Of a stretch of 64,000 nt of DNA, positions 1 to 64,000 are shown piece by piece (the stretch's first letter is position 1; every line of letters starts with the position of its first letter). The notes beneath the pieces are model-generated. The model saw nothing but the letters and a program-made list of their open reading frames with translations. It was not told where the DNA came from and ran no database searches. Position numbers and translations under genes: made by a program. The stretch is from Variovorax sp. OV700 (GTDB lineage: Bacteria; Pseudomonadota; Gammaproteobacteria; Burkholderiales; Burkholderiaceae_C), in NCBI RefSeq assembly GCF_900099805.1, contig NZ_FNDR01000001.1, forward strand, positions 248,001-312,000, in the 5' to 3' direction.

Positions 1-2064
1 TCCATCAGCGCCGTAGCTGCTCGAGGTCGTGCCGAAGGCACTCGCGAAGCTCTGGACGGAGGAGTCGGTGCTGGCTCCGATGGTCTGGGCGTCCTGCGTG
101 TTGACCAGCGCCGTATCGGTGGGCGTTGCCAGCAAGATGGACGGGCCGTGGTCGTCGAACTTGATGTTGGCACCGATGTTGAGCACCTCTGAATCAGAGG
201 CCGTATCGCCATCCTGGTCGGTGAGCGTCACCGTATCGGACAGCGTGACCAGATCGTCGGCCATCGTGGCCTGCTGGGCCGCGTAGTTCGACGAAGCCCC
301 CGGCAGCGCGTGGTCGATTTCTGCGAACTGCTGCAGCGTCACTGCGCCGCTTGCACTTACAGCCAGGTCGAAAATGGTGTTGGTGGCAAGAATTCCGGCT
401 TGCGTGCCGGATGTCGAACCGATGACCTTGCCGCTCACCAGGTACAGGTAGATGGTCGCGCTATCGCTCTTGAGCCCTGAGTCGCCACCTTGCGTTTTCA
501 CGCCGAGAGCGAAGGCCGAGCCGGTGGAGCCCGCTCCATCGGCGCCATAGCTGCTCGAGCTCGCGCTGAAGGCCGTCGCGAAGTTCGTGGTGGCGGAGTC
601 GGTGGCTGCTCCGATGGTGTCGGCATCCTGCGTGCCGACCAGCGCCGTGTCTGTGGGCGTTGCCAGCGCGAGCGAGGGGCCGTCGTCCTCGAAGTTCATC
701 ATCGAGCCGACCTCTGACGTTGCGGCGGAAACCTGCATCAGCCGGAACCCCCCGATGTCGAAGTCCGCGTGGGTGTTGCCCGAGGCATTGGTGGCCGCCC
801 CGTTTTCGACGAGTACACGGTTGTGGTCTGCCGACGTCGTGTATTCGATCGAGTAGCCGGCCTTGACGCCGGTGATCAGCGCGACGCCGTTGGTGATGCT
901 GATGGCGATGGTCGTACTCAGTGCGCCCTCGGCGCCGTTTGCGAAGGTTTCGAGAGCCGTCCCGGTGACGGAGTCGAGCACGCGCACGCTCGTGATAAGA
1001 ACAACCGAGTCGTTCGCATAGCCATCGATGAAGCTGTTGCCGGACTCAACCACCGTGCTGTATGCGGTGACCTTGACCTGGGCACTCTTTCCGCTTTGCA
1101 ACTGCACAATGTCAAAATCAGCAGTTCTCGCTCCGACGAACATGCCGGTGAAGTCGATGTTCGACTCCAGATCGGCCTCGTTCTGGTCCAGGTTCGGAAT
1201 GGTGACGTCCGCCCTGGCGCCGGTCACGAACGTGAAGCGGATGCCCTCCTGCTCGGTGATCATCTGACTGTTGGAGCCGAACGTGGTCGGCCCGCCAGCC
1301 TGGCTGGTGTTGATCGTGTCGCCGGTCGTGATGTTGATGTCGTCGGTGGTGATGTTGGGATTGGGGCCGGACTGATTTGCCGGGTCCTTCCCCGTCGCGA
1401 TGATCGTCACGTCGGTAATCCGGCCGTCGACGATCGTCGGGTTGCTCTTCGTGAACATCAGGAACAGGTTCTGGCCGGATGGCGCGTTCGCGAGGTTGAA
1501 CTCCGCATCCTGGCTGACACTGACGTAGACCTTGCCAGTCAGGTCGACTACATCGTCGGCGTTGGCCGCATCGGGGTTCGATATCGCTTCATACTGAACC
1601 ATCCAGATCTTTGCGCCCGTCACCGGGGTTCCCGTCTCCTCCAGATAGGCCGCAAATACGATGACAGTGCCGGCCTTCCCATAGACGACGTTGTTGTTGG
1701 TCGTGTCGGTGTAAAGGAGGATGTCTTCGCCGTCGGCGGTATTGAGGCCGCTGTCCAAACCATTGAGCGGAGCGCCACCTGAGTCCGTGAATGACATACC
1801 GGTGAAAGCGCCGGTGCCGCTGAACGTGAATGCGTTGGCGCCTGTGTTGCCCACTGCCCCCGTATAGCCACTCAGGGCGGCTTTGGTTGGGGCTGGCGCA
1901 CCTACGGCCGTCAGGCGGGTGGTGAAGACGCCCGGCAGCGAAGTTACGAGGATGTCGTTGTCGTTAGCGTCTTCCGCAGGCGTGGGGGTAGCGACGAGGT
2001 TCTGCAAACTGGCGGTTTCGTCCAGAGTGACGGACGAGCCGGGTGTAAAGGTGAACGCAGGCAT
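1..2064 (-). CDS. Giant RTX-like repeat protein with DUF5801-type repeats (partial, N-terminal part)
   Basis: One minus-strand frame stays open from an ATG at 2064 to the left edge, giving 688 codons without a stop, so the C-terminus lies outside the window. The protein is rich in Asp, Thr, Ser, Gly and Ala and has no cleavable signal peptide at its start (MPAFTFTPGSSVTLDE). Near the left edge two copies of a repeat lie 534 bp (178 codons) apart. Each carries a GPS motif after FDD, then LATPTDTALV, then a SSSYGADG motif. This pattern is typical of DUF5801 repeats-in-toxin domains in very large type I secreted adhesins. Such proteins normally end in RTX nonapeptides and a C-terminal secretion signal, which cannot be checked here. 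Role in adhesion or biofilm is inferred from the family. The N-terminal region of about 450 residues before the repeats is not recognised. Confidence 0.75.
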   Translation of the reverse strand, partial: MPAFTFTPGSSVTLDETASLQNLVATPTPAEDANDNDILVTSLPGVFTTRLTAVGAPAPTKAALSGYTGAVGNTGANAFTFSGTGAFTGMSFTDSGGAPLNGLDSGLNTADGEDILLYTDTTNNNVVYGKAGTVIVFAAYLEETGTPVTGAKIWMVQYEAISNPDAANADDVVDLTGKVYVSVSQDAEFNLANAPSGQNLFLMFTKSNPTIVDGRITDVTIIATGKDPANQSGPNPNITTDDINITTGDTINTSQAGGPTTFGSNSQMITEQEGIRFTFVTGARADVTIPNLDQNEADLESNIDFTGMFVGARTADFDIVQLQSGKSAQVKVTAYSTVVESGNSFIDGYANDSVVLITSVRVLDSVTGTALETFANGAEGALSTTIAISITNGVALITGVKAGYSIEYTTSADHNRVLVENGAATNASGNTHADFDIGGFRLMQVSAATSEVGSMMNFEDDGPSLALATPTDTALVGTQDADTIGAATDSATTNFATAFSASSSSYGADGAGSTGSAFALGVKTQGGDSGLKSDSATIYLYLVSGKVIGSTSGTQAGILATNTIFDLAVSASGAVTLQQFAEIDHALPGASSNYAAQQATMADDLVTLSDTVTLTDQDGDTASDSEVLNIGANIKFDDHGPSILLATPTDTALVNTQDAQTIGASTDSSVQSFASAFGTTSSSYGADG

Positions 2065-2367
2065 GAACGCTCCTCGAGTTGGTTAAAAAAACGCCGACGG
2101 AGAACAGCGCAACTCCGAACGAGCCGCGTTCGCTGGCAATTGACCAGGTTCACTTATCAGCAAAGGGGAGACGATGCTGAACCGCGGCCCCGCGCACTGT
2201 CCATAGGTCGAAAGTTGTCACCCAAAGGGTGACGCGCCGCGCCGGTCGTTCGCGGTTTGACCCGGCATACATCTCGATACCTTGCAACAGCCGGGAATCA
2301 ATCCGGATACCTGTGTAACCCTTTATCATTAATTTAAGGGCCCACTCAACAAACGCCCGGGGGAAGC
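2065..2367. promoter_or_regulatory. Intergenic promoter region between repeat protein and LuxR-type regulator
   Basis: This 303-base gap separates two divergent genes and must hold both promoters. An AT-rich stretch lies at about 2320-2340, close to the LuxR-type gene, whose start is preceded by a GGGGAAG ribosome binding site. I see no gene and no clear operator in the rest. Confidence 0.4.
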
Positions 2368-3465
2368 ATGAAACAAGTCCCACGCTCGTCTGAGGGGCTG
2401 GAATCTGCATGGCGCGCAGGTTCGCAGCCGTCAACGCAAGGCTCTCGCCCGCTGTCGCCATTCGCGTTCCCCGCGTTGCGCACAGCGAGCAGTCTTCAAC
2501 CCGCCTGGCTCGAGATCCCGCCTCCTGCGGCGCACCCCGCGCTGGAAGCCTGTGTCTCAGTCCTGATCGCAAGCTGCTGGAACCGCGCATCCGCGTTGTT
2601 CGAACCGGGCCTGCTGGCGTCGAGGCACCGGGCCGAGCGGATGTACCGGATCGAGCACGCGGAGATGGACAGCATTGCCGACCTGGAGGCCTGCTGCCGG
2701 CAACGAGTGCCGCGCCTGCTGCTGGTGGACATCGCGTTGATTTCGACGGAGGGAATTGGCCAGCTGGACGATCTGCGCCGCAGCTTTCCAGGCACCGATT
2801 GGCTCCTTGGCTGGGAGCATCCCTCGACAAAAGGGCTGGATGCGGCGATTCGGATCCAGGCGCGCGGCTGCGTCGAGTGGGGAGCAAGCGCAGACCAGTT
2901 CGCGCAATCGCTCGATGCCGTGTTGGTAGGCACGCTGGGCTTTCCGAACCCGGTGTTGCAGGCCCTCTACCTGTCGGTGCTGCGGTTGGCGGTGGCCGGC
3001 CAACGTTCGGCACTTGCGGCACCGCCTGCAGTACGGCTCACCGCGCGAGAGCACGAGGTGCTCTCGTTGATGAACTTCGACATGTCCAACAAGCAGATTG
3101 CCGAGCAGCTCGGCATCAGCGTCAACACGGTCAAGAAGCACCTGGCGCATGTGTTCGCGAAGCAGGGGCAGCACAGCCGGCGCTGGCATCTCGCGCGGCC
3201 CGGGCTGGCAGGACCGCTTCCTGAGAGACTCATGCCGCATGTCGAGCCTGCGGCTTCGCGATATCCCGTGGAGAAGCCCAATGCCGCGCCGCATGCGGGC
3301 TACTTCAAGAACATGTTCGCCGGGCAGTTTCCCCGGATCTCCTATCACCTCGACGGCTCGATGGACGACGACGGCTTGCTGCAAACGGCCACGCCGACGA
3401 TCGTCTCGCAGCTTGCCTGCCACGCCGGGTGGCCCAATGTCATCTCGACGGTGCCGGGCCGGTGA
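2368..3465 (+). CDS. LuxR-type transcriptional regulator
   Basis: The protein has 365 residues. Residues about 65-210 look like a degenerate receiver-like domain (the strand LLLVDIALIS is visible). A LuxR/GerE helix-turn-helix follows at about 222-270, with LTAREHEVL, then NKQIAEQLGIS and NTVKKHL. It is unusual in continuing for roughly 90 residues past the HTH, because most LuxR regulators end soon after it. The tail (YFKNMFAGQFPRISYHLDGS and onward) is not recognised. The start was chosen at the ATG with a GGGGAAG Shine-Dalgarno a few bases upstream. It is divergent from the giant repeat protein, which makes that gene a plausible target; this is inference from position only. Confidence 0.75.
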   Translation: MKQVPRSSEGLESAWRAGSQPSTQGSRPLSPFAFPALRTASSLQPAWLEIPPPAAHPALEACVSVLIASCWNRASALFEPGLLASRHRAERMYRIEHAEMDSIADLEACCRQRVPRLLLVDIALISTEGIGQLDDLRRSFPGTDWLLGWEHPSTKGLDAAIRIQARGCVEWGASADQFAQSLDAVLVGTLGFPNPVLQALYLSVLRLAVAGQRSALAAPPAVRLTAREHEVLSLMNFDMSNKQIAEQLGISVNTVKKHLAHVFAKQGQHSRRWHLARPGLAGPLPERLMPHVEPAASRYPVEKPNAAPHAGYFKNMFAGQFPRISYHLDGSMDDDGLLQTATPTIVSQLACHAGWPNVISTVPGR

Positions 3466-3493
3466 TGAAGAGCATCTTCAGGTCTCAGGGCAA

Positions 3494-4399
3494 TTAGCCG
3501 GGCGCCTGCAGGCTTGCGGCAATCCGCTCCCGCAGCCAGCGATGCGCCGGGTCCCGGTGCCGCCGCTCGTGCCACAGCATCGCCATCTCGAAGCCCGGCA
3601 CTTCCAGTGGCGCCTCCACCACGCGCAGCCCGGGCGCCCCGCGCGCCAGCCGCTCGGGCAGCATCGCGACCATGTCGGTGCCGGCCAGCACCGACATCAT
3701 GAAAAGAAAGTGCGGCACCGAAAGCGCCACGCGCCGCGCCACGCCTTTTTCGGCCAGCGCATCGTCGGTGGGCCCGGCAAAGCCGCCGCCGCCGAGCGAC
3801 ACCACCACGTGCTCCAGTGCGCAGAACTGCGCGAGCGTGGGCCGGCGTTTCAGTCGTGGATGGCCAGCGCGACCGGCCAGCACGTAGCGTTCGTTGAACA
3901 GCACCCGCCGGTGCAGCCCGGGCGGCGCGCCGACGCTGGTGTGAAAGAACAGGTCGAGCTCCCCCTGCTCCAGCTGTCTTGCCATGCGCGAGGGCACCGC
4001 CTCCACCACGGCCAGCCGGGTGTTCGGCGCGGCGGCACGAAGCCCTGCGAGCGCGGGCAGCAGGATCGCCGACTCGGCATAGTCGGCCGCCGCCACGCGC
4101 CAGGTGGTGGTCGCCTCCCCGGGGTCGAACGGCTTCGTAGGCGCCACCGCGCGGCCCAATGATTCCAGCGCTTCGCGCAACGGCTCGCGCAGTTCGTCGG
4201 CGCGCGCGGTGGGCCGCATGCCGCGCTGGGCGGGCACCAGCAACGGATCGTTGAACACCTCGCGCAGCCTGGCGAGCTGCACGCTCACCGAAGGCTGCGA
4301 CAGGTTCAGGCGCTGGGCCGCGCGCGTCACGCTGCGCTCGGCCAAGAGCATGTCGAGCGTGAGCAGCAGGTTGAGGTCGAGCCGGCTGAAATTGTCCAT
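3494..4399 (-). CDS. LysR family transcriptional regulator
   Basis: This 301-residue protein has the normal LysR length and layout. The N-terminal winged HTH spans about residues 6-65 (LDLNLLLTLDMLLAERSVTR, then AAQRLNLSQPSVSVQLARLR). A periplasmic-binding-protein-like effector domain follows from about 90 to the end. It is divergent from the NAD(P)H oxidoreductase gene with a 63-base spacer, the classic arrangement for a LysR activator and its target. The effector is unknown; the neighbour suggests a quinone or other electrophile. Confidence 0.9.
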   Translation of the reverse strand: MDNFSRLDLNLLLTLDMLLAERSVTRAAQRLNLSQPSVSVQLARLREVFNDPLLVPAQRGMRPTARADELREPLREALESLGRAVAPTKPFDPGEATTTWRVAAADYAESAILLPALAGLRAAAPNTRLAVVEAVPSRMARQLEQGELDLFFHTSVGAPPGLHRRVLFNERYVLAGRAGHPRLKRRPTLAQFCALEHVVVSLGGGGFAGPTDDALAEKGVARRVALSVPHFLFMMSVLAGTDMVAMLPERLARGAPGLRVVEAPLEVPGFEMAMLWHERRHRDPAHRWLRERIAASLQAPG

Positions 4400-4403
4400 G
4401 GCT

Positions 4404-4414
4404 ATTCCTGGAAT
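4404..4414. promoter_or_regulatory. Possible LysR operator in divergent promoter
   Basis: The palindrome ATTCCTGGAAT sits next to the lysR start in the short region shared with the oxidoreductase gene. A TATAGCT element nearby (about 4433-4439) could be a -10 box for the plus-strand gene. The assignment rests on position and symmetry only. Confidence 0.35.
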
Positions 4415-4462
4415 TCTGATTATTCATTTCCAATATAGCTTGGTGACCCCTAACCTGCGTGC

Positions 4463-5257
4463 ATGAAAATCCTTCTAGTTCATGCCCACCCCGAAACCCG
4501 CTCGCTCAACGGATCGTTGAAGCAGTTCATCGTCGAACACCTCGCGCAGTCGGGACACGAAGTCCGCGTGTCAGACCTCTACGCCATGCGATGGAAAGCG
4601 ACGCTGGCCGCCGACGACTTTGCGCACCTCGAGCCCGGTGCCCACTTCGATCCCATCGCGGATTCGCTGCGCGCCTTCGAGTCCGGCACCCAGCGCGAAG
4701 AAGTCGCCGCCGAGCAGGCCAAGCTGCTGTGGGCCGACGCCGTGATCTTCCAGTTTCCGCTCTGGTGGTACACGATGCCGGCCATCCTCAAGGGCTGGGT
4801 CGACCGCGTCTATGCCTATGGCTTTGGCTACGGCGTGGGCGAGCATTCCGACAGGCACTGGGGCGACCGCTTCGGCCAGGGCGTGATGGCCGGCAAGCGC
4901 GCCATGCTCGTGGTCACGGCCGGCGGCTGGGCCTCGCACTACGGCGCGCGCGGCATCAACGGGCCGATGGACGACCTGCTGTTTCCCATTCACCACGGCA
5001 TCCTGTACTACCCGGGCTTCGAGGTGCTGCCGCCTTTCGTGGTGTACCGCACCGGCAAGGTCGATGCCGACGCTTACGGGCGCATCACCGACGACCTGGG
5101 CTGCCGGCTCGACACGCTGTGGACCACCGATCCGATCCCGTTTCGACCGCAGAACTTCGGCGACTACGAGATTCCCGCCCTCACCTTGCGCGACGACATT
5201 GCGCCGGGTGAAGCGGGCTTTGCGGTGCACACCGCATCGGAGAGGAACGCGCGATAG
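4463..5257 (+). CDS. NAD(P)H oxidoreductase, flavodoxin-like (NQO/KefF/MdaB type)
   Basis: The 264-residue protein begins directly with the first strand of a flavodoxin-like fold (MKILLVHAHPETRSLNGSL), whose HPETRSLN loop is the FMN/FAD phosphate-binding motif of the NAD(P)H dehydrogenase (quinone) family. The FPLWWYTMPAILKGWVDRV segment is also diagnostic. Family members reduce quinones or other electrophiles by two electrons using NAD(P)H, in the cytoplasm. It is transcribed away from a LysR regulator, so its expression is probably inducible. The substrate cannot be read from the sequence. Confidence 0.9.
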   Translation: MKILLVHAHPETRSLNGSLKQFIVEHLAQSGHEVRVSDLYAMRWKATLAADDFAHLEPGAHFDPIADSLRAFESGTQREEVAAEQAKLLWADAVIFQFPLWWYTMPAILKGWVDRVYAYGFGYGVGEHSDRHWGDRFGQGVMAGKRAMLVVTAGGWASHYGARGINGPMDDLLFPIHHGILYYPGFEVLPPFVVYRTGKVDADAYGRITDDLGCRLDTLWTTDPIPFRPQNFGDYEIPALTLRDDIAPGEAGFAVHTASERNAR

Positions 5258-5274
5258 CGGACAGCAGCAGCGCG

Positions 5275-7365
5275 CTACGGCAGCACCGGATTCGCCGCTG
5301 CCTTCGCAATGGCTGCATCGGCATCCACCTGCAGCAGAAATCGCCTGGCGACCAGGTCGTTGGCGGCGGCGGTCACGGCCGCGACGTAGCCGGCCTGGTC
5401 GGTGTAGCGCTCCTGGAGCGAAGGCCGCGGGTCGCCGCTGCCCGATCGTTCGGCCGACGTCTTGGCAAAGGGAAAGTACGAGCCGAAGAGGCCGGCCAGG
5501 TCGATGGTGCCCGGCTTGTTGGTGTAGTTCCAACCCGTGTTGGTGCCCACGGGCACCGCCACGTCCAGGCTGCGGATGCCTGCGATGTCGTTGCCGTCGG
5601 CATCCACCTGCGGCACGAGAATCGCGTAGTCGCGGCCCAGGTAGGCCGGCGGCACTTGCGTGGCAATGCCGCTCTCGTCCTGCGGACGGTAGTTCGGCCC
5701 CCAGTCGAGCAATGAATAGGTGTTGACCAGGCCCGTGTAGGCGGCACCCGGAACGGCCGGAAACTTGAGTTGCTGTGGCCGCACCAGCGTGGCATCGGCA
5801 AGCTTGGGCACTTGGTTGTCGGGCGGCGCGGTGCCCTTGACGACCCACTCTTCGAGGTTCTGGTAGAGCGCGCGCACCACCGGCACCACGCCGGCGTTCG
5901 CGTTGGTGGCGTAGAGCGCTCCCGCGCTCGCGCCAGGAAGCGACGGAAGCCCCAGCAGATGGTGCGTGCTCGCGTAGTAGTAGATGCGCGCGTTGCCGGG
6001 CTGCACGAGGTCCGCCGTGCCCCAGGCATCCGTCAGGAGCGGCGACCCCTGCAGCACGAAGAACTCCGTGCCGCTGAATCCGATGAAGAGCTTGGGACAG
6101 GTGCCGCTCGCCTCGCAGCGCGACAAGATTCCGCCGCGGCGCTGGGCCACGTCGTCCACGTAGTCCTTCGACAGCCCACGGGTGCCGGCCTGGCCAAAGG
6201 CCGTGTGGTCGGTGCGCACGCCTCCGCCGCCACCGGGGATGGAGAAGCGCATGTTGATGTTGGTCTGCCGCGCCGCAATCTGCGCGTACACGCCGTCGAA
6301 CACCTTGCGCCCCGCCCGGTCCTCGTTGAAGCCGAGGTGGACGAAGGTCTTCATGAAGTTGCCGCACTGCGACACACCGGACGCAATGGTGTTCTTGATG
6401 GCGGCAGCCACCGGGTTGGCGGTGCCTGCGGCATCGCTCGCATCATGGTGGAAAAAGGCGATCATGTCGCGCACGGCCGCGAGCCCCAGGCCCATGACCT
6501 TCGGGTCCTTTGCGACATAGACCAGCTCGTACATGTAGGCCGGGTCCCATTTGTCCCTGAGGCACACGTTCGTTTCGTCCGGTGTGCCGGGGAACGGCGC
6601 GGCGGCGCTGCACTTGGCAAACTTCCAGTCGCTCGCAGGAATCAGCTGGCGCGCATCGGCTTCGTTGATGCGACGCGTGAGCACGTAGCCGGGCTGCGTG
6701 TTGTCCAGGCTCGCCGTTGCATAGGCCTGCATCGCCGAGTTGTACGGCCCGCCGGGCAGCGGCAGCGAATCATTGGTGGCCGCCGTGGGCAACAGCTCGG
6801 CGCGGTAGGTGCCGGTGATGGTGCTGCCATCCGCATTCTTTGCAACCGGCACCTGGAGCGTGAGCTTGCCCGCCGCAGCCGGCACGTCGCCCTGCCAGGC
6901 GGCCGTGAGGAACACGTAGCCGCGCGACGCAAAGTACGGATCGAGGTTGACGATGTTGCCGCGGTTGGGTGCGTCGTAGCGAAGCACGCCGTTGGCCTTG
7001 CCCATGTCCTTGGGCTTGAAGAGCACGAAGTCGGAGCTGTACTCCACCTTGCCGTTGGCGTTGCGCGGCGCAAGGGACAGGTCCTGGATGATGGCGTTGT
7101 GCGCGTCCTTGGGATCGACTTCGCCCGTGAAGGTGCCGGTGATCTTCTCGTAGGCTCCCACGCTGCCGAAGGTGCCGGCAACGTCCTCGGTCTTCGTGAT
7201 GGCGAGCTTGAACTTCGGCGCTTCGGAGGCCGCGGGCGGTGGTGTCGTCGCGCCTGGCGGCGGCAGCACGAAGCCACCGCCTCCACCGCCGCCGCTTCCG
7301 CCGCAAGCGCTCAGAAAAAGGGCGGCCGAAGCCACCGTGGCAGCCAACAGGCTCCAGCGTTTCAT
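5275..7365 (-). CDS. Lipoprotein alpha/beta hydrolase (PF20091-like)
   Basis: The 696-residue protein starts MKRWSLLAATVASAALFLSA and has a lipobox ending in LSAC at residue 21, so it is probably a lipoprotein. A Gly-rich linker and a Pro/Ala linker follow. The rest resembles the alpha/beta hydrolase domain family PF20091: the nucleophile elbow is GVSQCG with Ser332, followed by the family's HLGFNED and FDGV signatures. The start at 7365 is preferred over upstream codons because it gives the signal peptide and has an AAGGAGAC-like ribosome binding site. It is the last gene of a four-gene run with a Bug protein and AtuA proteins. It may hydrolyse an ester before uptake; the substrate is unknown. 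Confidence 0.75.
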   Translation of the reverse strand: MKRWSLLAATVASAALFLSACGGSGGGGGGGFVLPPPGATTPPPAASEAPKFKLAITKTEDVAGTFGSVGAYEKITGTFTGEVDPKDAHNAIIQDLSLAPRNANGKVEYSSDFVLFKPKDMGKANGVLRYDAPNRGNIVNLDPYFASRGYVFLTAAWQGDVPAAAGKLTLQVPVAKNADGSTITGTYRAELLPTAATNDSLPLPGGPYNSAMQAYATASLDNTQPGYVLTRRINEADARQLIPASDWKFAKCSAAAPFPGTPDETNVCLRDKWDPAYMYELVYVAKDPKVMGLGLAAVRDMIAFFHHDASDAAGTANPVAAAIKNTIASGVSQCGNFMKTFVHLGFNEDRAGRKVFDGVYAQIAARQTNINMRFSIPGGGGGVRTDHTAFGQAGTRGLSKDYVDDVAQRRGGILSRCEASGTCPKLFIGFSGTEFFVLQGSPLLTDAWGTADLVQPGNARIYYYASTHHLLGLPSLPGASAGALYATNANAGVVPVVRALYQNLEEWVVKGTAPPDNQVPKLADATLVRPQQLKFPAVPGAAYTGLVNTYSLLDWGPNYRPQDESGIATQVPPAYLGRDYAILVPQVDADGNDIAGIRSLDVAVPVGTNTGWNYTNKPGTIDLAGLFGSYFPFAKTSAERSGSGDPRPSLQERYTDQAGYVAAVTAAANDLVARRFLLQVDADAAIAKAAANPVLP

Positions 7366-7427
7366 GGGTTGTCTCCTTCGTTGAGGTATTTGTGCGGTGC
7401 CGATCTCCGTTACGGCCAGCGCGCGCT

Positions 7428-8396
7428 CTACTCGGCTTCGATGCCGGCGGCCTTCACGATGCGGCCCCACTTCTGCGACTCGGCCGTCTGGAACTTGGCG
7501 AGCTCTTCGGGCGAGGTGGTGAACACCTCGGTGCCGGTGGGTTCGTAGAAAGCAGCCTTGGCGGACTCGCTCTTCGCAGCCTTCACGAGCAGTTCGTTCA
7601 GCCGCTTGACCACGGCTGGCGGCGTCTTCGCGGGTGCATAGGCCGCGAACCAGTAGCCCATCTCGTAGCCCTTCACGCCGGCTTCGGAAATGGTGGGCAC
7701 ATCAGGGGCGAGCGGTGAACGCGCGGCGCTCGAGACGCCCAGTGCGCGCAGCTTGCCGCCCTTCACCTGCGGCAGGCCGGTGGCCGCGTCGGTAATCATC
7801 ATGTGGATCTGCCCGCCCAAGAGGTCGGTGACCGCCAGCGTGTTGCTCTTGTAGGGTACGTGCAGCAGCTTGATGTCGGCCATCTGCTGCAGCAGCTCGC
7901 CCGCCATGCGGCTCGACGAACTGCCGCTGCCGAAGCTGTACTTGCCCGGCTCTTTCTTCGCGAGCGCCACGAACTCGGCCACGCTCTTGGCCGGGAACGA
8001 TGGGTTCACCACCATGATCTGGCCGCCCTTCCCCAGCGCGGTGATGGGCGCGTAGTCTTTCACCGGGTCGTAGGGCAGCTTCTTGAACAGGTGCTCGTTG
8101 GCGGCGTGCGTGGTGTTGGTGGTGATCAGCACCGTGTAGCCGTCGGCCGCGGCCTTGGCCGCCTGCTGCGAGGCGATGAAGCCACTGGCGCCGGCCTTGT
8201 TGTCGATTACGACGGGCTGCTTCGTTTCTGCCGTGATGCTGTTGCCCAGCGCGCGTGCGATCTGGTCGGTGGCCGTGCCGGCCGCAAAGGGCACGATGAA
8301 GGTGATGGGTTTTTCAGGAAAGGCCTGCTGCGCATGGCCCAGCAGCGGCGCCAGGGCGAGCGCGGCGGCAGAGAGGGTCAGGGTACGTCGTTTCAT
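7428..8396 (-). CDS. Bug family tripartite tricarboxylate transporter substrate-binding protein
   Basis: The 322-residue protein has a signal peptide (MKRRTLTLSAAALALAPLLG, cleavage near AQQAFP) and the Bug signature after it (FPEKPITFIVPFAAGTATDQ). The internal motif VVIDNKAGASGFIASQQAAK is equally typical. Bug proteins bind carboxylates or other small acids in the periplasm and deliver them to TctAB-type carriers, but no tctAB genes are in the window. The gene lies between the AtuA-like gene (47 bases) and the lipoprotein hydrolase (62 bases), which points to a shared catabolic operon. Confidence 0.92.
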   Translation of the reverse strand: MKRRTLTLSAAALALAPLLGHAQQAFPEKPITFIVPFAAGTATDQIARALGNSITAETKQPVVIDNKAGASGFIASQQAAKAAADGYTVLITTNTTHAANEHLFKKLPYDPVKDYAPITALGKGGQIMVVNPSFPAKSVAEFVALAKKEPGKYSFGSGSSSSRMAGELLQQMADIKLLHVPYKSNTLAVTDLLGGQIHMMITDAATGLPQVKGGKLRALGVSSAARSPLAPDVPTISEAGVKGYEMGYWFAAYAPAKTPPAVVKRLNELLVKAAKSESAKAAFYEPTGTEVFTTSPEELAKFQTAESQKWGRIVKAAGIEAE

Positions 8397-8443
8397 TGTT
8401 TTGTCTCCGAATGGATGGCTAGGAAAAAAGGAAGGCGCAGCTG

Positions 8444-8815
8444 CTACGGCCCTGCCAGCAGCGGTGCCAGTGCGCGCGGCAGGCGGATGGGCATGTCGAG
8501 CAGCAGGAATGACAGCGCCTTGCCATGCGCATCGAGGTTCAGCGCATCGTTGACGCCGCCGTCCAACACCGCGTCGAGCACGAAATTCATCGCATGCAGC
8601 CGAGGCAACAGAAAGCGCTGCACCCGTGCCGGCGCGCGATGGCGGAACTGCATCGACACACTTTCGGGCGTGAGCTGTTCAGCGAGCAACGGGTAGAGAT
8701 CCTGATGCCAGGCGATCACGCTGATGTTGGAGCGATCTCCCTTGTCGCCCGTGCGGCCATGAGCGGCGCGGTAGAGCGGCACTTCGATCATGTCTGTCGT
8801 GGTGTTCGTGTTCAT
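8444..8815 (-). CDS. AtuA-like small protein (AtuA C-terminal-type domain)
   Basis: This 123-residue protein carries the RAAHGRTGDKGDRSNISVIA motif seen in the domain that accompanies AtuA proteins, either fused or as a separate short gene. Its start overlaps the end of the AtuA gene by four bases (ATGA), so the two are translationally coupled and probably form one complex. Biochemical function is not established; the AtuA family is linked to acyclic terpene (citronellol/geraniol) use in Pseudomonas. Confidence 0.8.
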   Translation of the reverse strand: MNTNTTTDMIEVPLYRAAHGRTGDKGDRSNISVIAWHQDLYPLLAEQLTPESVSMQFRHRAPARVQRFLLPRLHAMNFVLDAVLDGGVNDALNLDAHGKALSFLLLDMPIRLPRALAPLLAGP

Positions 8816-10206
8816 GCCAGGGCCTCCGCGTCGAGCAGTTCGAAGCGCACCGGCACCGCTTCTCGCGGGAGCAGGCAGGACAAGGTGTTGAGCCGTGGCG
8901 TGAGCGCCGTGCGCACGCCGCCGCCGCCCGCGGGCCCGCAGGTGTAGAGCGCCATCACTTCGCGCGCGAGACGCTCGGCCTGCCCGCGTTCCGCATGCGT
9001 GGCCGCGACGCGCAGGCGCACGTCGCGAAGGCCTGTGTCGCGCGTGTCCGCGAGCATGCGGCCGGCGTCGTCGCCCAGGATGCTGAGTGCGCCGATCAGG
9101 TCTACGCGCAGCGTGAGCCCATCGAGCCGCTTGCGCAGCACCTCCGCCGCAAGCCGCGCACGTGCCTCGGCACGCGGCCCCGCATAGGAGATTTCGCCCT
9201 CGGCGAGCCAGCCGCCTTCATGGCAGACGTTCACCTTGTAGTGGCTCGGCCGCGTGTGGCCGCGCACGCCGGAGAGCGCCACGCGATCCGCCGCGCCCGG
9301 TTGCTGATTCACCTCGGCCTCGGCGATGTCGGCCACCACGTCGGGCGTGAGATAGGCGCTCGGGTCGTGCACCTCATACAGCAGTTGCTCCTTGACCGTG
9401 GCTTCGCTCACGAGGCCGCCGGTTCCGTCGGCCTTGCCAATGGTGCAGTTCCCGTCGGCGTCGATCTCGGCGATGGGGAAGCCCACCGCTTCGAGGCCCG
9501 GCACCTCCTTGTAGCCCGGGTCGGCAAAGTAGCCGCCGCACACCTGCGCACCGCACTCCAGCAAGTGGCCCGCCATGGTGGCGCGGCCGATCCGGTGCCA
9601 GTCGTCTGCGCGCCAGCCGAAGTGCGACATGGCAGGGCCGACGGTGAGCGACGGATCGGCCACGCGGCCGCACACGACGATCTGCGCGCCGGCGTCGAGC
9701 GCGGCGGCAATCGGCTCGGCGCCGATGTAAGCGTTGGCGCTGACGATGCGCAACCCCTCTATCTGCGCGCCGAGCGTTTCATGCAACAGCGCGCGGTGTT
9801 CAGGCCCGGAGAGATCGTCGCCCTCCACCACCGCGATGCGCGGCGCCGCGGCGCCAAGCTCGCGCGCCATGCGGGCGATGTGGCGCGCCGCGGCGCGCGG
9901 GTTGGCCGCGCCAAAGTTGCTGACGATGCGGATGCCGTGCGCCAGGCAACGCGCCAGCACGGGCCTCAGCATGGCATCGAGCAAGGGCTCATAGCCGGCG
10001 TCGGGGTTGTCGCGGCGGCGCAGCTGGGCGAGCGCGAGCGTGCGTTCGGCCAGGGTTTCGAAAATGAGGAAAGCGCGTTGCCCGGCGGGGCCGCTGGCGA
10101 GCCGCTCGATCAGCGTGTCGACCACCGGCCCGGCGGCATCGGTGCGGTCGCCGGAAAAGCCGGCTGCGCAGCCGATCAGCAAAGGAGGCGGTGCAATGGC
10201 ATTCAT
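8812..10206 (-). CDS. AtuA family protein (acyclic terpene utilization, DUF1446)
   Basis: The protein is 464 residues from the chosen ATG at 10206 (MNAIAPPPLLIGCAAGFSGD); an ATG ten codons upstream is an alternative. Family hallmarks are the CAAGFSGDR opening, SNFGAANPRAAARHI near residue 90 and CGRVADPSLTVGPAMSHFGW near 180. AtuA/DUF1446 proteins occur in acyclic terpene and related branched-acid degradation loci, and their reaction is not firmly known. It heads the minus-strand operon containing the AtuA-like protein, a Bug protein and a lipoprotein hydrolase. No geranyl-CoA carboxylase or citronellyl-CoA genes are present, so the substrate may differ. Confidence 0.85.
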   Translation of the reverse strand: MNAIAPPPLLIGCAAGFSGDRTDAAGPVVDTLIERLASGPAGQRAFLIFETLAERTLALAQLRRRDNPDAGYEPLLDAMLRPVLARCLAHGIRIVSNFGAANPRAAARHIARMARELGAAAPRIAVVEGDDLSGPEHRALLHETLGAQIEGLRIVSANAYIGAEPIAAALDAGAQIVVCGRVADPSLTVGPAMSHFGWRADDWHRIGRATMAGHLLECGAQVCGGYFADPGYKEVPGLEAVGFPIAEIDADGNCTIGKADGTGGLVSEATVKEQLLYEVHDPSAYLTPDVVADIAEAEVNQQPGAADRVALSGVRGHTRPSHYKVNVCHEGGWLAEGEISYAGPRAEARARLAAEVLRKRLDGLTLRVDLIGALSILGDDAGRMLADTRDTGLRDVRLRVAATHAERGQAERLAREVMALYTCGPAGGGGVRTALTPRLNTLSCLLPREAVPVRFELLDAEALA

Positions 10207-10454
10207 CGGGGCTGACTTTAGGCAGTCCGCCATCATCCGTAAAATCGAAAATTCGGATCAATTGATCTGATTTTCAGATGATGTGAGACGTGCAATCAAA
10301 ACGGCATTTCGGGGCTCATGTCTGTTTGTGCGTAACATTAGTGAAACTCTCTTTCGAGATTTCAGCGCTACTCCTGTTCGGCGCGCCTTTGACCCGCATG
10401 AATGATCACGGAATGGTCGTCGCTCCAAACGGCCGTTGAAAAACACCTCACCCC

Positions 10455-12887
10455 ATGGCCACCCGTCCCCGCGCGATATTCACCATCTGCTCCAACAACT
10501 ACGTGCCGATGGCGAGGGTTTTGCTGGAAAGCGCGAAACGCCACCATCCGGAAGCCGATGTTTATCTGTGCCTTGCCGACGAGGCGCTGCCAGAGGCCGC
10601 TTTCTATCCGGGGCAATGCGAACTCATTGCGGCCAAGACGCTCGGCATTCCGAACTTCCGAGAGTTTGCGTTCCGCTACGACATCATGGAGTTCAACACG
10701 GCAATCAAGCCGTTCATGATCCGGCATCTGCTCGCGCGCGGACATGAATCCGTGGTGTACCTGGACCCTGACATCGAAGTCTTCGCCCCGCTCGAACGGG
10801 TGTTCTCGCTGCTCGACGAAGGCGCTTCCTTCGTGCTCACGCCGCACCTCACTCAACCGCTGGAGCAGCCCAACTTTCCGAACGATCTCGGGATCATGCG
10901 CGCGGGTGTCTACAACCTGGGTTTTCTTGGGGTGGGGGCTGGCGAGGAAGCCGACCGGATCCTTCGCTGGTGGTCGCGGCGCCTGCAATACGAATGCGTC
11001 AACGAGCCGGATCGCGGCATCTTCGTGGATCAGAAATTCATGGACCTGGTGCCAGGCTTTGCGGCCGGCGCCCGCATCCTGCGCGACACCGCCTACAACG
11101 TGGCGTACTGGAACCTGCAGCAGCGCGCACTCGGCGGAGAACCGGACGACTGGAAGATCGATGGCGCGCCACTTCGCTTTTTCCATTTCAGCGGCATCGA
11201 TCCGTTCAACCCGAAGTACCTGTCCAAACACACCGAGTCATTCCGTGATGAGCAGCAGTCGCCGCTGCTTGGCGAACTTTTGCGCCGCTATGCCGCGCAG
11301 GTGCTCGCGAACGGCCACGGCCGGGTACCGAACGCCATTTACGCTTACGGGCGCTTTGCATCAGGCACGCTGCTGCCCGAGGTAGTGCGCCGGATGTTCC
11401 GCGACCGCCATGTCCACTGGTCCGGGGGCGATCCGTTCCACACCTACGAGGAGTATCTGCACCTGCCGTGCGCACGAACCGCCGGCACTGCATCCCGCGG
11501 CGTCACGAACCTGATGTCGTACCTGCACGAGCGCGAGCCCTGGCTGCGAGGCATTTACGATCTCGCAACGAGTGAAGGCGTAGGCCGCTACGTCGACTGG
11601 TACGTCCAGAATGCGCGAACACTATTGAAAGACAGCCGGCTCGTCGCACCCGTCGCTTTGCGCGCCGGCGTTCAGGCGGCGCCCGCCCACGGTCGGCGCC
11701 CGCCCGCAAGGCGTGGTGCAGAGCCGGACGCGGCGGTAATCGGCTACCTTCGCCTCGCACTCGGCGTTGGCGAAGCGGGTCGCCAGGTGCTCCGCACGCT
11801 GCGGCACGCCGGACTCGATGCGCGTGGCCTGCCGATCCAATTCGGCTCCATGTCCGCCGCCGTGGACAAGTCGCTGGAGCCGCTGTTCGACGACACGGCC
11901 ACCGCCAGGGTACAGGTCTTCAACATCAACGCGGACCAGTTGCCGGGCGTCATTGCCCACCTGGGGTCGGCCCTGCGGTCGGACGCCTACCGCGTGGCCA
12001 TGCCTTTCTGGGAGCTCGAACACTTTCCGGCGCCATGGCTCGCGGCCTTCGATCTGGTGGACGAAATCTGGGCGCCGACCCGTTTCATTCAGACCATGCT
12101 CGCCCGCAGGATCGGCAAGCCCGTGCTCCACATGCCGCTGCCGCTGGACTTCGAGGCCCCACCGACCTTGGACCGTGCACGCTTCGGACTTCCGGAGCAC
12201 GCTTTCCTGTTCTTCTTCAGCTTCGATTTTCTTTCCTATGCCGAACGCAAGAACCCCATGGCTCTGGTGCGTGCATTCAAGAAGGCATTTCGCGATGAAG
12301 GTTCCGCCCATCCCAACGTATGCCTGGTGCTCAAGACACTCAACGCAGACATCGCGCCTGCGCACAGCCAAGCCCTGCGCGACATCCTGCGTACCGACCT
12401 TGACCTGACCCTGATCGAAGAGACTTTGACCCGCACCGAAACGCTGCAGCTGATCACGGCATGCGACGCCGTCGTATCCCTGCACCGCAGCGAAGGACTG
12501 GGCCTGCTGATTGCCGAAGCCATGGCGCTCGGCAAGCCGGTGATCGCGACCGACTACTCGGCAACCGTCGAGCTGGTCTCCTCGGACACCGGCTGGCCCG
12601 TCGACTTCAAGCTTGTGCCGGTACCCGAAAACCAGTATCCGTTCCACGAAGGCCAGGTCTGGGCCGAACCGGACGAGAACCATGCAGCTTGGCAAATGCG
12701 CCAGGTGTTCCACAACCGGCGCGAGGCGCAGCGTCGCGCCGATACCGCGCGCACCATGCTGAAACAGCAGTTCAGTGCCGAGAACTGCGGCGCACGCATG
12801 CGACTGCGCCTCCAAGAACTGGAATCGGCCGGCCCGCCATTGCAAGCGGCAATGGCCTGCACACCGGTAGAAGACCGTGCCCGATAA
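10455..12887 (+). CDS. Two-domain glycosyltransferase (GT-A-like plus GT4)
   Basis: The 810-residue protein has two catalytic modules. Residues about 1-340 resemble a GT-A nucleotide-sugar transferase: it opens AIFTICSNNYVPMARVLLES and has a DxD-type motif YLDPDIEVF with Asp104 and Asp106. Residues about 430-790 are a GT-B, GT4-like module with HRSEGLGLLIAEAMALGKPV near residue 680, whose E-x7-E pattern binds the donor sugar. No signal peptide or membrane segment is seen, so it is probably cytoplasmic. It overlaps the next gene by 11 bases. The pair probably builds or decorates a surface polysaccharide or a protein glycan. Confidence 0.85.
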   Translation: MATRPRAIFTICSNNYVPMARVLLESAKRHHPEADVYLCLADEALPEAAFYPGQCELIAAKTLGIPNFREFAFRYDIMEFNTAIKPFMIRHLLARGHESVVYLDPDIEVFAPLERVFSLLDEGASFVLTPHLTQPLEQPNFPNDLGIMRAGVYNLGFLGVGAGEEADRILRWWSRRLQYECVNEPDRGIFVDQKFMDLVPGFAAGARILRDTAYNVAYWNLQQRALGGEPDDWKIDGAPLRFFHFSGIDPFNPKYLSKHTESFRDEQQSPLLGELLRRYAAQVLANGHGRVPNAIYAYGRFASGTLLPEVVRRMFRDRHVHWSGGDPFHTYEEYLHLPCARTAGTASRGVTNLMSYLHEREPWLRGIYDLATSEGVGRYVDWYVQNARTLLKDSRLVAPVALRAGVQAAPAHGRRPPARRGAEPDAAVIGYLRLALGVGEAGRQVLRTLRHAGLDARGLPIQFGSMSAAVDKSLEPLFDDTATARVQVFNINADQLPGVIAHLGSALRSDAYRVAMPFWELEHFPAPWLAAFDLVDEIWAPTRFIQTMLARRIGKPVLHMPLPLDFEAPPTLDRARFGLPEHAFLFFFSFDFLSYAERKNPMALVRAFKKAFRDEGSAHPNVCLVLKTLNADIAPAHSQALRDILRTDLDLTLIEETLTRTETLQLITACDAVVSLHRSEGLGLLIAEAMALGKPVIATDYSATVELVSSDTGWPVDFKLVPVPENQYPFHEGQVWAEPDENHAAWQMRQVFHNRREAQRRADTARTMLKQQFSAENCGARMRLRLQELESAGPPLQAAMACTPVEDRAR

Positions 12888-15567
12888 AGCGCTGCGCGAA
12901 GCGCAATCCGTTGTGGGCAGGCGCCCAAGGCGCTGGACCTTGATCGGCGATGTCGGCGGCGCGCACAGCTATCACGTGGGCGACGAGGCAATGCTCGAAA
13001 GCAACGTGCGCTTGCTGCGCACCATCGACCCGGACGCCACACTGCATGTGGTCTCCGCCGACCCGGCCTTCACCGCGGCAGCGTATGAAGTCGAAGGTCT
13101 GCCGCGCCTGGGCTTCGACAACTGCGCATCGGACGAAGCGCGCGAAGCGCTCCTGGCCAGGCTTTCGCACATGCACTGGACCAGCGAAACGCCCGGCGCC
13201 TTCGCGCGCATGGCCGACGAATCGGACGGCCTGCTGATCTCCGGGGGCGGCAATCTGCGAAGCACCTGGCCGAACTGCATCTATGAGCGGGTGGCTCTGT
13301 GCCGAAAAGCCGTGGCGAACGGAGCGCCGATCATCATCCTGGGCCAGACCCTCGGACCGGAGCTGAACGCGCGGCATCGCGAACTGGTGTCGGAGATCGT
13401 CCGCGCAGCGTGGTGGATCGGTGTCAGGGAAGCGCAGAGCTTCGCGTTCGCGCTGGAGCTCGGTGCGCTCCCCGAGCAGTTGTCCTACCAGATCGACGAT
13501 GCGGCAGAACTCTGGAAAGAAGCTGCCGACACCGAGCCCGCATGCCTGCCCTTCTCCGTGGAGACGCCGTGGATCGGCATTACGTTCCATCCATTCGTCG
13601 ATCCGACGAGCGACGACCCGTTGCTCGACCAGTTGGCCGATCAACTGGAGCAGACCTCCGCTCGAACGGGTTGTCGGCTGGTGTTCATTCCGCATGCCAG
13701 GGCCGCCGCAACTATGGGCGCTCCCTGGTCCGACGAGGATGTGGGTCGCGCGCTGGCACGGCGCATGCGGTCGACGGTGCTTCACCTGATGCCGGTTCTC
13801 TCGGCGCGCCAAGTGGCCCGGTTGACCGGGCAGGCACAAATGATCGTGAGTTCGCGCTACCACCCGATCGTCTTCGGGCTGGCGCAGGGCGTGCCGTGCC
13901 TCGGCATCTGGGCCGACCTGTACACCCGCACCAAGTTGTGCGGCGCCCTGCAGCACTTCGACCGTGCCGACGATTCGTGCAGCCTCGAAGGCATCCGTCA
14001 GCAACAGCTCGCGCGGAAGCTGGCCGAGCTGTGGAATAGCCGCGCGGCAGCGCGCGAGAAAATTCATGCGCTAGGCCTGCAGAACGATGCGGACGAGCAG
14101 CGCCGTCGCCGTCAGCTTGTGCGGCTGGTCATGCAGCGAGAGGCGGCGGACACGCCGCAGCCCGATCGGCTGGCCGGCATTCTGGCCACCGCCATGCGCG
14201 AACCGCATGCCTTTACGGCGCCTTTCGGTTCGGGGGAGCCGACCAGGAAGGCGCCGATGACCGAGGCGATGCCGCGCCACGCGACTGCGGGCCGCGCGCT
14301 GCCCGCGTCACTTCATCTCAAAAAGGATCCAAAGATGCTGACCGACGCAGACTGGCAGAGTTTTTCGCGCGACGGTTTCCTGCACCTTGGGCAGGTGCTC
14401 GATGCTCAACAGGTACAGGCGCTGCAGCAGCGTGCTGACGCTCTGGCCCTGGGGCAGATCTCGAATCCGGCGATCCAGATGCAGTACGACACGGGCGGCG
14501 CCTACGAGGCGTTGCCCGAGGCCGTGAGCCAGTTCGAAGAAGGCACTCGCCTGTACCGGAAGATTCAAGGTCTGGAAACAGACGACCTTTTCGCAGCGCT
14601 GATCGACAGGCCGCTCTTTCGCGAGATTTGCGCGCACATATACGGCGCCCATGCGGCGGTGTCGATCTTCCGCGCCATGGTCATGAACAAGCCAGCAGGC
14701 CAGGGCACCTACCTCCCATGGCATCAGGACGGCGGCACGGTTTGGCAACTCGACCGCGACCCGCAGGCAACCATCTGGGTTGCGCTCGACCCCGCAACCC
14801 GGGACAACGGCTGCATGGATGCCATCCGGGGCTCGCATCGCCTGGGCTTGCTGAGCCTGCACGGCAGTACCTTGACCGAAGAGCATGTGCGCGAGTACTG
14901 CCGCGACGATCTGACGGTGCCGCTCGAGGTGCCTGCGGGACACGCAGTGCTTCTGCACAACTGGCTGATCCATCGCTCCGGCATCAACCCTTCATCCACG
15001 CCACGGCGCGCCTTCACCATGTGCTGCATGGATGCCCGCACGCGCGGCATCCTGACAGGCGATCATTTTCCAGTCGTTTTCGGCGAGCAGGCCTCCGAGC
15101 CTGATCCGTTTGTGCGCCAGTTGAAGCAGGATCATGCCGCGCAGACCGACAAGGCCACCCAGGCCGAGGAATACGCGTTGAGCCTGCGCGACCAGAACAC
15201 GCAGCTCCAGATGTCGATTGCCGAGGCCACGAAGTACGCACAAAGCCTGGAAGCGCAAGCCGCAACCTTGCAGCAGCACGGCCTAGATCTGGAAGACGCA
15301 CGCCAAGAGAACCGTCGGCTCGCGAACGCGGTGACGCAAATGCGTGGGGAGATGCTTGCATTGAGCCGCGCGCTGGACGCCGCGGCGCAGCCGCCCCAGG
15401 CTGCACAGGCTGCACACGTTGCACACGCGCTGCAGGAGGAACTGAACACGCTGAAGGTTCATGCGGAGCAGCTGGCAGCATCCATGCAAGCCGTCTACGC
15501 CTCGAACTCGTGGCGCGTCACGCGCCCGCTTCGCGCAATGTTCGGGGTGCTGCGCAACCAGCGCTAG
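12877..15567 (+). CDS. Polysaccharide pyruvyl transferase / PhyH dioxygenase fusion
   Basis: The 896-residue protein starts at GTG 12877, inside the end of the upstream glycosyltransferase. Residues about 15-370 match the polysaccharide pyruvyl transferase family (GDVGGAHSYHVGDEAMLES, then SSRYHPIVFGLAQGVPCLGI). Residues 487 to about 735 form a phytanoyl-CoA dioxygenase-like domain with the Fe(II) triad: WHQDGG gives His616 and Asp618, and LIHRSG gives His699. A Gln/Glu/Ala-rich coiled coil follows, and the C-terminus SNSWRVTRPLRAM matches a tail often found in polysaccharide glycosyltransferases. It probably adds pyruvyl ketals and hydroxylates or oxidises a glycan or its lipid. A possible internal start is listed separately. 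Confidence 0.8.
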   Translation: MPDKALREAQSVVGRRPRRWTLIGDVGGAHSYHVGDEAMLESNVRLLRTIDPDATLHVVSADPAFTAAAYEVEGLPRLGFDNCASDEAREALLARLSHMHWTSETPGAFARMADESDGLLISGGGNLRSTWPNCIYERVALCRKAVANGAPIIILGQTLGPELNARHRELVSEIVRAAWWIGVREAQSFAFALELGALPEQLSYQIDDAAELWKEAADTEPACLPFSVETPWIGITFHPFVDPTSDDPLLDQLADQLEQTSARTGCRLVFIPHARAAATMGAPWSDEDVGRALARRMRSTVLHLMPVLSARQVARLTGQAQMIVSSRYHPIVFGLAQGVPCLGIWADLYTRTKLCGALQHFDRADDSCSLEGIRQQQLARKLAELWNSRAAAREKIHALGLQNDADEQRRRRQLVRLVMQREAADTPQPDRLAGILATAMREPHAFTAPFGSGEPTRKAPMTEAMPRHATAGRALPASLHLKKDPKMLTDADWQSFSRDGFLHLGQVLDAQQVQALQQRADALALGQISNPAIQMQYDTGGAYEALPEAVSQFEEGTRLYRKIQGLETDDLFAALIDRPLFREICAHIYGAHAAVSIFRAMVMNKPAGQGTYLPWHQDGGTVWQLDRDPQATIWVALDPATRDNGCMDAIRGSHRLGLLSLHGSTLTEEHVREYCRDDLTVPLEVPAGHAVLLHNWLIHRSGINPSSTPRRAFTMCCMDARTRGILTGDHFPVVFGEQASEPDPFVRQLKQDHAAQTDKATQAEEYALSLRDQNTQLQMSIAEATKYAQSLEAQAATLQQHGLDLEDARQENRRLANAVTQMRGEMLALSRALDAAAQPPQAAQAAHVAHALQEELNTLKVHAEQLAASMQAVYASNSWRVTRPLRAMFGVLRNQR
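14321..14337 (+). promoter_or_regulatory. Possible internal ribosome binding site and start for the PhyH domain
   Basis: AAAAGGA at 14321-14327 lies seven bases before an in-frame ATG at 14335, which is exactly the first residue (487) of the PhyH domain. The fused gene could therefore also give a free 410-residue dioxygenase, or it could be two genes joined by loss of a stop. Confidence 0.4.
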
Positions 15568-15784
15568 CGACGATCGAAGTCAAGCGAACAAGGCAGGCCC
15601 AGCTTTCGAATGACCGGCTTTCACCATAGCGGTAAGAGCCGGTGCACACAGGCCACACGGCAGTTCACAGTGCGCACCGGCTGGGCTTTGCCGCGCACAG
15701 GCATGATGGGGTCTACCAGATCGGCCCGGAAAGCCTGAGAGCCTTCCTCTCGACCCGGACCCTGGAACCGACGGAGCGGTACCC

Positions 15785-16636
15785 ATGAAAGCACCACCAC
15801 GCCTGCAGGCGCTGGTCAACGAAGGCCTGATCGACACGGTGGTACGCCAGCTGATGAGCGGCAAGGAAGCCATGGTCTATGTGGTGCGCTGCGGCGACGA
15901 CACCCGCTGCGCCAAGGTCTACAAGGAAGCCGACAAGCGCAGTTTTCGACAGGCCGTCGACTACACGGAAAACCGCCGCGTGCGCAATTCGCGCGAGACG
16001 CGCGCCATGGCCAAGGGCACGCGCTTCGGCCGCCAGGTGACCGAGGCCATCTGGCAGAGCGCCGAGGTCGATGCGCTCTATCGGCTGGCGGCGGCCGGCG
16101 TGCGCGTGCCGGTTCCCTACAACTTCCTGGAAGGCGTGCTGCTCATGGAGCTGGTGACCGACGCCAACGGCGACGCGGCCCCCCGCCTGAACGACGTGGC
16201 ATTCACACCCGAGGAAGCCATGCAGCACCACGCCAGCCTGCTGAAGGAAGTGGTGCGCATGCTGTGCGCGGGCGTCGTGCACGGCGACCTGTCGGAGTTC
16301 AACGTGCTGCTGGCAGCCGACGGCCCGGTGGTCATCGACCTGCCGCAGGCCGTGGATGCCGCGGGCAACAACCACGCCAGGCGCATGCTCCTGCGCGATG
16401 TTGAAAACCTGCGCAACTTCTTTGGCCAGTTTGCGCCGGAACTCCTGGGCACGCACTACGGCGACGAGATCTGGCACCTGTACGAGCGCGGCTTGCTGCG
16501 CGTCGAGTCGGTGCTGACCGGCACGCACGTGCGCGACACCGGGCCGGTCGACCTGGGCAATGTGCTGCGCGAGGTTGACGATGCGCGCGAGGAAGAAGCG
16601 GCGCGGCGCCTGCGCATGCAATTGCCGCGGCTGTGA
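15785..16636 (+). CDS. RIO1-like serine protein kinase (PA4780 family)
   Basis: The 283-residue protein has the RIO kinase core. Residues about 22-60 contain a short P-loop-like region (SGKEAMVYVVRCGDDTRCAK with the ATP-binding Lys). The catalytic loop VHGDLSEFNVLL near residue 165 supplies Asp and Asn, and VVIDLPQAVD is the metal-binding segment that replaces DFG. Bacterial RIO1 homologues of this kind are cytoplasmic and poorly characterised. The gene stands alone with its own promoter region. Confidence 0.9.
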   Translation: MKAPPRLQALVNEGLIDTVVRQLMSGKEAMVYVVRCGDDTRCAKVYKEADKRSFRQAVDYTENRRVRNSRETRAMAKGTRFGRQVTEAIWQSAEVDALYRLAAAGVRVPVPYNFLEGVLLMELVTDANGDAAPRLNDVAFTPEEAMQHHASLLKEVVRMLCAGVVHGDLSEFNVLLAADGPVVIDLPQAVDAAGNNHARRMLLRDVENLRNFFGQFAPELLGTHYGDEIWHLYERGLLRVESVLTGTHVRDTGPVDLGNVLREVDDAREEEAARRLRMQLPRL

Positions 16637-16645
16637 GGCCGGGCC

Positions 16646-16990
16646 TCAGGGCCGTTGGCTTTTCAACTCGCGCAGTTGCTCCTCGGCATGCTCGAGTTCT
16701 GACCGAAGCAGCCGGATGTCGTGCTCCAGCTTGTCGATGCGCGCCGCACGGCTTTGAGGCGGTTCCGTCCCCTGGCAGCGCGTGCGAAGCGCGGTCAGTG
16801 TGTCGGCGAGTTGCCGCCGGCGCAGCATCTGCCCCCTGGAGCGCGCCAGGTCCATGTCGCGCTCCAGCGCAGCTTCTTCCGCATGGCAAGAAGTGCCCTC
16901 CGCCGATTCCGCAGGTTGCGCAGGCGGCGTGGATTGGGCGAAGGCGGGCATTGCCAGGGCCAGCGCAATGACGAGGAGGCTGCGTTTCAC
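16646..16990 (-). CDS. Small periplasmic DUF1090-like protein
   Basis: The 114-residue protein has a clear signal peptide (MKRSLLVIALALAMPAFA). The mature part has two cysteines: CHAEEAALERDMDLARSRGQ and the later TRCQG. An Arg/Leu-rich, heptad-like helix follows (IDKLEHDIRLLRSELEHAEE). The Cys-helix-Cys layout resembles DUF1090 (YqjC-like), whose function is not defined. It is convergent with the RIO kinase gene. Confidence 0.7.
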   Translation of the reverse strand: MKRSLLVIALALAMPAFAQSTPPAQPAESAEGTSCHAEEAALERDMDLARSRGQMLRRRQLADTLTALRTRCQGTEPPQSRAARIDKLEHDIRLLRSELEHAEEQLRELKSQRP

Positions 16991-17116
16991 GCACGGCTCC
17001 CATCGCGGTCCTGAGGGCCACCGTGCCGATCGAATTTCATTGCGACTCCCGTTTGTTGGCGGTGCCAGGGTCCGCTTTGCCTGATTCTGTCCCAGGTCAG
17101 GACGTAAGAAGGCCCC

Positions 17117-18478
17117 TCACGCCAGTTCCTCCACCCGCAGCGCGGTGACCTTCCCTGCGACCGAGGGATGTGCCTGCAGCGCGTGCAGCGCCAGGTCCAT
17201 CGTGCCCTGCTGCACCGGCTGCGTCAGCACCAGCACCTGCGGGCCCGAGCCGGGCTGCGCAGCAGCAGCCAGCGTCACATGGCGTACCGGCACCTGCTGC
17301 CGCACGAGCCAGGCAGATATCGCCTCGACGTCGCCGGCCGCATGCACGGGCACGCGCAGGTAGTGCGATGAGCATGTCGCGGCGCGCGGCAGCACCGGCA
17401 AGGCGCTCATCGCGTGGGCATGAAACCCGAGGTGCGGCACGCGCTGTGCCGCATGGGTGCCGTCGAGCCGCGCCACGTCCACCAGATCGGCGATCACCGC
17501 CGAGGCGGTCTGCTCGGACCCTGCACCCGCACCGTAGTACATGGTGACGCCGGCCGCATCGCCCTTGACCATGATGCCGTTCATCGACCCGTTCACATGC
17601 GCCATGAGGTGCGACACGGGCACCAGCGCGGGCTGCACGCGGAGCTCCACGCCCTCTTCCCTCCGGCGGGCCACGCCCAGGAGCTTGATGCGAAAGCCCA
17701 ACTGCGCGGCGCAGGCCACGTCCGTCCGCTGAAGTGACGTGATGCCTTCCACCTGCACGTCGGCAAGCCGCACGGAGGTGCCGAACGCATTGGCGGCCAG
17801 CAGGGTGAGCTTGTGCGCGGCGTCGATACCCTCGATGTCGAAGGCCGGGTCGGCCTCGGCATAGCCCAGTGCCTGGGCCTCGGCGAGCGCGGCGGCAAAG
17901 TCCAGGCCTTCGTCCTCCATCTTGCTCAGGATGAAATTGGTGGTGCCGTTGATGATGCCCGCCACCCACTCGATACGGTTGGCCGTGAGGCCTTCGCGCA
18001 GCGCCTTGACGATGGGAATGCTCACCGCCACGGCGCCCTCGTAGGCCACGGCCACGCCATGCTGGCGAGCCGCGGCAAAGATCTCGGCGCCGTGCACCGC
18101 CAGCAGGGCCTTGTTGGCCGTGACCACGTGCTTGCCGTGCGCAATGGCGGCCAGCACCCAGTCGCGCGCTGGGCCGGTGCCGCCAGCCACTTCCACCACC
18201 ACGTCGACGTCCGGGTGCGTGGCCACGCGCAGCGGGTCGTCCGTCACCGGAACAGTGCCGCCCACGATGCGCGCGGCACGCTCCAGGTTGCGCGCCGCCA
18301 CCATCACCAGTTCAATCGGCCGGCCCGCGCGTCCGGCAATGTCGGCCTGGTTGCGCGCCAGCACCCGGAACGTGCCCGCGCCGACGGTGCCGATGCCGAT
18401 CATGCCCACGCGCAATGCGCGAGGTGCCGCGGAACGGCTGGGCAGGGGTTCGAGTGACTGGACTGGATCGCGGTACAT
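17117..18478 (-). CDS. hom: Homoserine dehydrogenase
   Basis: The 453-residue enzyme reduces aspartate semialdehyde to homoserine with NAD(P)H, the branch step to threonine, isoleucine and methionine. The N-terminal Rossmann motif is VGMIGIGTVGAGTF. The family signature region around GFRIKLLGVARR carries the catalytic Lys. The C-terminal part from about residue 365 is an ACT-like regulatory domain. The start at 18478 is chosen because GGAGA precedes it; the next ATG upstream lies inside a terminator hairpin. The gene is monocistronic here (no thrC) and is preceded by a Thr/Ile-rich leader peptide and hairpins, which suggests attenuation. Confidence 0.93.
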   Translation of the reverse strand: MYRDPVQSLEPLPSRSAAPRALRVGMIGIGTVGAGTFRVLARNQADIAGRAGRPIELVMVAARNLERAARIVGGTVPVTDDPLRVATHPDVDVVVEVAGGTGPARDWVLAAIAHGKHVVTANKALLAVHGAEIFAAARQHGVAVAYEGAVAVSIPIVKALREGLTANRIEWVAGIINGTTNFILSKMEDEGLDFAAALAEAQALGYAEADPAFDIEGIDAAHKLTLLAANAFGTSVRLADVQVEGITSLQRTDVACAAQLGFRIKLLGVARRREEGVELRVQPALVPVSHLMAHVNGSMNGIMVKGDAAGVTMYYGAGAGSEQTASAVIADLVDVARLDGTHAAQRVPHLGFHAHAMSALPVLPRAATCSSHYLRVPVHAAGDVEAISAWLVRQQVPVRHVTLAAAAQPGSGPQVLVLTQPVQQGTMDLALHALQAHPSVAGKVTALRVEELA

Positions 18479-18493
18479 GGAAATCTCCGGGTG

Positions 18494-18526
18494 AAAAACA
18501 AAAAACCCAGCTGCCAGAGCTGGGTT
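18494..18526 (-). terminator. Attenuator-like intrinsic terminator in hom leader
   Basis: On the minus strand AACCCAGCT (18526-18518) and AGCTGGGTT (18512-18504) form a perfect 9-bp stem with a 5-base loop, followed by a T-rich run (18503-18494). It lies between the leader peptide and the hom start at 18478, so it would stop transcription before hom when formed. Confidence 0.85.
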
Positions 18527-18552
18527 CATTCATTCGGAGAAGAGCGATACAC

Positions 18553-18578
18553 CAGGTGGCTGCCGAAACGGCCACCTG
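18553..18578 (-). promoter_or_regulatory. Leader hairpin upstream of the hom attenuator
   Basis: CAGGTGGC (18578-18571) and GCCACCTG (18560-18553) can pair as an 8-bp stem. The second arm can alternatively pair with the first arm of the terminator (GCCA with TGGC, CTGG with CCAG, leaving a small internal loop). That provides mutually exclusive structures of the kind used in attenuation. Confidence 0.6.
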
Positions 18579-18585
18579 CGCGTGC

Positions 18586-18618
18586 TCAGGGGGCCGCGGT
18601 GGTAATGGTGGTAATCAT
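18586..18618 (-). CDS. Thr/Ile-rich leader peptide of hom
   Basis: A 10-residue open frame MITTITTAAP ends seven bases before the first leader hairpin. Four of its ten residues are Thr (all ACC) and two are Ile (both ATT). Thr and Ile are end products of the pathway that hom feeds, and E. coli thrL has the same kind of Thr/Ile run. The Shine-Dalgarno is weak (GGGG about 15 bases upstream), and a TTG four codons upstream is an alternative start. Confidence 0.65.
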   Translation of the reverse strand: MITTITTAAP

Positions 18619-18864
18619 TCGTGCAACCAACGCCCCGTTCGCCCGCGCGAAGGCAGGCGGCGTCAGGCGGGCCAGCGAGGCTGCGCAGACGGTGGTGGGG
18701 AAGAAATGGCACGGCATGAAGCTGGGAGTGTACACAAGGCCCGCCTGGCGGAGGGGCCTTCCCGCGCAAAACCCGCTGAAATACGGGGAGCAGGCCTACA
18801 CATCTCTGCCCGCAGCGAGCCTAATGTCTTGGGAAAAGAACTGCATCATCCAGGAGGCAGCATC

Positions 18865-19269
18865 ATGAAGAATTTCGTCCTAGAGCCGCGCATGCGGGCA
18901 AGCTTCGGCGGCGCTTTCTACCCCACTGGCTATTCGATGGTGATGTTTCCGAGCCCGGAGGACGCCAGCCGCATCGGCCACAAACTGATCGAAAACGGCG
19001 TGAGCGGCGACGAGATCTACCTGATTCCCGCTGCAACGATCCTGGAGGAGATCACGCCCACCGTGAGGGAGGCCGACGAGCCGCTGCCTTCGGCCGGCAC
19101 CGATGCGGCCACCGTGCGCGCCTATACCAAGCTGGCGCGCGAGGGCCACACCGGCCTCCTGGTCAGGACGAAAAACGAGGAAGCCGCCAATCACCTGATG
19201 GAGGTGGTGCGCACCGTGCCCTATTCGATCGCGCAGCGATATCGCACGCTGGTCATCGAAGACCTTTGA
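18865..19269 (+). CDS. Conserved hypothetical protein
   Basis: The 134-residue soluble protein has an AGGAGG ribosome binding site 8 bases before its ATG. It has no signal peptide or membrane segment. The text (SMVMFPSPEDASRIGHKLIE, then the end TVPYSIAQRYRTLVIEDL) suggests an alpha/beta ferredoxin-like fold of the type seen in small stress proteins, but I do not recognise the family. It is divergent from hom and convergent with the antiporter gene. Confidence 0.75.
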   Translation: MKNFVLEPRMRASFGGAFYPTGYSMVMFPSPEDASRIGHKLIENGVSGDEIYLIPAATILEEITPTVREADEPLPSAGTDAATVRAYTKLAREGHTGLLVRTKNEEAANHLMEVVRTVPYSIAQRYRTLVIEDL

Positions 19270-19289
19270 GCCCCTGATCCGGCGGTAGC

Positions 19290-20969
19290 TCAGGCCGCCG
19301 CAGCCACGGCGCGCCGCACCACGTCGCGGGCCATGGCCTGCGCCAGTTCGTGTTCGCCCAGAAAGACGGTTGCGGCGGTCTCCTGCGTCAGCAGGCGGGC
19401 TTCATCTTCGTTGTGGCTGCGGATTACTGTCTCGATCGCCGGATTGAGCGTGCGCGCGATTTCCATCATCTGGCGCACGTTGATGGCGTCTGGCGTGGCC
19501 ACCACCAACACCCGGGCGCGCGCAATGTGCGCCTGGATCAGCACGGAAGGATCGGCCGCGTCGCCCCAAACGGCCGCCACGCCGGCTTCGCGCAGCTTCT
19601 TCACCAGTTCGCGGTTCTGCTCCGCCACCACATAGGGAACGTCGTTCGCCTCCAGCTCGGACGCAATGCGGCGACCGACGCGGCCATAGCCCACCAGCAC
19701 CACCTGCCTGGACAGGTATCTGGCTTCGGTGGTCGTGGGCAATTCGGCCAGCGGGTGGTCGCGCGATTCGAGTGCCAGCGCCAACGGAAGACGGGCGTGC
19801 AGCCATTTTTGCAACGGCACGATCAGGCTGAACCACAGCGGATTGGTGGCGATGGAAATGAGCGCGCCGGCCAGGATGAGGCTCTGGCCCTCGACCGGCA
19901 GCACCCCCAGCGAGACACCGAGCCCCGCAAGGATGAACGAGAACTCCCCGATCTGCGCGAGGCTCGCACTCACGGTGAGCGCGGTGCGCAGCGGATAGCG
20001 AAACGCCAGCACCAGCGCGCAGGCGGCAAGCGACTTGCCCAGCACGATCACGGCCACCACCGCCAGAACCTGCAATGGGCGATCCAGGAGCACCGAAGGA
20101 TCGAAGAGCATGCCCACGGATACGAAGAACAGCACAGCGAAGGCGTCGCGCAGCGGCAGCGATTCCTGCGCGGCGCGGTGGCTGAATTCCGATTCACGCA
20201 TCACCATGCCGGCGAAGAACGCGCCAAGCGCAAACGACACGCCGAACAATGCCGCCGATGCAAAGGCGATGCTCACCAGTTCGCGCGACCCCGTGCGCGT
20301 GACTTGCCAGAGAATCCAGGGAAAGGCCCGCCTTCCGACCACCAGCATCAGCGCCACGAAGCCTCCCACCTGCAGCAGCGTGAGCCCGAGCGTCTGCCAC
20401 AGAGGGTCCGGCGCAGCGCCCGCCGGATCGCCGGCAGTCCCGCCCAAGGCGCCCGCAAGCGGCGGCATCAGCACCAGGACCAACACCATGGCCAGGTCCT
20501 CGACCACCAGCCATCCCACGGCAATGCGGCCCGTGAACGAATCGAGAATGCCGAGGCTCTCGAGCGCCCGCAGCAGCACGACCGTGCTCGCCACCGACAG
20601 GGCCAGGCCGAAGACCAGTGCCTCGCCCCATGACCAGTCCCACCAGAGCGCCAGCGCGCCGCCGAGCAGGGTGGCCACCGCAATCTGCGCCAAAGCGCCC
20701 GGCAGAGCGATCTTGCGCACGGCCAACAGGTCGTCGAGCGAAAAATGCAGGCCCACGCCGAACATCAGCAGCATCACGCCGATTTCGGCCAACTGCGCCG
20801 CAATGCCCGCATCGGCCACGAAGCCCGGCGTGAAGGGCCCGATGATCACGCCCGCCAGCAGGTAGCCCACCAACGCCGGCAAGCGCAGCCGCACCGCCAG
20901 GAAACCGAACACGAGCGCCAGGCCCAAGCCGGCGGCAATGGTGTTGATCAGTGAAACGCTGTGGGGCAT
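19290..20969 (-). CDS. YbaL/Kef-type cation:proton antiporter
   Basis: The 559-residue protein has a Na+/H+ exchanger (CPA2) domain of about 12 hydrophobic segments in residues 5-390. It includes the GYLLAGVIIGPFTPG motif and LMFGVGLHFSLDDLL. A cytoplasmic TrkA-N (RCK) domain follows from about 415 (VVLVGYGRVGRRIASELE), with the NAD-binding GxGxxG pattern. This order matches YbaL and Kef potassium efflux systems. Ligand control through the RCK domain is expected for the family. Confidence 0.92.
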   Translation of the reverse strand: MPHSVSLINTIAAGLGLALVFGFLAVRLRLPALVGYLLAGVIIGPFTPGFVADAGIAAQLAEIGVMLLMFGVGLHFSLDDLLAVRKIALPGALAQIAVATLLGGALALWWDWSWGEALVFGLALSVASTVVLLRALESLGILDSFTGRIAVGWLVVEDLAMVLVLVLMPPLAGALGGTAGDPAGAAPDPLWQTLGLTLLQVGGFVALMLVVGRRAFPWILWQVTRTGSRELVSIAFASAALFGVSFALGAFFAGMVMRESEFSHRAAQESLPLRDAFAVLFFVSVGMLFDPSVLLDRPLQVLAVVAVIVLGKSLAACALVLAFRYPLRTALTVSASLAQIGEFSFILAGLGVSLGVLPVEGQSLILAGALISIATNPLWFSLIVPLQKWLHARLPLALALESRDHPLAELPTTTEARYLSRQVVLVGYGRVGRRIASELEANDVPYVVAEQNRELVKKLREAGVAAVWGDAADPSVLIQAHIARARVLVVATPDAINVRQMMEIARTLNPAIETVIRSHNEDEARLLTQETAATVFLGEHELAQAMARDVVRRAVAAAA

Positions 20970-21016
20970 CGTTCCATTTTGCAGGAACGATGCCTTTCCC
21001 TTGCCCTACACGGACA

Positions 21017-22360
21017 TCAATCGGCCATCTTGGTGACGCGGGCGCCTTCGAGCACCTCGGGCTCCTGCGCCTCGACCCAGCTCTCGTTGTTGAGCCCGGC
21101 CTGCAGCCGCTCCGTGTCGAGTTCGTTCGTCCACTTGGCGACCACGATGGTGGCCACGCCGTTGCCGATCAGGTTGGTCAGCGCACGGGCCTCGGACATG
21201 AAGCGGTCGATGCCGAGGATCAGCGCCAGGCCCGCTACCGGCACATGGCCCACCGCCGACAGTGTGGCGGCCAGCACGATGAAGCCGCTGCCGGTCACGC
21301 CCGCCGCACCCTTGGAGGTGAGCAGCAGCACCGCGAGGAGCGTGATCTCCTGCATCAGCGTCATGGGCGTGTTGGTGGCTTGCGCAATGAACACCGCCGC
21401 CATCGTCAGGTAGATGGACGTGCCGTCGAGGTTGAACGAATAGCCGGTGGGAATCACCAGGCCCACGCAGGCCTTGTTGGCGCCCAGGTTCTCCATCTTC
21501 TCCATCATGCGCGGCAGCACCGATTCGGACGACGAAGTGCCCAGCACGATCAGCAGTTCCTCCTTGATGTACTTGATGAACTTCCAGATGCTGAAGCCGT
21601 GGAAGCGCGCAATGAGCCCCAGCACCACGAAGATGAACAGCAGGCAGGTCAGGTAGAACGTGCCCATCAGCTTGCCGAGCGAGAACAGGCTGCCCAGCCC
21701 GTACTTGCCGATGGTGAAGGCCATTGCCCCGAAGGCGCCGATGGGTGCCAGCTTCATGATGTAGCCGACGATCACGAAGAGCACGTGCGAGCCCTTCTCG
21801 ATCACGTCGAACACCAGCGTGCCGCGACCGCCGAAGCGGTGCAGCGCAAAGCCGAACAGCACGGCGATCAGCAGCACCTGCAGGATTTCGCCCTTGGCAA
21901 AGGCATCGACCACCGTGCTGGGAATGACGTTCAGCAGAAAGTCGACCGTGCCGGTCATCTTTCCCGGGCCGGTGTAGGAGGCAATCGCCTTGGTGTCGAG
22001 CGAGGCCGGGTCAATGTTCATGCCCGCGCCGGGCTGCAGCAGATTGACCAGCAAGAGGCCGACCACCAGCGCGATGGTGCTCACGACCTCGAAATACAGG
22101 AGAGCCAGGCCGCCGGTCTTGCCGACCTTCTTCATGTCTTCCATGCCCGCGATGCCGACCACCACCGTGCAGAAGATGATCGGCGCGATGATCATCTTGA
22201 TGAGCTTGATGAAGCCGTCGCCCAGCGGCTTCATCGATTCGCCGATGGCGGGGTAGAAGTGGCCGAGCAGCACGCCGATGACCACGGCGGTGATCACCTG
22301 GACGTAGAGGGAACGGTAAAGAGGAAGTTTTCTGGGTGGTGTGCTTGTTGTCTCTGCCAT
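21017..22360 (-). CDS. dctA: C4-dicarboxylate:cation symporter DctA
   Basis: The 447-residue inner membrane protein belongs to the DAACS (DctA/GltP) family. Diagnostic motifs are [20 protein letters not shown] (serine-rich re-entrant loop) and [20 protein letters not shown]. It imports succinate, fumarate and malate with protons or sodium. It follows phaB on the same strand, but a strong terminator separates them, so it probably has its own promoter. Confidence 0.93.
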
Positions 22361-22439
22361 GTCTTGCCTCCGAATCGGGTTGGAAACTGTAGGACCGTTT
22401 CAGCCACTTTCCATTCGTAGAAGCCACATGATTCAAATG

Positions 22440-22460
22440 AAAAAACCCGCCGAAGCGGGT
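22440..22460 (-). terminator. Intrinsic terminator after phaB
   Basis: On the minus strand ACCCGC and GCGGGT form a 6-bp GC-rich stem with a stable TTCG loop, followed by a T run. It lies 29 bases past the phaB stop and ahead of dctA. Confidence 0.85.
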
Positions 22461-22488
22461 CTTTTCAATCAGGCTCTGGTCAGCATGA

Positions 22489-23226
22489 TCAGTGCATGTG
22501 CAGGCCGCCGTTGACCGAGAAATCGGCCCCGGTGCTGTAGCCGCCCTCGTCCGTGGCAAGCCACGAGATGATGGAGGCAATTTCGCTCGGCTCGCCCAGG
22601 CGCTTGACCGGGATGGTGGCCACGATCTTGTCGAGCACTTCCTGGCGGATGGCCTTGACCATGTCGGTGCCGATGTAGCCCGGGCTCACGGTGTTGACCG
22701 TGACGCCCTTGTTCGCCAGCTCCTGCGCCAGCGCCATCGTGAAGCCGTGCATGCCGGCCTTGGCCGCCGAGTAGTTGGTCTGCCCTGCCTGGCCCTTGGC
22801 GCCATTGACCGAGCTGATGTTGATGATGCGGCCCCAGCCTTTTTCGACCATGTCGCCCACCACCTGCTTGGTGACGTTGAACATGCTGTTGAGGTTGGTC
22901 TCGATGACCGCGCTCCAGTCTTCGGGCGTCATCTTCAGGAACATGCGGTCCCGCGTGATGCCGGCGTTGTTGACCAGCACGTCGATGGGACCGTGCGCAG
23001 CCTTGGCGGCCGAAAACGCCTCGACGGTGGATTGCCAGTCGCCGACATTGCCGACCGACGCATGGAACTCGAAGCCCAGGGCCTTCTGCTCGGCCAGCCA
23101 TTTGGCATGGTCGCGCGTGGGGCCGCAGCCTGCGATGACGGTGAAGCCGTCTTTGTGCAGACGCTGGCAGATGGCAGTTCCGATGCCACCCATGCCTCCG
23201 GTGACATATGCAACTTTCTTGCTCAT
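22489..23226 (-). CDS. phaB: Acetoacetyl-CoA reductase
   Basis: The 245-residue short-chain dehydrogenase makes (R)-3-hydroxybutyryl-CoA from acetoacetyl-CoA with NADPH for polyhydroxybutyrate synthesis. It has the cofactor motif TGGMGGIG near residues 9-16, NNAGITRD, and the catalytic Ser and YSAAK motif. The text is typical of PhaB/FabG-like enzymes, and the end SVNGGLHMH is close to that of known PhaB. It stands alone, about 7 kb from phaC-phaA on the same strand. Confidence 0.93.
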   Translation of the reverse strand: MSKKVAYVTGGMGGIGTAICQRLHKDGFTVIAGCGPTRDHAKWLAEQKALGFEFHASVGNVGDWQSTVEAFSAAKAAHGPIDVLVNNAGITRDRMFLKMTPEDWSAVIETNLNSMFNVTKQVVGDMVEKGWGRIINISSVNGAKGQAGQTNYSAAKAGMHGFTMALAQELANKGVTVNTVSPGYIGTDMVKAIRQEVLDKIVATIPVKRLGEPSEIASIISWLATDEGGYSTGADFSVNGGLHMH

Positions 23227-23420
23227 AAATCTTCCTTGATGTGTTGCGAAGCTAAAGCCTGAACGGCCGCCTTCACTCTAGCGAATTTCAAGCCACCTAT
23301 CGCTGAGGAAAACACTGAGCCAAGCTGGCAAGCAGCTGTCAATGCAGGGCCGATGTGCAACCATATGCATGAGTCTGTACCTTCTTGCGCATTCCGCTGC
23401 CCTTCAAGGAGTTCGAAAGT

Positions 23421-23960
23421 ATGAATTTCGGGATTGTCACAGTGTCCGGAATTTCTGGCCTCGAGCCGCTCTCCGTGCTCGCTGCCCGAGTCGGCGCCAC
23501 CCTGCGTGAACGGCGCCAGACGGTGGCCGTAGCCGAATCTTCGGCCGGCGGGCTCGTGTCGGCTGCCCTGCTTGCCATTCCCGGCGCCTCGGCTTTCTTC
23601 CTTGGCGGCGCGGTCGTCTATTCGCGGCGCGCCGCCAAGGCGCTGCTGGGGCTCACCCCGGAGGACATGGCCGACGGCATGCGCGCGGAAACAGAACCCT
23701 ATGCCAGGTTCATCGCGGGCAGGATCCGCGACGGCCACCGCGCCACGTGGGGAATTGCGGAGAGCGGCGCGGCCGGCCCTTCCGGCAGCCCGTACGGCGA
23801 CGCGCCGGGCCATGTGTGCGTGGCTATCGCCGGTACGGCCACCGCAAGCAGGACCATCGAGACCGGCGACGCGGACCGCGTGTCGAACATGGATGTGTTC
23901 GCGCGGCAGTTGCTCCTGCTCTTCGACGAGACACTGCGCGCGCAATCCTCTGCAGGCTAA
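23421..23960 (+). CDS. CinA-type nicotinamide-nucleotide amidohydrolase domain protein
   Basis: The 179-residue protein is a stand-alone CinA C-terminal (PncC-like) domain. It has the family motif VAVAESSAGGLVSAALLAIP near residue 35 and a GIAESGAAGPSG loop near 115. Family members deamidate NMN to nicotinic acid mononucleotide in pyridine nucleotide recycling. An AAGGAG element precedes the chosen ATG; a further in-frame ATG lies 12 codons upstream. It is divergent from phaB and overlaps the convergent Bug gene by four bases. Confidence 0.85.
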   Translation: MNFGIVTVSGISGLEPLSVLAARVGATLRERRQTVAVAESSAGGLVSAALLAIPGASAFFLGGAVVYSRRAAKALLGLTPEDMADGMRAETEPYARFIAGRIRDGHRATWGIAESGAAGPSGSPYGDAPGHVCVAIAGTATASRTIETGDADRVSNMDVFARQLLLLFDETLRAQSSAG

Positions 23961-24961
23961 TCCGCCTGCACCCCCGCCGCCCGGATCACCTTGCCCCATT
24001 TCTCGGTCTCGGCGGCCAGGTGCTTGCGCAGCGCCTCGGGCGTCACCTTGTCCATGGACACGGCCTCGGTGCTCAGTTCGGCGAAGCGCTGCTTCACCAT
24101 GTCGTCCTGCAGCGCGGCGCGCAAAGCGGTGTTGAGCTTTTCCATCACCGCCGGCGGCGTGCCCTTGGGTGCGTAGATGCCGTGCCAAACCTTCACGTCG
24201 AAACCCTTCAGGCCTTGTTCGTCGAGGGTGGGAACGTTGGGCATGCTGGACAGGCGCCTGGGCGTGGTCACGCCGAACACCTTGACCCGGTTGCCGTCCT
24301 TGATGACCGGCGCGGTCTGGGTGGTCTGGTCGCACAGCAGATCGACCTGCCCGCCCATCAGGTCGTTGAGCGCGGGACCGGCGCCCTTGTAGGGCACGGT
24401 GGTGAGCTGCACGCCGATCTGGTGCGCAAGGAGCATGCCGCACAGCTGCGACACGGCACCGACGCCGGCGTTGGCGAGCGTCACCTTGTCCTTGTGGATC
24501 TTCACGTAGGCCAGCAGCTCCTGGAAATTGTTGGCCGGAAAGTCCTTGCGCGAAAGCAAGGTCATGGGCACGTCCATCACCTGTCCGACGTATTCGAAGT
24601 CTTTCAGCGGGTCGTAGCTGAGCTTCTTGTAGAGCGCGGGTGCGGTGGCCATGCCCATGTGATGGATGAGGATGGTGTAGCCGTTGGGCGCCGCCTTGGC
24701 CACGCGCCCGGGCGCGATGGTTCCGCCCGCGCCCACGGTGTTCTCGACGATGACGGTCTGCCCGAGCGACTTGCCCATCGGGATCGCCAGCATGCGCGCG
24801 ACCACATCGGTCGGGCCGCCGGCCGAATACGGCACGACCATGGTGATGGGCTTCTCGGGCCAAGGGGCCTGCGCCGCCGCGGGCGAATGGGCCGCCAGCA
24901 GGCAGGCGCCCAGCGCAGCCGCATGCATTGCCCGTGTTTTCCAGTTGTTTGTTGCTTTCAC
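23957..24961 (-). CDS. Bug family substrate-binding protein
   Basis: The 334-residue protein starts at GTG 24961, which has AAGGAGA just upstream and leads straight into a signal peptide (ending AAAQAPWPEKPI). Bug motifs are PITMVVPYSAGGPTDVVARM and the VIVENTVGAGGTIAPGRVAK block. It is the last gene of the CoA-dependent catabolic cluster and probably binds the substrate in the periplasm. Confidence 0.92.
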   Translation of the reverse strand: MKATNNWKTRAMHAAALGACLLAAHSPAAAQAPWPEKPITMVVPYSAGGPTDVVARMLAIPMGKSLGQTVIVENTVGAGGTIAPGRVAKAAPNGYTILIHHMGMATAPALYKKLSYDPLKDFEYVGQVMDVPMTLLSRKDFPANNFQELLAYVKIHKDKVTLANAGVGAVSQLCGMLLAHQIGVQLTTVPYKGAGPALNDLMGGQVDLLCDQTTQTAPVIKDGNRVKVFGVTTPRRLSSMPNVPTLDEQGLKGFDVKVWHGIYAPKGTPPAVMEKLNTALRAALQDDMVKQRFAELSTEAVSMDKVTPEALRKHLAAETEKWGKVIRAAGVQAD

Positions 24962-25002
24962 TTCGTTGTCTCCTTTGTCTTGATGTCGATCTGCGGCGTT
25001 CG

Positions 25003-25872
25003 TCAGGGCGCCGTTTGCGTATCGAGCGCGAGCAGGCGCTCGGCCAGGCGCACCACGGGTGCGTCGACCATGCGCCCGTCGAGGCTCGCCACGCCGCCGC
25101 CGGCGGCGCGGGTCGCCTCCATCACGCGGCGAGCCCATGCCAGCTCATCGGTGCTCGGCCCCAGCGCGGCGTGCACCGGTGCGACCTGGTCGGGGTGAAT
25201 GCAAAGCTTGGCGCCGAAGCCGCCCCGGCGTGCACGCGCGGCGTCGGCCGCGAGCCGCGGCGCATTGCGCCAATCGGGCGTGACGCCGTCGATGGGGGCG
25301 GCCAGGCCGGCACGGCGCGAGGCCAGCACCAGTGCCAGGCGCACCGGCACCAGTTCAGCCTCGTCCGCATCGCAGGCAAGACCCAGGTCGGCCTGGAAGT
25401 CGAGGTTGCCGAACGCGAGCCGCAGCACCTGCGGCGCGGCCGCGAGTTCGCCAGCGGCTTCGAGGCCCGCGGCGGATTCAATCAACGGCACGAGCAGGCC
25501 CTTGAGTCCGATGTCCGCGGCGAGCTGATGCAAGTCGGCGGCGCGCTCTGCCTTGGGCAGCACCACGCCGGCAATCAGGCGTTCGGCGGCAAGCTCGCCC
25601 ACCAACGCACGGTCGCTGTCATGCCACGGCGTGCCATGGGCATTGATGCGTACCAGCAGGCGCCCTCTTTCCGCGGCGGGCAATGCGGCGAAAGACGCCC
25701 TGAGCTGCTCGCGCGCCGCCACCTTGCGATCGGGCGCCACGGCATCTTCGAGATCGACGATGACACCGCCCGCACCGGTGGCCAGCGCGCGCGCGTGGCG
25801 CTCGGGCCGGTCGGCGGGCACGAAGAGAAAGGTGCGCGCCAGGGCCAGCGCCGCATGCGTGGCCGTGCTCAC
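25003..25872 (-). CDS. HpcH/HpaI aldolase, CitE-like CoA-ester lyase
   Basis: The 289-residue protein belongs to the CitE/citramalyl-CoA lyase group. It begins with LARTFLFVPADRPERHARAL, has the VDLEDAVAPDRK metal-site region and the FGAKLCIHPDQVAPV end motif. The start is GTG 25872, whose bases overlap the stop of the upstream CoA-transferase (GTGTGA arrangement), so translation is coupled. With the CoA-transferase and hydratase beside it, it is likely to cleave a citramalyl-CoA or malyl-CoA-type ester to acetyl-CoA and a keto acid. Confidence 0.88.
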   Translation of the reverse strand: MSTATHAALALARTFLFVPADRPERHARALATGAGGVIVDLEDAVAPDRKVAAREQLRASFAALPAAERGRLLVRINAHGTPWHDSDRALVGELAAERLIAGVVLPKAERAADLHQLAADIGLKGLLVPLIESAAGLEAAGELAAAPQVLRLAFGNLDFQADLGLACDADEAELVPVRLALVLASRRAGLAAPIDGVTPDWRNAPRLAADAARARRGGFGAKLCIHPDQVAPVHAALGPSTDELAWARRVMEATRAAGGGVASLDGRMVDAPVVRLAERLLALDTQTAP

Positions 25873-27050
25873 ACCGCCCCCGCCTCTCGCAGCGCGGCTA
25901 TCTCGGCATCGCCGCGGCCCAGGCCGCGCAGGATGGACTCGGTGTGCTCCCCGACCGCGGGCACGGGGTCCATGCGGTAGTCGAAGGCACTCTGGCGTCC
26001 CGCCGGCAGCAAGGCTGGAATCTCGCCCGCCGGCGAGCCTACGTTTCGCCAGCGCTCGCGCGCCTGCAATTGCGGATGCGCCCATAGCCCGGCCATGTCG
26101 TTCATGCGCGCATTGGCAATCTGCGCGGCGTCTAGGCGTTCGACCACCTGCACGGTGCCGAGCGTGCTGAAGGTCTCCACGATGATCGCGCGCAGTGCAT
26201 CGCGGTTCTCGTTGCGCCGCGCGTTGCTGTCGAAGCGCGCGTCGGTGGCAAAGCCCGGCTGCAGCAGCACCTTCTCGCAGAACACGCGCCATTCGCGCTC
26301 GTTCTGCAGGCCCAGCATCACCGTGCCGCCATCGCCCGCGGGAAACGGGCCGTACGGGTAGATGGTGGCGTGCGAGGCGGCGCTACGCGGCGGCGGCGGC
26401 GCGCCTTCGTAGGCGTAGTACATCGGGTAGCCCATCCACTCGGCGAGCGACTCGAGCATCGACACGTCGATGTGCGAGCCCTTGCCGGTCTTTCCGCGCT
26501 GGAGCAGCGCCGCGAGGATGCCGGTGTAGGCGTACATGCCCGCCGCAATGTCGGCAATGGAATTGCCCGACTTGCACGGATCGTCCGGCGTGCCCGTGAC
26601 CGACAGGAAACCCGCCTCGCTCTGGATCAGCAGGTCATAGGCTTTCTTGTCGCGGTATGGGCCGTCTTCGCCGTAGCCCGAGATGTCGCAGACGATGAGC
26701 CGCGGGTGCTTCGCCTGCAGCGCTTCGGCGCCCAGCCCCATGCGTGCGGCCGCGCCGGGTGCGAGGTTCTGCACCAGCACGTCGGCCTCGGCCACCAGCT
26801 CCTGCAGCACCGCGAGCGCGGCAGGCTGCTTGAGGTCGAGCGTGAGGCTTTCCTTCGAGCGGTTGACCCATACGAAGTGCGAGGCCTCGCCGCCCACGCG
26901 CGCATCGTAGGCGCGCGCAAAGTCGCCGACGCCGGGTCGCTCCACCTTGATGACGCGGGCGCCAAGATCGGCCAGCTGGCGGGTACAGAACGGTGCCGCA
27001 ATCGCGTGTTCGAGCGAAACCACGGTGATGCCGTCGAGAGGTCTTGTCAT
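25869..27050 (-). CDS. CaiB/BaiF family CoA-transferase
   Basis: The 393-residue protein is a class III CoA-transferase: MTRPLDGITVVSLEHAIAAP at the start, LADLGARVIKVERPGVGDFA, and the WVNRSKESLTLDLKQ region; a conserved Asp in the CDISGYGEDGPYRDK block is expected to form the glutamyl/aspartyl-CoA intermediate. AAGGA precedes the start at 27050. It activates a dicarboxylic acid using a CoA donor such as succinyl-CoA. Its partners suggest an itaconate, mesaconate or citramalate-like acid. Confidence 0.9.
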   Translation of the reverse strand: MTRPLDGITVVSLEHAIAAPFCTRQLADLGARVIKVERPGVGDFARAYDARVGGEASHFVWVNRSKESLTLDLKQPAALAVLQELVAEADVLVQNLAPGAAARMGLGAEALQAKHPRLIVCDISGYGEDGPYRDKKAYDLLIQSEAGFLSVTGTPDDPCKSGNSIADIAAGMYAYTGILAALLQRGKTGKGSHIDVSMLESLAEWMGYPMYYAYEGAPPPPRSAASHATIYPYGPFPAGDGGTVMLGLQNEREWRVFCEKVLLQPGFATDARFDSNARRNENRDALRAIIVETFSTLGTVQVVERLDAAQIANARMNDMAGLWAHPQLQARERWRNVGSPAGEIPALLPAGRQSAFDYRMDPVPAVGEHTESILRGLGRGDAEIAALREAGAV

Positions 27051-27066
27051 GGGCTTTTTTCCTTGT

Positions 27067-27975
27067 TCATGCGAGCACGGCCGTGGCCTGCATGGTGAGC
27101 CAGCCATCGGCGTCTTCGCCCCAGAGGCTGAGAGTCTTGCCGTCCGTACTGCCTTCGGCCGGCTTGCCGTGCACGCGGAACGGCGCAATGTCGAAGGTCG
27201 GCCGCACGGCGCGGAATTCGAAGCGCGCGAGCTGCGCGCCCGGCACGTTCCGGCGCAGCAGGTCGACCAGCAGCGTGGCGATGAGCGGCCCGTGCACGAT
27301 GAGGCCCGGATAGCCCTCGACCTGCGTCACGTAGCGGCGGTCGTAGTGGATGCGGTGCCCGTTGAAGGTAAGCGCCGAGTAGCGGAACAGCAGCACGTCG
27401 TCGGGCACGATCTCGCGGCTGAAGGCGGCGTCCTTCGATGCCGGCGTGGGCGGCGGGGTCTTCTCGCCGGGTGCGGCCGCGGCGCGGTAGACGATGTCGT
27501 GTTCTTCGGTGAGCGCAAGGCCGCGTTCGTTGCGCACTTCATGGCGCACGAGCACGAACACCAGCTCGCCGCTGCGGCCCGCCTTGTGGGTGACCGAGGC
27601 GATGGTCGAGATGCGCTCCACCTTGTCGCCCACCTGCAGCGGATTGCCCCGCTCCCACGCCAGCCGGCCACCGGCCCACATGCGGCGCGGCAGCGGCACG
27701 GGCGGCAGGAAGCCGCCGCGCTTCGCATGTCCGTCGTCGCCGATCTCCGATTGGCGATGGTGCGGCAGGAAATAGAGCCAGTGCCAGAGCTCGGGCAGGC
27801 GCGTGCCGGCCACAGGCAGCGCGTCGTCGCGATCCAGCGTGGCGGAGAGAGCGCGCACGGGCGCGGCAGTGACCTCGTCGGTCAGCGTTTCGCTGCGGCC
27901 CTGCCACGCCTGGAGCCTGGCCAGCGCGTCGCTGTCGATCAGTGGGGAAGAAGTTTCATGCATGGGAAGGCTCAT
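27067..27975 (-). CDS. MaoC/FAS1-type dehydratase (mesaconyl-CoA hydratase-like)
   Basis: The 302-residue protein has a double-hotdog layout. The C-terminal half carries FRYSALTFNGHRIHYDRRYV, the typical hydratase 2 motif with the catalytic Asp/His, and GYPGLIVHGPLIATLLVDLL. This matches fungal HTD2-like and 3-methylfumaryl/mesaconyl-C4-CoA hydratases. It lies 16 bases upstream of the CaiB gene. The likely role is hydration of an unsaturated C4 or C5 dicarboxyl-CoA before cleavage by the CitE-like lyase. Confidence 0.85.
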   Translation of the reverse strand: MSLPMHETSSPLIDSDALARLQAWQGRSETLTDEVTAAPVRALSATLDRDDALPVAGTRLPELWHWLYFLPHHRQSEIGDDGHAKRGGFLPPVPLPRRMWAGGRLAWERGNPLQVGDKVERISTIASVTHKAGRSGELVFVLVRHEVRNERGLALTEEHDIVYRAAAAPGEKTPPPTPASKDAAFSREIVPDDVLLFRYSALTFNGHRIHYDRRYVTQVEGYPGLIVHGPLIATLLVDLLRRNVPGAQLARFEFRAVRPTFDIAPFRVHGKPAEGSTDGKTLSLWGEDADGWLTMQATAVLA

Positions 27976-27981
27976 GGTTTC

Positions 27982-28965
27982 TCAGTCCACCGCGGCGCCG
28001 GATGCCTTCACGATGCGCGCCCACTTGGCGAGATCGTCCTGCAGCAGTTTCGAAAATTGGTCCGGCGTGGTGGGCGCCGCAATCTCGACGCCCTGCTGGT
28101 CGAGCTTGTCGCGCAGGTCCTTGGCAACCAGTGCCTTGCGCGTTGCATCCTGCAGCGTGGCCAGCACGTCGGCGGGCACGCCCGCGGGGGCGAACAGGCC
28201 GATCCACAGCGTGCCGTTGTAGCCCGGTACCGCTTCGCCGATGGCGGGTACGTCGGGCAGCACGGGCGAGCGCTTGTCGCCGCTTATGGCCAGCGCCCGC
28301 AGCTTGCCGGCCTTGATGTGCGAGAGCGCCGACGGCAGGCTCGCGAACACGATCGGCAACTGTCCGCCGAGCACGTCGTTGAGCGCGGGGGCCACACCTT
28401 TGTACGGCACGTGCTGCAACGATATGCCAGCCATGCTGTTGAGCATTTCGCCGAGCAGGTGGTTGAGCGTGCCGTTGCCCGCGGAGGCGTACTGGTAGTT
28501 GGCGCCCTTCTGCCTTGCAAGCTTCAGGAACTCGTTGAAGTCCTTGGCCGGAAACGAGGGGTTGACCAGCAGCACGTTGGGCACCGCGCCGATCAGACCC
28601 ACGGGCTTGAAGTCTTTCACCGGGTCGAAGCCCGGATTCTTGTAGAGGGCCGGATTGATCGCCTGGCTGCTGCTGATGGTCATGAGCAGCGTGTAGCCGT
28701 CCTTCGGGCCCCTGGCGACCAGCTGCGTGCCGATGTTGCCGCCCGCGCCGGGCCGGTTGTCGACCACCACGCTGGCGTTGTTCATCACCTCGCCGAGCTT
28801 CTGCCCCACGAGACGCCCGACGATGTCGTTGGTGCCGCCCGCGGCCTGCGGCACGACCAGCGTGATGGGCCGGGAGGGGTAAGGCTCTGCGCTCGCCGGG
28901 CTCACCGCAAGCACAAGCCCCGCCGCCAGCGAAAGCAGCGCGCCGACGCGAAATTTCAGGTTCAT
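27982..28965 (-). CDS. Bug family substrate-binding protein
   Basis: The 327-residue protein starts at ATG 28965, which has GGAG 8 bases upstream; the signal peptide is MNLKFRVGALLSLAAGLVLA, cleaved near ASAEPYPSRP. Bug motifs follow (ITLVVPQAAGGTNDIVGRLV, VVVDNRPGAGGNIGTQLVAR). It heads the catabolic cluster, divergent from the LysR gene. It is the second Bug protein of the cluster and lies only six bases upstream of the hydratase gene. Confidence 0.92.
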   Translation of the reverse strand: MNLKFRVGALLSLAAGLVLAVSPASAEPYPSRPITLVVPQAAGGTNDIVGRLVGQKLGEVMNNASVVVDNRPGAGGNIGTQLVARGPKDGYTLLMTISSSQAINPALYKNPGFDPVKDFKPVGLIGAVPNVLLVNPSFPAKDFNEFLKLARQKGANYQYASAGNGTLNHLLGEMLNSMAGISLQHVPYKGVAPALNDVLGGQLPIVFASLPSALSHIKAGKLRALAISGDKRSPVLPDVPAIGEAVPGYNGTLWIGLFAPAGVPADVLATLQDATRKALVAKDLRDKLDQQGVEIAAPTTPDQFSKLLQDDLAKWARIVKASGAAVD

Positions 28966-29072
28966 GTGTGTTGTCTCCATGCCCGCATGGTCGTTGCCCC
29001 CCCGCCTTCGCGCAATCTGCGATTTCGGAACCCAGCCTTCTGAAATACCGAAGGCTTGAGTACGATGGCACC

Positions 29073-29986
29073 ATGCTTTTCGACCTGACTGACCTGCGCC
29101 TTTTCGTTGCCACGGCCGAACTCGGCAATCTCACGCGGGCGGCCGAGCGGCAGCATCTGTCGCTCGCGGCGGCCAGTGCGCGCATCAAGGCGCTCGAGTC
29201 CCAGGCCGGGTTGCAGCTGCTGCAGCGGGAAGCACGCGGCGTTCGTCTGCTGCCGCCGGGAGAAGCCTTCTTGCATCATGCGCGGCTGGTGCTGCACACC
29301 AGACCGAGCAGCTGCGCGCCGACCTGCTCGAATACGGCGGCGGGCTGCGCGGCCATCTGCGCGTGTTCGCCAACACCACGGCGGTGACCGATTTTTTGCC
29401 TGAAATCCTGCCCGGCTTTCTTGCGCGCAATCCGCGGATCAACGTCGACCTTCAGGAAAAACCGAATGCTCAGATCCCGCGCGGCGTGCTCGACGGCCGC
29501 GCCGACATCGGCATCGTGGCGGGCCGCGTCGATACGCTGGGCCTGGAAGCCATCCACTTCAGCACCGACCGGCTGGTGCTCGTCACCTCGCGCAAGCACC
29601 GCTTCGCGAAGCGCCGCAAGATTTCATTCGCCGAGACGCTCGACGAAGACGCCATCGGCATGCAGCAAGGCAGCACCTTGCAGGCCTTTCTGGCGCAGAT
29701 CACCGACAACCTGGGCAAGCGTCAGAAGCTGCGCATCCAGCTCGGCAGCTTCGACGCCATGTGCCGGATGATCGGCAGCGGCGTAGGCATTGGCGTGGTG
29801 CCGGAATCGGCCGCGCGGCGCAACCAGCAGAGCATGCAGCTCGCGCTGATCGACCTCAGCGACGCGTGGTGCGTGCGGGAGCGGTATTTGCTGGTGCGGG
29901 ACCGGGCGGCGCTGCCCATCTATGCGCAGGCGCTGGTCGACACGCTGTGCCTGCACTATGCCGGTGAGCAGGCGGCCATCGCTTGA
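29073..29986 (+). pseudogene. LysR family regulator disrupted by a frameshift
   Basis: The first 75 codons encode a normal LysR HTH (LFDLTDLRLFVATAELGNLT). At 29298-29299 an extra AC in a CACAC run shifts the frame. Skipping it joins HARLVLH to QTEQLRADLLEYGGGLRGHL and then to a full effector domain through to 29986, giving exactly 304 codons including the stop. As read, the protein would stop soon after the shift. The gene is divergent from the Bug-led catabolic cluster and would be its regulator. Either the gene is a recent pseudogene or the two bases are a sequencing error. Confidence 0.85.
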
Positions 29987-30150
29987 TGGCGGCTCGGACT
30001 ACTGAAAACAAGGACTTGCAGGCGATTCGTCAAGAAGCGCGCGCCGTCCCCAATTTCCGTGGACAACTTTGGGGATAACTGATGTGCTTCCTTGTAAACA
30101 CGATTTAAGTCGTTGTTTTATATGAGGAATAATCAGTTTGCTCAAAATTT

Positions 30151-30175
30151 GGGCGGTGCACAAAGTGCGCCGCCC
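30151..30175 (-). terminator. Possible terminator after phaA
   Basis: GGGCGGTGCAC and GTGCGCCGCCC form an 11-bp stem with one mismatch (a wobble in one orientation) and a 3-base loop, just past the phaA stop. On the minus strand it is followed by AAATTTT, a weak U-run. Confidence 0.6.
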
Positions 30176-30185
30176 GACGAACGAC

Positions 30186-31364
30186 CTATCGCTCGATCGT
30201 CAGCGCAACGCCCATGCCGCCGCCGATGCACAGCGAAGCAATGCCCTTCTTGGCGTTCTGGCGCTGCATTTCATGCAGCAGCGTCACCAGGATGCGGCAG
30301 CCCGACGCGCCGATGGGGTGGCCAATGGCAATGGCGCCGCCGTTCACGTTCACCTTGTTCACGTCCCAGCCCATTTCCTTGTTCACGGCGCAGGCCTGCG
30401 CGGCAAAGGCTTCGTTGATCTCGAGCAGGTCGAGGTCGGCGGCCTTCCAGCCGGCGCGCTGCAGCGCCTTGGTCGACGCGGGCACCGGGCCCATGCCCAT
30501 GATGGCCGGATCGAGGCCGGCGGTGGCATAGCTCGCGATGCGGCCCAGCGGCTTGAGGCCGAGCGAAGCGGCCTTCTTGGCGGTCATCACCATCACGGCG
30601 GCTGCGCCATCGTTCAGGCCCGAGGCATTGCCCGCGGTCACGCCGCCGGCCTTGTCGAAGGCGGGACGCAGGCCGGCCAGGCCTTCGGCGCTGGACTTGC
30701 GGTTGATGAACTCGTCCTTGTCGAAGACGATGGGGTCGCCCTTCTTCTGCGGAATGCTCACACCGACGATCTCGTCCTTGAACTTGCCGGCATCCTGCGC
30801 GGCCGCGGCCTTGGTCTGGCTGCCGAGCGCGAGTTCGTCCTGCGCGGTGCGGTCAATGCCGAACTTCTTGGCCACGTTCTCGGCCGTGATGCCCATGTGG
30901 TACTGGTTGTAGACGTCCCACAGGCCGTCCACGATCATGGTGTCGACCAGCTTCCAGTCGCCCATGCGCTGGCCGTTGCGCGAGTTGGGCAGCACGTGCG
31001 GCGCCATGCTCATGTTCTCCTGCCCGCCCGCAATCACGATTTCGCTGTCGCCCGTGGCCACGGACTGTGCCGCGAGCATCACGGCCTTCAGGCCCGAGCC
31101 GCAGACGGCGTTGATGGTGAGCGCGGGCGTTTCCTTGGCGCCACCGCCCTTGAGCCATGCCTGGCGCGCGGGGTTCTGGCCCGCGCCCGCGGCCAGCACC
31201 TGCCCCATGATTGCTTCGCCGACCTGGTCGGCCGTGAGATTGGCACGTGCGATCACTTCCTTGATCACGAGGGCGCCCAGCTCCGTGGCCGCGATGCCGG
31301 CGAGCGAGCCGCCGAACTTGCCGACCGCCGTGCGTGCAGCCGAAACGATGACGATGTCTTCCAT
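30186..31364 (-). CDS. phaA: Acetyl-CoA acetyltransferase (beta-ketothiolase)
   Basis: The 392-residue thiolase condenses two acetyl-CoA to acetoacetyl-CoA for polyhydroxybutyrate synthesis. The acyl-accepting Cys88 sits in NAVCGSGLKAV. The C-terminal motifs GHPIGASGCR and CIGGGMGVAL carry the catalytic His and second Cys. It follows phaC by 58 bases on the same strand, a phaCA operon. Confidence 0.94.
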   Translation of the reverse strand: MEDIVIVSAARTAVGKFGGSLAGIAATELGALVIKEVIARANLTADQVGEAIMGQVLAAGAGQNPARQAWLKGGGAKETPALTINAVCGSGLKAVMLAAQSVATGDSEIVIAGGQENMSMAPHVLPNSRNGQRMGDWKLVDTMIVDGLWDVYNQYHMGITAENVAKKFGIDRTAQDELALGSQTKAAAAQDAGKFKDEIVGVSIPQKKGDPIVFDKDEFINRKSSAEGLAGLRPAFDKAGGVTAGNASGLNDGAAAVMVMTAKKAASLGLKPLGRIASYATAGLDPAIMGMGPVPASTKALQRAGWKAADLDLLEINEAFAAQACAVNKEMGWDVNKVNVNGGAIAIGHPIGASGCRILVTLLHEMQRQNAKKGIASLCIGGGMGVALTIER

Positions 31365-31422
31365 GAGGTTCTCCGTTGAAGTGATTTGAAGTGAGTGCGT
31401 GGCTTGTCTTGGCGCCGGTCGG

Positions 31423-33180
31423 TCAGGCCCTGGCCTTGACGTAGCGCCCCGGGGCCGGCTCGATGGCCTTGTAGGCCTTGCCGTTGCCGTAGGTCTTGGG
31501 CGCGGGGATCTGCTTGCCCGCGTGGCCCTTGAGCCATTGTGCCCAGTCGGTCCACCAGCTGCCGGGATGCTCCTGTGCGCCGGTCAACCATTCGGCCTGC
31601 GTCTTCGGAAACTTGCCGTCGTCGCGGATCCAGTGGCTGCGCTTTTTCTTGGCGGGCGGATTGATCACCCCGGCAATGTGGCCCGAGGCGCCCATGACGA
31701 AGCGCTTCTTGCCCGGCAGCAGTTGCGTGGAGGCATAGGCGCCGCCGATGGGCACGATGTGGTCTTCGCGCGAGCCGTAGATGTAGGCCGGGATGTCGAT
31801 CTTGCCCAGGTCGATTTTCTCGCCGCACACGGTCAGCGCGTTCGGCTTCGCGAGCTTGTTCTCGTGGTACGTGTTGCGCAGGTACCAGGTGTAGAACGGG
31901 CCCGGCAGGTTGGTGGCGTCGCTGTTCCAGTAGAGCAGGTCGAAGGGAGGCGGCGTCTCGCCCTTCAGGTAATTGCCTACCACGTAGTTCCACACCAGGT
32001 CGTTCGGGCGCAAGAAGCTGAACGTCGAGGCCAGGTCCATGCCCGGCAGCAGGCCGCCCTTGCCCAGCTGCATTTCGCGGTAGGCCACCATTGGCTCGTC
32101 CACGAAGATGTCGAGGATGCCGGTGTCGCTGAAGTCGAGGAACGTGGTGAGCAGCGTGACCGACGCCGCCGGCTTTTCGCCGCGCGCCGCGAGCACGGCC
32201 AGCGCGGTGCTGAGGATGGTGCCGCCCACGCAAAACCCGAGCGCGTTGATCTGCTTGCTGCCGCTGATCTCCTGCACCGTGTGGATCGCCTTGATGGCGG
32301 CGTTCTCGATGTAGTCGTCCCAGGTGGCGTTGGCCAGCGATTCGTCGGGGTTGCGCCAGCTCACCACGAACACGCGGTGGCCTTGCTCGTTGGCATAGCG
32401 GATCAGCGAATTCTCGGGCTGCAGGTCGAGGATGTAGAACTTGTTGATGCAAGGCGGCACCAGCAGGAAGGGCCGCTCGTACACCTTGGCCGTGAGCGGC
32501 TTGTACTCAAGCAGCTGGAACAGCTCGTTCTCGAACACCACGGCGCCTTCGGTGGTCGCCACGTTGCGCCCCACTTCGAAGGCGCTCTCGTCGGTCATGC
32601 TGAGGTGGCCCTGCTTCACGTCGTGCAGCAGGTTATGGATGCCCTTGGCAATGCTCTCGCCCTGCGTATCGATGGCTTTTTTCTGCGCCTCGGCATTGAA
32701 GGCGAGCGAGTTGCTCGGCGACGAGGCCGCCATCCATTGCTCGACCGCGAAGCGCAGGCGCGCCTTGGTCTTTTCGTCGCCGTCGATGGCGTCAGCCATG
32801 TTCAGAAGCGTGCGGCCGTTGAGCAGGTACACGGCCGCCGAAAAAGCCGCGAGCGGATTGCTTCCCCAGGCCTCCGACGAAAAGCGCCTGTCGCCTTCGG
32901 GCTTGGCGGCGAGGCCCTGGCGCCAGAGTTCGGCGGCCTCGGCCACGTACTGCTGCTGGATGGACTGGAGCTTTTCGGGGTCGATGGAGACCTTGGGCAA
33001 CTCGGGCATCCTGGCGGACGACGGGATCTGCCACAGCGGCGTGCCGCCGGTGACATTGAAGGCCGAGGCCCCCTGTGCGGCGGATTGCTGGAACGATTCC
33101 AGCGCCTTGTTCCATCCCTCTGAAAGTGCCTGCTGGAAGGGCGCGAACGCATCGGCCCCCGTCGCTTGTTGCTTCATCAT
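31423..33180 (-). CDS. phaC: Class I poly(R)-hydroxyalkanoate synthase
   Basis: The 585-residue enzyme polymerises (R)-3-hydroxyacyl-CoA. Cys317 in GFCVGG is the nucleophile of the lipase-box-like motif. The Asp of SREDHIVP and the His of GASGHIAGVINPPAKKK complete the triad. Length and the single-gene arrangement are those of class I synthases. It heads the phaC-phaA operon, while phaB lies about 7 kb away. Confidence 0.95.
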   Translation of the reverse strand: MMKQQATGADAFAPFQQALSEGWNKALESFQQSAAQGASAFNVTGGTPLWQIPSSARMPELPKVSIDPEKLQSIQQQYVAEAAELWRQGLAAKPEGDRRFSSEAWGSNPLAAFSAAVYLLNGRTLLNMADAIDGDEKTKARLRFAVEQWMAASSPSNSLAFNAEAQKKAIDTQGESIAKGIHNLLHDVKQGHLSMTDESAFEVGRNVATTEGAVVFENELFQLLEYKPLTAKVYERPFLLVPPCINKFYILDLQPENSLIRYANEQGHRVFVVSWRNPDESLANATWDDYIENAAIKAIHTVQEISGSKQINALGFCVGGTILSTALAVLAARGEKPAASVTLLTTFLDFSDTGILDIFVDEPMVAYREMQLGKGGLLPGMDLASTFSFLRPNDLVWNYVVGNYLKGETPPPFDLLYWNSDATNLPGPFYTWYLRNTYHENKLAKPNALTVCGEKIDLGKIDIPAYIYGSREDHIVPIGGAYASTQLLPGKKRFVMGASGHIAGVINPPAKKKRSHWIRDDGKFPKTQAEWLTGAQEHPGSWWTDWAQWLKGHAGKQIPAPKTYGNGKAYKAIEPAPGRYVKARA

Positions 33181-33231
33181 GTCTCCTGGTCCTCACCTGA
33201 GTCTGAACGGATGGCTTCTCGTGTTTTGAGT

Positions 33232-33624
33232 ATGCTGCATTTCACGAGGCGCTCACAACGCCGCCCACCTACTTACCGACTGAAACTTGTTGTGTTCATC
33301 CACCTGATCGTGATCGGCTGGCTCTACGTCGCCGTGATGATGGCCGTGGCCGAAGCCACCAACACCACGGGCACCGTGCTGGGCGCCATCTTCACATTTC
33401 TTTTGTACGGATTGGCGCCGGTGGCCTTGGTGGTTTACCTGATGGGAACACCGGGCCGGCGCCGCGCCATGAGGCAACGCGAGGCCGAGGCGCAGGAGGC
33501 GGCACGCCTGGCCGCCGCTGCGGCCGCGGATGCAGCGGCGGCCGCCAAAAAAGATTCAGACCTTCCAGACCAGGGCGGCGAAGCGCCCGCTGACGCCGTC
33601 CCGCCGGTGCGAAAAGAACCGTGA
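33232..33624 (+). CDS. Small inner membrane protein with Ala/charged tail
   Basis: The protein is 130 residues from the chosen ATG (MLHFTRRSQRRPPTYRLKLV); ATG 33211 is another option. It has two membrane segments, LVVFIHLIVIGWLYVAVMMA and VLGAIFTFLLYGLAPVALVV, followed by a basic and Ala-rich cytoplasmic tail. I do not recognise a function. It is divergent from phaC, and its last 69 bases overlap the end of pgeF on the other strand. Confidence 0.7.
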   Translation: MLHFTRRSQRRPPTYRLKLVVFIHLIVIGWLYVAVMMAVAEATNTTGTVLGAIFTFLLYGLAPVALVVYLMGTPGRRRAMRQREAEAQEAARLAAAAAADAAAAAKKDSDLPDQGGEAPADAVPPVRKEP

Positions 33625-34344
33625 CGGGTTGGTGACGGTGCACCAGCCGTCGCTGCCGTCGTTGCCATACACGGCATCCACGCCGGCCGCGCGCAAACGC
33701 TGGCGCGCGAGCGCGGGCAGGTCGGCGAGCCATTTGCCGGCCGCCGGGGCGGGTCGAAAGCAGCTTGCGGCCTCGGGCGCATGCGCCTCGAACGCAGCCT
33801 TGACCTCGGGCCCGACCTCGAACGCGCCGGGCCCGATGCAGGGGCCGAGCCACGCTATGACTTTGCTAGCGCCGCGCGGGGGTCCGGCCTCAGGCTCCGG
33901 CGTGAAGCACCGGGCGGTGGCTTCGAGTACGCCGCCGGCAAGGCCGCGCCAGCCGGCATGCGCCGCCGCCACGCGCCTGCCCGATCCGTCGGTGAAAAGC
34001 ACGGGCAGGCAGTCGGCGACCATGATGGTGCAGGCCAGCCCGACCGTGGATGCGGTGCAGGCATCGGCCGCCGTGCCGTCGCGCACGACGCCCTCCGATT
34101 CGGCCTCATCGAGCGCCGCGACGCCGATGCCGTGCACCTGCTGCAGGAAGACCGGGCGCGCGCCGATGGCTTGCTCCAGGCGGTGGCGGTTCTCGGCGAC
34201 GTCGTCGGCCAGGTCGCCCACGTGGTCGCCGAGGTTGAGGCTTTCGTAGCGGCCGCGCGAAACACCGCCCTGGCGCGTGGTGCACACGGCCCGTACGTTC
34301 GGTGGCGCCGGCCAGTCCGGCACGAGCCAGTGCGCGTCCATCAT
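33556..34344 (-). CDS. pgeF: Peptidoglycan editing factor PgeF / purine nucleoside phosphorylase (YfiH family)
   Basis: The 262-residue protein has the YfiH/laccase-domain zinc motifs: QVHG near residue 70, TIMVADCLPVLFTD with the Cys, and AAAHAGWRGLAGGV with the His. These coordinate the metal. Family members have been reported to cleave purine nucleosides and to edit peptidoglycan stem peptides. Two adjacent ATGs (34344 and 34341) are possible starts. It ends inside the convergent small membrane protein gene. Confidence 0.9.
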   Translation of the reverse strand: MMDAHWLVPDWPAPPNVRAVCTTRQGGVSRGRYESLNLGDHVGDLADDVAENRHRLEQAIGARPVFLQQVHGIGVAALDEAESEGVVRDGTAADACTASTVGLACTIMVADCLPVLFTDGSGRRVAAAHAGWRGLAGGVLEATARCFTPEPEAGPPRGASKVIAWLGPCIGPGAFEVGPEVKAAFEAHAPEAASCFRPAPAAGKWLADLPALARQRLRAAGVDAVYGNDGSDGWCTVTNPSRFFSHRRDGVSGRFAALVWKV

Positions 34345-34363
34345 GGCGGGCCCGGCCACCCGG

Positions 34364-35002
34364 TCAGGCTTCCGCGTCGGGCGCTTGCGAGGGCTGGGCG
34401 CGCTGGAAGGCGTCGAGCTCCATGCAGGCCTCGTAGGCCGCCATCGTGCGCGGCAGGCCGCTGAAGTCGCAGTCGAAGCGCTTGCCGTTGAAGATCTGCG
34501 GCACCAGGCAGCAGTCGGCCATCGTGGGCGTGTTGCCGTAGCAGAAGATGCCGGCGGGTTGCAGCGCCAGCTGGCGTTCGAAGGCCAGCATGCCATCGCG
34601 CACCCAGTGCCGATACCAGGCATTCTTGGCGGCGTCGTCGAGCTTGAGTTCTTTCACCAGGTACTTGAGCACCCGCAGGTTGTTCAGCGGATGGATCTCG
34701 CAGGCAATCGACTGGGCAAGCGCGCGCACGTGGGCACGGCCGACCGGGTCGCTCGGCAGCAGCGGCGGCTCGGGGTTGGTCTCGTCAAGGTATTCGATGA
34801 TGGCCATCGACTGCGAAAAGCGCTCGCCCTCGTCTTCGAGCAGCGGCACCAGCATGTCGGGCGAAATGGCCGAGTACGGGCCCGTGCGATGGTCGCCGCG
34901 GGCAATGTGCACCGGCACGTAGTCGTATTCCAGGCCCTTGAGATTGAGCGCAATGCGCACCCGGAAAGACGAAGAGGAGCGGAAGTAGTTGTGCAGCTTC
35001 AT
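34364..35002 (-). CDS. maiA: Maleylacetoacetate isomerase (zeta-class GST)
   Basis: The 212-residue protein has a thioredoxin-like N-terminus (MKLHNYFRSSSSFRVRIALN) with the SSxxxRVR motif of zeta-class glutathione transferases, and an all-helical C-terminal domain. It isomerises maleylacetoacetate (or maleylpyruvate) to the fumaryl form with glutathione in aromatic catabolism. Its divergent neighbour, a fumarylacetoacetate hydrolase-family protein, is the usual next enzyme. Confidence 0.9.
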   Translation of the reverse strand: MKLHNYFRSSSSFRVRIALNLKGLEYDYVPVHIARGDHRTGPYSAISPDMLVPLLEDEGERFSQSMAIIEYLDETNPEPPLLPSDPVGRAHVRALAQSIACEIHPLNNLRVLKYLVKELKLDDAAKNAWYRHWVRDGMLAFERQLALQPAGIFCYGNTPTMADCCLVPQIFNGKRFDCDFSGLPRTMAAYEACMELDAFQRAQPSQAPDAEA

Positions 35003-35090
35003 GATTCCAAGAGCATAGCGCTCACCGGCAGCCCCGGTCTGCCTCTGGCACACTGCCGTTTTTTCCTGTTTCGCTGAAAGGACAGACGCA

Positions 35091-35792
35091 ATGGCTTCCG
35101 AGTTTGTTTTCGCCCCTCCCGCGGCCGTTTCCATTCCGGTGGTCGGACAGTCGGCCCGCTTTCCGGTGCACCGCATCTATTGCGTGGGCCGCAACTACGA
35201 AGATCACGCCAAGGAAATGGGTTTTACCGGCCGCGAACCGCCCTTCTTCTTCATGAAGCCAGCCGACGCCGCGGTGGTGGTCGATGCGGGGCAGACCGGC
35301 ACCATCGCCTACCCCACCCTCACCAAGAACCTGCACCACGAGATCGAGCTCGTGGTGGCGATCGGCACCGGCGGCAAGAACATCAAGGCGGCCGATGCGC
35401 ACAAGCACATCTTCGGTTACGCCGTGGGCCTGGACATGACGCGCCGCGATCTGCAGAACGACATGAAGAAGCAGGGCCGCCCCTGGGACATCGGCAAGAG
35501 CTTCGAGCAGAGCGCGCCCATCGGCCCGATCGTGCCGGTGGCGGCAGCGGGCGATGCCGAAAAAGCCGAGATCTCGCTGCAGGTGAACGGCACCGACCGC
35601 CAGCGCAGCACGGTCGCCAAGCTGATCTGGAACGTGGCCGAGACCATCGAGCATCTGTCGGCCGCCTGGGAGCTTCAGCCCGGCGACCTGATCTTCACCG
35701 GCACGCCCGAAGGCGTGGCCGCCGTGGTGGCGGGCGACACGCTGGTTGGCGAAGTGGCCGGCCTGCCCAAGCTGACCGTCAAGGTCGTCTGA
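35091..35792 (+). CDS. Fumarylacetoacetate hydrolase family protein
   Basis: The 233-residue protein has the FAH-fold signature: RIYCVGRNYEDHAKEMG near residue 23, then LHHEIELVVAIG and the GDLIFTGTPEGVAAV metal-binding region near 200. Members hydrolyse fumarylacetoacetate or fumarylpyruvate, or decarboxylate oxaloacetate. The adjacent divergent maleylacetoacetate/maleylpyruvate isomerase supports fumarylpyruvate or fumarylacetoacetate hydrolysis. Confidence 0.9.
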   Translation: MASEFVFAPPAAVSIPVVGQSARFPVHRIYCVGRNYEDHAKEMGFTGREPPFFFMKPADAAVVVDAGQTGTIAYPTLTKNLHHEIELVVAIGTGGKNIKAADAHKHIFGYAVGLDMTRRDLQNDMKKQGRPWDIGKSFEQSAPIGPIVPVAAAGDAEKAEISLQVNGTDRQRSTVAKLIWNVAETIEHLSAAWELQPGDLIFTGTPEGVAAVVAGDTLVGEVAGLPKLTVKVV

Positions 35793-35811
35793 CCCTCTTA
35801 CGTCACGCTTC

Positions 35812-36363
35812 ATGATCCTGCGCGTACCCATCAAGCACTGCAAGAACTGCGGCACCGCAGTGGTCTACCGCGTCCCCGACGACGGCGACACCAAGGAGCG
35901 CGCGGTCTGCCCTGCCTGCAACACCATCCACTACGAGAACCCGTTGAACGTGGTGGGCACCATTCCCGTCCTGGGCGACAAGGTGCTGCTGTGCAAGCGC
36001 AACATCGAGCCGCGCTGGGGCAAGTGGACGCTGCCCGCGGGGTTCATGGAGCTTGGCGAAACCGCGGCACAGGGCGCGGCCCGGGAGACCGACGAAGAGG
36101 CCGGCGCCCACTACGAGATGCAGGGCCTGTTCGCAGTGATCAGCGTGGTGCGCGTGGGCCAGGTTCACCTGTTCTACCGCGCGCGTCTGCTGGACGACCG
36201 CTTCGATCCCGGCCACGAGACCATCGAGGCCCGGCTTTTCACCGAGGAAGAAATCCCTTGGGAAGAAATCGCCTTTCGCACCGTGCGCGAGGCGCTGGAG
36301 CACTTCTTCGAAGACCGGCGGCGCGGCAGCTTCGATCGCGTGCACGAACTCAGCATCGTTTGA
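35812..36363 (+). CDS. Nudix hydrolase with N-terminal zinc ribbon
   Basis: The 183-residue protein has a zinc ribbon (CKNCGTAV and CPACN, residues about 8-35) followed by a Nudix domain. The Nudix box is GFMELGETAAQGAARETDEE, with the AG of AGFMELGE present. Length and layout fit NudC-like or ADP-ribose pyrophosphatase-type Nudix enzymes. The substrate is not assigned. It is 19 bases after the FAH-family gene on the same strand. Confidence 0.88.
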   Translation: MILRVPIKHCKNCGTAVVYRVPDDGDTKERAVCPACNTIHYENPLNVVGTIPVLGDKVLLCKRNIEPRWGKWTLPAGFMELGETAAQGAARETDEEAGAHYEMQGLFAVISVVRVGQVHLFYRARLLDDRFDPGHETIEARLFTEEEIPWEEIAFRTVREALEHFFEDRRRGSFDRVHELSIV

Positions 36364-36368
36364 ACCGC

Positions 36369-36884
36369 ATGACCCAGGCACCCCGCACCACCCCCATGAC
36401 CACCTTGCTGCGCCGCGGCGCCCTCGCCTGCGGCCTTGCCCTGGGTGCGGGCTTGGCCGCTGTTACACACGCAGAAGTCGTGGGCGATGTCGACACCGCG
36501 TTCAAGCTCATCGGGCCCGACCACAAGATCGTGGTCGAAGCCTACGATGACCCCAAGGTCAACGGCGTGACCTGCTACGTCTCGCGTGCCAAGACGGGAG
36601 GCCTAGCCGGCGCATTCGGCGTGGCCGAAGACAAGTCGGAGGCCTCCATTGCCTGCCGCCAGGTCGGCCCGGTCAGCGTCACGCAGCCCCTGCCCAAGCG
36701 CGAGGAGGTTTACACCGAGCGGCTGTCGATTCTCTTCAAGCGGCTGCGGGTGGTGCGCATGGTCGACCCCAAGCGCAACACGCTGGTCTATCTCACTTAT
36801 TCCGACCTGCTGATCGACGGCTCGCCCAAGAACAGCGTCACCGCCGTGCCCATCGACCGCGGCACTCCGATCCCGCTCAAGTAG
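36369..36884 (+). CDS. creA: CreA family protein
   Basis: The 171-residue secreted protein has a signal peptide, cleaved near THAEVVGD. The CreA signature is HKIVVEAYDDPKVNGVTCYV with SRAKTGGLAGAFGVAEDKSE after it. CreA is a conserved small periplasmic protein of unknown function, often beside creBCD in enteric bacteria. The gene begins five bases after the Nudix stop. Confidence 0.9.
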   Translation: MTQAPRTTPMTTLLRRGALACGLALGAGLAAVTHAEVVGDVDTAFKLIGPDHKIVVEAYDDPKVNGVTCYVSRAKTGGLAGAFGVAEDKSEASIACRQVGPVSVTQPLPKREEVYTERLSILFKRLRVVRMVDPKRNTLVYLTYSDLLIDGSPKNSVTAVPIDRGTPIPLK

Positions 36885-37013
36885 CTTCCGCCGGGTCCGG
36901 CCGCACCGCCGCGCTGAGGGCGCTTTCGCGAGTTTGCTAGCATGCCCCGCGGCGGCTTGCCCGGCGCGCCGACCCGAAGGAACCCTCCGCAACGAAATCG
37001 TTCCAACAGAGCC

Positions 37014-37517
37014 ATGCACCTTCAAGATCTAGCTTTTCGTACCGGCGCCGCGGTTCTCCTGGCGGCCGGCCTCGCAGCCTGCACCACCCCGCAGCCGCCC
37101 GCGCGGCCGGGCGTGTACATACCGCCGCCAGTCCAGCAGCCGCAGGCCATGTTCATCAGGCCCGCCAGCGGCACCACCATCGCCCGCTTCGACGGCGTGC
37201 GCAACAAGGGCCTGGACATTGCCGGAAATGCCGGCGACCCCATCGTGGCTTCGGCCGACGGCCGCGTGGTGTACGTGGGCGGCGAGCTGCGCAGCTACGG
37301 CAACATGGTCATCATCAAGCACAACGAGACCTTCCTCACTGCCTACGCCCACGCGCAAACCATCCTCGTGAAGGAAAACGCGGTGGTGCGGCAGGGCCAG
37401 AAGATCGCCGAAATGGGCAAGAGCGACGCCGACCGCGTGAAGGTGCATTTCGAGATCCGCAAGAACGGCACCGCCGTCGATCCCGAGCCCTACCTGAGCG
37501 GGCGCCTGCAGCAATAG
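37014..37517 (+). CDS. M23 family lipoprotein (NlpD/EnvC-like)
   Basis: The 167-residue protein has a lipoprotein signal (AAVLLAAGLAAC). The M23/LytM domain shows GLDIAGNAGDPIVASADGRV and then YGNMVIIKHNETFLTAYAHA. NlpD-type proteins are usually inactive activators of amidases, and the HxH motif here is HFEIRKNG with only one His, so it is probably not a peptidase. The start at 37014 gives the lipobox at a normal distance. Confidence 0.88.
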   Translation: MHLQDLAFRTGAAVLLAAGLAACTTPQPPARPGVYIPPPVQQPQAMFIRPASGTTIARFDGVRNKGLDIAGNAGDPIVASADGRVVYVGGELRSYGNMVIIKHNETFLTAYAHAQTILVKENAVVRQGQKIAEMGKSDADRVKVHFEIRKNGTAVDPEPYLSGRLQQ

Positions 37518-37530
37518 CGCAGAACGCCCT

Positions 37531-39183
37531 TCAAAGCAGGCTCTCCGGCACCAGCGGAGCCAACAGCTCCAGCTTCCAGCGCGACCAGAAATCTGTTTCC
37601 GGCTCCACGTGCAGGATGGTGTCGGCCCCATCGCCCGACGCGGGATTCACCCATTCGATGCCGCCACGCGGGCCCAACTGCAGCTGATAGGCGCCGTCCA
37701 GGCGGATGAAACCGATCAGGCTGGTGAGTTGCTGCGCAATCTGGGGGCTGAAGATGAAGATCCCGATCTCGGTGTTGTGCAGCATCGAGCGCGGATCGAA
37801 GTTCATCGAGCCGATAAAGACGATGTTGCGGTCGACCACGGCCGACTTTCCGTGCAATCGTCCGCTCGCCGAGCCGTAGATGCCGAAGCGCTTGGTTTCC
37901 TCGACGCGCTTGGGGCTCAGCTCGTAGAGTTCCACGCCCAGGCCCAGCATCTCGGGCCGGTAGCGGCGGTAGCCGATGTGCACCAGCGATTCGTCCGTGG
38001 CCGCCAGCGAATTGGTGACGATGGTGTAGCTCACGCCCCGTTGCCGCACGAGGCGCATCGTCTCCATGCCGCCGCGACCCGGAATCAGGTAGGGCGTCGT
38101 CTGCAGGATGTTCTGCTGCGCGCCGCGCAGGTATCGCCGCACGTTGTAGAGCACGCTGTCGGTCGATTCGTCGGCCGGCAGCCCGCGGGCCTCGTCCGTG
38201 GGCCCCAATGCCTTGGCGGGGGCGTCGGCATACGCTTCGGCGCGCGCCCAGACAAGCGACAACACGCCCTCGTCCAGATCCTTGGCGAGCGCGTTGTTCC
38301 CAAGCAGGTCGGTGGAAACGATGGGCTCGGGATGCAGAGTGTCCGGCCCTCCGGTCAGTTGCTCGAAGCGTTCGCGCAGCTGCTGCGGCGTGCCGCCGGT
38401 CGAGACCAGCGATTCGACGGGATACACATAGGGGCTGTTCCAGTACATGTCGAACAGCGACGAGAGCCGCGGCACGACGGTGCCAGCCACCAGCGTGTCG
38501 ATGTCGATGAAGTTGGAGCCGCCATCGCGCAGAAAGTATTCATTGGCGATGTTGCGCCCGCCCATCACCGCCATGGTGTTGTCCACCACGAACAGCTTGT
38601 TGTGCATGCGGCGATGCACGCGGTCGAAGTCGAGCAGTGACGACGCCCAGCGCGTGCCCAACCGGCCGCGCCCGGCCGGGAACGGATTGAACATCCGCAC
38701 TTCCACGTTCGGGTGCGCCGCGAAGCCCGCGAACAACGGGTCGGCACCGGCGGTGTAGAGGTCGTCCACCAGGAGGCGCACGCGCACACCGCGCTCTGCC
38801 GCATCGCGCAGCGCACGCAGCAGGTAGCGACCGGTTTCGTCGTTCTGCACCAGGTAGTACTGCACGTCGATGGAGCGCTGAGCGCGGCGCGCGAGCTCGA
38901 TGCGCGCATGCAGCGAATATTGCGGCATCGGCAGCAGCCGGAAGCCGCTCAGCCCCTGCCCTGGCGGCGACGCCGCGGTGACCATTCGCCCCAGCTCCGT
39001 GTCGGCGCCATCCGTGATTGCCATCGACGGCTTGCGTTCCACCCCCGCCGGTAGGCCGGCGCAGCCGGCCAGGAACAGCAAGGCAAGGCCAAGCAGCAGC
39101 CACAGCTGCCGTTGAGCCCAGGAGCGGCGGAAGCCGACGTTGACGGCCATCTCTGAAATTTGCGGGATTAGGTGTTCTGACAT
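37531..39183 (-). CDS. Phospholipase D family lipoprotein (cardiolipin synthase-like)
   Basis: The 550-residue protein has a lipoprotein signal (LLLGLALLFLAGC). Two HKD motifs, HNKLFVVDN and HGKSAVVDRN, near residues 205 and 445, form a PLD active site. It is probably anchored in an envelope membrane and acts on phospholipids. The ATG at 39150 is an alternative start. It is convergent with the M23 lipoprotein gene. Confidence 0.88.
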   Translation of the reverse strand: MSEHLIPQISEMAVNVGFRRSWAQRQLWLLLGLALLFLAGCAGLPAGVERKPSMAITDGADTELGRMVTAASPPGQGLSGFRLLPMPQYSLHARIELARRAQRSIDVQYYLVQNDETGRYLLRALRDAAERGVRVRLLVDDLYTAGADPLFAGFAAHPNVEVRMFNPFPAGRGRLGTRWASSLLDFDRVHRRMHNKLFVVDNTMAVMGGRNIANEYFLRDGGSNFIDIDTLVAGTVVPRLSSLFDMYWNSPYVYPVESLVSTGGTPQQLRERFEQLTGGPDTLHPEPIVSTDLLGNNALAKDLDEGVLSLVWARAEAYADAPAKALGPTDEARGLPADESTDSVLYNVRRYLRGAQQNILQTTPYLIPGRGGMETMRLVRQRGVSYTIVTNSLAATDESLVHIGYRRYRPEMLGLGVELYELSPKRVEETKRFGIYGSASGRLHGKSAVVDRNIVFIGSMNFDPRSMLHNTEIGIFIFSPQIAQQLTSLIGFIRLDGAYQLQLGPRGGIEWVNPASGDGADTILHVEPETDFWSRWKLELLAPLVPESLL

Positions 39184-39386
39184 CGGGTCGATGCGGTGCG
39201 CGCAGCGCGCAGGGTGGCCGGTTTCTACCATGAGCCAGTCGAAGCCGCGCGCATGGAGTCTTCCTACACCATCGGCAAAGCCAAGCTGACGCACGCGCCA
39301 TTGCCGCCGCGCCACATTGACCCGACGAATCGAAGCAGGCCGGCATTTCCGGATGCCGGGCGTGTGCCACTCAGCGAGGTATGCGG

Positions 39387-40823
39387 ATGACGAAGAAGAA
39401 GAACAGCAACAACGGATTGCTGGCGCGCCTTGGCGGCAAGCTGACGATGATCGGCTTCGGCTCCATCGGCCAGGCGCTGCTGCCCGTGCTGCTGCGTCAT
39501 TTCGATCTCAAGGCTTCGGACATCAAGATCGTGAAGGCAGGCGAAGACCGCAGCGGGCTGGCAAAGAAGCTGGGGGTCGAGGTCATTCCCACCCGGCTCG
39601 AAGAAGGCAATTTCGCCGCCGTGCTCGAGCCGCTGCTCGGCAAAGGCGACTTCCTGGTCAACCTGTCGGTCGATGTCTCCAGTCTTGCGCTCATCAAGCT
39701 CTGCCGCGAGCGCGGGGTCTTCTATCTCGACACCTGCAACGAGCCTTGGGATGGCCGGTACGACGACCCCGGCCTCCCTCCTTCGCGCCGTTCGAACTAC
39801 AGCCTGCGCGAGGAGCTGCCGGCCTGGCGCCTCGACAAGCGCAGCGGACCCACGGCAATCATCACGCAAGGCGCCAACCCCGGCGTGGTGTCGGCGCTTG
39901 TCAAGCAAGCGCTGCTGAATATCGCGGCCGACACGCATGCCGAACTCGAGTCGATGCCCACCAGCTACGAGGATTGGGCCGCGCTCGCGCAGCAGCTCGA
40001 GATCAAGGTGATTCACATTGCCGAACGCGACACGCAGGTCGCCCGCCAGCGCAAGCAGAGAAACGAATTCGTCAACACCTGGTCGATACGGGGCTTCGTC
40101 GACGAAGGACTTCAACCCGCCGAGCTGGGATGGGGCACGCACGAGCGACATTGGCCGGCCGATGCGGCGCGACACGGCTTCGGCAGCGACGCGGCCATCT
40201 ATCTGAGCCGCCCGGGCATCGGCACGCGAGTTCGCAGCTGGACGCCGCTCGAAGGTCCCTACCACGGCTTCCTGGTCACGCATGCCGAATCGATCTCGAT
40301 TGCCGACCACCTGACGCTGCGCAAGGACGGCGAGGTGCTGTACCGCCCCACGGTGCACTATGCCTATCACCCCTGTGACGACGCCGTGCTCTCCCTGCAC
40401 GAACTGGCGGGAAAGAACTGGCAGCTGCAACACCATCAGAGAATCGTGCGCGACGAAATCGCCGAAGGCATGGACGAACTCGGCGTGCTGTTGATGGGCA
40501 ACCCCAAGGGCGTCTATTGGTATGGCTCGCGACTCACCATCGAACAGGCGCGCGAACTCGCGCCTGCCAACAGCGCCACCAGCCTGCAGGTGGTGGCCGG
40601 CATCCTGGGCGGCATGGTGTGGGCGCTGCGCAATCCCGATGCGGGGCTGGTGGAGCCGGACGACCTCGACCACCGCGTGGTGCTTGAAGCCGCCATGCCC
40701 TATCTGGGAGAAGTGGTGGGCGTGTATGGCGACTGGACGCCGCTGAAGGACCGCTGTCCGCTCTTCAAGGAGGAAATGGACAGTGAAGATCCGTGGCAGT
40801 TCCTCAACTTCCGGGTGACGTGA
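39387..40823 (+). CDS. hss: Homospermidine synthase
   Basis: The 478-residue protein is of the saccharopine-dehydrogenase-like Hss family. It has the NAD-binding motif LTMIGFGSIGQALLPVLL and ITQGANPGVVSALVKQALLN near residue 167. Hss makes sym-homospermidine from two putrescines, or from spermidine and putrescine, using NAD+. Start 39387 is chosen because GAGG lies about 8 bases upstream; ATG 39381 is adjacent. The next gene is a PuuB-like oxidase on the same strand. Confidence 0.93.
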   Translation: MTKKKNSNNGLLARLGGKLTMIGFGSIGQALLPVLLRHFDLKASDIKIVKAGEDRSGLAKKLGVEVIPTRLEEGNFAAVLEPLLGKGDFLVNLSVDVSSLALIKLCRERGVFYLDTCNEPWDGRYDDPGLPPSRRSNYSLREELPAWRLDKRSGPTAIITQGANPGVVSALVKQALLNIAADTHAELESMPTSYEDWAALAQQLEIKVIHIAERDTQVARQRKQRNEFVNTWSIRGFVDEGLQPAELGWGTHERHWPADAARHGFGSDAAIYLSRPGIGTRVRSWTPLEGPYHGFLVTHAESISIADHLTLRKDGEVLYRPTVHYAYHPCDDAVLSLHELAGKNWQLQHHQRIVRDEIAEGMDELGVLLMGNPKGVYWYGSRLTIEQARELAPANSATSLQVVAGILGGMVWALRNPDAGLVEPDDLDHRVVLEAAMPYLGEVVGVYGDWTPLKDRCPLFKEEMDSEDPWQFLNFRVT

Positions 40824-42137
40824 TTGCTGTTGCGCAAGGAACTCGGCGTTGTCGAGAATTCATACTACGAAGCCAGCGTGCAGCGGGCGACGCGGTTCGA
40901 GGCCACACGCCCGCTCGAAGGCATTGCCACTGCCGACGTGTGCGTGGTGGGCGGCGGGCTGGCGGGGCTCTCGGCGGCGCTCGAACTTGCCACGCGCGGC
41001 TTTGCCGTGGTGCTGCTCGAAGCCCAGCGCGTCGGCTGGGGCGCTTCGGGCCGCAACGGCGGACAGGTGATCGTCGGCTTCGGCTCTGACGGCGAAGAAG
41101 CGATTGAAGACCAGTTTTCGCCCGAAGACGTGCGCCGTGCCTGGAGCATCTCGGTCGAAGGGCTGGATCTCATGCAGGAGCGGATTGCGAGCTACGCGAT
41201 CGACTGCGACTGGCAACCCGGCTATCTGAACCTTTCGGTCAAGCCGTCCAAGTCGCGTGCGCTTCGCGAATGGATGGACCACGTGCACCGCGTGCACGGC
41301 TATCCGCTCCGATGGCTGGGGCCCAAAGACGTTGCGGAGTGCGTGGCCAGCGAGCGCTTCGACGCCGGCACTTTCGACGCGCGCTCAGGCCATCTGCATC
41401 CGCTGAAATATTCGCTGGGCCTTGCGGGCGCCGCGCGCGCCGCGGGTGCCCAGCTGCACGAAAACTCGGCCGCGCAAGTGATCGAGCGCGGTCCCCGCCC
41501 CATCGTCAAGACCGCGCAGGGCGAGGTGCGGTGCAGCTACGTGGTGCTGGCCGGCAATGTCTACCTCGCCGAATACGGGGACGACGTGGCACCCGAGGTG
41601 TCGTCGCGCATCATGCCCGTGGGCACCTACATGATCGCCACCGAGCCGATGGACAAGGCACGCGCGGATTCGCTCATGCGAGGCAGGCCGGCGGCATCGG
41701 ACACGAACTTCGTCCTCGACTATTTCCGCCTGAGCGCGGACCATCGTCTGCTGTTCGGCTCGGGCGACAGCTACAGCGCGAGGACGCCGCGCAACCTGAT
41801 CGAAAAGATCCGCAAGAGCATGCTTGCGGTTTTTCCCCAACTGTCGGATCTGGGCGTCGACCACGCATGGGGCGGCTTCGTCGACATCACCATGAACCAG
41901 GCGCCGGACTTCGGGCGCATCGGAGGCAACATCTACTACCTGCAAGGCTTCTCCGGCCATGGCCTGGCGCTCACCGGCATGGCGGGCAAGCTGGCGGCCG
42001 AGGCCATTGCGGGACAGGCGGAACGCTTCGATCTTTTCGCGCGCATCGGGCACCACTCCTTTCCCGGCGGCACCATGCTGCGCACCCCTGCGCTGGTGCT
42101 GGGAATGATGTATTACCGCCTGCGGGATCTTCTGTAG
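40824..42137 (+). CDS. FAD-dependent oxidoreductase (PuuB/GlpD-like amine oxidase)
   Basis: The 437-residue protein starts directly after hss, with TTG at 40824 or a nearby downstream codon. The N-terminal dinucleotide fold is ADVCVVGGGLAGLSAALELA, and GWGASGRNGGQVIVGF is typical of gamma-glutamylputrescine oxidase-type enzymes. The C-terminal YYLQGFSGHGLALTG is the conserved FAD-binding end. It probably oxidises an amine of the polyamine pathway or an amino acid. Confidence 0.88.
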   Translation: MLLRKELGVVENSYYEASVQRATRFEATRPLEGIATADVCVVGGGLAGLSAALELATRGFAVVLLEAQRVGWGASGRNGGQVIVGFGSDGEEAIEDQFSPEDVRRAWSISVEGLDLMQERIASYAIDCDWQPGYLNLSVKPSKSRALREWMDHVHRVHGYPLRWLGPKDVAECVASERFDAGTFDARSGHLHPLKYSLGLAGAARAAGAQLHENSAAQVIERGPRPIVKTAQGEVRCSYVVLAGNVYLAEYGDDVAPEVSSRIMPVGTYMIATEPMDKARADSLMRGRPAASDTNFVLDYFRLSADHRLLFGSGDSYSARTPRNLIEKIRKSMLAVFPQLSDLGVDHAWGGFVDITMNQAPDFGRIGGNIYYLQGFSGHGLALTGMAGKLAAEAIAGQAERFDLFARIGHHSFPGGTMLRTPALVLGMMYYRLRDLL

Positions 42138-42155
42138 AACGTTCGCGTTCTCCCT

Positions 42156-44576
42156 TTAGTCGTCGCCCGCCACCAGCACGCCAAGTTCGCGTGCCGGATG
42201 CCGATGCTTCGCGAGCGCCGCGACGAAGGCCTTGAGGGCCGACTCGAAATTCTCCGCGCCGGCGCGCAGCACGCCCGGATCCGGATCGCCCGAAGGCAGG
42301 GCCTCGGGAATTTTCGCTTCGGCCAAAAGGACGGCGGACGCGCCGAGCGCAAGAATCGTCTTGCCGTGTTGGAACTGATCCTTGATGAACGGCTCGGTGT
42401 GGAGATTGGCGGAGAGAAGCTCCACGCCGCCTGCTCCATCGGGCAGCACGAGCGCGTCGAACAGGAAGCCGGGTTCGTTCTCCATCGAGGCATCGGCTTC
42501 CATCGTCTCGCCCTCGGCCGTGCGGAACGGGCCTATACGCGGACCCACCAGCCGGCCCACGGCGCCTTCGGCCAGCAACGCCGCCTGGATGGCCGCAATC
42601 TGCTCGCCCTGTATGCCATCCGCCACCAGCAATGCCACCTTGCGCGTTCGCACCGATCCGTCGCCGGGCCGCGCCATCAGCGAGAGTGAAGGCGAGCGCG
42701 TCACTTCCGGCTTCACGGGCTGCTCGAGTGCCATGGGCAGCGCGGGCGGCAGCGGCATGCCCAACCCCTCGGCCACCTGCTGCGCCAGCAGCGGCGATGC
42801 GTTGACGAGGCTCGCCACCATGCGTTCGCGCACGGCAGGCACGGTGCATTTCGAGAGCTCGAAGCGAAACGCGGCCGCGATGTGCGCCTGCTCGGTCGGC
42901 GTCTGGCTGTCGAAGAAAAGCCTGGCCTGCGTGTAGTGATCGGCAAATTTCTCGGGTTTGCCGCGCACCTTGTCCTGCTCCACGCGCTGGGGAAAGGTCA
43001 TGAAGCCCGCCGAAGCGCCGGCCTGGAATGGACAGCCGCCGCCCAGCGAGTTCGGCTCGTAGGCCGAACGCCCTCGATGGACGGCCTGGCGGTGCATTCC
43101 GTCGCGCTGGTTGTTGTGCACCTGCGCCATCGGCGCGTTGATCGGCAGCTCATGAAAGTTCGGTCCGCCCAGCCGCGTGATCTGCGTGTCGACATACGAG
43201 TGGATACGCCCCGCGAGCAGCGGGTCGTTGGTGAAGTCGATGCCCGGCACCACGTGCGCGGCACAGAACGCCACCTGCTCCGTCTCGGCAAAGAAATTGT
43301 CGGGATTGCGGTTGAGCACCAGGCGGCCTACCGGCGTGAGCGGCACCAGTTCTTCCGGCACGATCTTGGTGGCGTCGAGCACGTCGAAACTGAAGGCATC
43401 GGCCTCTTCCTCGGTGAAGATCTGCAGGCCAAGTTCCCATTCCGGAAACTCCCCGGCCTCGATGGCCTCCCACAGGTCGCGGCGATGAAAGTCGGGGTCG
43501 GCACCCGAGATCTTCACCGCCTCCTCCCACACCAGCGAATGGGTTCCGAGAACAGGTGTCCAGTGGAACTTGCAGAACACGGAATCGCCGGCTTCGTTCA
43601 CCAGCCTGAAGGTGTGCACGCCAAAGCCTTGCATCATGCGAAAGCTGCGCGGAATGGCACGGTCTGACATCGCCCACATCAGCATGTGGGTCGACTCGGG
43701 CATGAGCCCGACGAAATCCCAGAAGGTGTCGTGCGCGCTGGCGGCCTGCGGCATCTGGTGATGCGGCTCGGGTTTCACGGCGTGGACGAGATCCGGGAAT
43801 TTCATCGCGTCCTGGATGAAGAACACCGGCATGTTGTTGCCCACCAGGTCCCAGTTGCCCTCGTCCGTGTAGAACTTGACGGCGAAGCCGCGCACGTCGC
43901 GCGCGGTGTCCTTGGAGCCACGCTCGCCCGCCACGGTGGAAAAGCGCACGAAGACCGGTGTGATTTTTCCCGCTTCGCGCAAAGGGGCAGCCTTGGTGAA
44001 CTGCGGAATGCCTTCGTAGCACTCGAAAAAGCCGTGGGCGCCCGAGCCGCGCGCATGCACGATGCGCTCCGGAATGCGCTCGTGGTCGAAGTGGGTGATC
44101 TTTTCGCGAAGAATGAAGTCTTCCAGCAGCGCGGGGCCGCGCAGTCCGGCCTTCAGCGAGTTCTGGTTGTCCGCGATGGGCACACCCTGATTGGTGGTGA
44201 GCCGTTGGCCACCCGAGTCCACGCGCACCCTGTCAAGGGATTCGATGGTGGCGTTCAGGCCCGGCATGGCCATGCTGCCGGTCTTCTCCGAACCGATCTC
44301 TTCCGAGAGCGTGCTGGCGGTTGCCGCCGACGACAGCGGCTCAGCTGTCTGGCCGGCCTGGGGGCGAAGCGCGTTGTCGTGTCCATGCTCCAGCGGCTTG
44401 TTCGCGTTGAAAGGCATCGAAGCCGCAAGCGCCTGCGCGTGCGCGGCTTTTTGCGATGGTGGGTCGGGCGGTAAACCGCCCGGCAGGTTCGCGGCGCCGC
44501 TGTCGGTATTGCGGGCGGCTGCCGCAGCGCTGGTGGTGGCGCGGTCGGAACCGGGAGGCAGCTTCGAGGTTGGCAT
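42156..44576 (-). CDS. katE: Catalase HPII
   Basis: The 806-residue catalase has the large-subunit HPII form. Catalytic His is in [17 protein letters not shown] near residue 175. The heme Tyr lies in the [19 protein letters not shown] region. The C-terminal domain from about 640 is the glutamine-amidotransferase-like extra domain seen in HPII ([20 protein letters not shown]). The N-terminal 60 residues are Pro/Ala-rich and polar. GGAG precedes ATG 44576. It is the last gene of a long minus-strand cluster with two hemerythrins. Confidence 0.95.
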
Positions 44577-44627
44577 GAAAACTCCATTCAATGACTAGCG
44601 TCGGTGTCGCAGCAACAGGGCGAGTTC

Positions 44628-45221
44628 TCAGGCGCGCGCATGCCAGCGCCGGTGGCCGGAGCGCCGTGCCAGCAAGAGCCCGGCTGCGGCCAGCCCGACC
44701 ATCGCGATGGCCGCGGTGTTGCCTGAAGCCGCGCGGCCCATGTCCAGAGCGATCTCGCCGGAGCGCGGCCCGGCAAGCTGCAGCCGGCGCTTGGTCATCT
44801 GCGCGCCCATTTCGCCGAGCTTGTCGGCCAGCAGCTTCTCGGCCGCGGGCAGCAGAATCGTTTCTTCGTCCGCGACGTGATGCATCACGTCCCGCATCAG
44901 CGACGACAGAGTCTCGTCGTAGTCGCGCGCTTCGGGCTCCATGGTGCGCAGCAGGCTGATGAGGCGGCGCATCTCCGAATGCTCGTCGCGCGCCTTCGTG
45001 ATTCGTTCGTCCTCGCAGACCTTGCTCAACTCGGGATAGAAGATTTCTTCTTCGAGCTGCGCATGAATTTCGAGTGCGGTGCAGATGGTGTTGACCAGTC
45101 CCTTTTTCACGCGGGACGGCGCACTTGCCTTGTACTGGTGAAAGGTGGAAAGCACGTGCGTGTGGTCCAGGCGAATCATGTTGGTCGCCGTGGGAAACAG
45201 CCGGGAAACGATATTTGTCAT
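44628..45221 (-). CDS. Hemerythrin HHE domain protein
   Basis: The 197-residue protein has a hemerythrin four-helix domain (residues about 15-155). The iron ligands are in RLDHTHVLSTFH, HAQLEEEIFYPEL, ARDEHSEM and MHHVADEETILLP. A C-terminal hydrophobic segment (AAIAMVGLAAAGLLLA) and a basic tail follow, which may anchor it. Such proteins bind O2 or sense redox and NO. GGAG precedes the chosen start. Confidence 0.9.
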   Translation of the reverse strand: MTNIVSRLFPTATNMIRLDHTHVLSTFHQYKASAPSRVKKGLVNTICTALEIHAQLEEEIFYPELSKVCEDERITKARDEHSEMRRLISLLRTMEPEARDYDETLSSLMRDVMHHVADEETILLPAAEKLLADKLGEMGAQMTKRRLQLAGPRSGEIALDMGRAASGNTAAIAMVGLAAAGLLLARRSGHRRWHARA

Positions 45222-45315
45222 GGTGAGCTCCAAGGCGAAGAGGGAAAAAAGGGCGCCCGGCCGATGCCGGCCGGGCGTCGGGATCAACGGCCAAAGGCCG
45301 GCTCGGGCCTCCCGC

Positions 45316-45813
45316 TCAGGCGGCCACGCCCGTGACCTCTTCCATCAATTCTTCCTTGCGCATTGCAAGCTGCTCGCGCATGGCCATCAGGTCCAGGCTC
45401 TTGGCTGCGCGTGCCTTGACGAAGATCTCGTTGCGCTCTTCCTTCACGTGGTGGTCGATGTACTCGCCCAGCACGATGACCTTGGCGTCGAACTTGTCGT
45501 CCACGTCGGTGGCCGATTCGATCTGCGCGATCAGTTCCTTGGCGGTGCCATGCTCGACTTCGGCCTCGTCCAGCAGATCGGTTTCGCTGATCGCCTCGCG
45601 CAACGCCGGGTAGAAAATTTCTTCCTCGATCTGCGCGTGAACGGTCAGCTCGGTACAGATCTGGTTGGCAAGCTCGCGCTTCTTCTGCTGCGCATTGGCA
45701 GCTCGCGAATGAGTCAGTTCCTCATATTCCTTGAACATCTTCTTGACGTTGCGGTGGTCCGTGTCGAGAAGGCTGCAGGCGTCGGGTGCTGCGCGCTTGG
45801 TGGAGGTGGGCAT
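45316..45813 (-). CDS. Hemerythrin HHE domain protein
   Basis: The 165-residue protein has the same HHE pattern: LLDTDHRNVKKMFKEY, HAQIEEEIFYPAL, EVEHGTAKELI and YIDHHVKEERNEIF. It lacks the C-terminal membrane segment of its neighbour. The two are paralogues in tandem. Confidence 0.9.
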   Translation of the reverse strand: MPTSTKRAAPDACSLLDTDHRNVKKMFKEYEELTHSRAANAQQKKRELANQICTELTVHAQIEEEIFYPALREAISETDLLDEAEVEHGTAKELIAQIESATDVDDKFDAKVIVLGEYIDHHVKEERNEIFVKARAAKSLDLMAMREQLAMRKEELMEEVTGVAA

Positions 45814-45936
45814 CGTGGGCTCCGGTTGGGTTGATGGAAGCTGAACGATGAAAGGACTGCAAATCCCGCGACGTAGGAAAGCTCCTTGAGTGCACGTAGC
45901 ACGGCGCACTACCCGCGCGCCGCGCTCCCGCCAGGC

Positions 45937-46422
45937 CTACCCGCGCCCGCGCTGCGCCAGCAGGCAGCCGGCCGCCAGCCCCACGGCGAAGAGGCCGTAG
46001 ACGATGCCCATCGAGCGTTTCGAAAGGTGATGCTCGAAACCCGGCGTGAGCCGGCGCGGGGTGATCGTGTAGTCGACCGCGCAGGCCACCGCCGAGGCGG
46101 CACCGGCACTGGCAAGCGCCGCGGGCACCGACTGCGCCGGGTGGCGGCTCGCATGCAGCCAGGCATAGAGCAGCGCCCAGAAGATGGCGCTCGCATGGTG
46201 CGTGGCATAGCCAATCGCGGTGTACTTGAGCGTGGGTTCGCGCACCGCGAAGGCCTGGTCGCCCCACAGCCAGTGGCTGGTGGCGTTGGTGGGCGCCACC
46301 ATGCTGCCGGCATCGCGGCGGCCGCACAGCATCAGCGCCCCGGTGGAAGCAAAGCTTGCCAAGGTGCCGGCCACCAGGCCGGTTCGCAGCACTTGCAGCC
46401 GGCGCTGGTTTGCACTCTTCAT
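45937..46422 (-). CDS. Small membrane protein of unknown function
   Basis: The 161-residue protein has four likely membrane segments, the first at residues about 12-33 (LRTGLVAGTLASFASTGALM), and then HHASAIFWALLYAWLHA. The layout recalls DUF1440-type membrane proteins, but I cannot assign it. AGGAGG precedes the start, and the upstream hydrolase gene ends eight bases earlier. Confidence 0.8.
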   Translation of the reverse strand: MKSANQRRLQVLRTGLVAGTLASFASTGALMLCGRRDAGSMVAPTNATSHWLWGDQAFAVREPTLKYTAIGYATHHASAIFWALLYAWLHASRHPAQSVPAALASAGAASAVACAVDYTITPRRLTPGFEHHLSKRSMGIVYGLFAVGLAAGCLLAQRGRG

Positions 46423-46430
46423 AGGGCCTC

Positions 46431-47210
46431 CTACGCAGGACTCGCGGCCACGGGCCGTGTCATGGCGCCGGTCGCTCTGGCGCCGATGGTCATCTCGGTC
46501 ATCCAGGAAACGAGCAGTTGCCCGTAGGCTTGGCGGTGCGCCTGTTTCGAAAGCGCATGGTCGGCGTCGGAGAGAACCCTGTACGTTGCGGAGCGCACGC
46601 GCTTGAACGCACCCAGGTAGTTCTCGATCACCGGGTGCGGCACGATCTGGTCGTGCTCCGATTCGACGATGAGCACGTCGCCCGTGAACGCCTCGCATGC
46701 GGCCAGCGCGCGGTTGTCGCGCGGGCCGACCAGCGTGCGCCTGTAGGCCACGAGATCGGGCCTGCTCAATTGCCCCTTGGGGGCCAGCCATTCGCGGTCC
46801 CTGTAGAGCGCCGGCGCACGCAGCGCGAGCCAGCGCACCGGCCGCATGGCACTGACCAGCGCCGCCAGGTATCCGCCGTAGCTGCTGCCGACGATGGCAA
46901 TGGCACCGGGGTCGACGGTCGGGTGGCTGATGAGCGTGTCATAGGCCGCGAGCACGTCGCGCAGGTTGTCCTCGCGGGTGACCTCCTGGCGCAGCGAGGC
47001 ATGGCGCGCGTGGCCGCGGAGGTCGAAGGTCAGGCAGACGCAGCCGAGCGCGGCAATTTCGTGTGCGCGCGCGATGTACTGCTCCTGGCTGCCATCCCAG
47101 CCGTGGACCAGGAGAACGCCGGGCACCATGGTGGAGGCGGCAACCAGCGTTCCGGCAATGTGCTGACCATCTACGGATATGTCTATGAAGTTATGTCGGG
47201 TCGCTGTCAT
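46431..47210 (-). CDS. Alpha/beta hydrolase (dienelactone hydrolase-like)
   Basis: The 259-residue protein has the hydrolase core: VPGVLLVHGWDGSQEQYIAR, LTFDLRGHARHASLRQEV, the nucleophile elbow GSSYGGYLAAL, the acid SEHDQIVP and the final His in DADHAL. Its substrate is unknown. Its start overlaps the end of the DUF3182 gene by 20 bases, so the two are co-translated. Confidence 0.85.
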   Translation of the reverse strand: MTATRHNFIDISVDGQHIAGTLVAASTMVPGVLLVHGWDGSQEQYIARAHEIAALGCVCLTFDLRGHARHASLRQEVTREDNLRDVLAAYDTLISHPTVDPGAIAIVGSSYGGYLAALVSAMRPVRWLALRAPALYRDREWLAPKGQLSRPDLVAYRRTLVGPRDNRALAACEAFTGDVLIVESEHDQIVPHPVIENYLGAFKRVRSATYRVLSDADHALSKQAHRQAYGQLLVSWMTEMTIGARATGAMTRPVAASPA

Positions 47211-48363
47211 ACGGCTTTTGCAATGCGTATTTGGTGAGGTGTCCTGTCTGTTTGTCGATACCGCGGTAGTGCACCTTTGCATCGGCCGGGATCGGCGCTT
47301 CCGCACCATACGCCTCGAAGCAGGAAACGCGCACCCGGTCGAGCGCCGGGTCGCCCCAGAAGAGTTCGAGCGCGACCATTTCCGCTCCCGTCGCGCCGCC
47401 GACGCGCCACGACTGCTCCAGCACGCCCGAACGCCAGGTGCCGCCCGCACCCACACCCTGCGCCACGTCGTAGTTCACGCGCGAGGCAAAGAAGCCCGGG
47501 AAGCAGTCGATCACCGCCTGGTTATAGTGCCGCGCCTGCTCGATGGCCAGGCACAGCGCCGGTGGCGGGCTGCTCATCGCCAGCAGCGCATCGAAGTTGC
47601 CCCGCACGAGCGTCAGGTCGGAGCCGCCATAGACGCTCTGCCCGTCGTTGCCTCGTGTCATGCGCTGGCGGCCGTAGTAGCTCATGATCAGGCGGTCGAC
47701 CAGCACCTGCCCCACGCTGTAGGTCTCGGGGTTTTCGAGGTTCTCTTCGAGCACCACGCCATGGAGCGCAATCTCGCTCTCTTCCATGGCTGCAAGGCAG
47801 CGGTCCAGCGCATCGGCGTCGGTGACCATCGTCTGGCCCCGCCCACCGGTGGCGCACACGGGCTTGACGCGCACCGGGCCGTTTTCCAGCAGCTGGCGCC
47901 CGGCCCATCGCGCGTCCTCGAGCGAGAACGCCGAGAAGCCGTCGAGCACCGCATCCGATACGGCGGCGGCAAAGGCCGGCGCCCATCCCTCGGGACAGGC
48001 GGCCGCGCGGCCGGCCAGCGGATGCGTGATGGCCTTGGTGGCGACGAAAGGATACGGAACCACGCCGCCGAACAGGTCGTGCAGCGTCGAGATGCCGAGC
48101 GAGTGCGCCAGTTGCGTACTGGAGATGGTGTCGCTCGGCACGAAGTACAGCGGCGTGTTCTCGTGGGCGCGCGACGCGTCGTATTCGCCGGCAAAGCGGA
48201 ACTGCTTCATCGCTGCCAGCCGCTGCGCAAAATTGCTGCGCGTGGCGCGTTCATGATCACTGGCGTAGGCCTCTGGATCCGCACTCCAGACCACGACGCT
48301 GCCGCCGGTGCTCTTCAGAATCGTGTCCACGACGGCGACTCCTGAACCGAAAAGGGTGTCCAT
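47191..48363 (-). CDS. DUF3182 family protein (ATP-grasp-like)
   Basis: The 390-residue protein matches DUF3182. The text GPVRVKPVCATGGRGQTMVT resembles the Gly-rich ATP-binding loop of ATP-grasp enzymes, and ALHGVVLEENLENPETYSVG the region after it. A fold match is inferred. It overlaps the hydrolase gene and lies 16 bases after an SDR remnant. This pairing with a hydrolase suggests a small peptide or amide ligation pathway, but that is speculative. Confidence 0.8.
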   Translation of the reverse strand: MDTLFGSGVAVVDTILKSTGGSVVVWSADPEAYASDHERATRSNFAQRLAAMKQFRFAGEYDASRAHENTPLYFVPSDTISSTQLAHSLGISTLHDLFGGVVPYPFVATKAITHPLAGRAAACPEGWAPAFAAAVSDAVLDGFSAFSLEDARWAGRQLLENGPVRVKPVCATGGRGQTMVTDADALDRCLAAMEESEIALHGVVLEENLENPETYSVGQVLVDRLIMSYYGRQRMTRGNDGQSVYGGSDLTLVRGNFDALLAMSSPPPALCLAIEQARHYNQAVIDCFPGFFASRVNYDVAQGVGAGGTWRSGVLEQSWRVGGATGAEMVALELFWGDPALDRVRVSCFEAYGAEAPIPADAKVHYRGIDKQTGHLTKYALQKPYDSDPT

Positions 48364-48379
48364 GGGATCGGCCCCGGTG

Positions 48380-48454
48380 TCAGCGGTTCGGGCCGATACC
48401 GGACAACGCGCCGGCGACGATGGCAAAGGGCCGGCTGAGATCGGTCGTTTTCAT
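48380..48454 (-). pseudogene. Truncated short-chain dehydrogenase remnant
   Basis: A 24-residue frame with a GGAGCTG ribosome binding site reads MKTTDLSRPFAIVAGALSGI followed by GPNR and a stop. This matches the start of an SDR gene (PFAIVTGASSGIG), with the TG of the TGxxxGIG loop lost, so only the first helix-turn region remains. It directly precedes the DUF3182 gene and would give the cluster its first ribosome binding site. Confidence 0.55.
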
Positions 48455-48725
48455 CGGGGCAGCTCCTTGTGAACGGTGGCTGTGGCGCAGGGTGGCAATC
48501 CGTGCATGTCGATGGGTCCGGCTCCTGCGCTTGGGGCGGGGCCTGGTTTTTTTGAATTTACTGCAGCAAGCGGCGGCCGTCATCCTCGCCGCCATGGTCG
48601 AGCAGCTTTCGTCCCGGCGGAGCGGGATAACGCGCGTCGTCGTGAAAGCGGCCTCCTACGCCGCCCGCCCCGCCATCCAGCGATATCCGGCGCATACTTC
48701 ATTGCGTTGCAAACCAAGGACCCAC

Positions 48726-48926
48726 ATGCCCGCTCCATCCACCCCGGAGTCCCGCGCGCTCGCCAAGCTGGCGTGGGAGGCCGCCTGGGAACGGCTGGGC
48801 AATGCGCTGCAGCCGCCGCCCGGCTATCCCGCAGCAACGGCCGAGCAGATTTCCGAGTGCTTTCACGTGGCGCAGGCGCGGCTCGACGAGATGCGCGCAG
48901 CGTTCGGCGTGCCCGACGAACGGTGA
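48726..48926 (+). CDS. Small hypothetical protein
   Basis: The 66-residue soluble protein has AAGGA upstream of its start and ends EMRAAFGVPDER. It contains two helical segments and no recognised domain. Confidence 0.65.
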   Translation: MPAPSTPESRALAKLAWEAAWERLGNALQPPPGYPAATAEQISECFHVAQARLDEMRAAFGVPDER

Positions 48927-49053
48927 GCGGCCGTCCACCCCGGTCCTGACCGATGCGCATGGCGGCGACTTTCGCCGCGACGCGCGGCTTTCCTACGGCC
49001 CCGGCGCCGGCCTTTGGGAATCGTGGAGTCTCCCCTCACAGAGACCCCGGTTC

Positions 49054-49650
49054 ATGGCGCCTTCCCAGCCTCCCGTGCTTGCACCCATTCCCGCAGCCGG
49101 CCATACGGCTCTGCTGATCATCGACATGATCAGTTGCTGGGATTTTCCCGACGCCGAGAAGCTCTTGCCGGGTGCGCACGCCATCACCGGGCGGATTGCA
49201 GCTCTGAAGGCACGTTGCACGCGCGCCGGCGTGCCCACCATCTACGTCAACGACAACCGGGGGCGCTGGCGCTCGGATTTTCCAGGCCTGGTGGAACTGT
49301 CGCTGGCCTCGGGAGGTGCCGGCGCCGAGATCACTTCAGCGCTCCTGCCCGAGGAGCAGGACTATTTTGTCCTCAAACCGAAACAGTCGGCCTTCTTTGC
49401 CACCCCGCTGGAACTGCTGCTCGCCTATCTGAAAGCCACCCGGCTGATCGTGACCGGCGTGGCAAGCGATCAGTGCATCCTGGCCACCGTGGCCGATGCG
49501 GGCATGCGCGACTTGGAAGCCGTTGTTCCGCGCGACTGCGTGGCGTCGCAGACGCCTGCGCGCAATCAGCGTTTTTTGCGTCAGGCGGAGGAAGCGCAGC
49601 GAATCTCCACCACGCCCGGCTCACGCATACGCCTGCCTGCGAAGCGCTGA
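49054..49650 (+). CDS. Isochorismatase-family cysteine hydrolase
   Basis: The 198-residue protein carries the isochorismatase triad: Asp24 in ALLIIDM, Lys108 (or 110), and Cys141 in VTGVASDQCILATVADA. Members hydrolyse nicotinamide, biuret-like amides or isochorismate. The substrate is not assigned. It is convergent with the CBS-domain gene. Confidence 0.88.
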   Translation: MAPSQPPVLAPIPAAGHTALLIIDMISCWDFPDAEKLLPGAHAITGRIAALKARCTRAGVPTIYVNDNRGRWRSDFPGLVELSLASGGAGAEITSALLPEEQDYFVLKPKQSAFFATPLELLLAYLKATRLIVTGVASDQCILATVADAGMRDLEAVVPRDCVASQTPARNQRFLRQAEEAQRISTTPGSRIRLPAKR

Positions 49651-49670
49651 AAAACCGGCAAACGTCTCGC

Positions 49671-50144
49671 TCAGGACGCCCCTCCGCCAGCGGGCCCGCT
49701 TGCCGCGGACTGCTTCGAGCGGTCCGGTTCGGCCGGCTGAGAAATGATGTTGAGCGTATCGCCCGCTTTGCCGGCGTCACCCTTCGCCGCCGCGTCGCCG
49801 AGCGAGAGCATTCCCACCAGCCTTCGGTCGCCATCGACCACCGGCATGCGGCGAATCTGGTAGCCGGCCATTTCGTCCATCACCGTTTCGACGTTGTCGC
49901 TGTCGGTGCACCACTTGACGTCCTTCGACATCACGTCGGACACCGCAGTCTCCAGCGAAAGCTTCTGCGCCACCACGCGAAGAACGATGTCGCGATCAGT
50001 CACCATTCCCATCAGCCGCTGGCCGTCGCACACGGGAACGGAGCCGATGTCCAACTCGTCCATGGCCTGGGCGGCCAGCGCCACCGAGTCCGAGGGCGAC
50101 AGGGTTCGAACGCCACGGGTCATCAGTTCGGATACGCGAGTCAT
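49671..50144 (-). CDS. CBS domain-containing protein
   Basis: The 157-residue protein has two CBS domains (residues about 5-60 and 67-120). The first contains SVALAAQAMDELDIGSVPVC and MGMVTDRDIVLRVV, the second MAGYQIRRMPVVDGDRRLVG. A short polar tail follows. CBS pairs bind adenosyl ligands and sense energy state. Confidence 0.9.
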   Translation of the reverse strand: MTRVSELMTRGVRTLSPSDSVALAAQAMDELDIGSVPVCDGQRLMGMVTDRDIVLRVVAQKLSLETAVSDVMSKDVKWCTDSDNVETVMDEMAGYQIRRMPVVDGDRRLVGMLSLGDAAAKGDAGKAGDTLNIISQPAEPDRSKQSAASGPAGGGAS

Positions 50145-50168
50145 TGGGAATCTCCTGGGTTCGTTTAC

Positions 50169-50483
50169 TCAACCACTGCGATGCTCGGCGTTGCGCTTGC
50201 GGGTGGCGGCCGCTTTCTTGGCCGAGGCCGAGCGCTCGGCGGCGGTGCGCGATGCCGCCGCAGCGCCGCCCTTGTGCCCGCCCTTGCGCGAAGGCGCGTG
50301 GTTTTCGGCCTTGCCGCGGCCGCTGCCGCTCTTCTTGCCGCCGCCGGTCTCGGCATTGACCGTGGCCCATGCGCGCTTCTCGGCTTCGGCCTTGCCCACG
50401 CCGCGGTGTTCGTAGCCTTCCTCGATATGTTCGGCCTTGCGTTTCTGCTTGTCCGTATAGGACGACTTGTCACCTCTTGGCAT
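50169..50483 (-). CDS. Small basic plasmid stabilization-like protein (KGG-like)
   Basis: The 104-residue protein is Lys/Arg/Gly/Ala-rich. Its start MPRGDKSSYTDKQKRKAEHI is typical of proteins annotated as plasmid stabilization protein, followed by HRGVGKAEAEKRAWATVN. It is likely a DNA-associated stress protein. The function is not firmly known. Confidence 0.75.
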   Translation of the reverse strand: MPRGDKSSYTDKQKRKAEHIEEGYEHRGVGKAEAEKRAWATVNAETGGGKKSGSGRGKAENHAPSRKGGHKGGAAAASRTAAERSASAKKAAATRKRNAEHRSG

Positions 50484-50725
50484 CGTTGCTCTCCTGAAGT
50501 GTGAAAGGGATTTCATCCTGCACCGCCCACTCGCGACGGGGGTCGGAAGACACAGGACCTGTGCGTCGGAGCAGTCTGGCGGGGCGAAAGCTGCACGCGT
50601 CCGGAGCGCCCCGATGTGGGATTGCGCCGACGGGTCCTGAGGCCGAATGCACGACACCCGGCCCCCTCGCACGCGCGGAATATCCGGTTGCAGGTGGCCG
50701 CCCTCGCCGCCGCCGAAGGGCGCAT

Positions 50726-51205
50726 ATGAACCTGTCCGATCTGTTCTCCCCCGACCAGCCGCTGCTCGAGATGGTGGTCCGCGGCAGCGTCATCTACTGG
50801 TTCCTGCTGATCGTCTTCCGCTTCGTGCTGCGGCGCGACGTGGGCTCGATGAGCATGGCCGACCTGCTGTTCATCGTGCTGGTGGCCGATGCGTCGAGCA
50901 ATGCCATGCAGGGCGAATACCGGTCCGTCACCAACGGCATCGCCCTCCTGGGCACTCTGATCGGATGGAACTACCTGCTGGACGTGCTCGCCTACCGCTT
51001 CGAAAAGGTCGCCGCTTTTCTCGAGCCGCCGGCCGAACCGCTGGTGAGGCACGGCAAGTTCGTCACGCGCACGCTGCGCAAGCAGCGCATCACCGTCGAA
51101 GAGGTGCTGGCAAAGCTGCGCGAAGAAGGCATCGACGACTTGAGCGTGATCAAGATTGCGCGGCTGGAGGGCGACGGAAAGGTCAGCGTGATCCGCAACG
51201 ACTAG
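50726..51205 (+). CDS. DUF421 domain membrane protein
   Basis: The 159-residue protein matches DUF421/YetF: N-terminal membrane segments (SVIYWFLLIVFRFVLRR, IALLGTLIGWNYLLDVLAYR) and a cytoplasmic domain with LRKQRITVEEVLAKLREEGI and then SVIKIARLEGDGKVSVI. The function is unknown; YetF-type proteins occur in stress regulons. It is convergent with the secreted protein gene after it and overlaps it by four bases. Confidence 0.85.
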   Translation: MNLSDLFSPDQPLLEMVVRGSVIYWFLLIVFRFVLRRDVGSMSMADLLFIVLVADASSNAMQGEYRSVTNGIALLGTLIGWNYLLDVLAYRFEKVAAFLEPPAEPLVRHGKFVTRTLRKQRITVEEVLAKLREEGIDDLSVIKIARLEGDGKVSVIRND

Positions 51206-51639
51206 CTTCCGGGAGCCTTGATGCCGGCGCGGGCTTTCGATTCTTCCGCGCTGGCGCGTGAAAGGCATTCGGCCTTGTCCCCGCCTTGGCGGTCGTTGCA
51301 CTTTTCGACGGCGACCTCGTAGTTCACCGCTGCTCTCGTTTCCGCGAGCCGGCGGGCATTGGCGTCGCTTGGATTGCGCTGCTGGTCAAGTTCGGCCAGG
51401 GCAATTTTTTCGCGGCCCTGGGCTTCCTTGATGCAGACGATCCTGCCCGGTCCGGCCAATGCCTCGCACTGGCCCAAAGCCACCTTGGAGGTGGCGCCGA
51501 TCCGTCCCCGGGCGGCGCTGTATTCGACGAGAGCGGGGTCGATCTCGGCCGGATGCGGCGGCGCGGTCTGAGCTGCCGCTGGAGGCACGGCCGAGCACAC
51601 GACCCACATGGCAACGAACAACGCGTGAAGCTTTTGCAT
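51202..51639 (-). CDS. Small secreted protein, paralogue of the divergent neighbour
   Basis: The 145-residue protein has a signal peptide ending PPAAAQTAPP. The mature part is a charged helical region with four Cys (GQCEALAGPGRIVC, KCNDRQGGDKAEC). It shares with its neighbour the motif GREKIALAELDQQRNPSDAN and the later EKC. The function is unknown. Confidence 0.75.
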   Translation of the reverse strand: MQKLHALFVAMWVVCSAVPPAAAQTAPPHPAEIDPALVEYSAARGRIGATSKVALGQCEALAGPGRIVCIKEAQGREKIALAELDQQRNPSDANARRLAETRAAVNYEVAVEKCNDRQGGDKAECLSRASAEESKARAGIKAPGS

Positions 51640-51895
51640 GGCGATCTCCTGTAGATCCGCGTTCAGGCAGTGTGCGCCCCGCACCAGCCCGCCCGGTAGG
51701 ACGGGGCGCATCGCCGGCGGCGGCGGGTGCCGACGACCTGCAGGCCACAGGACAGCGCCACGCCGAAGCGTCGGCATGTGCTTACGGCCGCTTCGCGAAG
51801 CGTCCTACCGATGCCAGGCCGCTGGCTTCTATATTGGCTTCGACGCCGGAGTCTCCGTTGCAAGAAAAACCACCGTGCGTCCAGGAGATCACACC

Positions 51896-52327
51896 ATGAA
51901 GAAACTGTTATTGATGTGTGCCGCAGCTTCCTGCCTGACCGTCGTTCAGGTGCATGCGCAAGTGAACCCCCCGCCTCCGACCGCGGCCGATCCGGCGATT
52001 GCCGAATTCAAGGCTGCCCGCGACAAGATCGAGGCCGACTACAAAGCCGCCAAGGCTGCCTGCGATGCAATGAAGGACAACGCCAAGGACGTCTGCATGG
52101 AAGAAGCCAAGGGCAAGGAAAAGATTGCCAAGGCCGAACTCGACCAGAAGCAGAAGCCCAGCGACGGAAACGCTCGCAAGGTCGCCGAAGCCAAGGTGGA
52201 AGCCTCCTACAAGGTCGCCAAGGAAAAGTGCGACGACCTCAAAGGTGACGCCAAGAACGCTTGCGTGAAGGAAGCCAAGGCCGACGAGGCAAAGGGCAAG
52301 GCCGACATCAAGGCAATGAAGAAATAA
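51896..52327 (+). CDS. Small secreted Lys/Ala-rich protein with four Cys
   Basis: The 143-residue protein has a signal peptide ending VQVHAQVNPP. Its Lys/Ala-rich helical region contains AACDAMKDNAKDVC and KCDDLKGDAKNAC. The Cys pairs match those of the divergent paralogue, so a disulfide-linked helical hairpin is likely. It is cytosine-rich in codons like the rest of the window. Confidence 0.8.
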   Translation: MKKLLLMCAAASCLTVVQVHAQVNPPPPTAADPAIAEFKAARDKIEADYKAAKAACDAMKDNAKDVCMEEAKGKEKIAKAELDQKQKPSDGNARKVAEAKVEASYKVAKEKCDDLKGDAKNACVKEAKADEAKGKADIKAMKK

Positions 52328-52629
52328 TGAATGGTAGGAAGAACCGACGCTCCAAAGACGAAACGGTGAAGCGATTGCAGACGCTCGCCATTTCGGAAGC
52401 CCTGCGCGCCCACCTGTCGGCGGAAAACCTCCTGGCCCTCAATTCGCACGGCCAGGAGGTTCTTCACGGCCTGGACTTCGAAGAATCGCAGCTTCTCGTG
52501 GACTGCAGCGATCGGCCTCCGGCGGACGCATCCTTGCAGCAGCGATGCGCTGAGCTCGTCATCAGGCACGAGCGGGCTCGGCTGCGGATTGCCACGGTCG
52601 ACGACGAGCGCACCGCCGCCAAATACTAG
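52327..52629 (+). CDS. Small hypothetical protein
   Basis: The 100-residue frame begins with an ATG that overlaps the TAA stop of the preceding gene by one base (TAATG). It has two helical-looking stretches (KDETVKRLQTLAISEALRAH and LQQRCAELVIRHERARLRIA) and no recognised domain. Real translation is plausible from the coupling but not proven. Confidence 0.45.
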   Translation: MNGRKNRRSKDETVKRLQTLAISEALRAHLSAENLLALNSHGQEVLHGLDFEESQLLVDCSDRPPADASLQQRCAELVIRHERARLRIATVDDERTAAKY

Positions 52630-52642
52630 CGATGTAGTAGCA

Positions 52643-53509
52643 CTACCGCAGTGTCGCAAGGTACGCGGCGATGTCGCGTGCGTCTTGCTCCGTCACGCCC
52701 ATTTCCGGCATTGCCGTGAGGCGGTCCACCTCATGCGTATGTCGCAGCCAGCGCACCATGTTGTCCGGCGTGTTGGCGAGTTTTCCCGCGATGAGCGAGC
52801 GGCCACCGATGCCGGCGAGCGGCGGTCCCACGTTGGGGGACGAACTCGTGACGCCCGGAATCGTGTGGCAGGCATTGCACGCGTATTGAAAAAGCGCCTG
52901 CGCGCCGCGCCGAACATCGCCTGCGTGCACCGGCGCCGCCCCGGGTGCGGCCCCGCATGCGGCCGGCGCACCCGCTGCACCCGTCGGTTCCACGCGCGTC
53001 GCTTGCGCATATTGCTGCGGCGTGAGATCGGGCAGGCGCGCGAGGAACGCTACCACTGACCACAGCTCTTCGTCGGACATCCTGAACTCCCACGCCGGCA
53101 TGCCGCTCATCTTGATGCCGTGCCGGGTGATCCAGTACAGCTCGCGCGGTTTCCAGTGGTGGCGCGCATCCACCAGCGGGCCCGGCAGGGGTTGCATGCT
53201 CTTTCCGATGTCACCCTGGGCCACGCCCGGTGCGCCGTGGCATTGCACGCATTTGTCGCGAAAGCACGCCGCGCCGCGCAGCACGAGTTGCTCGTCGTCG
53301 AGCCGCGGCGTCTCGATGTTGCGGGCGCGCAGCTTCACCGATTGGTGCATGGCCGTTTCGAGCAGCGAATGGACCGGCTGCGTGTGCTGCTCCGTTGCGG
53401 CCACGTTGTACAAGCCGCCATACACCACCAGCGCGCCCGCCGCCGCGCCTGCAAGGCCCAGCGCGGCAACGGTGAGAAGAACGGTCTTCGGCGCACCCAT
53501 CGGCAGCAA
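52643..53509 (-). CDS. Diheme cytochrome c
   Basis: The 288-residue protein has an N-terminal hydrophobic anchor (TVLLTVAALGLAGAAAGALV) and two heme c sites, CVQCH at residues 87-91 and CNACH near 210. Between them are Met candidates such as GIKMSGMPAWEFRM. It lies divergent from the oxidase genes and probably donates electrons to the caa3-type oxidase. Confidence 0.88.
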   Translation of the reverse strand: MLPMGAPKTVLLTVAALGLAGAAAGALVVYGGLYNVAATEQHTQPVHSLLETAMHQSVKLRARNIETPRLDDEQLVLRGAACFRDKCVQCHGAPGVAQGDIGKSMQPLPGPLVDARHHWKPRELYWITRHGIKMSGMPAWEFRMSDEELWSVVAFLARLPDLTPQQYAQATRVEPTGAAGAPAACGAAPGAAPVHAGDVRRGAQALFQYACNACHTIPGVTSSSPNVGPPLAGIGGRSLIAGKLANTPDNMVRWLRHTHEVDRLTAMPEMGVTEQDARDIAAYLATLR

Positions 53510-53587
53510 TCAATTGGCGGCATTGTCCGACGCGCACCGGCGCTGCCGTGTCGGCGCAAGCCGCGTTCCGGTCCGCAGAATCGCGGC

Positions 53588-53974
53588 ATGGTGGCCGTCT
53601 CGTCGTACCGCGCTGTCTGCCCGTTCGCTTTGCTGGCGCTGGCGGTGCTCGCGGGCGGCTGCACGCCGGACGAACAACACCTTCGCGCCCCCTCCGCCCA
53701 GCGCGAACGCGGCCGGCTTCTGCTGGCCCAGTACCAGTGCGGCAGCTGCCACACCATTCCCGATGTGCAGGCCGCGCGCGGGCGCACGGGCCCCACGCTC
53801 GCGGCCTTCGGGCGCCGCAGCTACATTGCCGGGCACGTGCCCAACGGGCCCGAGCACCTCGCGCGCTGGATCGTGGCGCCCGCCGCACTGGTGCCCGGCA
53901 CCACCATGCCGGCCATGGGCGTGTCGCCTGAGGATGCGCGCGACATCGCGGCCTTCCTGCTCGCCCTCGAATGA
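53588..53974 (+). CDS. Lipoprotein cytochrome c
   Basis: The 128-residue protein has a lipobox-like end (LAVLAGGC) and one heme site, CGSCH near residue 56, with an axial Met candidate in TMPAMGVSPED. It is translationally coupled to coxII (its stop overlaps the next start by four bases). Probably a membrane-anchored electron carrier for the oxidase. Confidence 0.85.
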   Translation: MVAVSSYRAVCPFALLALAVLAGGCTPDEQHLRAPSAQRERGRLLLAQYQCGSCHTIPDVQAARGRTGPTLAAFGRRSYIAGHVPNGPEHLARWIVAPAALVPGTTMPAMGVSPEDARDIAAFLLALE

Positions 53975-54924
53975 CGGCGATGACTGCCGCGGGGCCGCCC
54001 CAATCTGCCCTGCGGGCCGCGGGCCCCGTCGCGGAAACGCTGCTCGAAGTGAGCGGCGTGCTGGCCGTGGGCGGGACGCTGATCTTCGCCGCGGTGATGG
54101 TGCTGCTCGCCCTTGCCGTTCGCCGCCGCAGCGGCGGTGCTGTCGACACCCGCTGGTGGATCATTGGCGGCGGCCTCGTGTTTCCGGCGGTGGTGCTTGC
54201 GGCGCTCTTCGCCTACAGCGAATGGCACCGGCCGCCGTGGAAGCCCGTTCCGCCGCCGAACGCGCTGATCGTCGGGATCACGGGCCACATGTGGTGGTGG
54301 GAGGTGCGCTACCGCGACCCCGCCACCGGGGCCGAGGTGGTCACGGCCAATGAGATCCGCATTCCGGTTGGGCGGCCCGTGTACTTCGGCCTTGGCAGCG
54401 CGGACGTGATCCACAGCTTCTGGGTGCCGTCGCTCGGCGGCAAGATGGACATGCTGCCCGGCCGCGTGCAGCACCTGCAACTGCAGGCCGATCAGCCCGG
54501 CACATGGCGCGGACAGTGCGCCGAGTATTGCGGCGAGCAGCATGCGCGCATGGCGCTGCACGTTGTGGCCGAAGCGCCAGCCGCATTCGATGCCTGGCTT
54601 GCGGCAGTGGCGAGGCCCGCCGTTGCATCGGTGGCATCGCCCGAGATCGAGCGTGGCCGCGAGGCCTTTCTGGCGCACCGCTGCAACGCCTGCCACACGG
54701 TGCGCGGCGTGAGCGAAGAAAGCCGCCTCGGGCCCGACCTCACCCACGTCGGAAGCCGGCTGCACCTGGGCGCCGGCACTGTGCCCAACGAGCCCGCGCA
54801 ACTCGCGGCATGGGTAGCCCACACGCAGCAGATGAAGCCCGGCACGCGCATGCCTTCGTCGGGCGAACGCATCGCGGACGCAGACCTGCAATCGATCGCC
54901 GCCTGGCTCACGCAACTGAAGTAG
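53971..54924 (+). CDS. ctaC: Cytochrome c oxidase subunit II with fused cytochrome c
   Basis: The 317-residue protein has two membrane segments (residues about 28-52 and 64-85), then the CuA domain. Its copper site is visible in CAEYCGEQHARM, with the earlier SADVIHSFWVPSLGGKMDML. The C-terminal part (from about 225) is a cytochrome c with CNACH. This is the caa3 type. It is followed directly by coxI without a gap. Confidence 0.93.
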   Translation: MTAMTAAGPPQSALRAAGPVAETLLEVSGVLAVGGTLIFAAVMVLLALAVRRRSGGAVDTRWWIIGGGLVFPAVVLAALFAYSEWHRPPWKPVPPPNALIVGITGHMWWWEVRYRDPATGAEVVTANEIRIPVGRPVYFGLGSADVIHSFWVPSLGGKMDMLPGRVQHLQLQADQPGTWRGQCAEYCGEQHARMALHVVAEAPAAFDAWLAAVARPAVASVASPEIERGREAFLAHRCNACHTVRGVSEESRLGPDLTHVGSRLHLGAGTVPNEPAQLAAWVAHTQQMKPGTRMPSSGERIADADLQSIAAWLTQLK

Positions 54925-57453
54925 ATGACGCAAGCCCTCGACCACGTCTCGAACCCGCCGCCGCGCCCCGCCGGCGAACGCGAGGCGCTCGAGCGTGCAT
55001 GGCGCCCGCCCACCGGCTGGCGGCAGTTCTCGGCAGTGAACAACACGCGCATCGGGGTTTTCTACATCGGGACGGCGATGCTCTTCTTCGTGCTGGCGGG
55101 CATCCTGGCGCTGATGATGCGCACGCAGCTCGCCGTGCCCGACAACGGCCTGATCGACGCACGCACCTACAACCAGCTCTTCACGATGCACGGCACCGTG
55201 ATGATGTTCTTGTTTGCGGTTCCCATCGTCGAAGCGGTGGCCATCTATTTGCTGCCGGGCATGATCGGCGCGCGCGACCTGCCGTTTCCGCTGCTTTCGG
55301 CCTACGCGTTCTGGGCCTATGCCATCGGCGGAATCGCTTTTTTCTGCACCATCTTCTTCGGCGTATCGCCCGATGGCGGCTGGTTCATGTATCCGCCACT
55401 CACCAGCAAGGAGTTTTCGCCCGGGCGCGGTGCCGACTGGTGGCTGCTGGGCATCGGGTTCATCGAGATCTCGGCCATTGCCGGCGCCATCGAGCTGATC
55501 GTGGGCATTCTCTTCACGCGCGCGCCCGGCATGACGCTCGCGCGCATGCCCATCTTCGCCTGGGCCATGCTGGTGACCGCGATGATGATTGCCATCGCGT
55601 TCCCGGCCGTGATTGCCGCCACCATGCTGCTGGAGCTGGAGCGCGCGTTCGACTGGCCGTTTTTCATTCCCGCACGCGGCGGCGACCCGCTGCTGTGGCA
55701 GCACCTGTTCTGGTTCTTCGGCCACCCGGAGGTCTACATCATCTTCCTGCCCGCGGCCGGCATGGTGTCGATGATGGTGGCCACACTCGCGGGCACGCCG
55801 CTGGTGGGCCACCGCGCGGTGGTGCTGGCGCTCATCGGCGTGGGCGCGGTGAGCTTCGCGCTATGGGCGCACCACATGTTCACCGCCGGCCTGGGCAACC
55901 TCTCATTGCTGGTGGTGTCGGCCGCGAGCTTCATCGTGGCCATTCCCAGCGGCGTGCAGGTATTCGCATGGATCGCCACCTTGTGGCGCGGGCGCGTCGT
56001 GCTCAATGCGCCGACGCTGTTCCTGCTCGGCTTTCACTTCATCTTCGTGCTGGGCGGCCTCACCGGCGTGATGGTGGCGGTGTTGCCGTTCGACTGGCAG
56101 GCGCACGACAGTTACTTCATCGTCGCGCACCTGCACTACGTGCTCATCGGCGGCATGGTGTTTCCGGTGTTCGCGGGGTTCTACTACTGGGCCCCGCTCT
56201 TCAACGGACACTGCCTTTCGGAGCGCTGGGGCCGCTGGGTGTTCGGGCTCATGTTCGGCGGCTTCAACCTTGCGTTCTTCCCCATGCACCTTGCCGGCAT
56301 GCTCGGCATGCCGAGGCGCGTGTACACCTATGGCGGCGACCTGGGCTGGAACACGCTCAACATGCTGTCGACCGTCGGCGCCTACACCCTGGCGGCTGGC
56401 GTGCTGCTCTTCTTGGTCGATGCGTTTCGCACGCTGCGCCAGCCCTCGCGCGACCACGGCGACCCGTGGCGCGCGGGCACGCTCGAATGGCTGCCGTCGC
56501 GCGAATACGGCGCGCGCAGCATCCCGCAGGTGGATTCGCGCTACCCGCTATGGCGGCAACCCGGCTTGCCGCAGGCGGTCGATGCCGGCCGGCACTGGCT
56601 GCCGGGCACGGTGTTCGGCGGCCGCGAAACGCTGGTGACCAGCTGGCGCGATGCCCGCCCGATGCACCTGCTGCGCCTGCCGACGGACAGTTGGTGGCCG
56701 TTGGCGGCAGCCGCGGGAACGGCGGGCTTCTTTCTTCTTCTCACCGTCTCTCACACCCTGCCGGCCTTTGCATGCGGCGTGATCGCGGTGGCGTGCATCC
56801 TGCGCTGGCTCTGGGATTCCGACCGTCCGCCGCCGGCCGCCGTGGTCGACGTGGGCCATGGCCTGCGCCTGCCGGTCGGCGCGCAGGGCCGGGCATCGCA
56901 TTCATGGTGGGCCATGATCGTGTTGATTGCGGTGGACATGACGATCTTCGTGTCGCTGCTGTACACCCACGTGCACCTTGCCATGGCGAGCGACGTGTGC
57001 CCACCGCCCGGCGCCACGCTGCCGGCTGCGCGCTGGCCGCTGGGCGCGGCGCTGCTGCTCGCGGCGGGCTCCGCCGCCATGGTGCTGGCCACGCACGCAC
57101 TGCGCACGGACAATGCGCGCCGGCAGCGCTTGCTGCGCCTGCTCATGGCGCTGGCCATGGCCTTTGCAGCCGCCTCGGCAGCGCTCGACATCGGCGGCCA
57201 TCTGCTGGCCGGGCTCGACCCGCGCGCGCAAGGCTGGAGCGCATCGGTCGGCATGCTGCTGGGCTACCAGGCGTTCCACATCGCCGTGCTGCTGCTGATG
57301 GGTGGCTACGTGCTGGTGCGCTCGTGGTCCGGCCGGCTGCAGCCCGCAGCCCGCGCAACGATCGACAACACCGGGCTGATGTGGCACTGCGTGACCGCGC
57401 AAGGGATCCTGGCGGCGCTCACGGTGCAACTGGTGCCGCGGCTACTGGGTTAG
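54925..57453 (+). CDS. ctaD: Cytochrome c oxidase subunit I-III fusion
   Basis: The 842-residue protein has the 12-helix subunit I core: FTMHGTVMMFLFAVPIVEAV with a heme a His, FWFFGHPEVYIIFLPAAGMV with a CuB His and the E/Tyr of A-type oxidases, and AHLHYVLIGGMVFPVFAGFY with the heme a3 His. From about residue 600 it continues into subunit III-like helices (WWAMIVLIAVDMTIFVSLLY and on). A coxI-III fusion is known in caa3 oxidases. It starts one base after the ctaC stop. Confidence 0.93.
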   Translation: MTQALDHVSNPPPRPAGEREALERAWRPPTGWRQFSAVNNTRIGVFYIGTAMLFFVLAGILALMMRTQLAVPDNGLIDARTYNQLFTMHGTVMMFLFAVPIVEAVAIYLLPGMIGARDLPFPLLSAYAFWAYAIGGIAFFCTIFFGVSPDGGWFMYPPLTSKEFSPGRGADWWLLGIGFIEISAIAGAIELIVGILFTRAPGMTLARMPIFAWAMLVTAMMIAIAFPAVIAATMLLELERAFDWPFFIPARGGDPLLWQHLFWFFGHPEVYIIFLPAAGMVSMMVATLAGTPLVGHRAVVLALIGVGAVSFALWAHHMFTAGLGNLSLLVVSAASFIVAIPSGVQVFAWIATLWRGRVVLNAPTLFLLGFHFIFVLGGLTGVMVAVLPFDWQAHDSYFIVAHLHYVLIGGMVFPVFAGFYYWAPLFNGHCLSERWGRWVFGLMFGGFNLAFFPMHLAGMLGMPRRVYTYGGDLGWNTLNMLSTVGAYTLAAGVLLFLVDAFRTLRQPSRDHGDPWRAGTLEWLPSREYGARSIPQVDSRYPLWRQPGLPQAVDAGRHWLPGTVFGGRETLVTSWRDARPMHLLRLPTDSWWPLAAAAGTAGFFLLLTVSHTLPAFACGVIAVACILRWLWDSDRPPPAAVVDVGHGLRLPVGAQGRASHSWWAMIVLIAVDMTIFVSLLYTHVHLAMASDVCPPPGATLPAARWPLGAALLLAAGSAAMVLATHALRTDNARRQRLLRLLMALAMAFAAASAALDIGGHLLAGLDPRAQGWSASVGMLLGYQAFHIAVLLLMGGYVLVRSWSGRLQPAARATIDNTGLMWHCVTAQGILAALTVQLVPRLLG

Positions 57454-57459
57454 GCGCCA

Positions 57460-58341
57460 CTACGCGGAAGCTGCCTGGGCGCCGATCATCCAGCAGGCCG
57501 CCGTGAAGCGAACTTCGCTGCCGTGCACATACGGGTCGAACGCGGCGCGCACCGTGTCGATGACCTGCGCGCGCGTGCGCTCGTCCGCCACCTGCTCCTG
57601 AAGCATCAGGCCCAACGGGCCGAGCCGTGTGAAATAGCCTCGCAGATCCTTCTCGGGCATCGTGCAGTCGACATCCACGGGCTGGATGTCGATGCCGGTC
57701 CAGCCGCTCTCTTCCAGGATGGAACGCACCCGACGCGGGTCGGCGAGGGCAAACTGCCCCGGCGCATCCGGCTGGCGGGCCGGCATGTTCGGCAGCAGCG
57801 GCGCGGCAGCCCGCTCGGCCGTCGTCATGAACGGATTTTCCGCGGGGCTGCGCCAGGCGAGGGCCCGAAGCGCCGCGCCGCCCCGCGCGGCATGCCGTAG
57901 GTTTGCAAAGGCCCGCACCGGGCTGTCGAAGAACATGACGCCGAAGCGCGAAATGATCATGTCGAAGCTTGCGGGTTCGAAGGCGTGGCGCTGCGCGTCG
58001 GCGCAGATGAAGCTTGCCGGCACGCCCTCTTGCTGCGCGCGTGCCCGTGCGGCGGCGGTCATCGGCTGCGAGATGTCGACGCCGATGCAACTGCCTTGCG
58101 TGCCGGCCAACAGCCGCGCGACCGCCAGCGTGGTTGCGCCCGTGCCGCAGCCCACGTCGAGCACCTGATGCGCCGACCCGGCGCGCACCTCGTCGACAAG
58201 CCGGTCTTCGAACGGCTGCAATATCGCGTCGAGCAACTCTTGCGCATCGACCCAGGCATGACCGGCGCGGCCATTCCAGAGCGCTGCCTGTTCGGTTTCC
58301 TTTTGCTGTTGCTGTTGCTGTTGCTGTTGCGTGATGTCCAT
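57460..58341 (-). CDS. Class I SAM-dependent methyltransferase with N-terminal polyQ
   Basis: The 293-residue protein has the SAM motif HQVLDVGCGTGATTLAVARL (motif I) near residue 65 and SCIGVDISQPMTAAARARA after it. Its N-terminus has nine consecutive glutamines encoded by a CAACAG repeat, ahead of a UbiE/ Methyltransf_11-like domain. The divergent MerR-family gene, with a SoxR-box-like palindrome between, suggests it is induced by a metal, redox or organic ligand. Confidence 0.88.
   Translation of the reverse strand: MDITQQQQQQQQQKETEQAALWNGRAGHAWVDAQELLDAILQPFEDRLVDEVRAGSAHQVLDVGCGTGATTLAVARLLAGTQGSCIGVDISQPMTAAARARAQQEGVPASFICADAQRHAFEPASFDMIISRFGVMFFDSPVRAFANLRHAARGGAALRALAWRSPAENPFMTTAERAAAPLLPNMPARQPDAPGQFALADPRRVRSILEESGWTGIDIQPVDVDCTMPEKDLRGYFTRLGPLGLMLQEQVADERTRAQVIDTVRAAFDPYVHGSEVRFTAACWMIGAQAASA
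58303..58329 (-). repeat. CAACAG microsatellite coding nine Gln
   Basis: Four tandem CAACAG hexanucleotides plus CAA lie at codons 5-13 of the methyltransferase. Length changes of 3 bases would keep the frame. Confidence 0.85.
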
Positions 58342-58390
58342 GATCGTTTCTCCTTGGCTGGCCTTGAGAGGCGGAAGCTAGACTGTGCAA

Positions 58391-58408
58391 CTTCAAGTCG
58401 ACTTGAGG
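58391..58408. promoter_or_regulatory. SoxR-box-like palindrome between merR and methyltransferase
   Basis: CTTCAAGTCGACTTGAGG is an 18-base near-perfect palindrome that resembles the SoxR operator (CCTCAAGTTAACTTGAGG). It lies 8 bases before the MerR GTG start. On the minus strand TTGACC is followed by a 19-base spacer containing it, which fits MerR-type promoters. Confidence 0.7.
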
Positions 58409-58415
58409 TCAAGAG

Positions 58416-58868
58416 GTGACGACAACAACGACACATCTGGACATTGCCGAAGTGGCGCAGCGATCCGGCGTTCCCGCATCGACGTTGCGGTTCTACGAAG
58501 AAAAGGGGCTCATCGCCTCCACCGGCCGGCGCGGCCTGCGCCGCCTGTTCGACCCCGGCGTGCTGGAACGGCTGGCGCTGATCGCCGTCGGGCGCGCCGC
58601 GGGCTTCTCCCTCGATGAGATTGCACTCATGTTCGCGCCGGAAGGCAAGCCGCGCATCGACCGGCAGATGCTCGCATCCAAGGCGGACGAACTGGACCGC
58701 ACGATCCGCAAACTGGGCGCCATGCGCGACGGCCTGCGGCATGCCGCCGCCTGCCCGGCTCCCAGCCACATGGAATGCCCGACGTTCCGCCGCATCCTGA
58801 AGGCGGCTGCGTCTGGAGCCATCAAGGCGCAAGGAAAGAAAGGCAAGCGACCAGGCGTTCCTTCTTGA
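58416..58868 (+). CDS. MerR family transcriptional regulator
   Basis: The 150-residue protein starts at GTG with a MerR HTH (LDIAEVAQRSGVPASTLRFY and then EEKGLI). A helical C-terminal part carries Cys at HAAACPAPSHMECPTF, C-x7-C, and no SoxR-type CxxCxC cluster, so it is probably not an iron-sulfur SoxR. The spacing from the palindrome and the divergent methyltransferase gene suggest that the protein controls both. Confidence 0.9.
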   Translation: MTTTTTHLDIAEVAQRSGVPASTLRFYEEKGLIASTGRRGLRRLFDPGVLERLALIAVGRAAGFSLDEIALMFAPEGKPRIDRQMLASKADELDRTIRKLGAMRDGLRHAAACPAPSHMECPTFRRILKAAASGAIKAQGKKGKRPGVPS

Positions 58869-58956
58869 ATGCCCGGCGGCGACACAGGAGCCGCGCGCCC
58901 GGATCAACACTATGATCCGCTCGCCCTGAACTCCGCCATCGGCCCCTGCATCGCCC

Positions 58957-60549
58957 ATGACGCACTACCTGCGCCGCATCCTCTGTGTCTTGCTCTGCCT
59001 GCCGGCCTTGGCCCTTGCGTCGGGGCCCACCGAATTCACCGCCGCCCTGCGCGAAACGACGGTGGGCGGCAACGCAGCCCAGGCCTTCTTCCTCATTCGC
59101 ATGTTGCGCAGCGCCGACGCGCCCGCTGCCGAGGTGGAGGACTTGCGCCGCGAACTCCTGCATGCGTATGTGGCCCAGATCACCGGCCCGGCCGCTACCC
59201 CCGCGCCCCGGCCCGGCGTGTGGGAGTCCTTGAAGCGCCAGCTGCCCGGCATGGCATCCGCCCCGAAAGACACCGTGGCCGCCGCGATTGCGCGCGGCCA
59301 CGCGCGAAGCGACGTGCTCGATACCCCCTTTCGCGCCGCCTGGCAAGGCGCGCTCAACCAGGGGCTGGCCCCGCGGTGGGAGACCGGCGCCGCGCGCACG
59401 CCCTTCTTCGCGATCGAGAGACGCGACATGCAGCCCATCGCGCCCGGCCTGTGGGCTGCGCCGGCCGCCGATGGCAGAGTCCGCCTGATGCTGGCGCTGC
59501 GCCTGGCCAACACCTCCACGCAGCCGCTTCCCGTTTTTCGGCCCGACATCGTTCTGGGCGGTGCGCCCGGCACCGGACTCGGCGGCCTCGCCTTCGCCTG
59601 CGCCTGGGATCGCCCGGAACACAACCTGAGCGTCATGCAGGCCAATGCGGTGACCATGGTGCAGCCCGGCGAAGCGTCCGGGCCATTGGCGTGCGAGGCG
59701 CAGCCCGCTCCCCTGCATTGGCGCGAGCAATTACCAGCGCTCATGGCGGCCGGTGCCACCGCAACAAAGCCGCTTCTGGTGCCGCACGATCTGGACAACG
59801 CACGGCGCCTGTATCACCTGGAACTGGCGCTGACGGAACTCGCGCCGCAAGCCGAAGACTGGGGCCGGCGGCTGTTGACGGCGCGCCACGAGCCTGCGCG
59901 GCAATGGGCGCCCGTCGCCCTCCCGCTGGAGCCGCCCGTGTCGAGCCGTTGGGCCGCGCGGCCACACCAGGGCTGGAAGTCGTCTGCTGCGGCGCTGAAG
60001 TACTTCCTGGCCGCCACCGTGCTCGCGCTTGCCTTGTTTGCCGGCGGGCGCGGCCTGCTGCGCGTGGGCATCCCGAAGTTCGCCGTGGCGGCGGGCACGC
60101 TGCTGGCCGGCACAGGCCTTACGGTGCTGGCCGCCACGAGCCTGGGCGGTGGTGGCACCGGCTACGGCCATCCGCTGTACACCGGCATCGCCTTGTGGAG
60201 TGTCTACTTCGGGCCCATTCTGCTGTGCGTGCTGGCGCTGCACGGTCTGCAAAAGCTGCTGGACAAAGAGCAGATCGACTGGTGGGACGCCGTGGCCAAA
60301 GGCTGGCGCAATGCGCTAGACCTGACTTCCACGACCAGCCGCGCAGAGTTCTGGGTCTTTCTCGCCCACTGCACCTGGCTGTGGGCACTCGCACGCATCT
60401 GCCTCGTGCCGCTGGACCGCTGGATCGGCCTCGCCCTTCTGCTGCCGCTGGTGACCCTGACCGCACGGCGGCTGCGCAGCATGTCGGGCAAGGAAATGTT
60501 GGAAGTGGGCCTGTCCACTGCATGTTTGGTGTTGCTCGTCTTGCTTTGA
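58957..60549 (+). CDS. Membrane protein with DUF805-like C-terminal domain
   Basis: The 530-residue protein has a signal peptide (ILCVLLCLPALALA), a periplasmic region of about 300 residues, then about four to six membrane segments. The C-terminal text LDLTSTTSRAEFWVFLAHCT resembles the DUF805 signature, and LTARRLRS the end of it. No known function. It is the first plus-strand gene after the MerR gene. Confidence 0.75.
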   Translation: MTHYLRRILCVLLCLPALALASGPTEFTAALRETTVGGNAAQAFFLIRMLRSADAPAAEVEDLRRELLHAYVAQITGPAATPAPRPGVWESLKRQLPGMASAPKDTVAAAIARGHARSDVLDTPFRAAWQGALNQGLAPRWETGAARTPFFAIERRDMQPIAPGLWAAPAADGRVRLMLALRLANTSTQPLPVFRPDIVLGGAPGTGLGGLAFACAWDRPEHNLSVMQANAVTMVQPGEASGPLACEAQPAPLHWREQLPALMAAGATATKPLLVPHDLDNARRLYHLELALTELAPQAEDWGRRLLTARHEPARQWAPVALPLEPPVSSRWAARPHQGWKSSAAALKYFLAATVLALALFAGGRGLLRVGIPKFAVAAGTLLAGTGLTVLAATSLGGGGTGYGHPLYTGIALWSVYFGPILLCVLALHGLQKLLDKEQIDWWDAVAKGWRNALDLTSTTSRAEFWVFLAHCTWLWALARICLVPLDRWIGLALLLPLVTLTARRLRSMSGKEMLEVGLSTACLVLLVLL

Positions 60550-60758
60550 CGCCAACCTGTCGGCAAGGTACATACGCAGCAGCGGCAGCGGGCCGAAAAA
60601 GCCCGCTCGGAGTTCTGCCCCTGGGGGCCAGACAGCCTCCTACAAGACGACGATCTTTTGGCCGATGCGGCGGGAATTTTCCAGACCGAAAGTTGCATGT
60701 CTGGGCATTGCAACCAACGCCGTCATTCCCCAGAAATGGCGGCCGGAGACTTACTTCC

Positions 60759-61097
60759 ATGGCAAGCGCCAATCCAGTTATTTCTTCAGAACGTGTCGAG
60801 GGAACATCCGTCTACAACGCGGCGGGAGACAAACTCGGCAGCATCGACGATCTCATGATCGACAAGATCTCGGGCCAGGTCCGTTACGCCGTGATGGAGT
60901 TCGGCGGCTTCCTCGGCATGGGCACAGACCGCTACCCGATCCCGTGGTCCATGCTGAAGTACGACACTTCGCAAGATGGCTATGTGGTGCCGTTGGACAA
61001 GGCACAGATCGAAGGTGCACCGCGCTATGCGAGCGACCAGGTGCCGGACTACGACGACAGGTACAGCGGGACCATCGACAAGTATTACGGGCTTTAG
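60759..61097 (+). CDS. PRC-barrel domain protein
   Basis: The 112-residue protein is a PRC-barrel: SERVEGTSVYNAAGDKLGSI and then DDLMIDKISGQVRYAVMEFG. The chosen ATG is at 60759 with GGAG-like bases upstream. PRC-barrel proteins of this sort occur in stress contexts. It ends convergent with treY. Confidence 0.85.
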   Translation: MASANPVISSERVEGTSVYNAAGDKLGSIDDLMIDKISGQVRYAVMEFGGFLGMGTDRYPIPWSMLKYDTSQDGYVVPLDKAQIEGAPRYASDQVPDYDDRYSGTIDKYYGL

Positions 61098-61104
61098 GAG
61101 GGTG

Positions 61105-61135
61105 TGGGCCGCGGGTTTAAGGGTGCCGCGGCCCA
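61105..61135. terminator. Hairpin between convergent PRC-barrel and treY genes
   Basis: TGGGCCGCGG and CCGCGGCCCA form a perfect 10-bp stem with an 11-base loop in the gap between the two convergent stop codons. There is no clear U-run, so its role as a terminator is tentative. Confidence 0.5.
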
Positions 61136-61139
61136 TCGC

Positions 61140-64000
61140 TCAAATCTTGAAAGCACCCCAAGGCATCCGGCGGAACGCCTCGTCAAGCGGAACGACATTC
61201 CTATTGATCGAGAGCGTTTCTCCAGTCAGCACGTTCTCCAACTCCGCACCTCCGAACCCCTCGGGCAGCACCACCTTGGTCCCCCGCCAAGCGATCGCAT
61301 CGGGAAGCATCGGCGCGTTGCCTTCTGCCTCGTGCGCAATGCCCGCAAACAACCGCCCCGCCATCACCACCAGCGACCGCCCTTCGTGCCTCCGCGCAAA
61401 GGCCACCACATGCCGCGCCAGCGGCCCTTCGACGGCCAGCCCTTCATACCCGCCCTCGCGGAAAAGCTCAGCGTTCTCGCGCCGCATCGACAGCATCCGC
61501 CAGATGAACCACAGCTTCGCGCCGCCGTCATGCGGCACTGCGGCGAGCGCCTGCACTCGCGCGGGGAGATCGGGCTCGGCGGCCATCGCTTGAAGTTGGT
61601 CAAGACGCCGGCTGCGCAGTTCATAGTCCACCGGCCGCCGGTTGTCCGGGTCGACCAGGCTCAGGTCGATGAGTTCGCTGCCTTGGTACAGGTCGGGCAC
61701 GCCGGGCGAGGCGTACTTCAGCAGCGTGAGCGTCAGGCCGTTCCATGCGCCGAACCACGACAGGCGATCGGCCATGCGCTGGATGTCCGCAAGGCATGCA
61801 TCCGCTGAACGGTCCGAGAGAATTCTCTTCACCAGGTCTTCGAGCGCGGCTTCGTAGTGCGGATCGGGCTGGGTCCAGCGCGTATGGAGCTTGGCTTCGC
61901 GCGCGGCCTTCTGCATGTACTGCCAGATGCGCGCGGCGTACGCCGGCACTGCGGCCGCATCGAGGCCGCCAAACGGCAAGGTGCCCAGCAGGGTTTGGTA
62001 GAGCAGGTATTCGTCAGCGCGCGAAGGTGCAGCGGCCTCTTCCCCGCCACGGCAGAACGCATGCCAGCGCTCCAGCGCATCGCGCCAATCGCCAGGTATT
62101 TCGGAGAGCACGCCGATGCGGTTGCGCACGTCTTCCGAGCGCTTGTTGTCGTGCGTCGAGGTCGCGAGCATGGTGTGCGGCCAGTGCTGCGCACGGTCGG
62201 CGCTGAGCAGGTGGAACTCGGGCACGTCGAAGCCGAAATGGTCGGGCTCGCCGCCCACTTCGTTGAGCGAGCTGAGCGGAAAGTAGCGATAGAAGGATGT
62301 GTCCTCCACGCCCTTGGCCGCGACCGGCGCGCTGAACTGCTGAAAGCGCATCGCGAAGCGCCGCACGCGTTCGGCCAGCGCGGGTGTCGCATGCTCGGCC
62401 GCCTCGCCGCGCAGCGCGCGCCGCACAAAGGCGAAGACGGAGCGGTCGGCATCGCGGCTCTGCTGCTCGGCCGACTCGGTGGCGGCGTCGATGAAATGCG
62501 CATCTTGCGCGGACGGCGCCTCGACGATGTAAGTGCGGTACACGGGCATGCATGCCGCCACGCCCGTGAGCGCGCGGCGCAACGCGTTGAGCGTGTAGTC
62601 GCGCGTGCTGCGGTCGGCCCGCGCAATCCTGAGCAGCTCGGTGGAGAGCACGTTCAGTTCCGACGACAGCGCATTGCGCATGACCTCGCGCTTGCTCGAC
62701 CGGGCCACGGATTCGAAGTCCTGCGTCTCGCCCGTGAACTGATGCCAGGTCTTGCGCAAGGCCTCGGCCGCGGTGGTGTCGACCAGCACGCCGTTGGCCA
62801 CGTTGGCAAAGCGGTAGCCGGTGGTGCCGTGCACGTGCCATTCAACGGGCACTTCTTCTTCCGAGGCGGCGATCTTCTCGGCGACGACGTACAGTGGGCG
62901 CGGCGGCCGGCCGTCCGGCCCCATGGTGACCGGCAGCACAATGCCCGCGCGGCGCGCATACCCTTCCTGCAGTTGCCTGAAGTAGCGCGCGGGGTCGTAC
63001 AGGCCATCGGGATGGTCGATGCGCAAGCCGTCCACCGCGCCGGACGCCGCCAGATCGAGCGCGAAGGATTGCGTGGCCTCGAACACCTCCTCGCGCTCCA
63101 TGCGCACTGCCGCCAGATCGTTGATGTCGAAGAAACGCCGGTAGTTGATTTCGTCGGCCGCCACTCGCCAATAGGCGAGCCGATAGGCCTGCACGTCGAT
63201 GAGCTTGTGCAGCTCGTCGCGTGCCTCCTGCGATGCGAGGTTGAGCTCGGCCACCGACGCAAGCACGGCGCGCGCCAGCGACGGATGCGCCTCGGCCAGG
63301 TGCGCGAGGCGGGCCTTGAACAGTTCCTTGTCGCGCACGCGCTCCGTGCATTCGGAAGGCGTTTGCGCGTGGCGGCCCGGCAAGTGCCCGAAGGCGGTCG
63401 AGAGGCTGGCTAGTTGAGCGGTCAGCGCCGGGTCCTTCAGGTGCGGCAGCGCGCGCGCCAGCACCACGGGATAGGTTTCGGGCGCCAGCGGAAACCGGTG
63501 GTCGAAGTAGCGCAGCGCGAAGCTGCCCTCCGCTGCTTCGAAGTGCAGCACCAGCTCTCCGCTGGAAAGCACCTCGCCGTAGTGGCCGCCAAGCACCGGC
63601 AGCAGCACCTTACCGGCCAGCTCCTTGTTGAGCGGCTGCCAGTCGATGTCGAAGTGGTGCGCGAACAGCGAGGCCGGGCCGTTCTCCAGCACGTCCATCC
63701 ACCATGCGTTGTCGGCGCCGAGCACGCCCATGTGGTTGGGCACCATGTCGAGCAGCTGCCCCAGCCCGTTCGCCTGCAGCGCCTCGACGAAGCGCGCAAA
63801 GCCTTCGGCGCCACCGAGTTCGGGGTTGATCTCGGCATGGGCCACCACGTCGTACCCATGGGTGCTTCCCGCACGGGCCCGCTGGATCGGCGAGCAATAC
63901 ACGTGGCTCACGCCGAGCTGCGCCAGGTAAGGCAGCACGCGAATGGCGTCGTCGAAGCCAAAGCCCTTGTGAAACTGAAGTCGGTAGGTGGCCCGCGGCA
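61140..64000 (-). CDS. treY: Malto-oligosyltrehalose synthase (partial, 5' end beyond window)
   Basis: The frame stays open to the right edge, so the first few codons lie outside. The visible 953 codons match TreY (GH13): it begins with ATYRLQFHKGFGFDDA, SHVYCSPIQRARAGSTHGYD, and the catalytic region DGLRIDHPDGLYDP with the Asp nucleophile. TreY rearranges the reducing end of maltooligosaccharides into a trehalose linkage, the first step of the TreY-TreZ pathway. The partner treZ would be expected on the same strand beyond the window. Confidence 0.93.
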   Translation of the reverse strand, partial: PRATYRLQFHKGFGFDDAIRVLPYLAQLGVSHVYCSPIQRARAGSTHGYDVVAHAEINPELGGAEGFARFVEALQANGLGQLLDMVPNHMGVLGADNAWWMDVLENGPASLFAHHFDIDWQPLNKELAGKVLLPVLGGHYGEVLSSGELVLHFEAAEGSFALRYFDHRFPLAPETYPVVLARALPHLKDPALTAQLASLSTAFGHLPGRHAQTPSECTERVRDKELFKARLAHLAEAHPSLARAVLASVAELNLASQEARDELHKLIDVQAYRLAYWRVAADEINYRRFFDINDLAAVRMEREEVFEATQSFALDLAASGAVDGLRIDHPDGLYDPARYFRQLQEGYARRAGIVLPVTMGPDGRPPRPLYVVAEKIAASEEEVPVEWHVHGTTGYRFANVANGVLVDTTAAEALRKTWHQFTGETQDFESVARSSKREVMRNALSSELNVLSTELLRIARADRSTRDYTLNALRRALTGVAACMPVYRTYIVEAPSAQDAHFIDAATESAEQQSRDADRSVFAFVRRALRGEAAEHATPALAERVRRFAMRFQQFSAPVAAKGVEDTSFYRYFPLSSLNEVGGEPDHFGFDVPEFHLLSADRAQHWPHTMLATSTHDNKRSEDVRNRIGVLSEIPGDWRDALERWHAFCRGGEEAAAPSRADEYLLYQTLLGTLPFGGLDAAAVPAYAARIWQYMQKAAREAKLHTRWTQPDPHYEAALEDLVKRILSDRSADACLADIQRMADRLSWFGAWNGLTLTLLKYASPGVPDLYQGSELIDLSLVDPDNRRPVDYELRSRRLDQLQAMAAEPDLPARVQALAAVPHDGGAKLWFIWRMLSMRRENAELFREGGYEGLAVEGPLARHVVAFARRHEGRSLVVMAGRLFAGIAHEAEGNAPMLPDAIAWRGTKVVLPEGFGGAELENVLTGETLSINRNVVPLDEAFRRMPWGAFKI

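Follow-up and report, generated by a model that had tools for sequence, protein, structure and literature searches.

The threonine leader thrL of Escherichia coli, which we take to correspond to the Rfam family Thr_leader, is a short open reading frame (ORF) with runs of threonine and isoleucine codons, followed by a terminator that precedes a homoserine dehydrogenase gene. The his attenuator of E. coli is built of six segments that form a chain of more than four alternatives, and enteric attenuators with four or six segments default to termination when the leader is untranslated. Two other systems are related to the present locus through single features. In Sinorhizobium meliloti, the 5' end of the trpL transcript is the trpL ATG, and the transcript may act as a leaderless mRNA (PMC7298713, in the sections drawn on here). 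In Bacillus subtilis, the single gene vmlR is reported to be subject to both transcription attenuation and translation attenuation (PMC9226507, likewise in the sections drawn on).

The locus compared with these systems lies in Variovorax sp. OV700, in a 64,000-nt stretch of contig NZ_FNDR01000001.1 (the window; positions are counted from its first base), where the attenuator region and the homoserine dehydrogenase (hom) gene are both on the minus strand. It resembles thrL through similar codons: a short ORF with Thr/Ile codon runs and a terminator before a homoserine dehydrogenase gene. It differs from thrL in that the ORF seems to be leaderless, its first control codons are placed 5' of segment 1 (the first of five pairing segments), a fifth segment is present, the target is a stand-alone hom paralogue (hom2), and an anti-Shine-Dalgarno (anti-SD) sequence is added. 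The six segments of the E. coli his leader are an even number, which gives termination by default when untranslated; the five segments here are an odd number, which would reverse that default. The S. meliloti trpL leader shares the suggested leaderless arrangement and differs in concerning tryptophan, encoding 14 aa, and preceding another gene, and vmlR shares the double attenuation and differs in being an antibiotic resistance gene rather than part of an amino acid pathway (both comparisons being with the sections of these sources drawn on).

The element is probably a Thr/Ile-sensing, ribosome-mediated attenuator of hom2 with an odd number of segments, on by default and with a second output on translation. 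The sensing of threonine and isoleucine is well supported; the polarity is what we infer. Sequence comparison bears out the ORF frame, the four helices, the anti-SD pairing in the family, and the link to hom2, and on these we propose a transcription start, control by the ribosome, a direction of response, and a kinetic order of folding. Attenuators of this kind are known, and this one is new in how many segments it has, in where its codons lie, in its apparently leaderless ORF, and in acting at two levels. No betaproteobacterial Thr/Ile attenuator was found in the portions of the literature searched. Vitreschak et al. 2004, which is said to deal with proteobacterial attenuators, could hold a relative. 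Nor was a hom attenuator in Burkholderiales found in the portions searched, which included sections of PMC2965389, PMC7298713, PMC2864571, PMC4239095, and PMC1262725.

The leader ORF and its control codons

A first-pass annotation of the window had described a 10-residue frame, MITTITTAAP, upstream of hom. The frame exists as described (ATG ATT ACC ACC ATT ACC ACC GCG GCC CCC TGA, 18618-18586, minus strand, with four ACC and two ATT codons); as a whole leader it found no support, being the tail of a 43-codon ORF that probably starts at 18717 and not at 18618. The features of this region are as follows.

18727..18732, minus strand: TACACT, a -10-like box, from the sequence and the TAnnnT pattern of the family
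18586..18717, minus strand: leader ORF, 43 aa plus stop, MPCHFFPTTVCAASLARLTPPAFARANGALVARMITTITTAAP, its ATG nine bases after TACACT
18607..18615, minus strand: first control codons ATT ACC ACC (9, 8, and 7 before the stop), where a stall is predicted to leave segment 1 free
18598..18606, minus strand: second run ATT ACC ACC (6, 5, and 4 before the stop); with a ribosome on either ACC, segment 1 is covered
17117..18478, minus strand: hom2, homoserine dehydrogenase paralogue, 453 aa, from domains, tree, and predicted structure

Among relatives the leader frame is open in all 45 distinct sequences, at 15 different lengths ranging from 31 to 50 aa. A TAnnnT box lies 6-10 nt 5' of an in-frame ATG in the same 45 (window included), 34 of them with TACACT, although the script took the first in-frame ATG having such a box and some matches may be due to chance; the 15 lengths, all in frame, are a stronger sign than the box count. 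Box and in-frame ATG were also present in 29/29 of the hom2 upstream regions first examined. The expected transcription start, near 18719-18721, is only a few bases 5' of the leader ATG. A scan for sigma-70 consensus found no site at the leader, so a -35 element is weak or absent. No Shine-Dalgarno (SD) sequence was seen by eye before the leader ATG, and in L146 and L149 the only methionine of the leader is the first, so these two need the upstream start. The leader mRNA thus appears to be leaderless.

At least two Ile or Thr codons occupy places 9, 8, and 7 before the stop in 42/45 sequences, threonine stands at places 5 and 4 in 41/45 and 34/45, respectively, and the commonest tail is MITTITTAAT (9/45). 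Codon choice is also biased: counted over all 50 rows, near-copies included, isoleucine in the leader tail is ATT in 77 of 82 cases (120 of 791 in the hom2 genes) and threonine is ACC in 190 of 210 (492 of 957 in the hom2 genes). The sensed signal would be charged tRNA-Thr and tRNA-Ile.

Five segments and four alternative helices

The RNA from 18640 to 18480 folds at -67 kcal/mol compared with -50.2 kcal/mol for dinucleotide shuffles (z -4.1), and none of 200 shuffles folded as well. The hairpins named in the first-pass annotation are present: an 8-bp hairpin, CAGGUGGC:GCCACCUG, pairs 18578-18571 with 18560-18553, a perfect 9-bp terminator pairs 18526-18518 with 18512-18504, and the U-tract at 18505-18494 leaves a gap of 15 bases to the hom ATG, at 18478 (all minus strand). 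The annotation's simple two-hairpin scheme found no support and was dropped, since the first hairpin (2:3 below) does not overlap the terminator; a further helix, 3:4, does. The extra pairings that the annotation suspected were found in three forms: between the leader ORF end and the first arm of the hairpin (1:2), between the second arm of the hairpin and the first arm and loop of the terminator (3:4), and between an anti-SD and the hom2 SD. A distal pairing between the terminator arm and a GGGU located just 5' of the control codons was dropped because, by eye, it is not conserved.

18587..18596, minus strand: segment 1, CGGCCCCCUG, the last bases of the leader ORF with part of its stop codon; one mismatch in 1:2 in the window
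18569..18578, minus strand: segment 2, CAGGUGGCCG, partner of segment 1 or 3
18552..18563, minus strand: segment 3, GCAGCCACCUGG, a partial repeat of segment 1 and partner of segment 2 or 4
18510..18523, minus strand: segment 4, CCAGCUCUGGCAGC, partner of segment 3, spanning the terminator's first arm and loop and the beginning of its second arm
18504..18526, minus strand: terminator hairpin (4:5), from the sequence and conserved pairing
18494..18505, minus strand: U-tract, from the sequence

Neighboring helices are mutually exclusive along the series 1:2, 2:3, 3:4 (the antiterminator), and 4:5 (the terminator before the gene). The alignments A1 and A2 cover 27 of 29 leaders (L095, identical to L007, and L108, of a second type, were left out) and A3 covers 50/50 sources, all picked for matching the element; removal of duplicates by full row or by core leaves 46 or 45 sequences. 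Across the 46 distinct aligned rows used for the helix statistics, the two helices to which the alignment was not fitted were paired in 92.2% of 459 cells (1:2; both sides changed in 6 cells; 3/500 shuffles as high) and in 90.3% of 495 cells (3:4; 15 cells; 0/500). The two to which it was fitted, so that their counts lean towards structure, were paired in 95.6% of 361 cells (2:3; 2 cells; 11/500) and in 92.0% of 387 cells (4:5; 7 cells; 0/500). Slid controls pair at most 51% (1:2), 68% (2:3), 42% (3:4), and 62% (4:5). The number of double-change pairs was not above shuffles for 1:2 (258/500 as high) and 2:3 (146/500) and barely above for 3:4 (79/500) and 4:5 (31/500), and because the rows share ancestry, shuffles and permutations overstate significance throughout. 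Co-variation in 3:4 can also be followed by eye: GGUCA/UGACC in L135, GCUGCCU/AGGCAGC in L140 and L147, and CGGUCG/CGACCG in L153. Folded as fragments alone, the segment pairs have mean energies of -18.2 (1-2), -18.4 (2-3), -16.7 (3-4), and -12.3 kcal/mol (4-5). The U-tract holds 7-9 T in 10 nt in 46/50 rows and 1-5 T in L146, L147, L149, and L157.

The high conservation of segments 1-3 in primary sequence would also be expected of a structured RNA that binds a metabolite, a protein, or a small RNA, with the ORF incidental, or of a terminated leader that acts in trans. Bases having two partners can explain that conservation, and the frame kept open at every one of the 15 lengths and the biased Ile and Thr codons speak against an incidental ORF. 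Rfam assigned no family at its gathering cut-off in the window, all nine matches at the locus up to E 10 falling below it and Thr_leader being absent from them, and no family at cut-off was found at the leader of ten relatives (one unrelated riboswitch lay in their loci). Such a ligand-binding RNA, or a leader acting in trans, is highly improbable.

Folding behind a placed ribosome

The family folds took the RNA 3' of a ribosome with its A-site at codon k before the stop, up to the end of segment 4, in 46 sequences. With k from 7 to 10, helix 1:2 formed in 45/46 and 3:4 in 43-44/46. At k 6 the counts were 18/46 for 1:2, 28/46 for 2:3, and 16/46 for 3:4, and with k from 1 to 5, 2:3 formed in 41-44/46 and 3:4 in 2-5/46 (5 at k 5, 2 at k 4). 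Moving the ribosome from codon 7 to codon 5 thus switches the fold. A ribosome at the stop gave 2:3 in 31/46 and 3:4 in 16/46; without a ribosome, 1:2 formed in 34/46 and 2:3 in 9/46, and 3:4 was above half in 22/46. When 12 more bases were let out, the sequences at k 8 were split between 3:4 (above threshold in 26/45) and 4:5 (22/45), and at k 2 the terminator prevailed (3:4 in 2/45, 4:5 in 42/45).

A looser measure, the share of the terminator first arm already paired upstream, gave 0.67 at k 7-10 (45/45 above 0.4), 0.34-0.48 at k 1-5 (17-25/45 above 0.4), 0.52 at the stop (36/45 above 0.4), and 0.60 without a ribosome (37/45). For the E. coli controls, the values at the control codons, at the stop, and without a ribosome were, respectively, 0.62 (Trp codons), 0.01, and 0.06 for the trpL antiterminator; 0.70-0.90 (Thr/Ile codons), 0.00, and 0.36 for thrL; and 0.58-0.66 (His codons), 0.64, and 0.39 for hisL. 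The fold code thus gives the known logic for trpL and thrL and that of hisL only in part.

In the window itself, where the ribosome edge was put one base further on than in the family folds, placing it on the first ATT or the first ACC codon gave 3:4 at 0.71-0.86 before segment 5 is out. Without a ribosome, the equilibrium fold had 2:3 at 0.88-0.91 and 3:4 at 0.06-0.08. Once the U-tract is out, 4:5 wins at all ribosome positions, so antitermination in the window would have to be kinetic. Taken alone, the window is a weaker case than the family, with its mismatch in segment 1, its 2:3 fold without a ribosome, and its terminator at equilibrium.

Direction of control

In the mechanism proposed here, transcription would begin at the leader AUG or a few bases 5' of it, and the 43-codon ORF, ending in Ile-Thr-Thr-Ile-Thr-Thr-Ala-Ala-Pro, would be translated. 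A ribosome slow at the first Ile-Thr-Thr would leave segment 1 free for 1:2, which would allow the antiterminator 3:4 to form and hom2 to be transcribed. With threonine and isoleucine plentiful, the ribosome would lie on segment 1 as segment 3 emerges, so that 2:3 would form, then the 4:5 terminator, and transcription would stop. A ribosome held before segment 1, or absent, would lead to read-through if 1:2 forms before segment 3 emerges. The distance from the first Ile-Thr-Thr run to segment 1 is just large enough for a ribosome stalled there to leave that segment free, so starvation should turn hom2 on. With an odd number of segments, a leader that is not translated should be antiterminated by default, the reverse of thrL, trpL, and hisL. 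If this polarity is true, one more segment flips the default of an attenuator while its physiological sense is kept.

The components themselves (a Thr/Ile leader, a terminator with a U-tract, and a hom gene, as in thrL) would also suit a classical, even-numbered attenuator of the thrL kind, in which a stall would free the antiterminator, lack of translation would mean termination, and the additional helix would be a side feature; the fold of the window without a ribosome, favoring 2:3 and the terminator, agrees with this. The geometry of the helices makes it unlikely, since of those found only 3:4 excludes the terminator and it is 2:3, not 1:2, that excludes 3:4, so that termination would follow when a ribosome rests on segment 1. 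With that segment covered, 41-44 of the 46 family folds accordingly predict 2:3, with the terminator arm left free, and 3:4 has more cells with compensatory changes than any other helix. The first-pass annotation had found, on placing ribosomes by hand, that the direction of control was not clearly the classical one, and the folds bear this out.

The frequent threonine at codons 5 and 4 counts against the proposed polarity, as a stall there would be predicted to give the off state. It would instead fit a sensor working in reverse, in which hom2 is off when starvation halts the ribosome at the second Ile-Thr-Thr run, over segment 1, and on when translation is completed, as the return of 3:4 at the stop in 16/46 would also allow. 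A starved ribosome, however, meets the first run earlier, 2:3 still leads at the stop (31/46), and an enzyme of the threonine pathway that is off during threonine starvation would make little sense, all of which renders this reversal very doubtful. Within the proposed default-on mechanism, the same figures for the stop codon (3:4 back in 16/46, the arm engaged in 36/45) mean that a long dwell at the stop would favor the on state. Other points that weigh against this polarity are the arm engagement persisting at codons 5 to 1 in 17-25/45, the split between 3:4 and 4:5 at codon 8, the 3:4 helix above half in no more than 22/46 without a ribosome, and the folds of the window itself.

Pairing of an anti-SD with the hom2 SD

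18535..18540, minus strand: anti-SD UCUCCG, between segments 3 and 4, complementary to CGGAGA
18484..18489, minus strand: CGGAGA, the hom2 Shine-Dalgarno region, from the sequence and folds

For 45 distinct pairs, native anti-SD and SD pair at -15.5 kcal/mol compared with -12.4 kcal/mol when swapped (0/5000 permutations), and the native pair beats the mean of its own swaps in 40/45. In some lineages both sides have changed, e.g., UCAUUCC with GGAAUGA in L135 and L141. The anti-SD therefore co-varies with the hom2 SD in the family and not in the window itself, where native pairing (-13.8 kcal/mol) is weaker than with swaps (-15.5 kcal/mol); it is likewise no better than swaps in L144, L146, L151, and L152. 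In RNA that reads through with 4:5 formed, the anti-SD would pair with the hom2 SD and lower translation also, and in the 3:4 state it would sit in the 3:4 loop. As the full-length fold of the window has the anti-SD:SD pairing at 0.97-0.98 for every ribosome position, release of the SD in the on state is a step that we infer.

Three of the four rows that lost the U-tract keep this pairing at -12.9 to -15.4 kcal/mol (L147, L149, and L157; L146 is weak at -8.6). The loss suggests a change from transcriptional to translational control in these four, and in the three that keep the pairing the switch may act on translation alone. Together with the co-variation, such rows could be taken to mean that the element is mainly a translational attenuator that hides and frees the hom2 SD, with the terminator secondary, an account that is compatible with the mechanism proposed above. 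The T-rich stretch kept after the hairpin in 46/50 and the window's pairing, weaker than with swapped SDs, make translation an improbable main level of control. For the full form of the proposed mechanism we would give about an even chance: a parity-inverted attenuator of five segments, in which the untranslated default is antitermination, completed translation and not stalling rearranges the RNA, the same switch opens and closes the hom2 SD, and some lineages lacking the U-tract rely on the SD alone.

The hom2 gene and the distribution of the leader

The Variovorax sp. OV700 genome has two genes with a Homoserine_dh domain, the copy in the window being called hom2. The target named in the first-pass annotation, hom, holds insofar as a homoserine dehydrogenase gene does lie downstream; this gene is a paralogue with a history of its own. 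In a tree of 75 hom proteins, chosen and labeled hom1 or hom2 beforehand, a branch with support 100/100 splits 38 hom2 from 37 hom1. The hom2 protein has the catalytic and NAD-binding domains, and TANKALLA, the Glu of EGAVAVS, and the Glu, Asp, and Lys of YAEAD...HK, residues which we take to have catalytic roles, are kept in 38/38 hom2 rows. Its predicted structure (mean pLDDT 87.7) matches homoserine dehydrogenase 3mtj over 434 columns.

Pfam finds an ACT domain in 24/24 hom1 and 0/24 hom2 proteins scanned (24 of the tree's 37 hom1 and 24 of its 38 hom2), and the predicted hom2 structure nevertheless shows an ACT-like order of strands and helices at the C-terminus. The Pfam pattern fits control of hom2 by expression instead of feedback; the regulatory site may have decayed and control may have moved to the leader. 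The suggested trade is that the paralogue with no recognizable ACT domain is the one under codon-sensing control. As a separate observation, EAAVAGG, nearly invariant in hom1, reads EGAVAVS in most hom2 proteins (residues 147-153 in the window), its two Gly places being V in 30/38 and S in 33/38; this stretch presumably lies close to where the substrate or a cation is expected to bind.

As first annotated, hom is preceded by a Thr/Ile leader peptide and attenuator hairpins, and these proved to be conserved in relatives. Among 34 hom upstream regions from loci taken by protein similarity, 29 were judged hom2 (window included); all 29 have a Thr/Ile-rich leader and 28/29 the same stems. In the other five, judged hom1 by eye, no leader was seen by eye. 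The covariance model R1, built from 27 leaders, finds one strong place in the genome of the window (146 bits), and the next match there (20.7 bits, L165) shows no leader by eye. In 399 Comamonadaceae genomes R1 finds 54 places, 46 of them strong (E below 5e-18) and spread over 17 genera by our own count. A strong place occurs in 42 of 49 genomes with two hom matches and in 4 of 334 with one, and hom lies directly 3' of 43/46 strong places. The element thus adds a probable Thr/Ile attenuator to the betaproteobacteria across 17 sampled genera of one family. The remaining 8/54 matches (E above 1e-5) were not counted, and in the two that were read (L163, L164) a leader could not be seen by eye. 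A search of 399 genomes from across the order gave strong places in three genomes of the family itself and none outside it. Four matches to other families (26.6-30.5 bits, L173-L176) were read and resemble common terminators that follow genes other than hom.

No strong place occurs in seven of the genomes with two hom matches. Four of these have a different Thr/Ile leader, and in G275, G291, and G098 no hom2 leader was seen. The second hom copy looked at in G275 and G291 follows an aminotransferase-like coding sequence by eye, and that of G098 is 42% identical. The second leader type stands before hom2 in L108, L186, L189, and L190 (two genera), e.g., MRPPVRTLIAITTITTTAWCGPWW. By eye, its ATG or GTG comes a few bases after a -10-like box, and it has a terminator and a separate hairpin hiding the hom2 SD. 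A manganese riboswitch (yybP-ykoY; L186:3873-4055, 75.3 bits) lies in the same locus as the hom2 of G143.

In G300 (L155/L193/L194), hom2 is split between two frames and the leader is intact; the split indicates a pseudogene or a sequencing error. The three strong places not followed by hom, all from one genus, precede a short ORF. In these three species (L148:579-923, plus strand; L151:3113-3472, minus strand; L152:3107-3451, minus strand) the attenuator stands before an ORF of 114-119 aa whose match to hom2 is confined to the ACT-like C-terminal part (55-66% identity over 44-64 residues to this part of the hom2 of a sister species), and the catalytic core is absent. Judging from these sequences, the ORF could conceivably encode a stand-alone regulatory protein under threonine attenuation.
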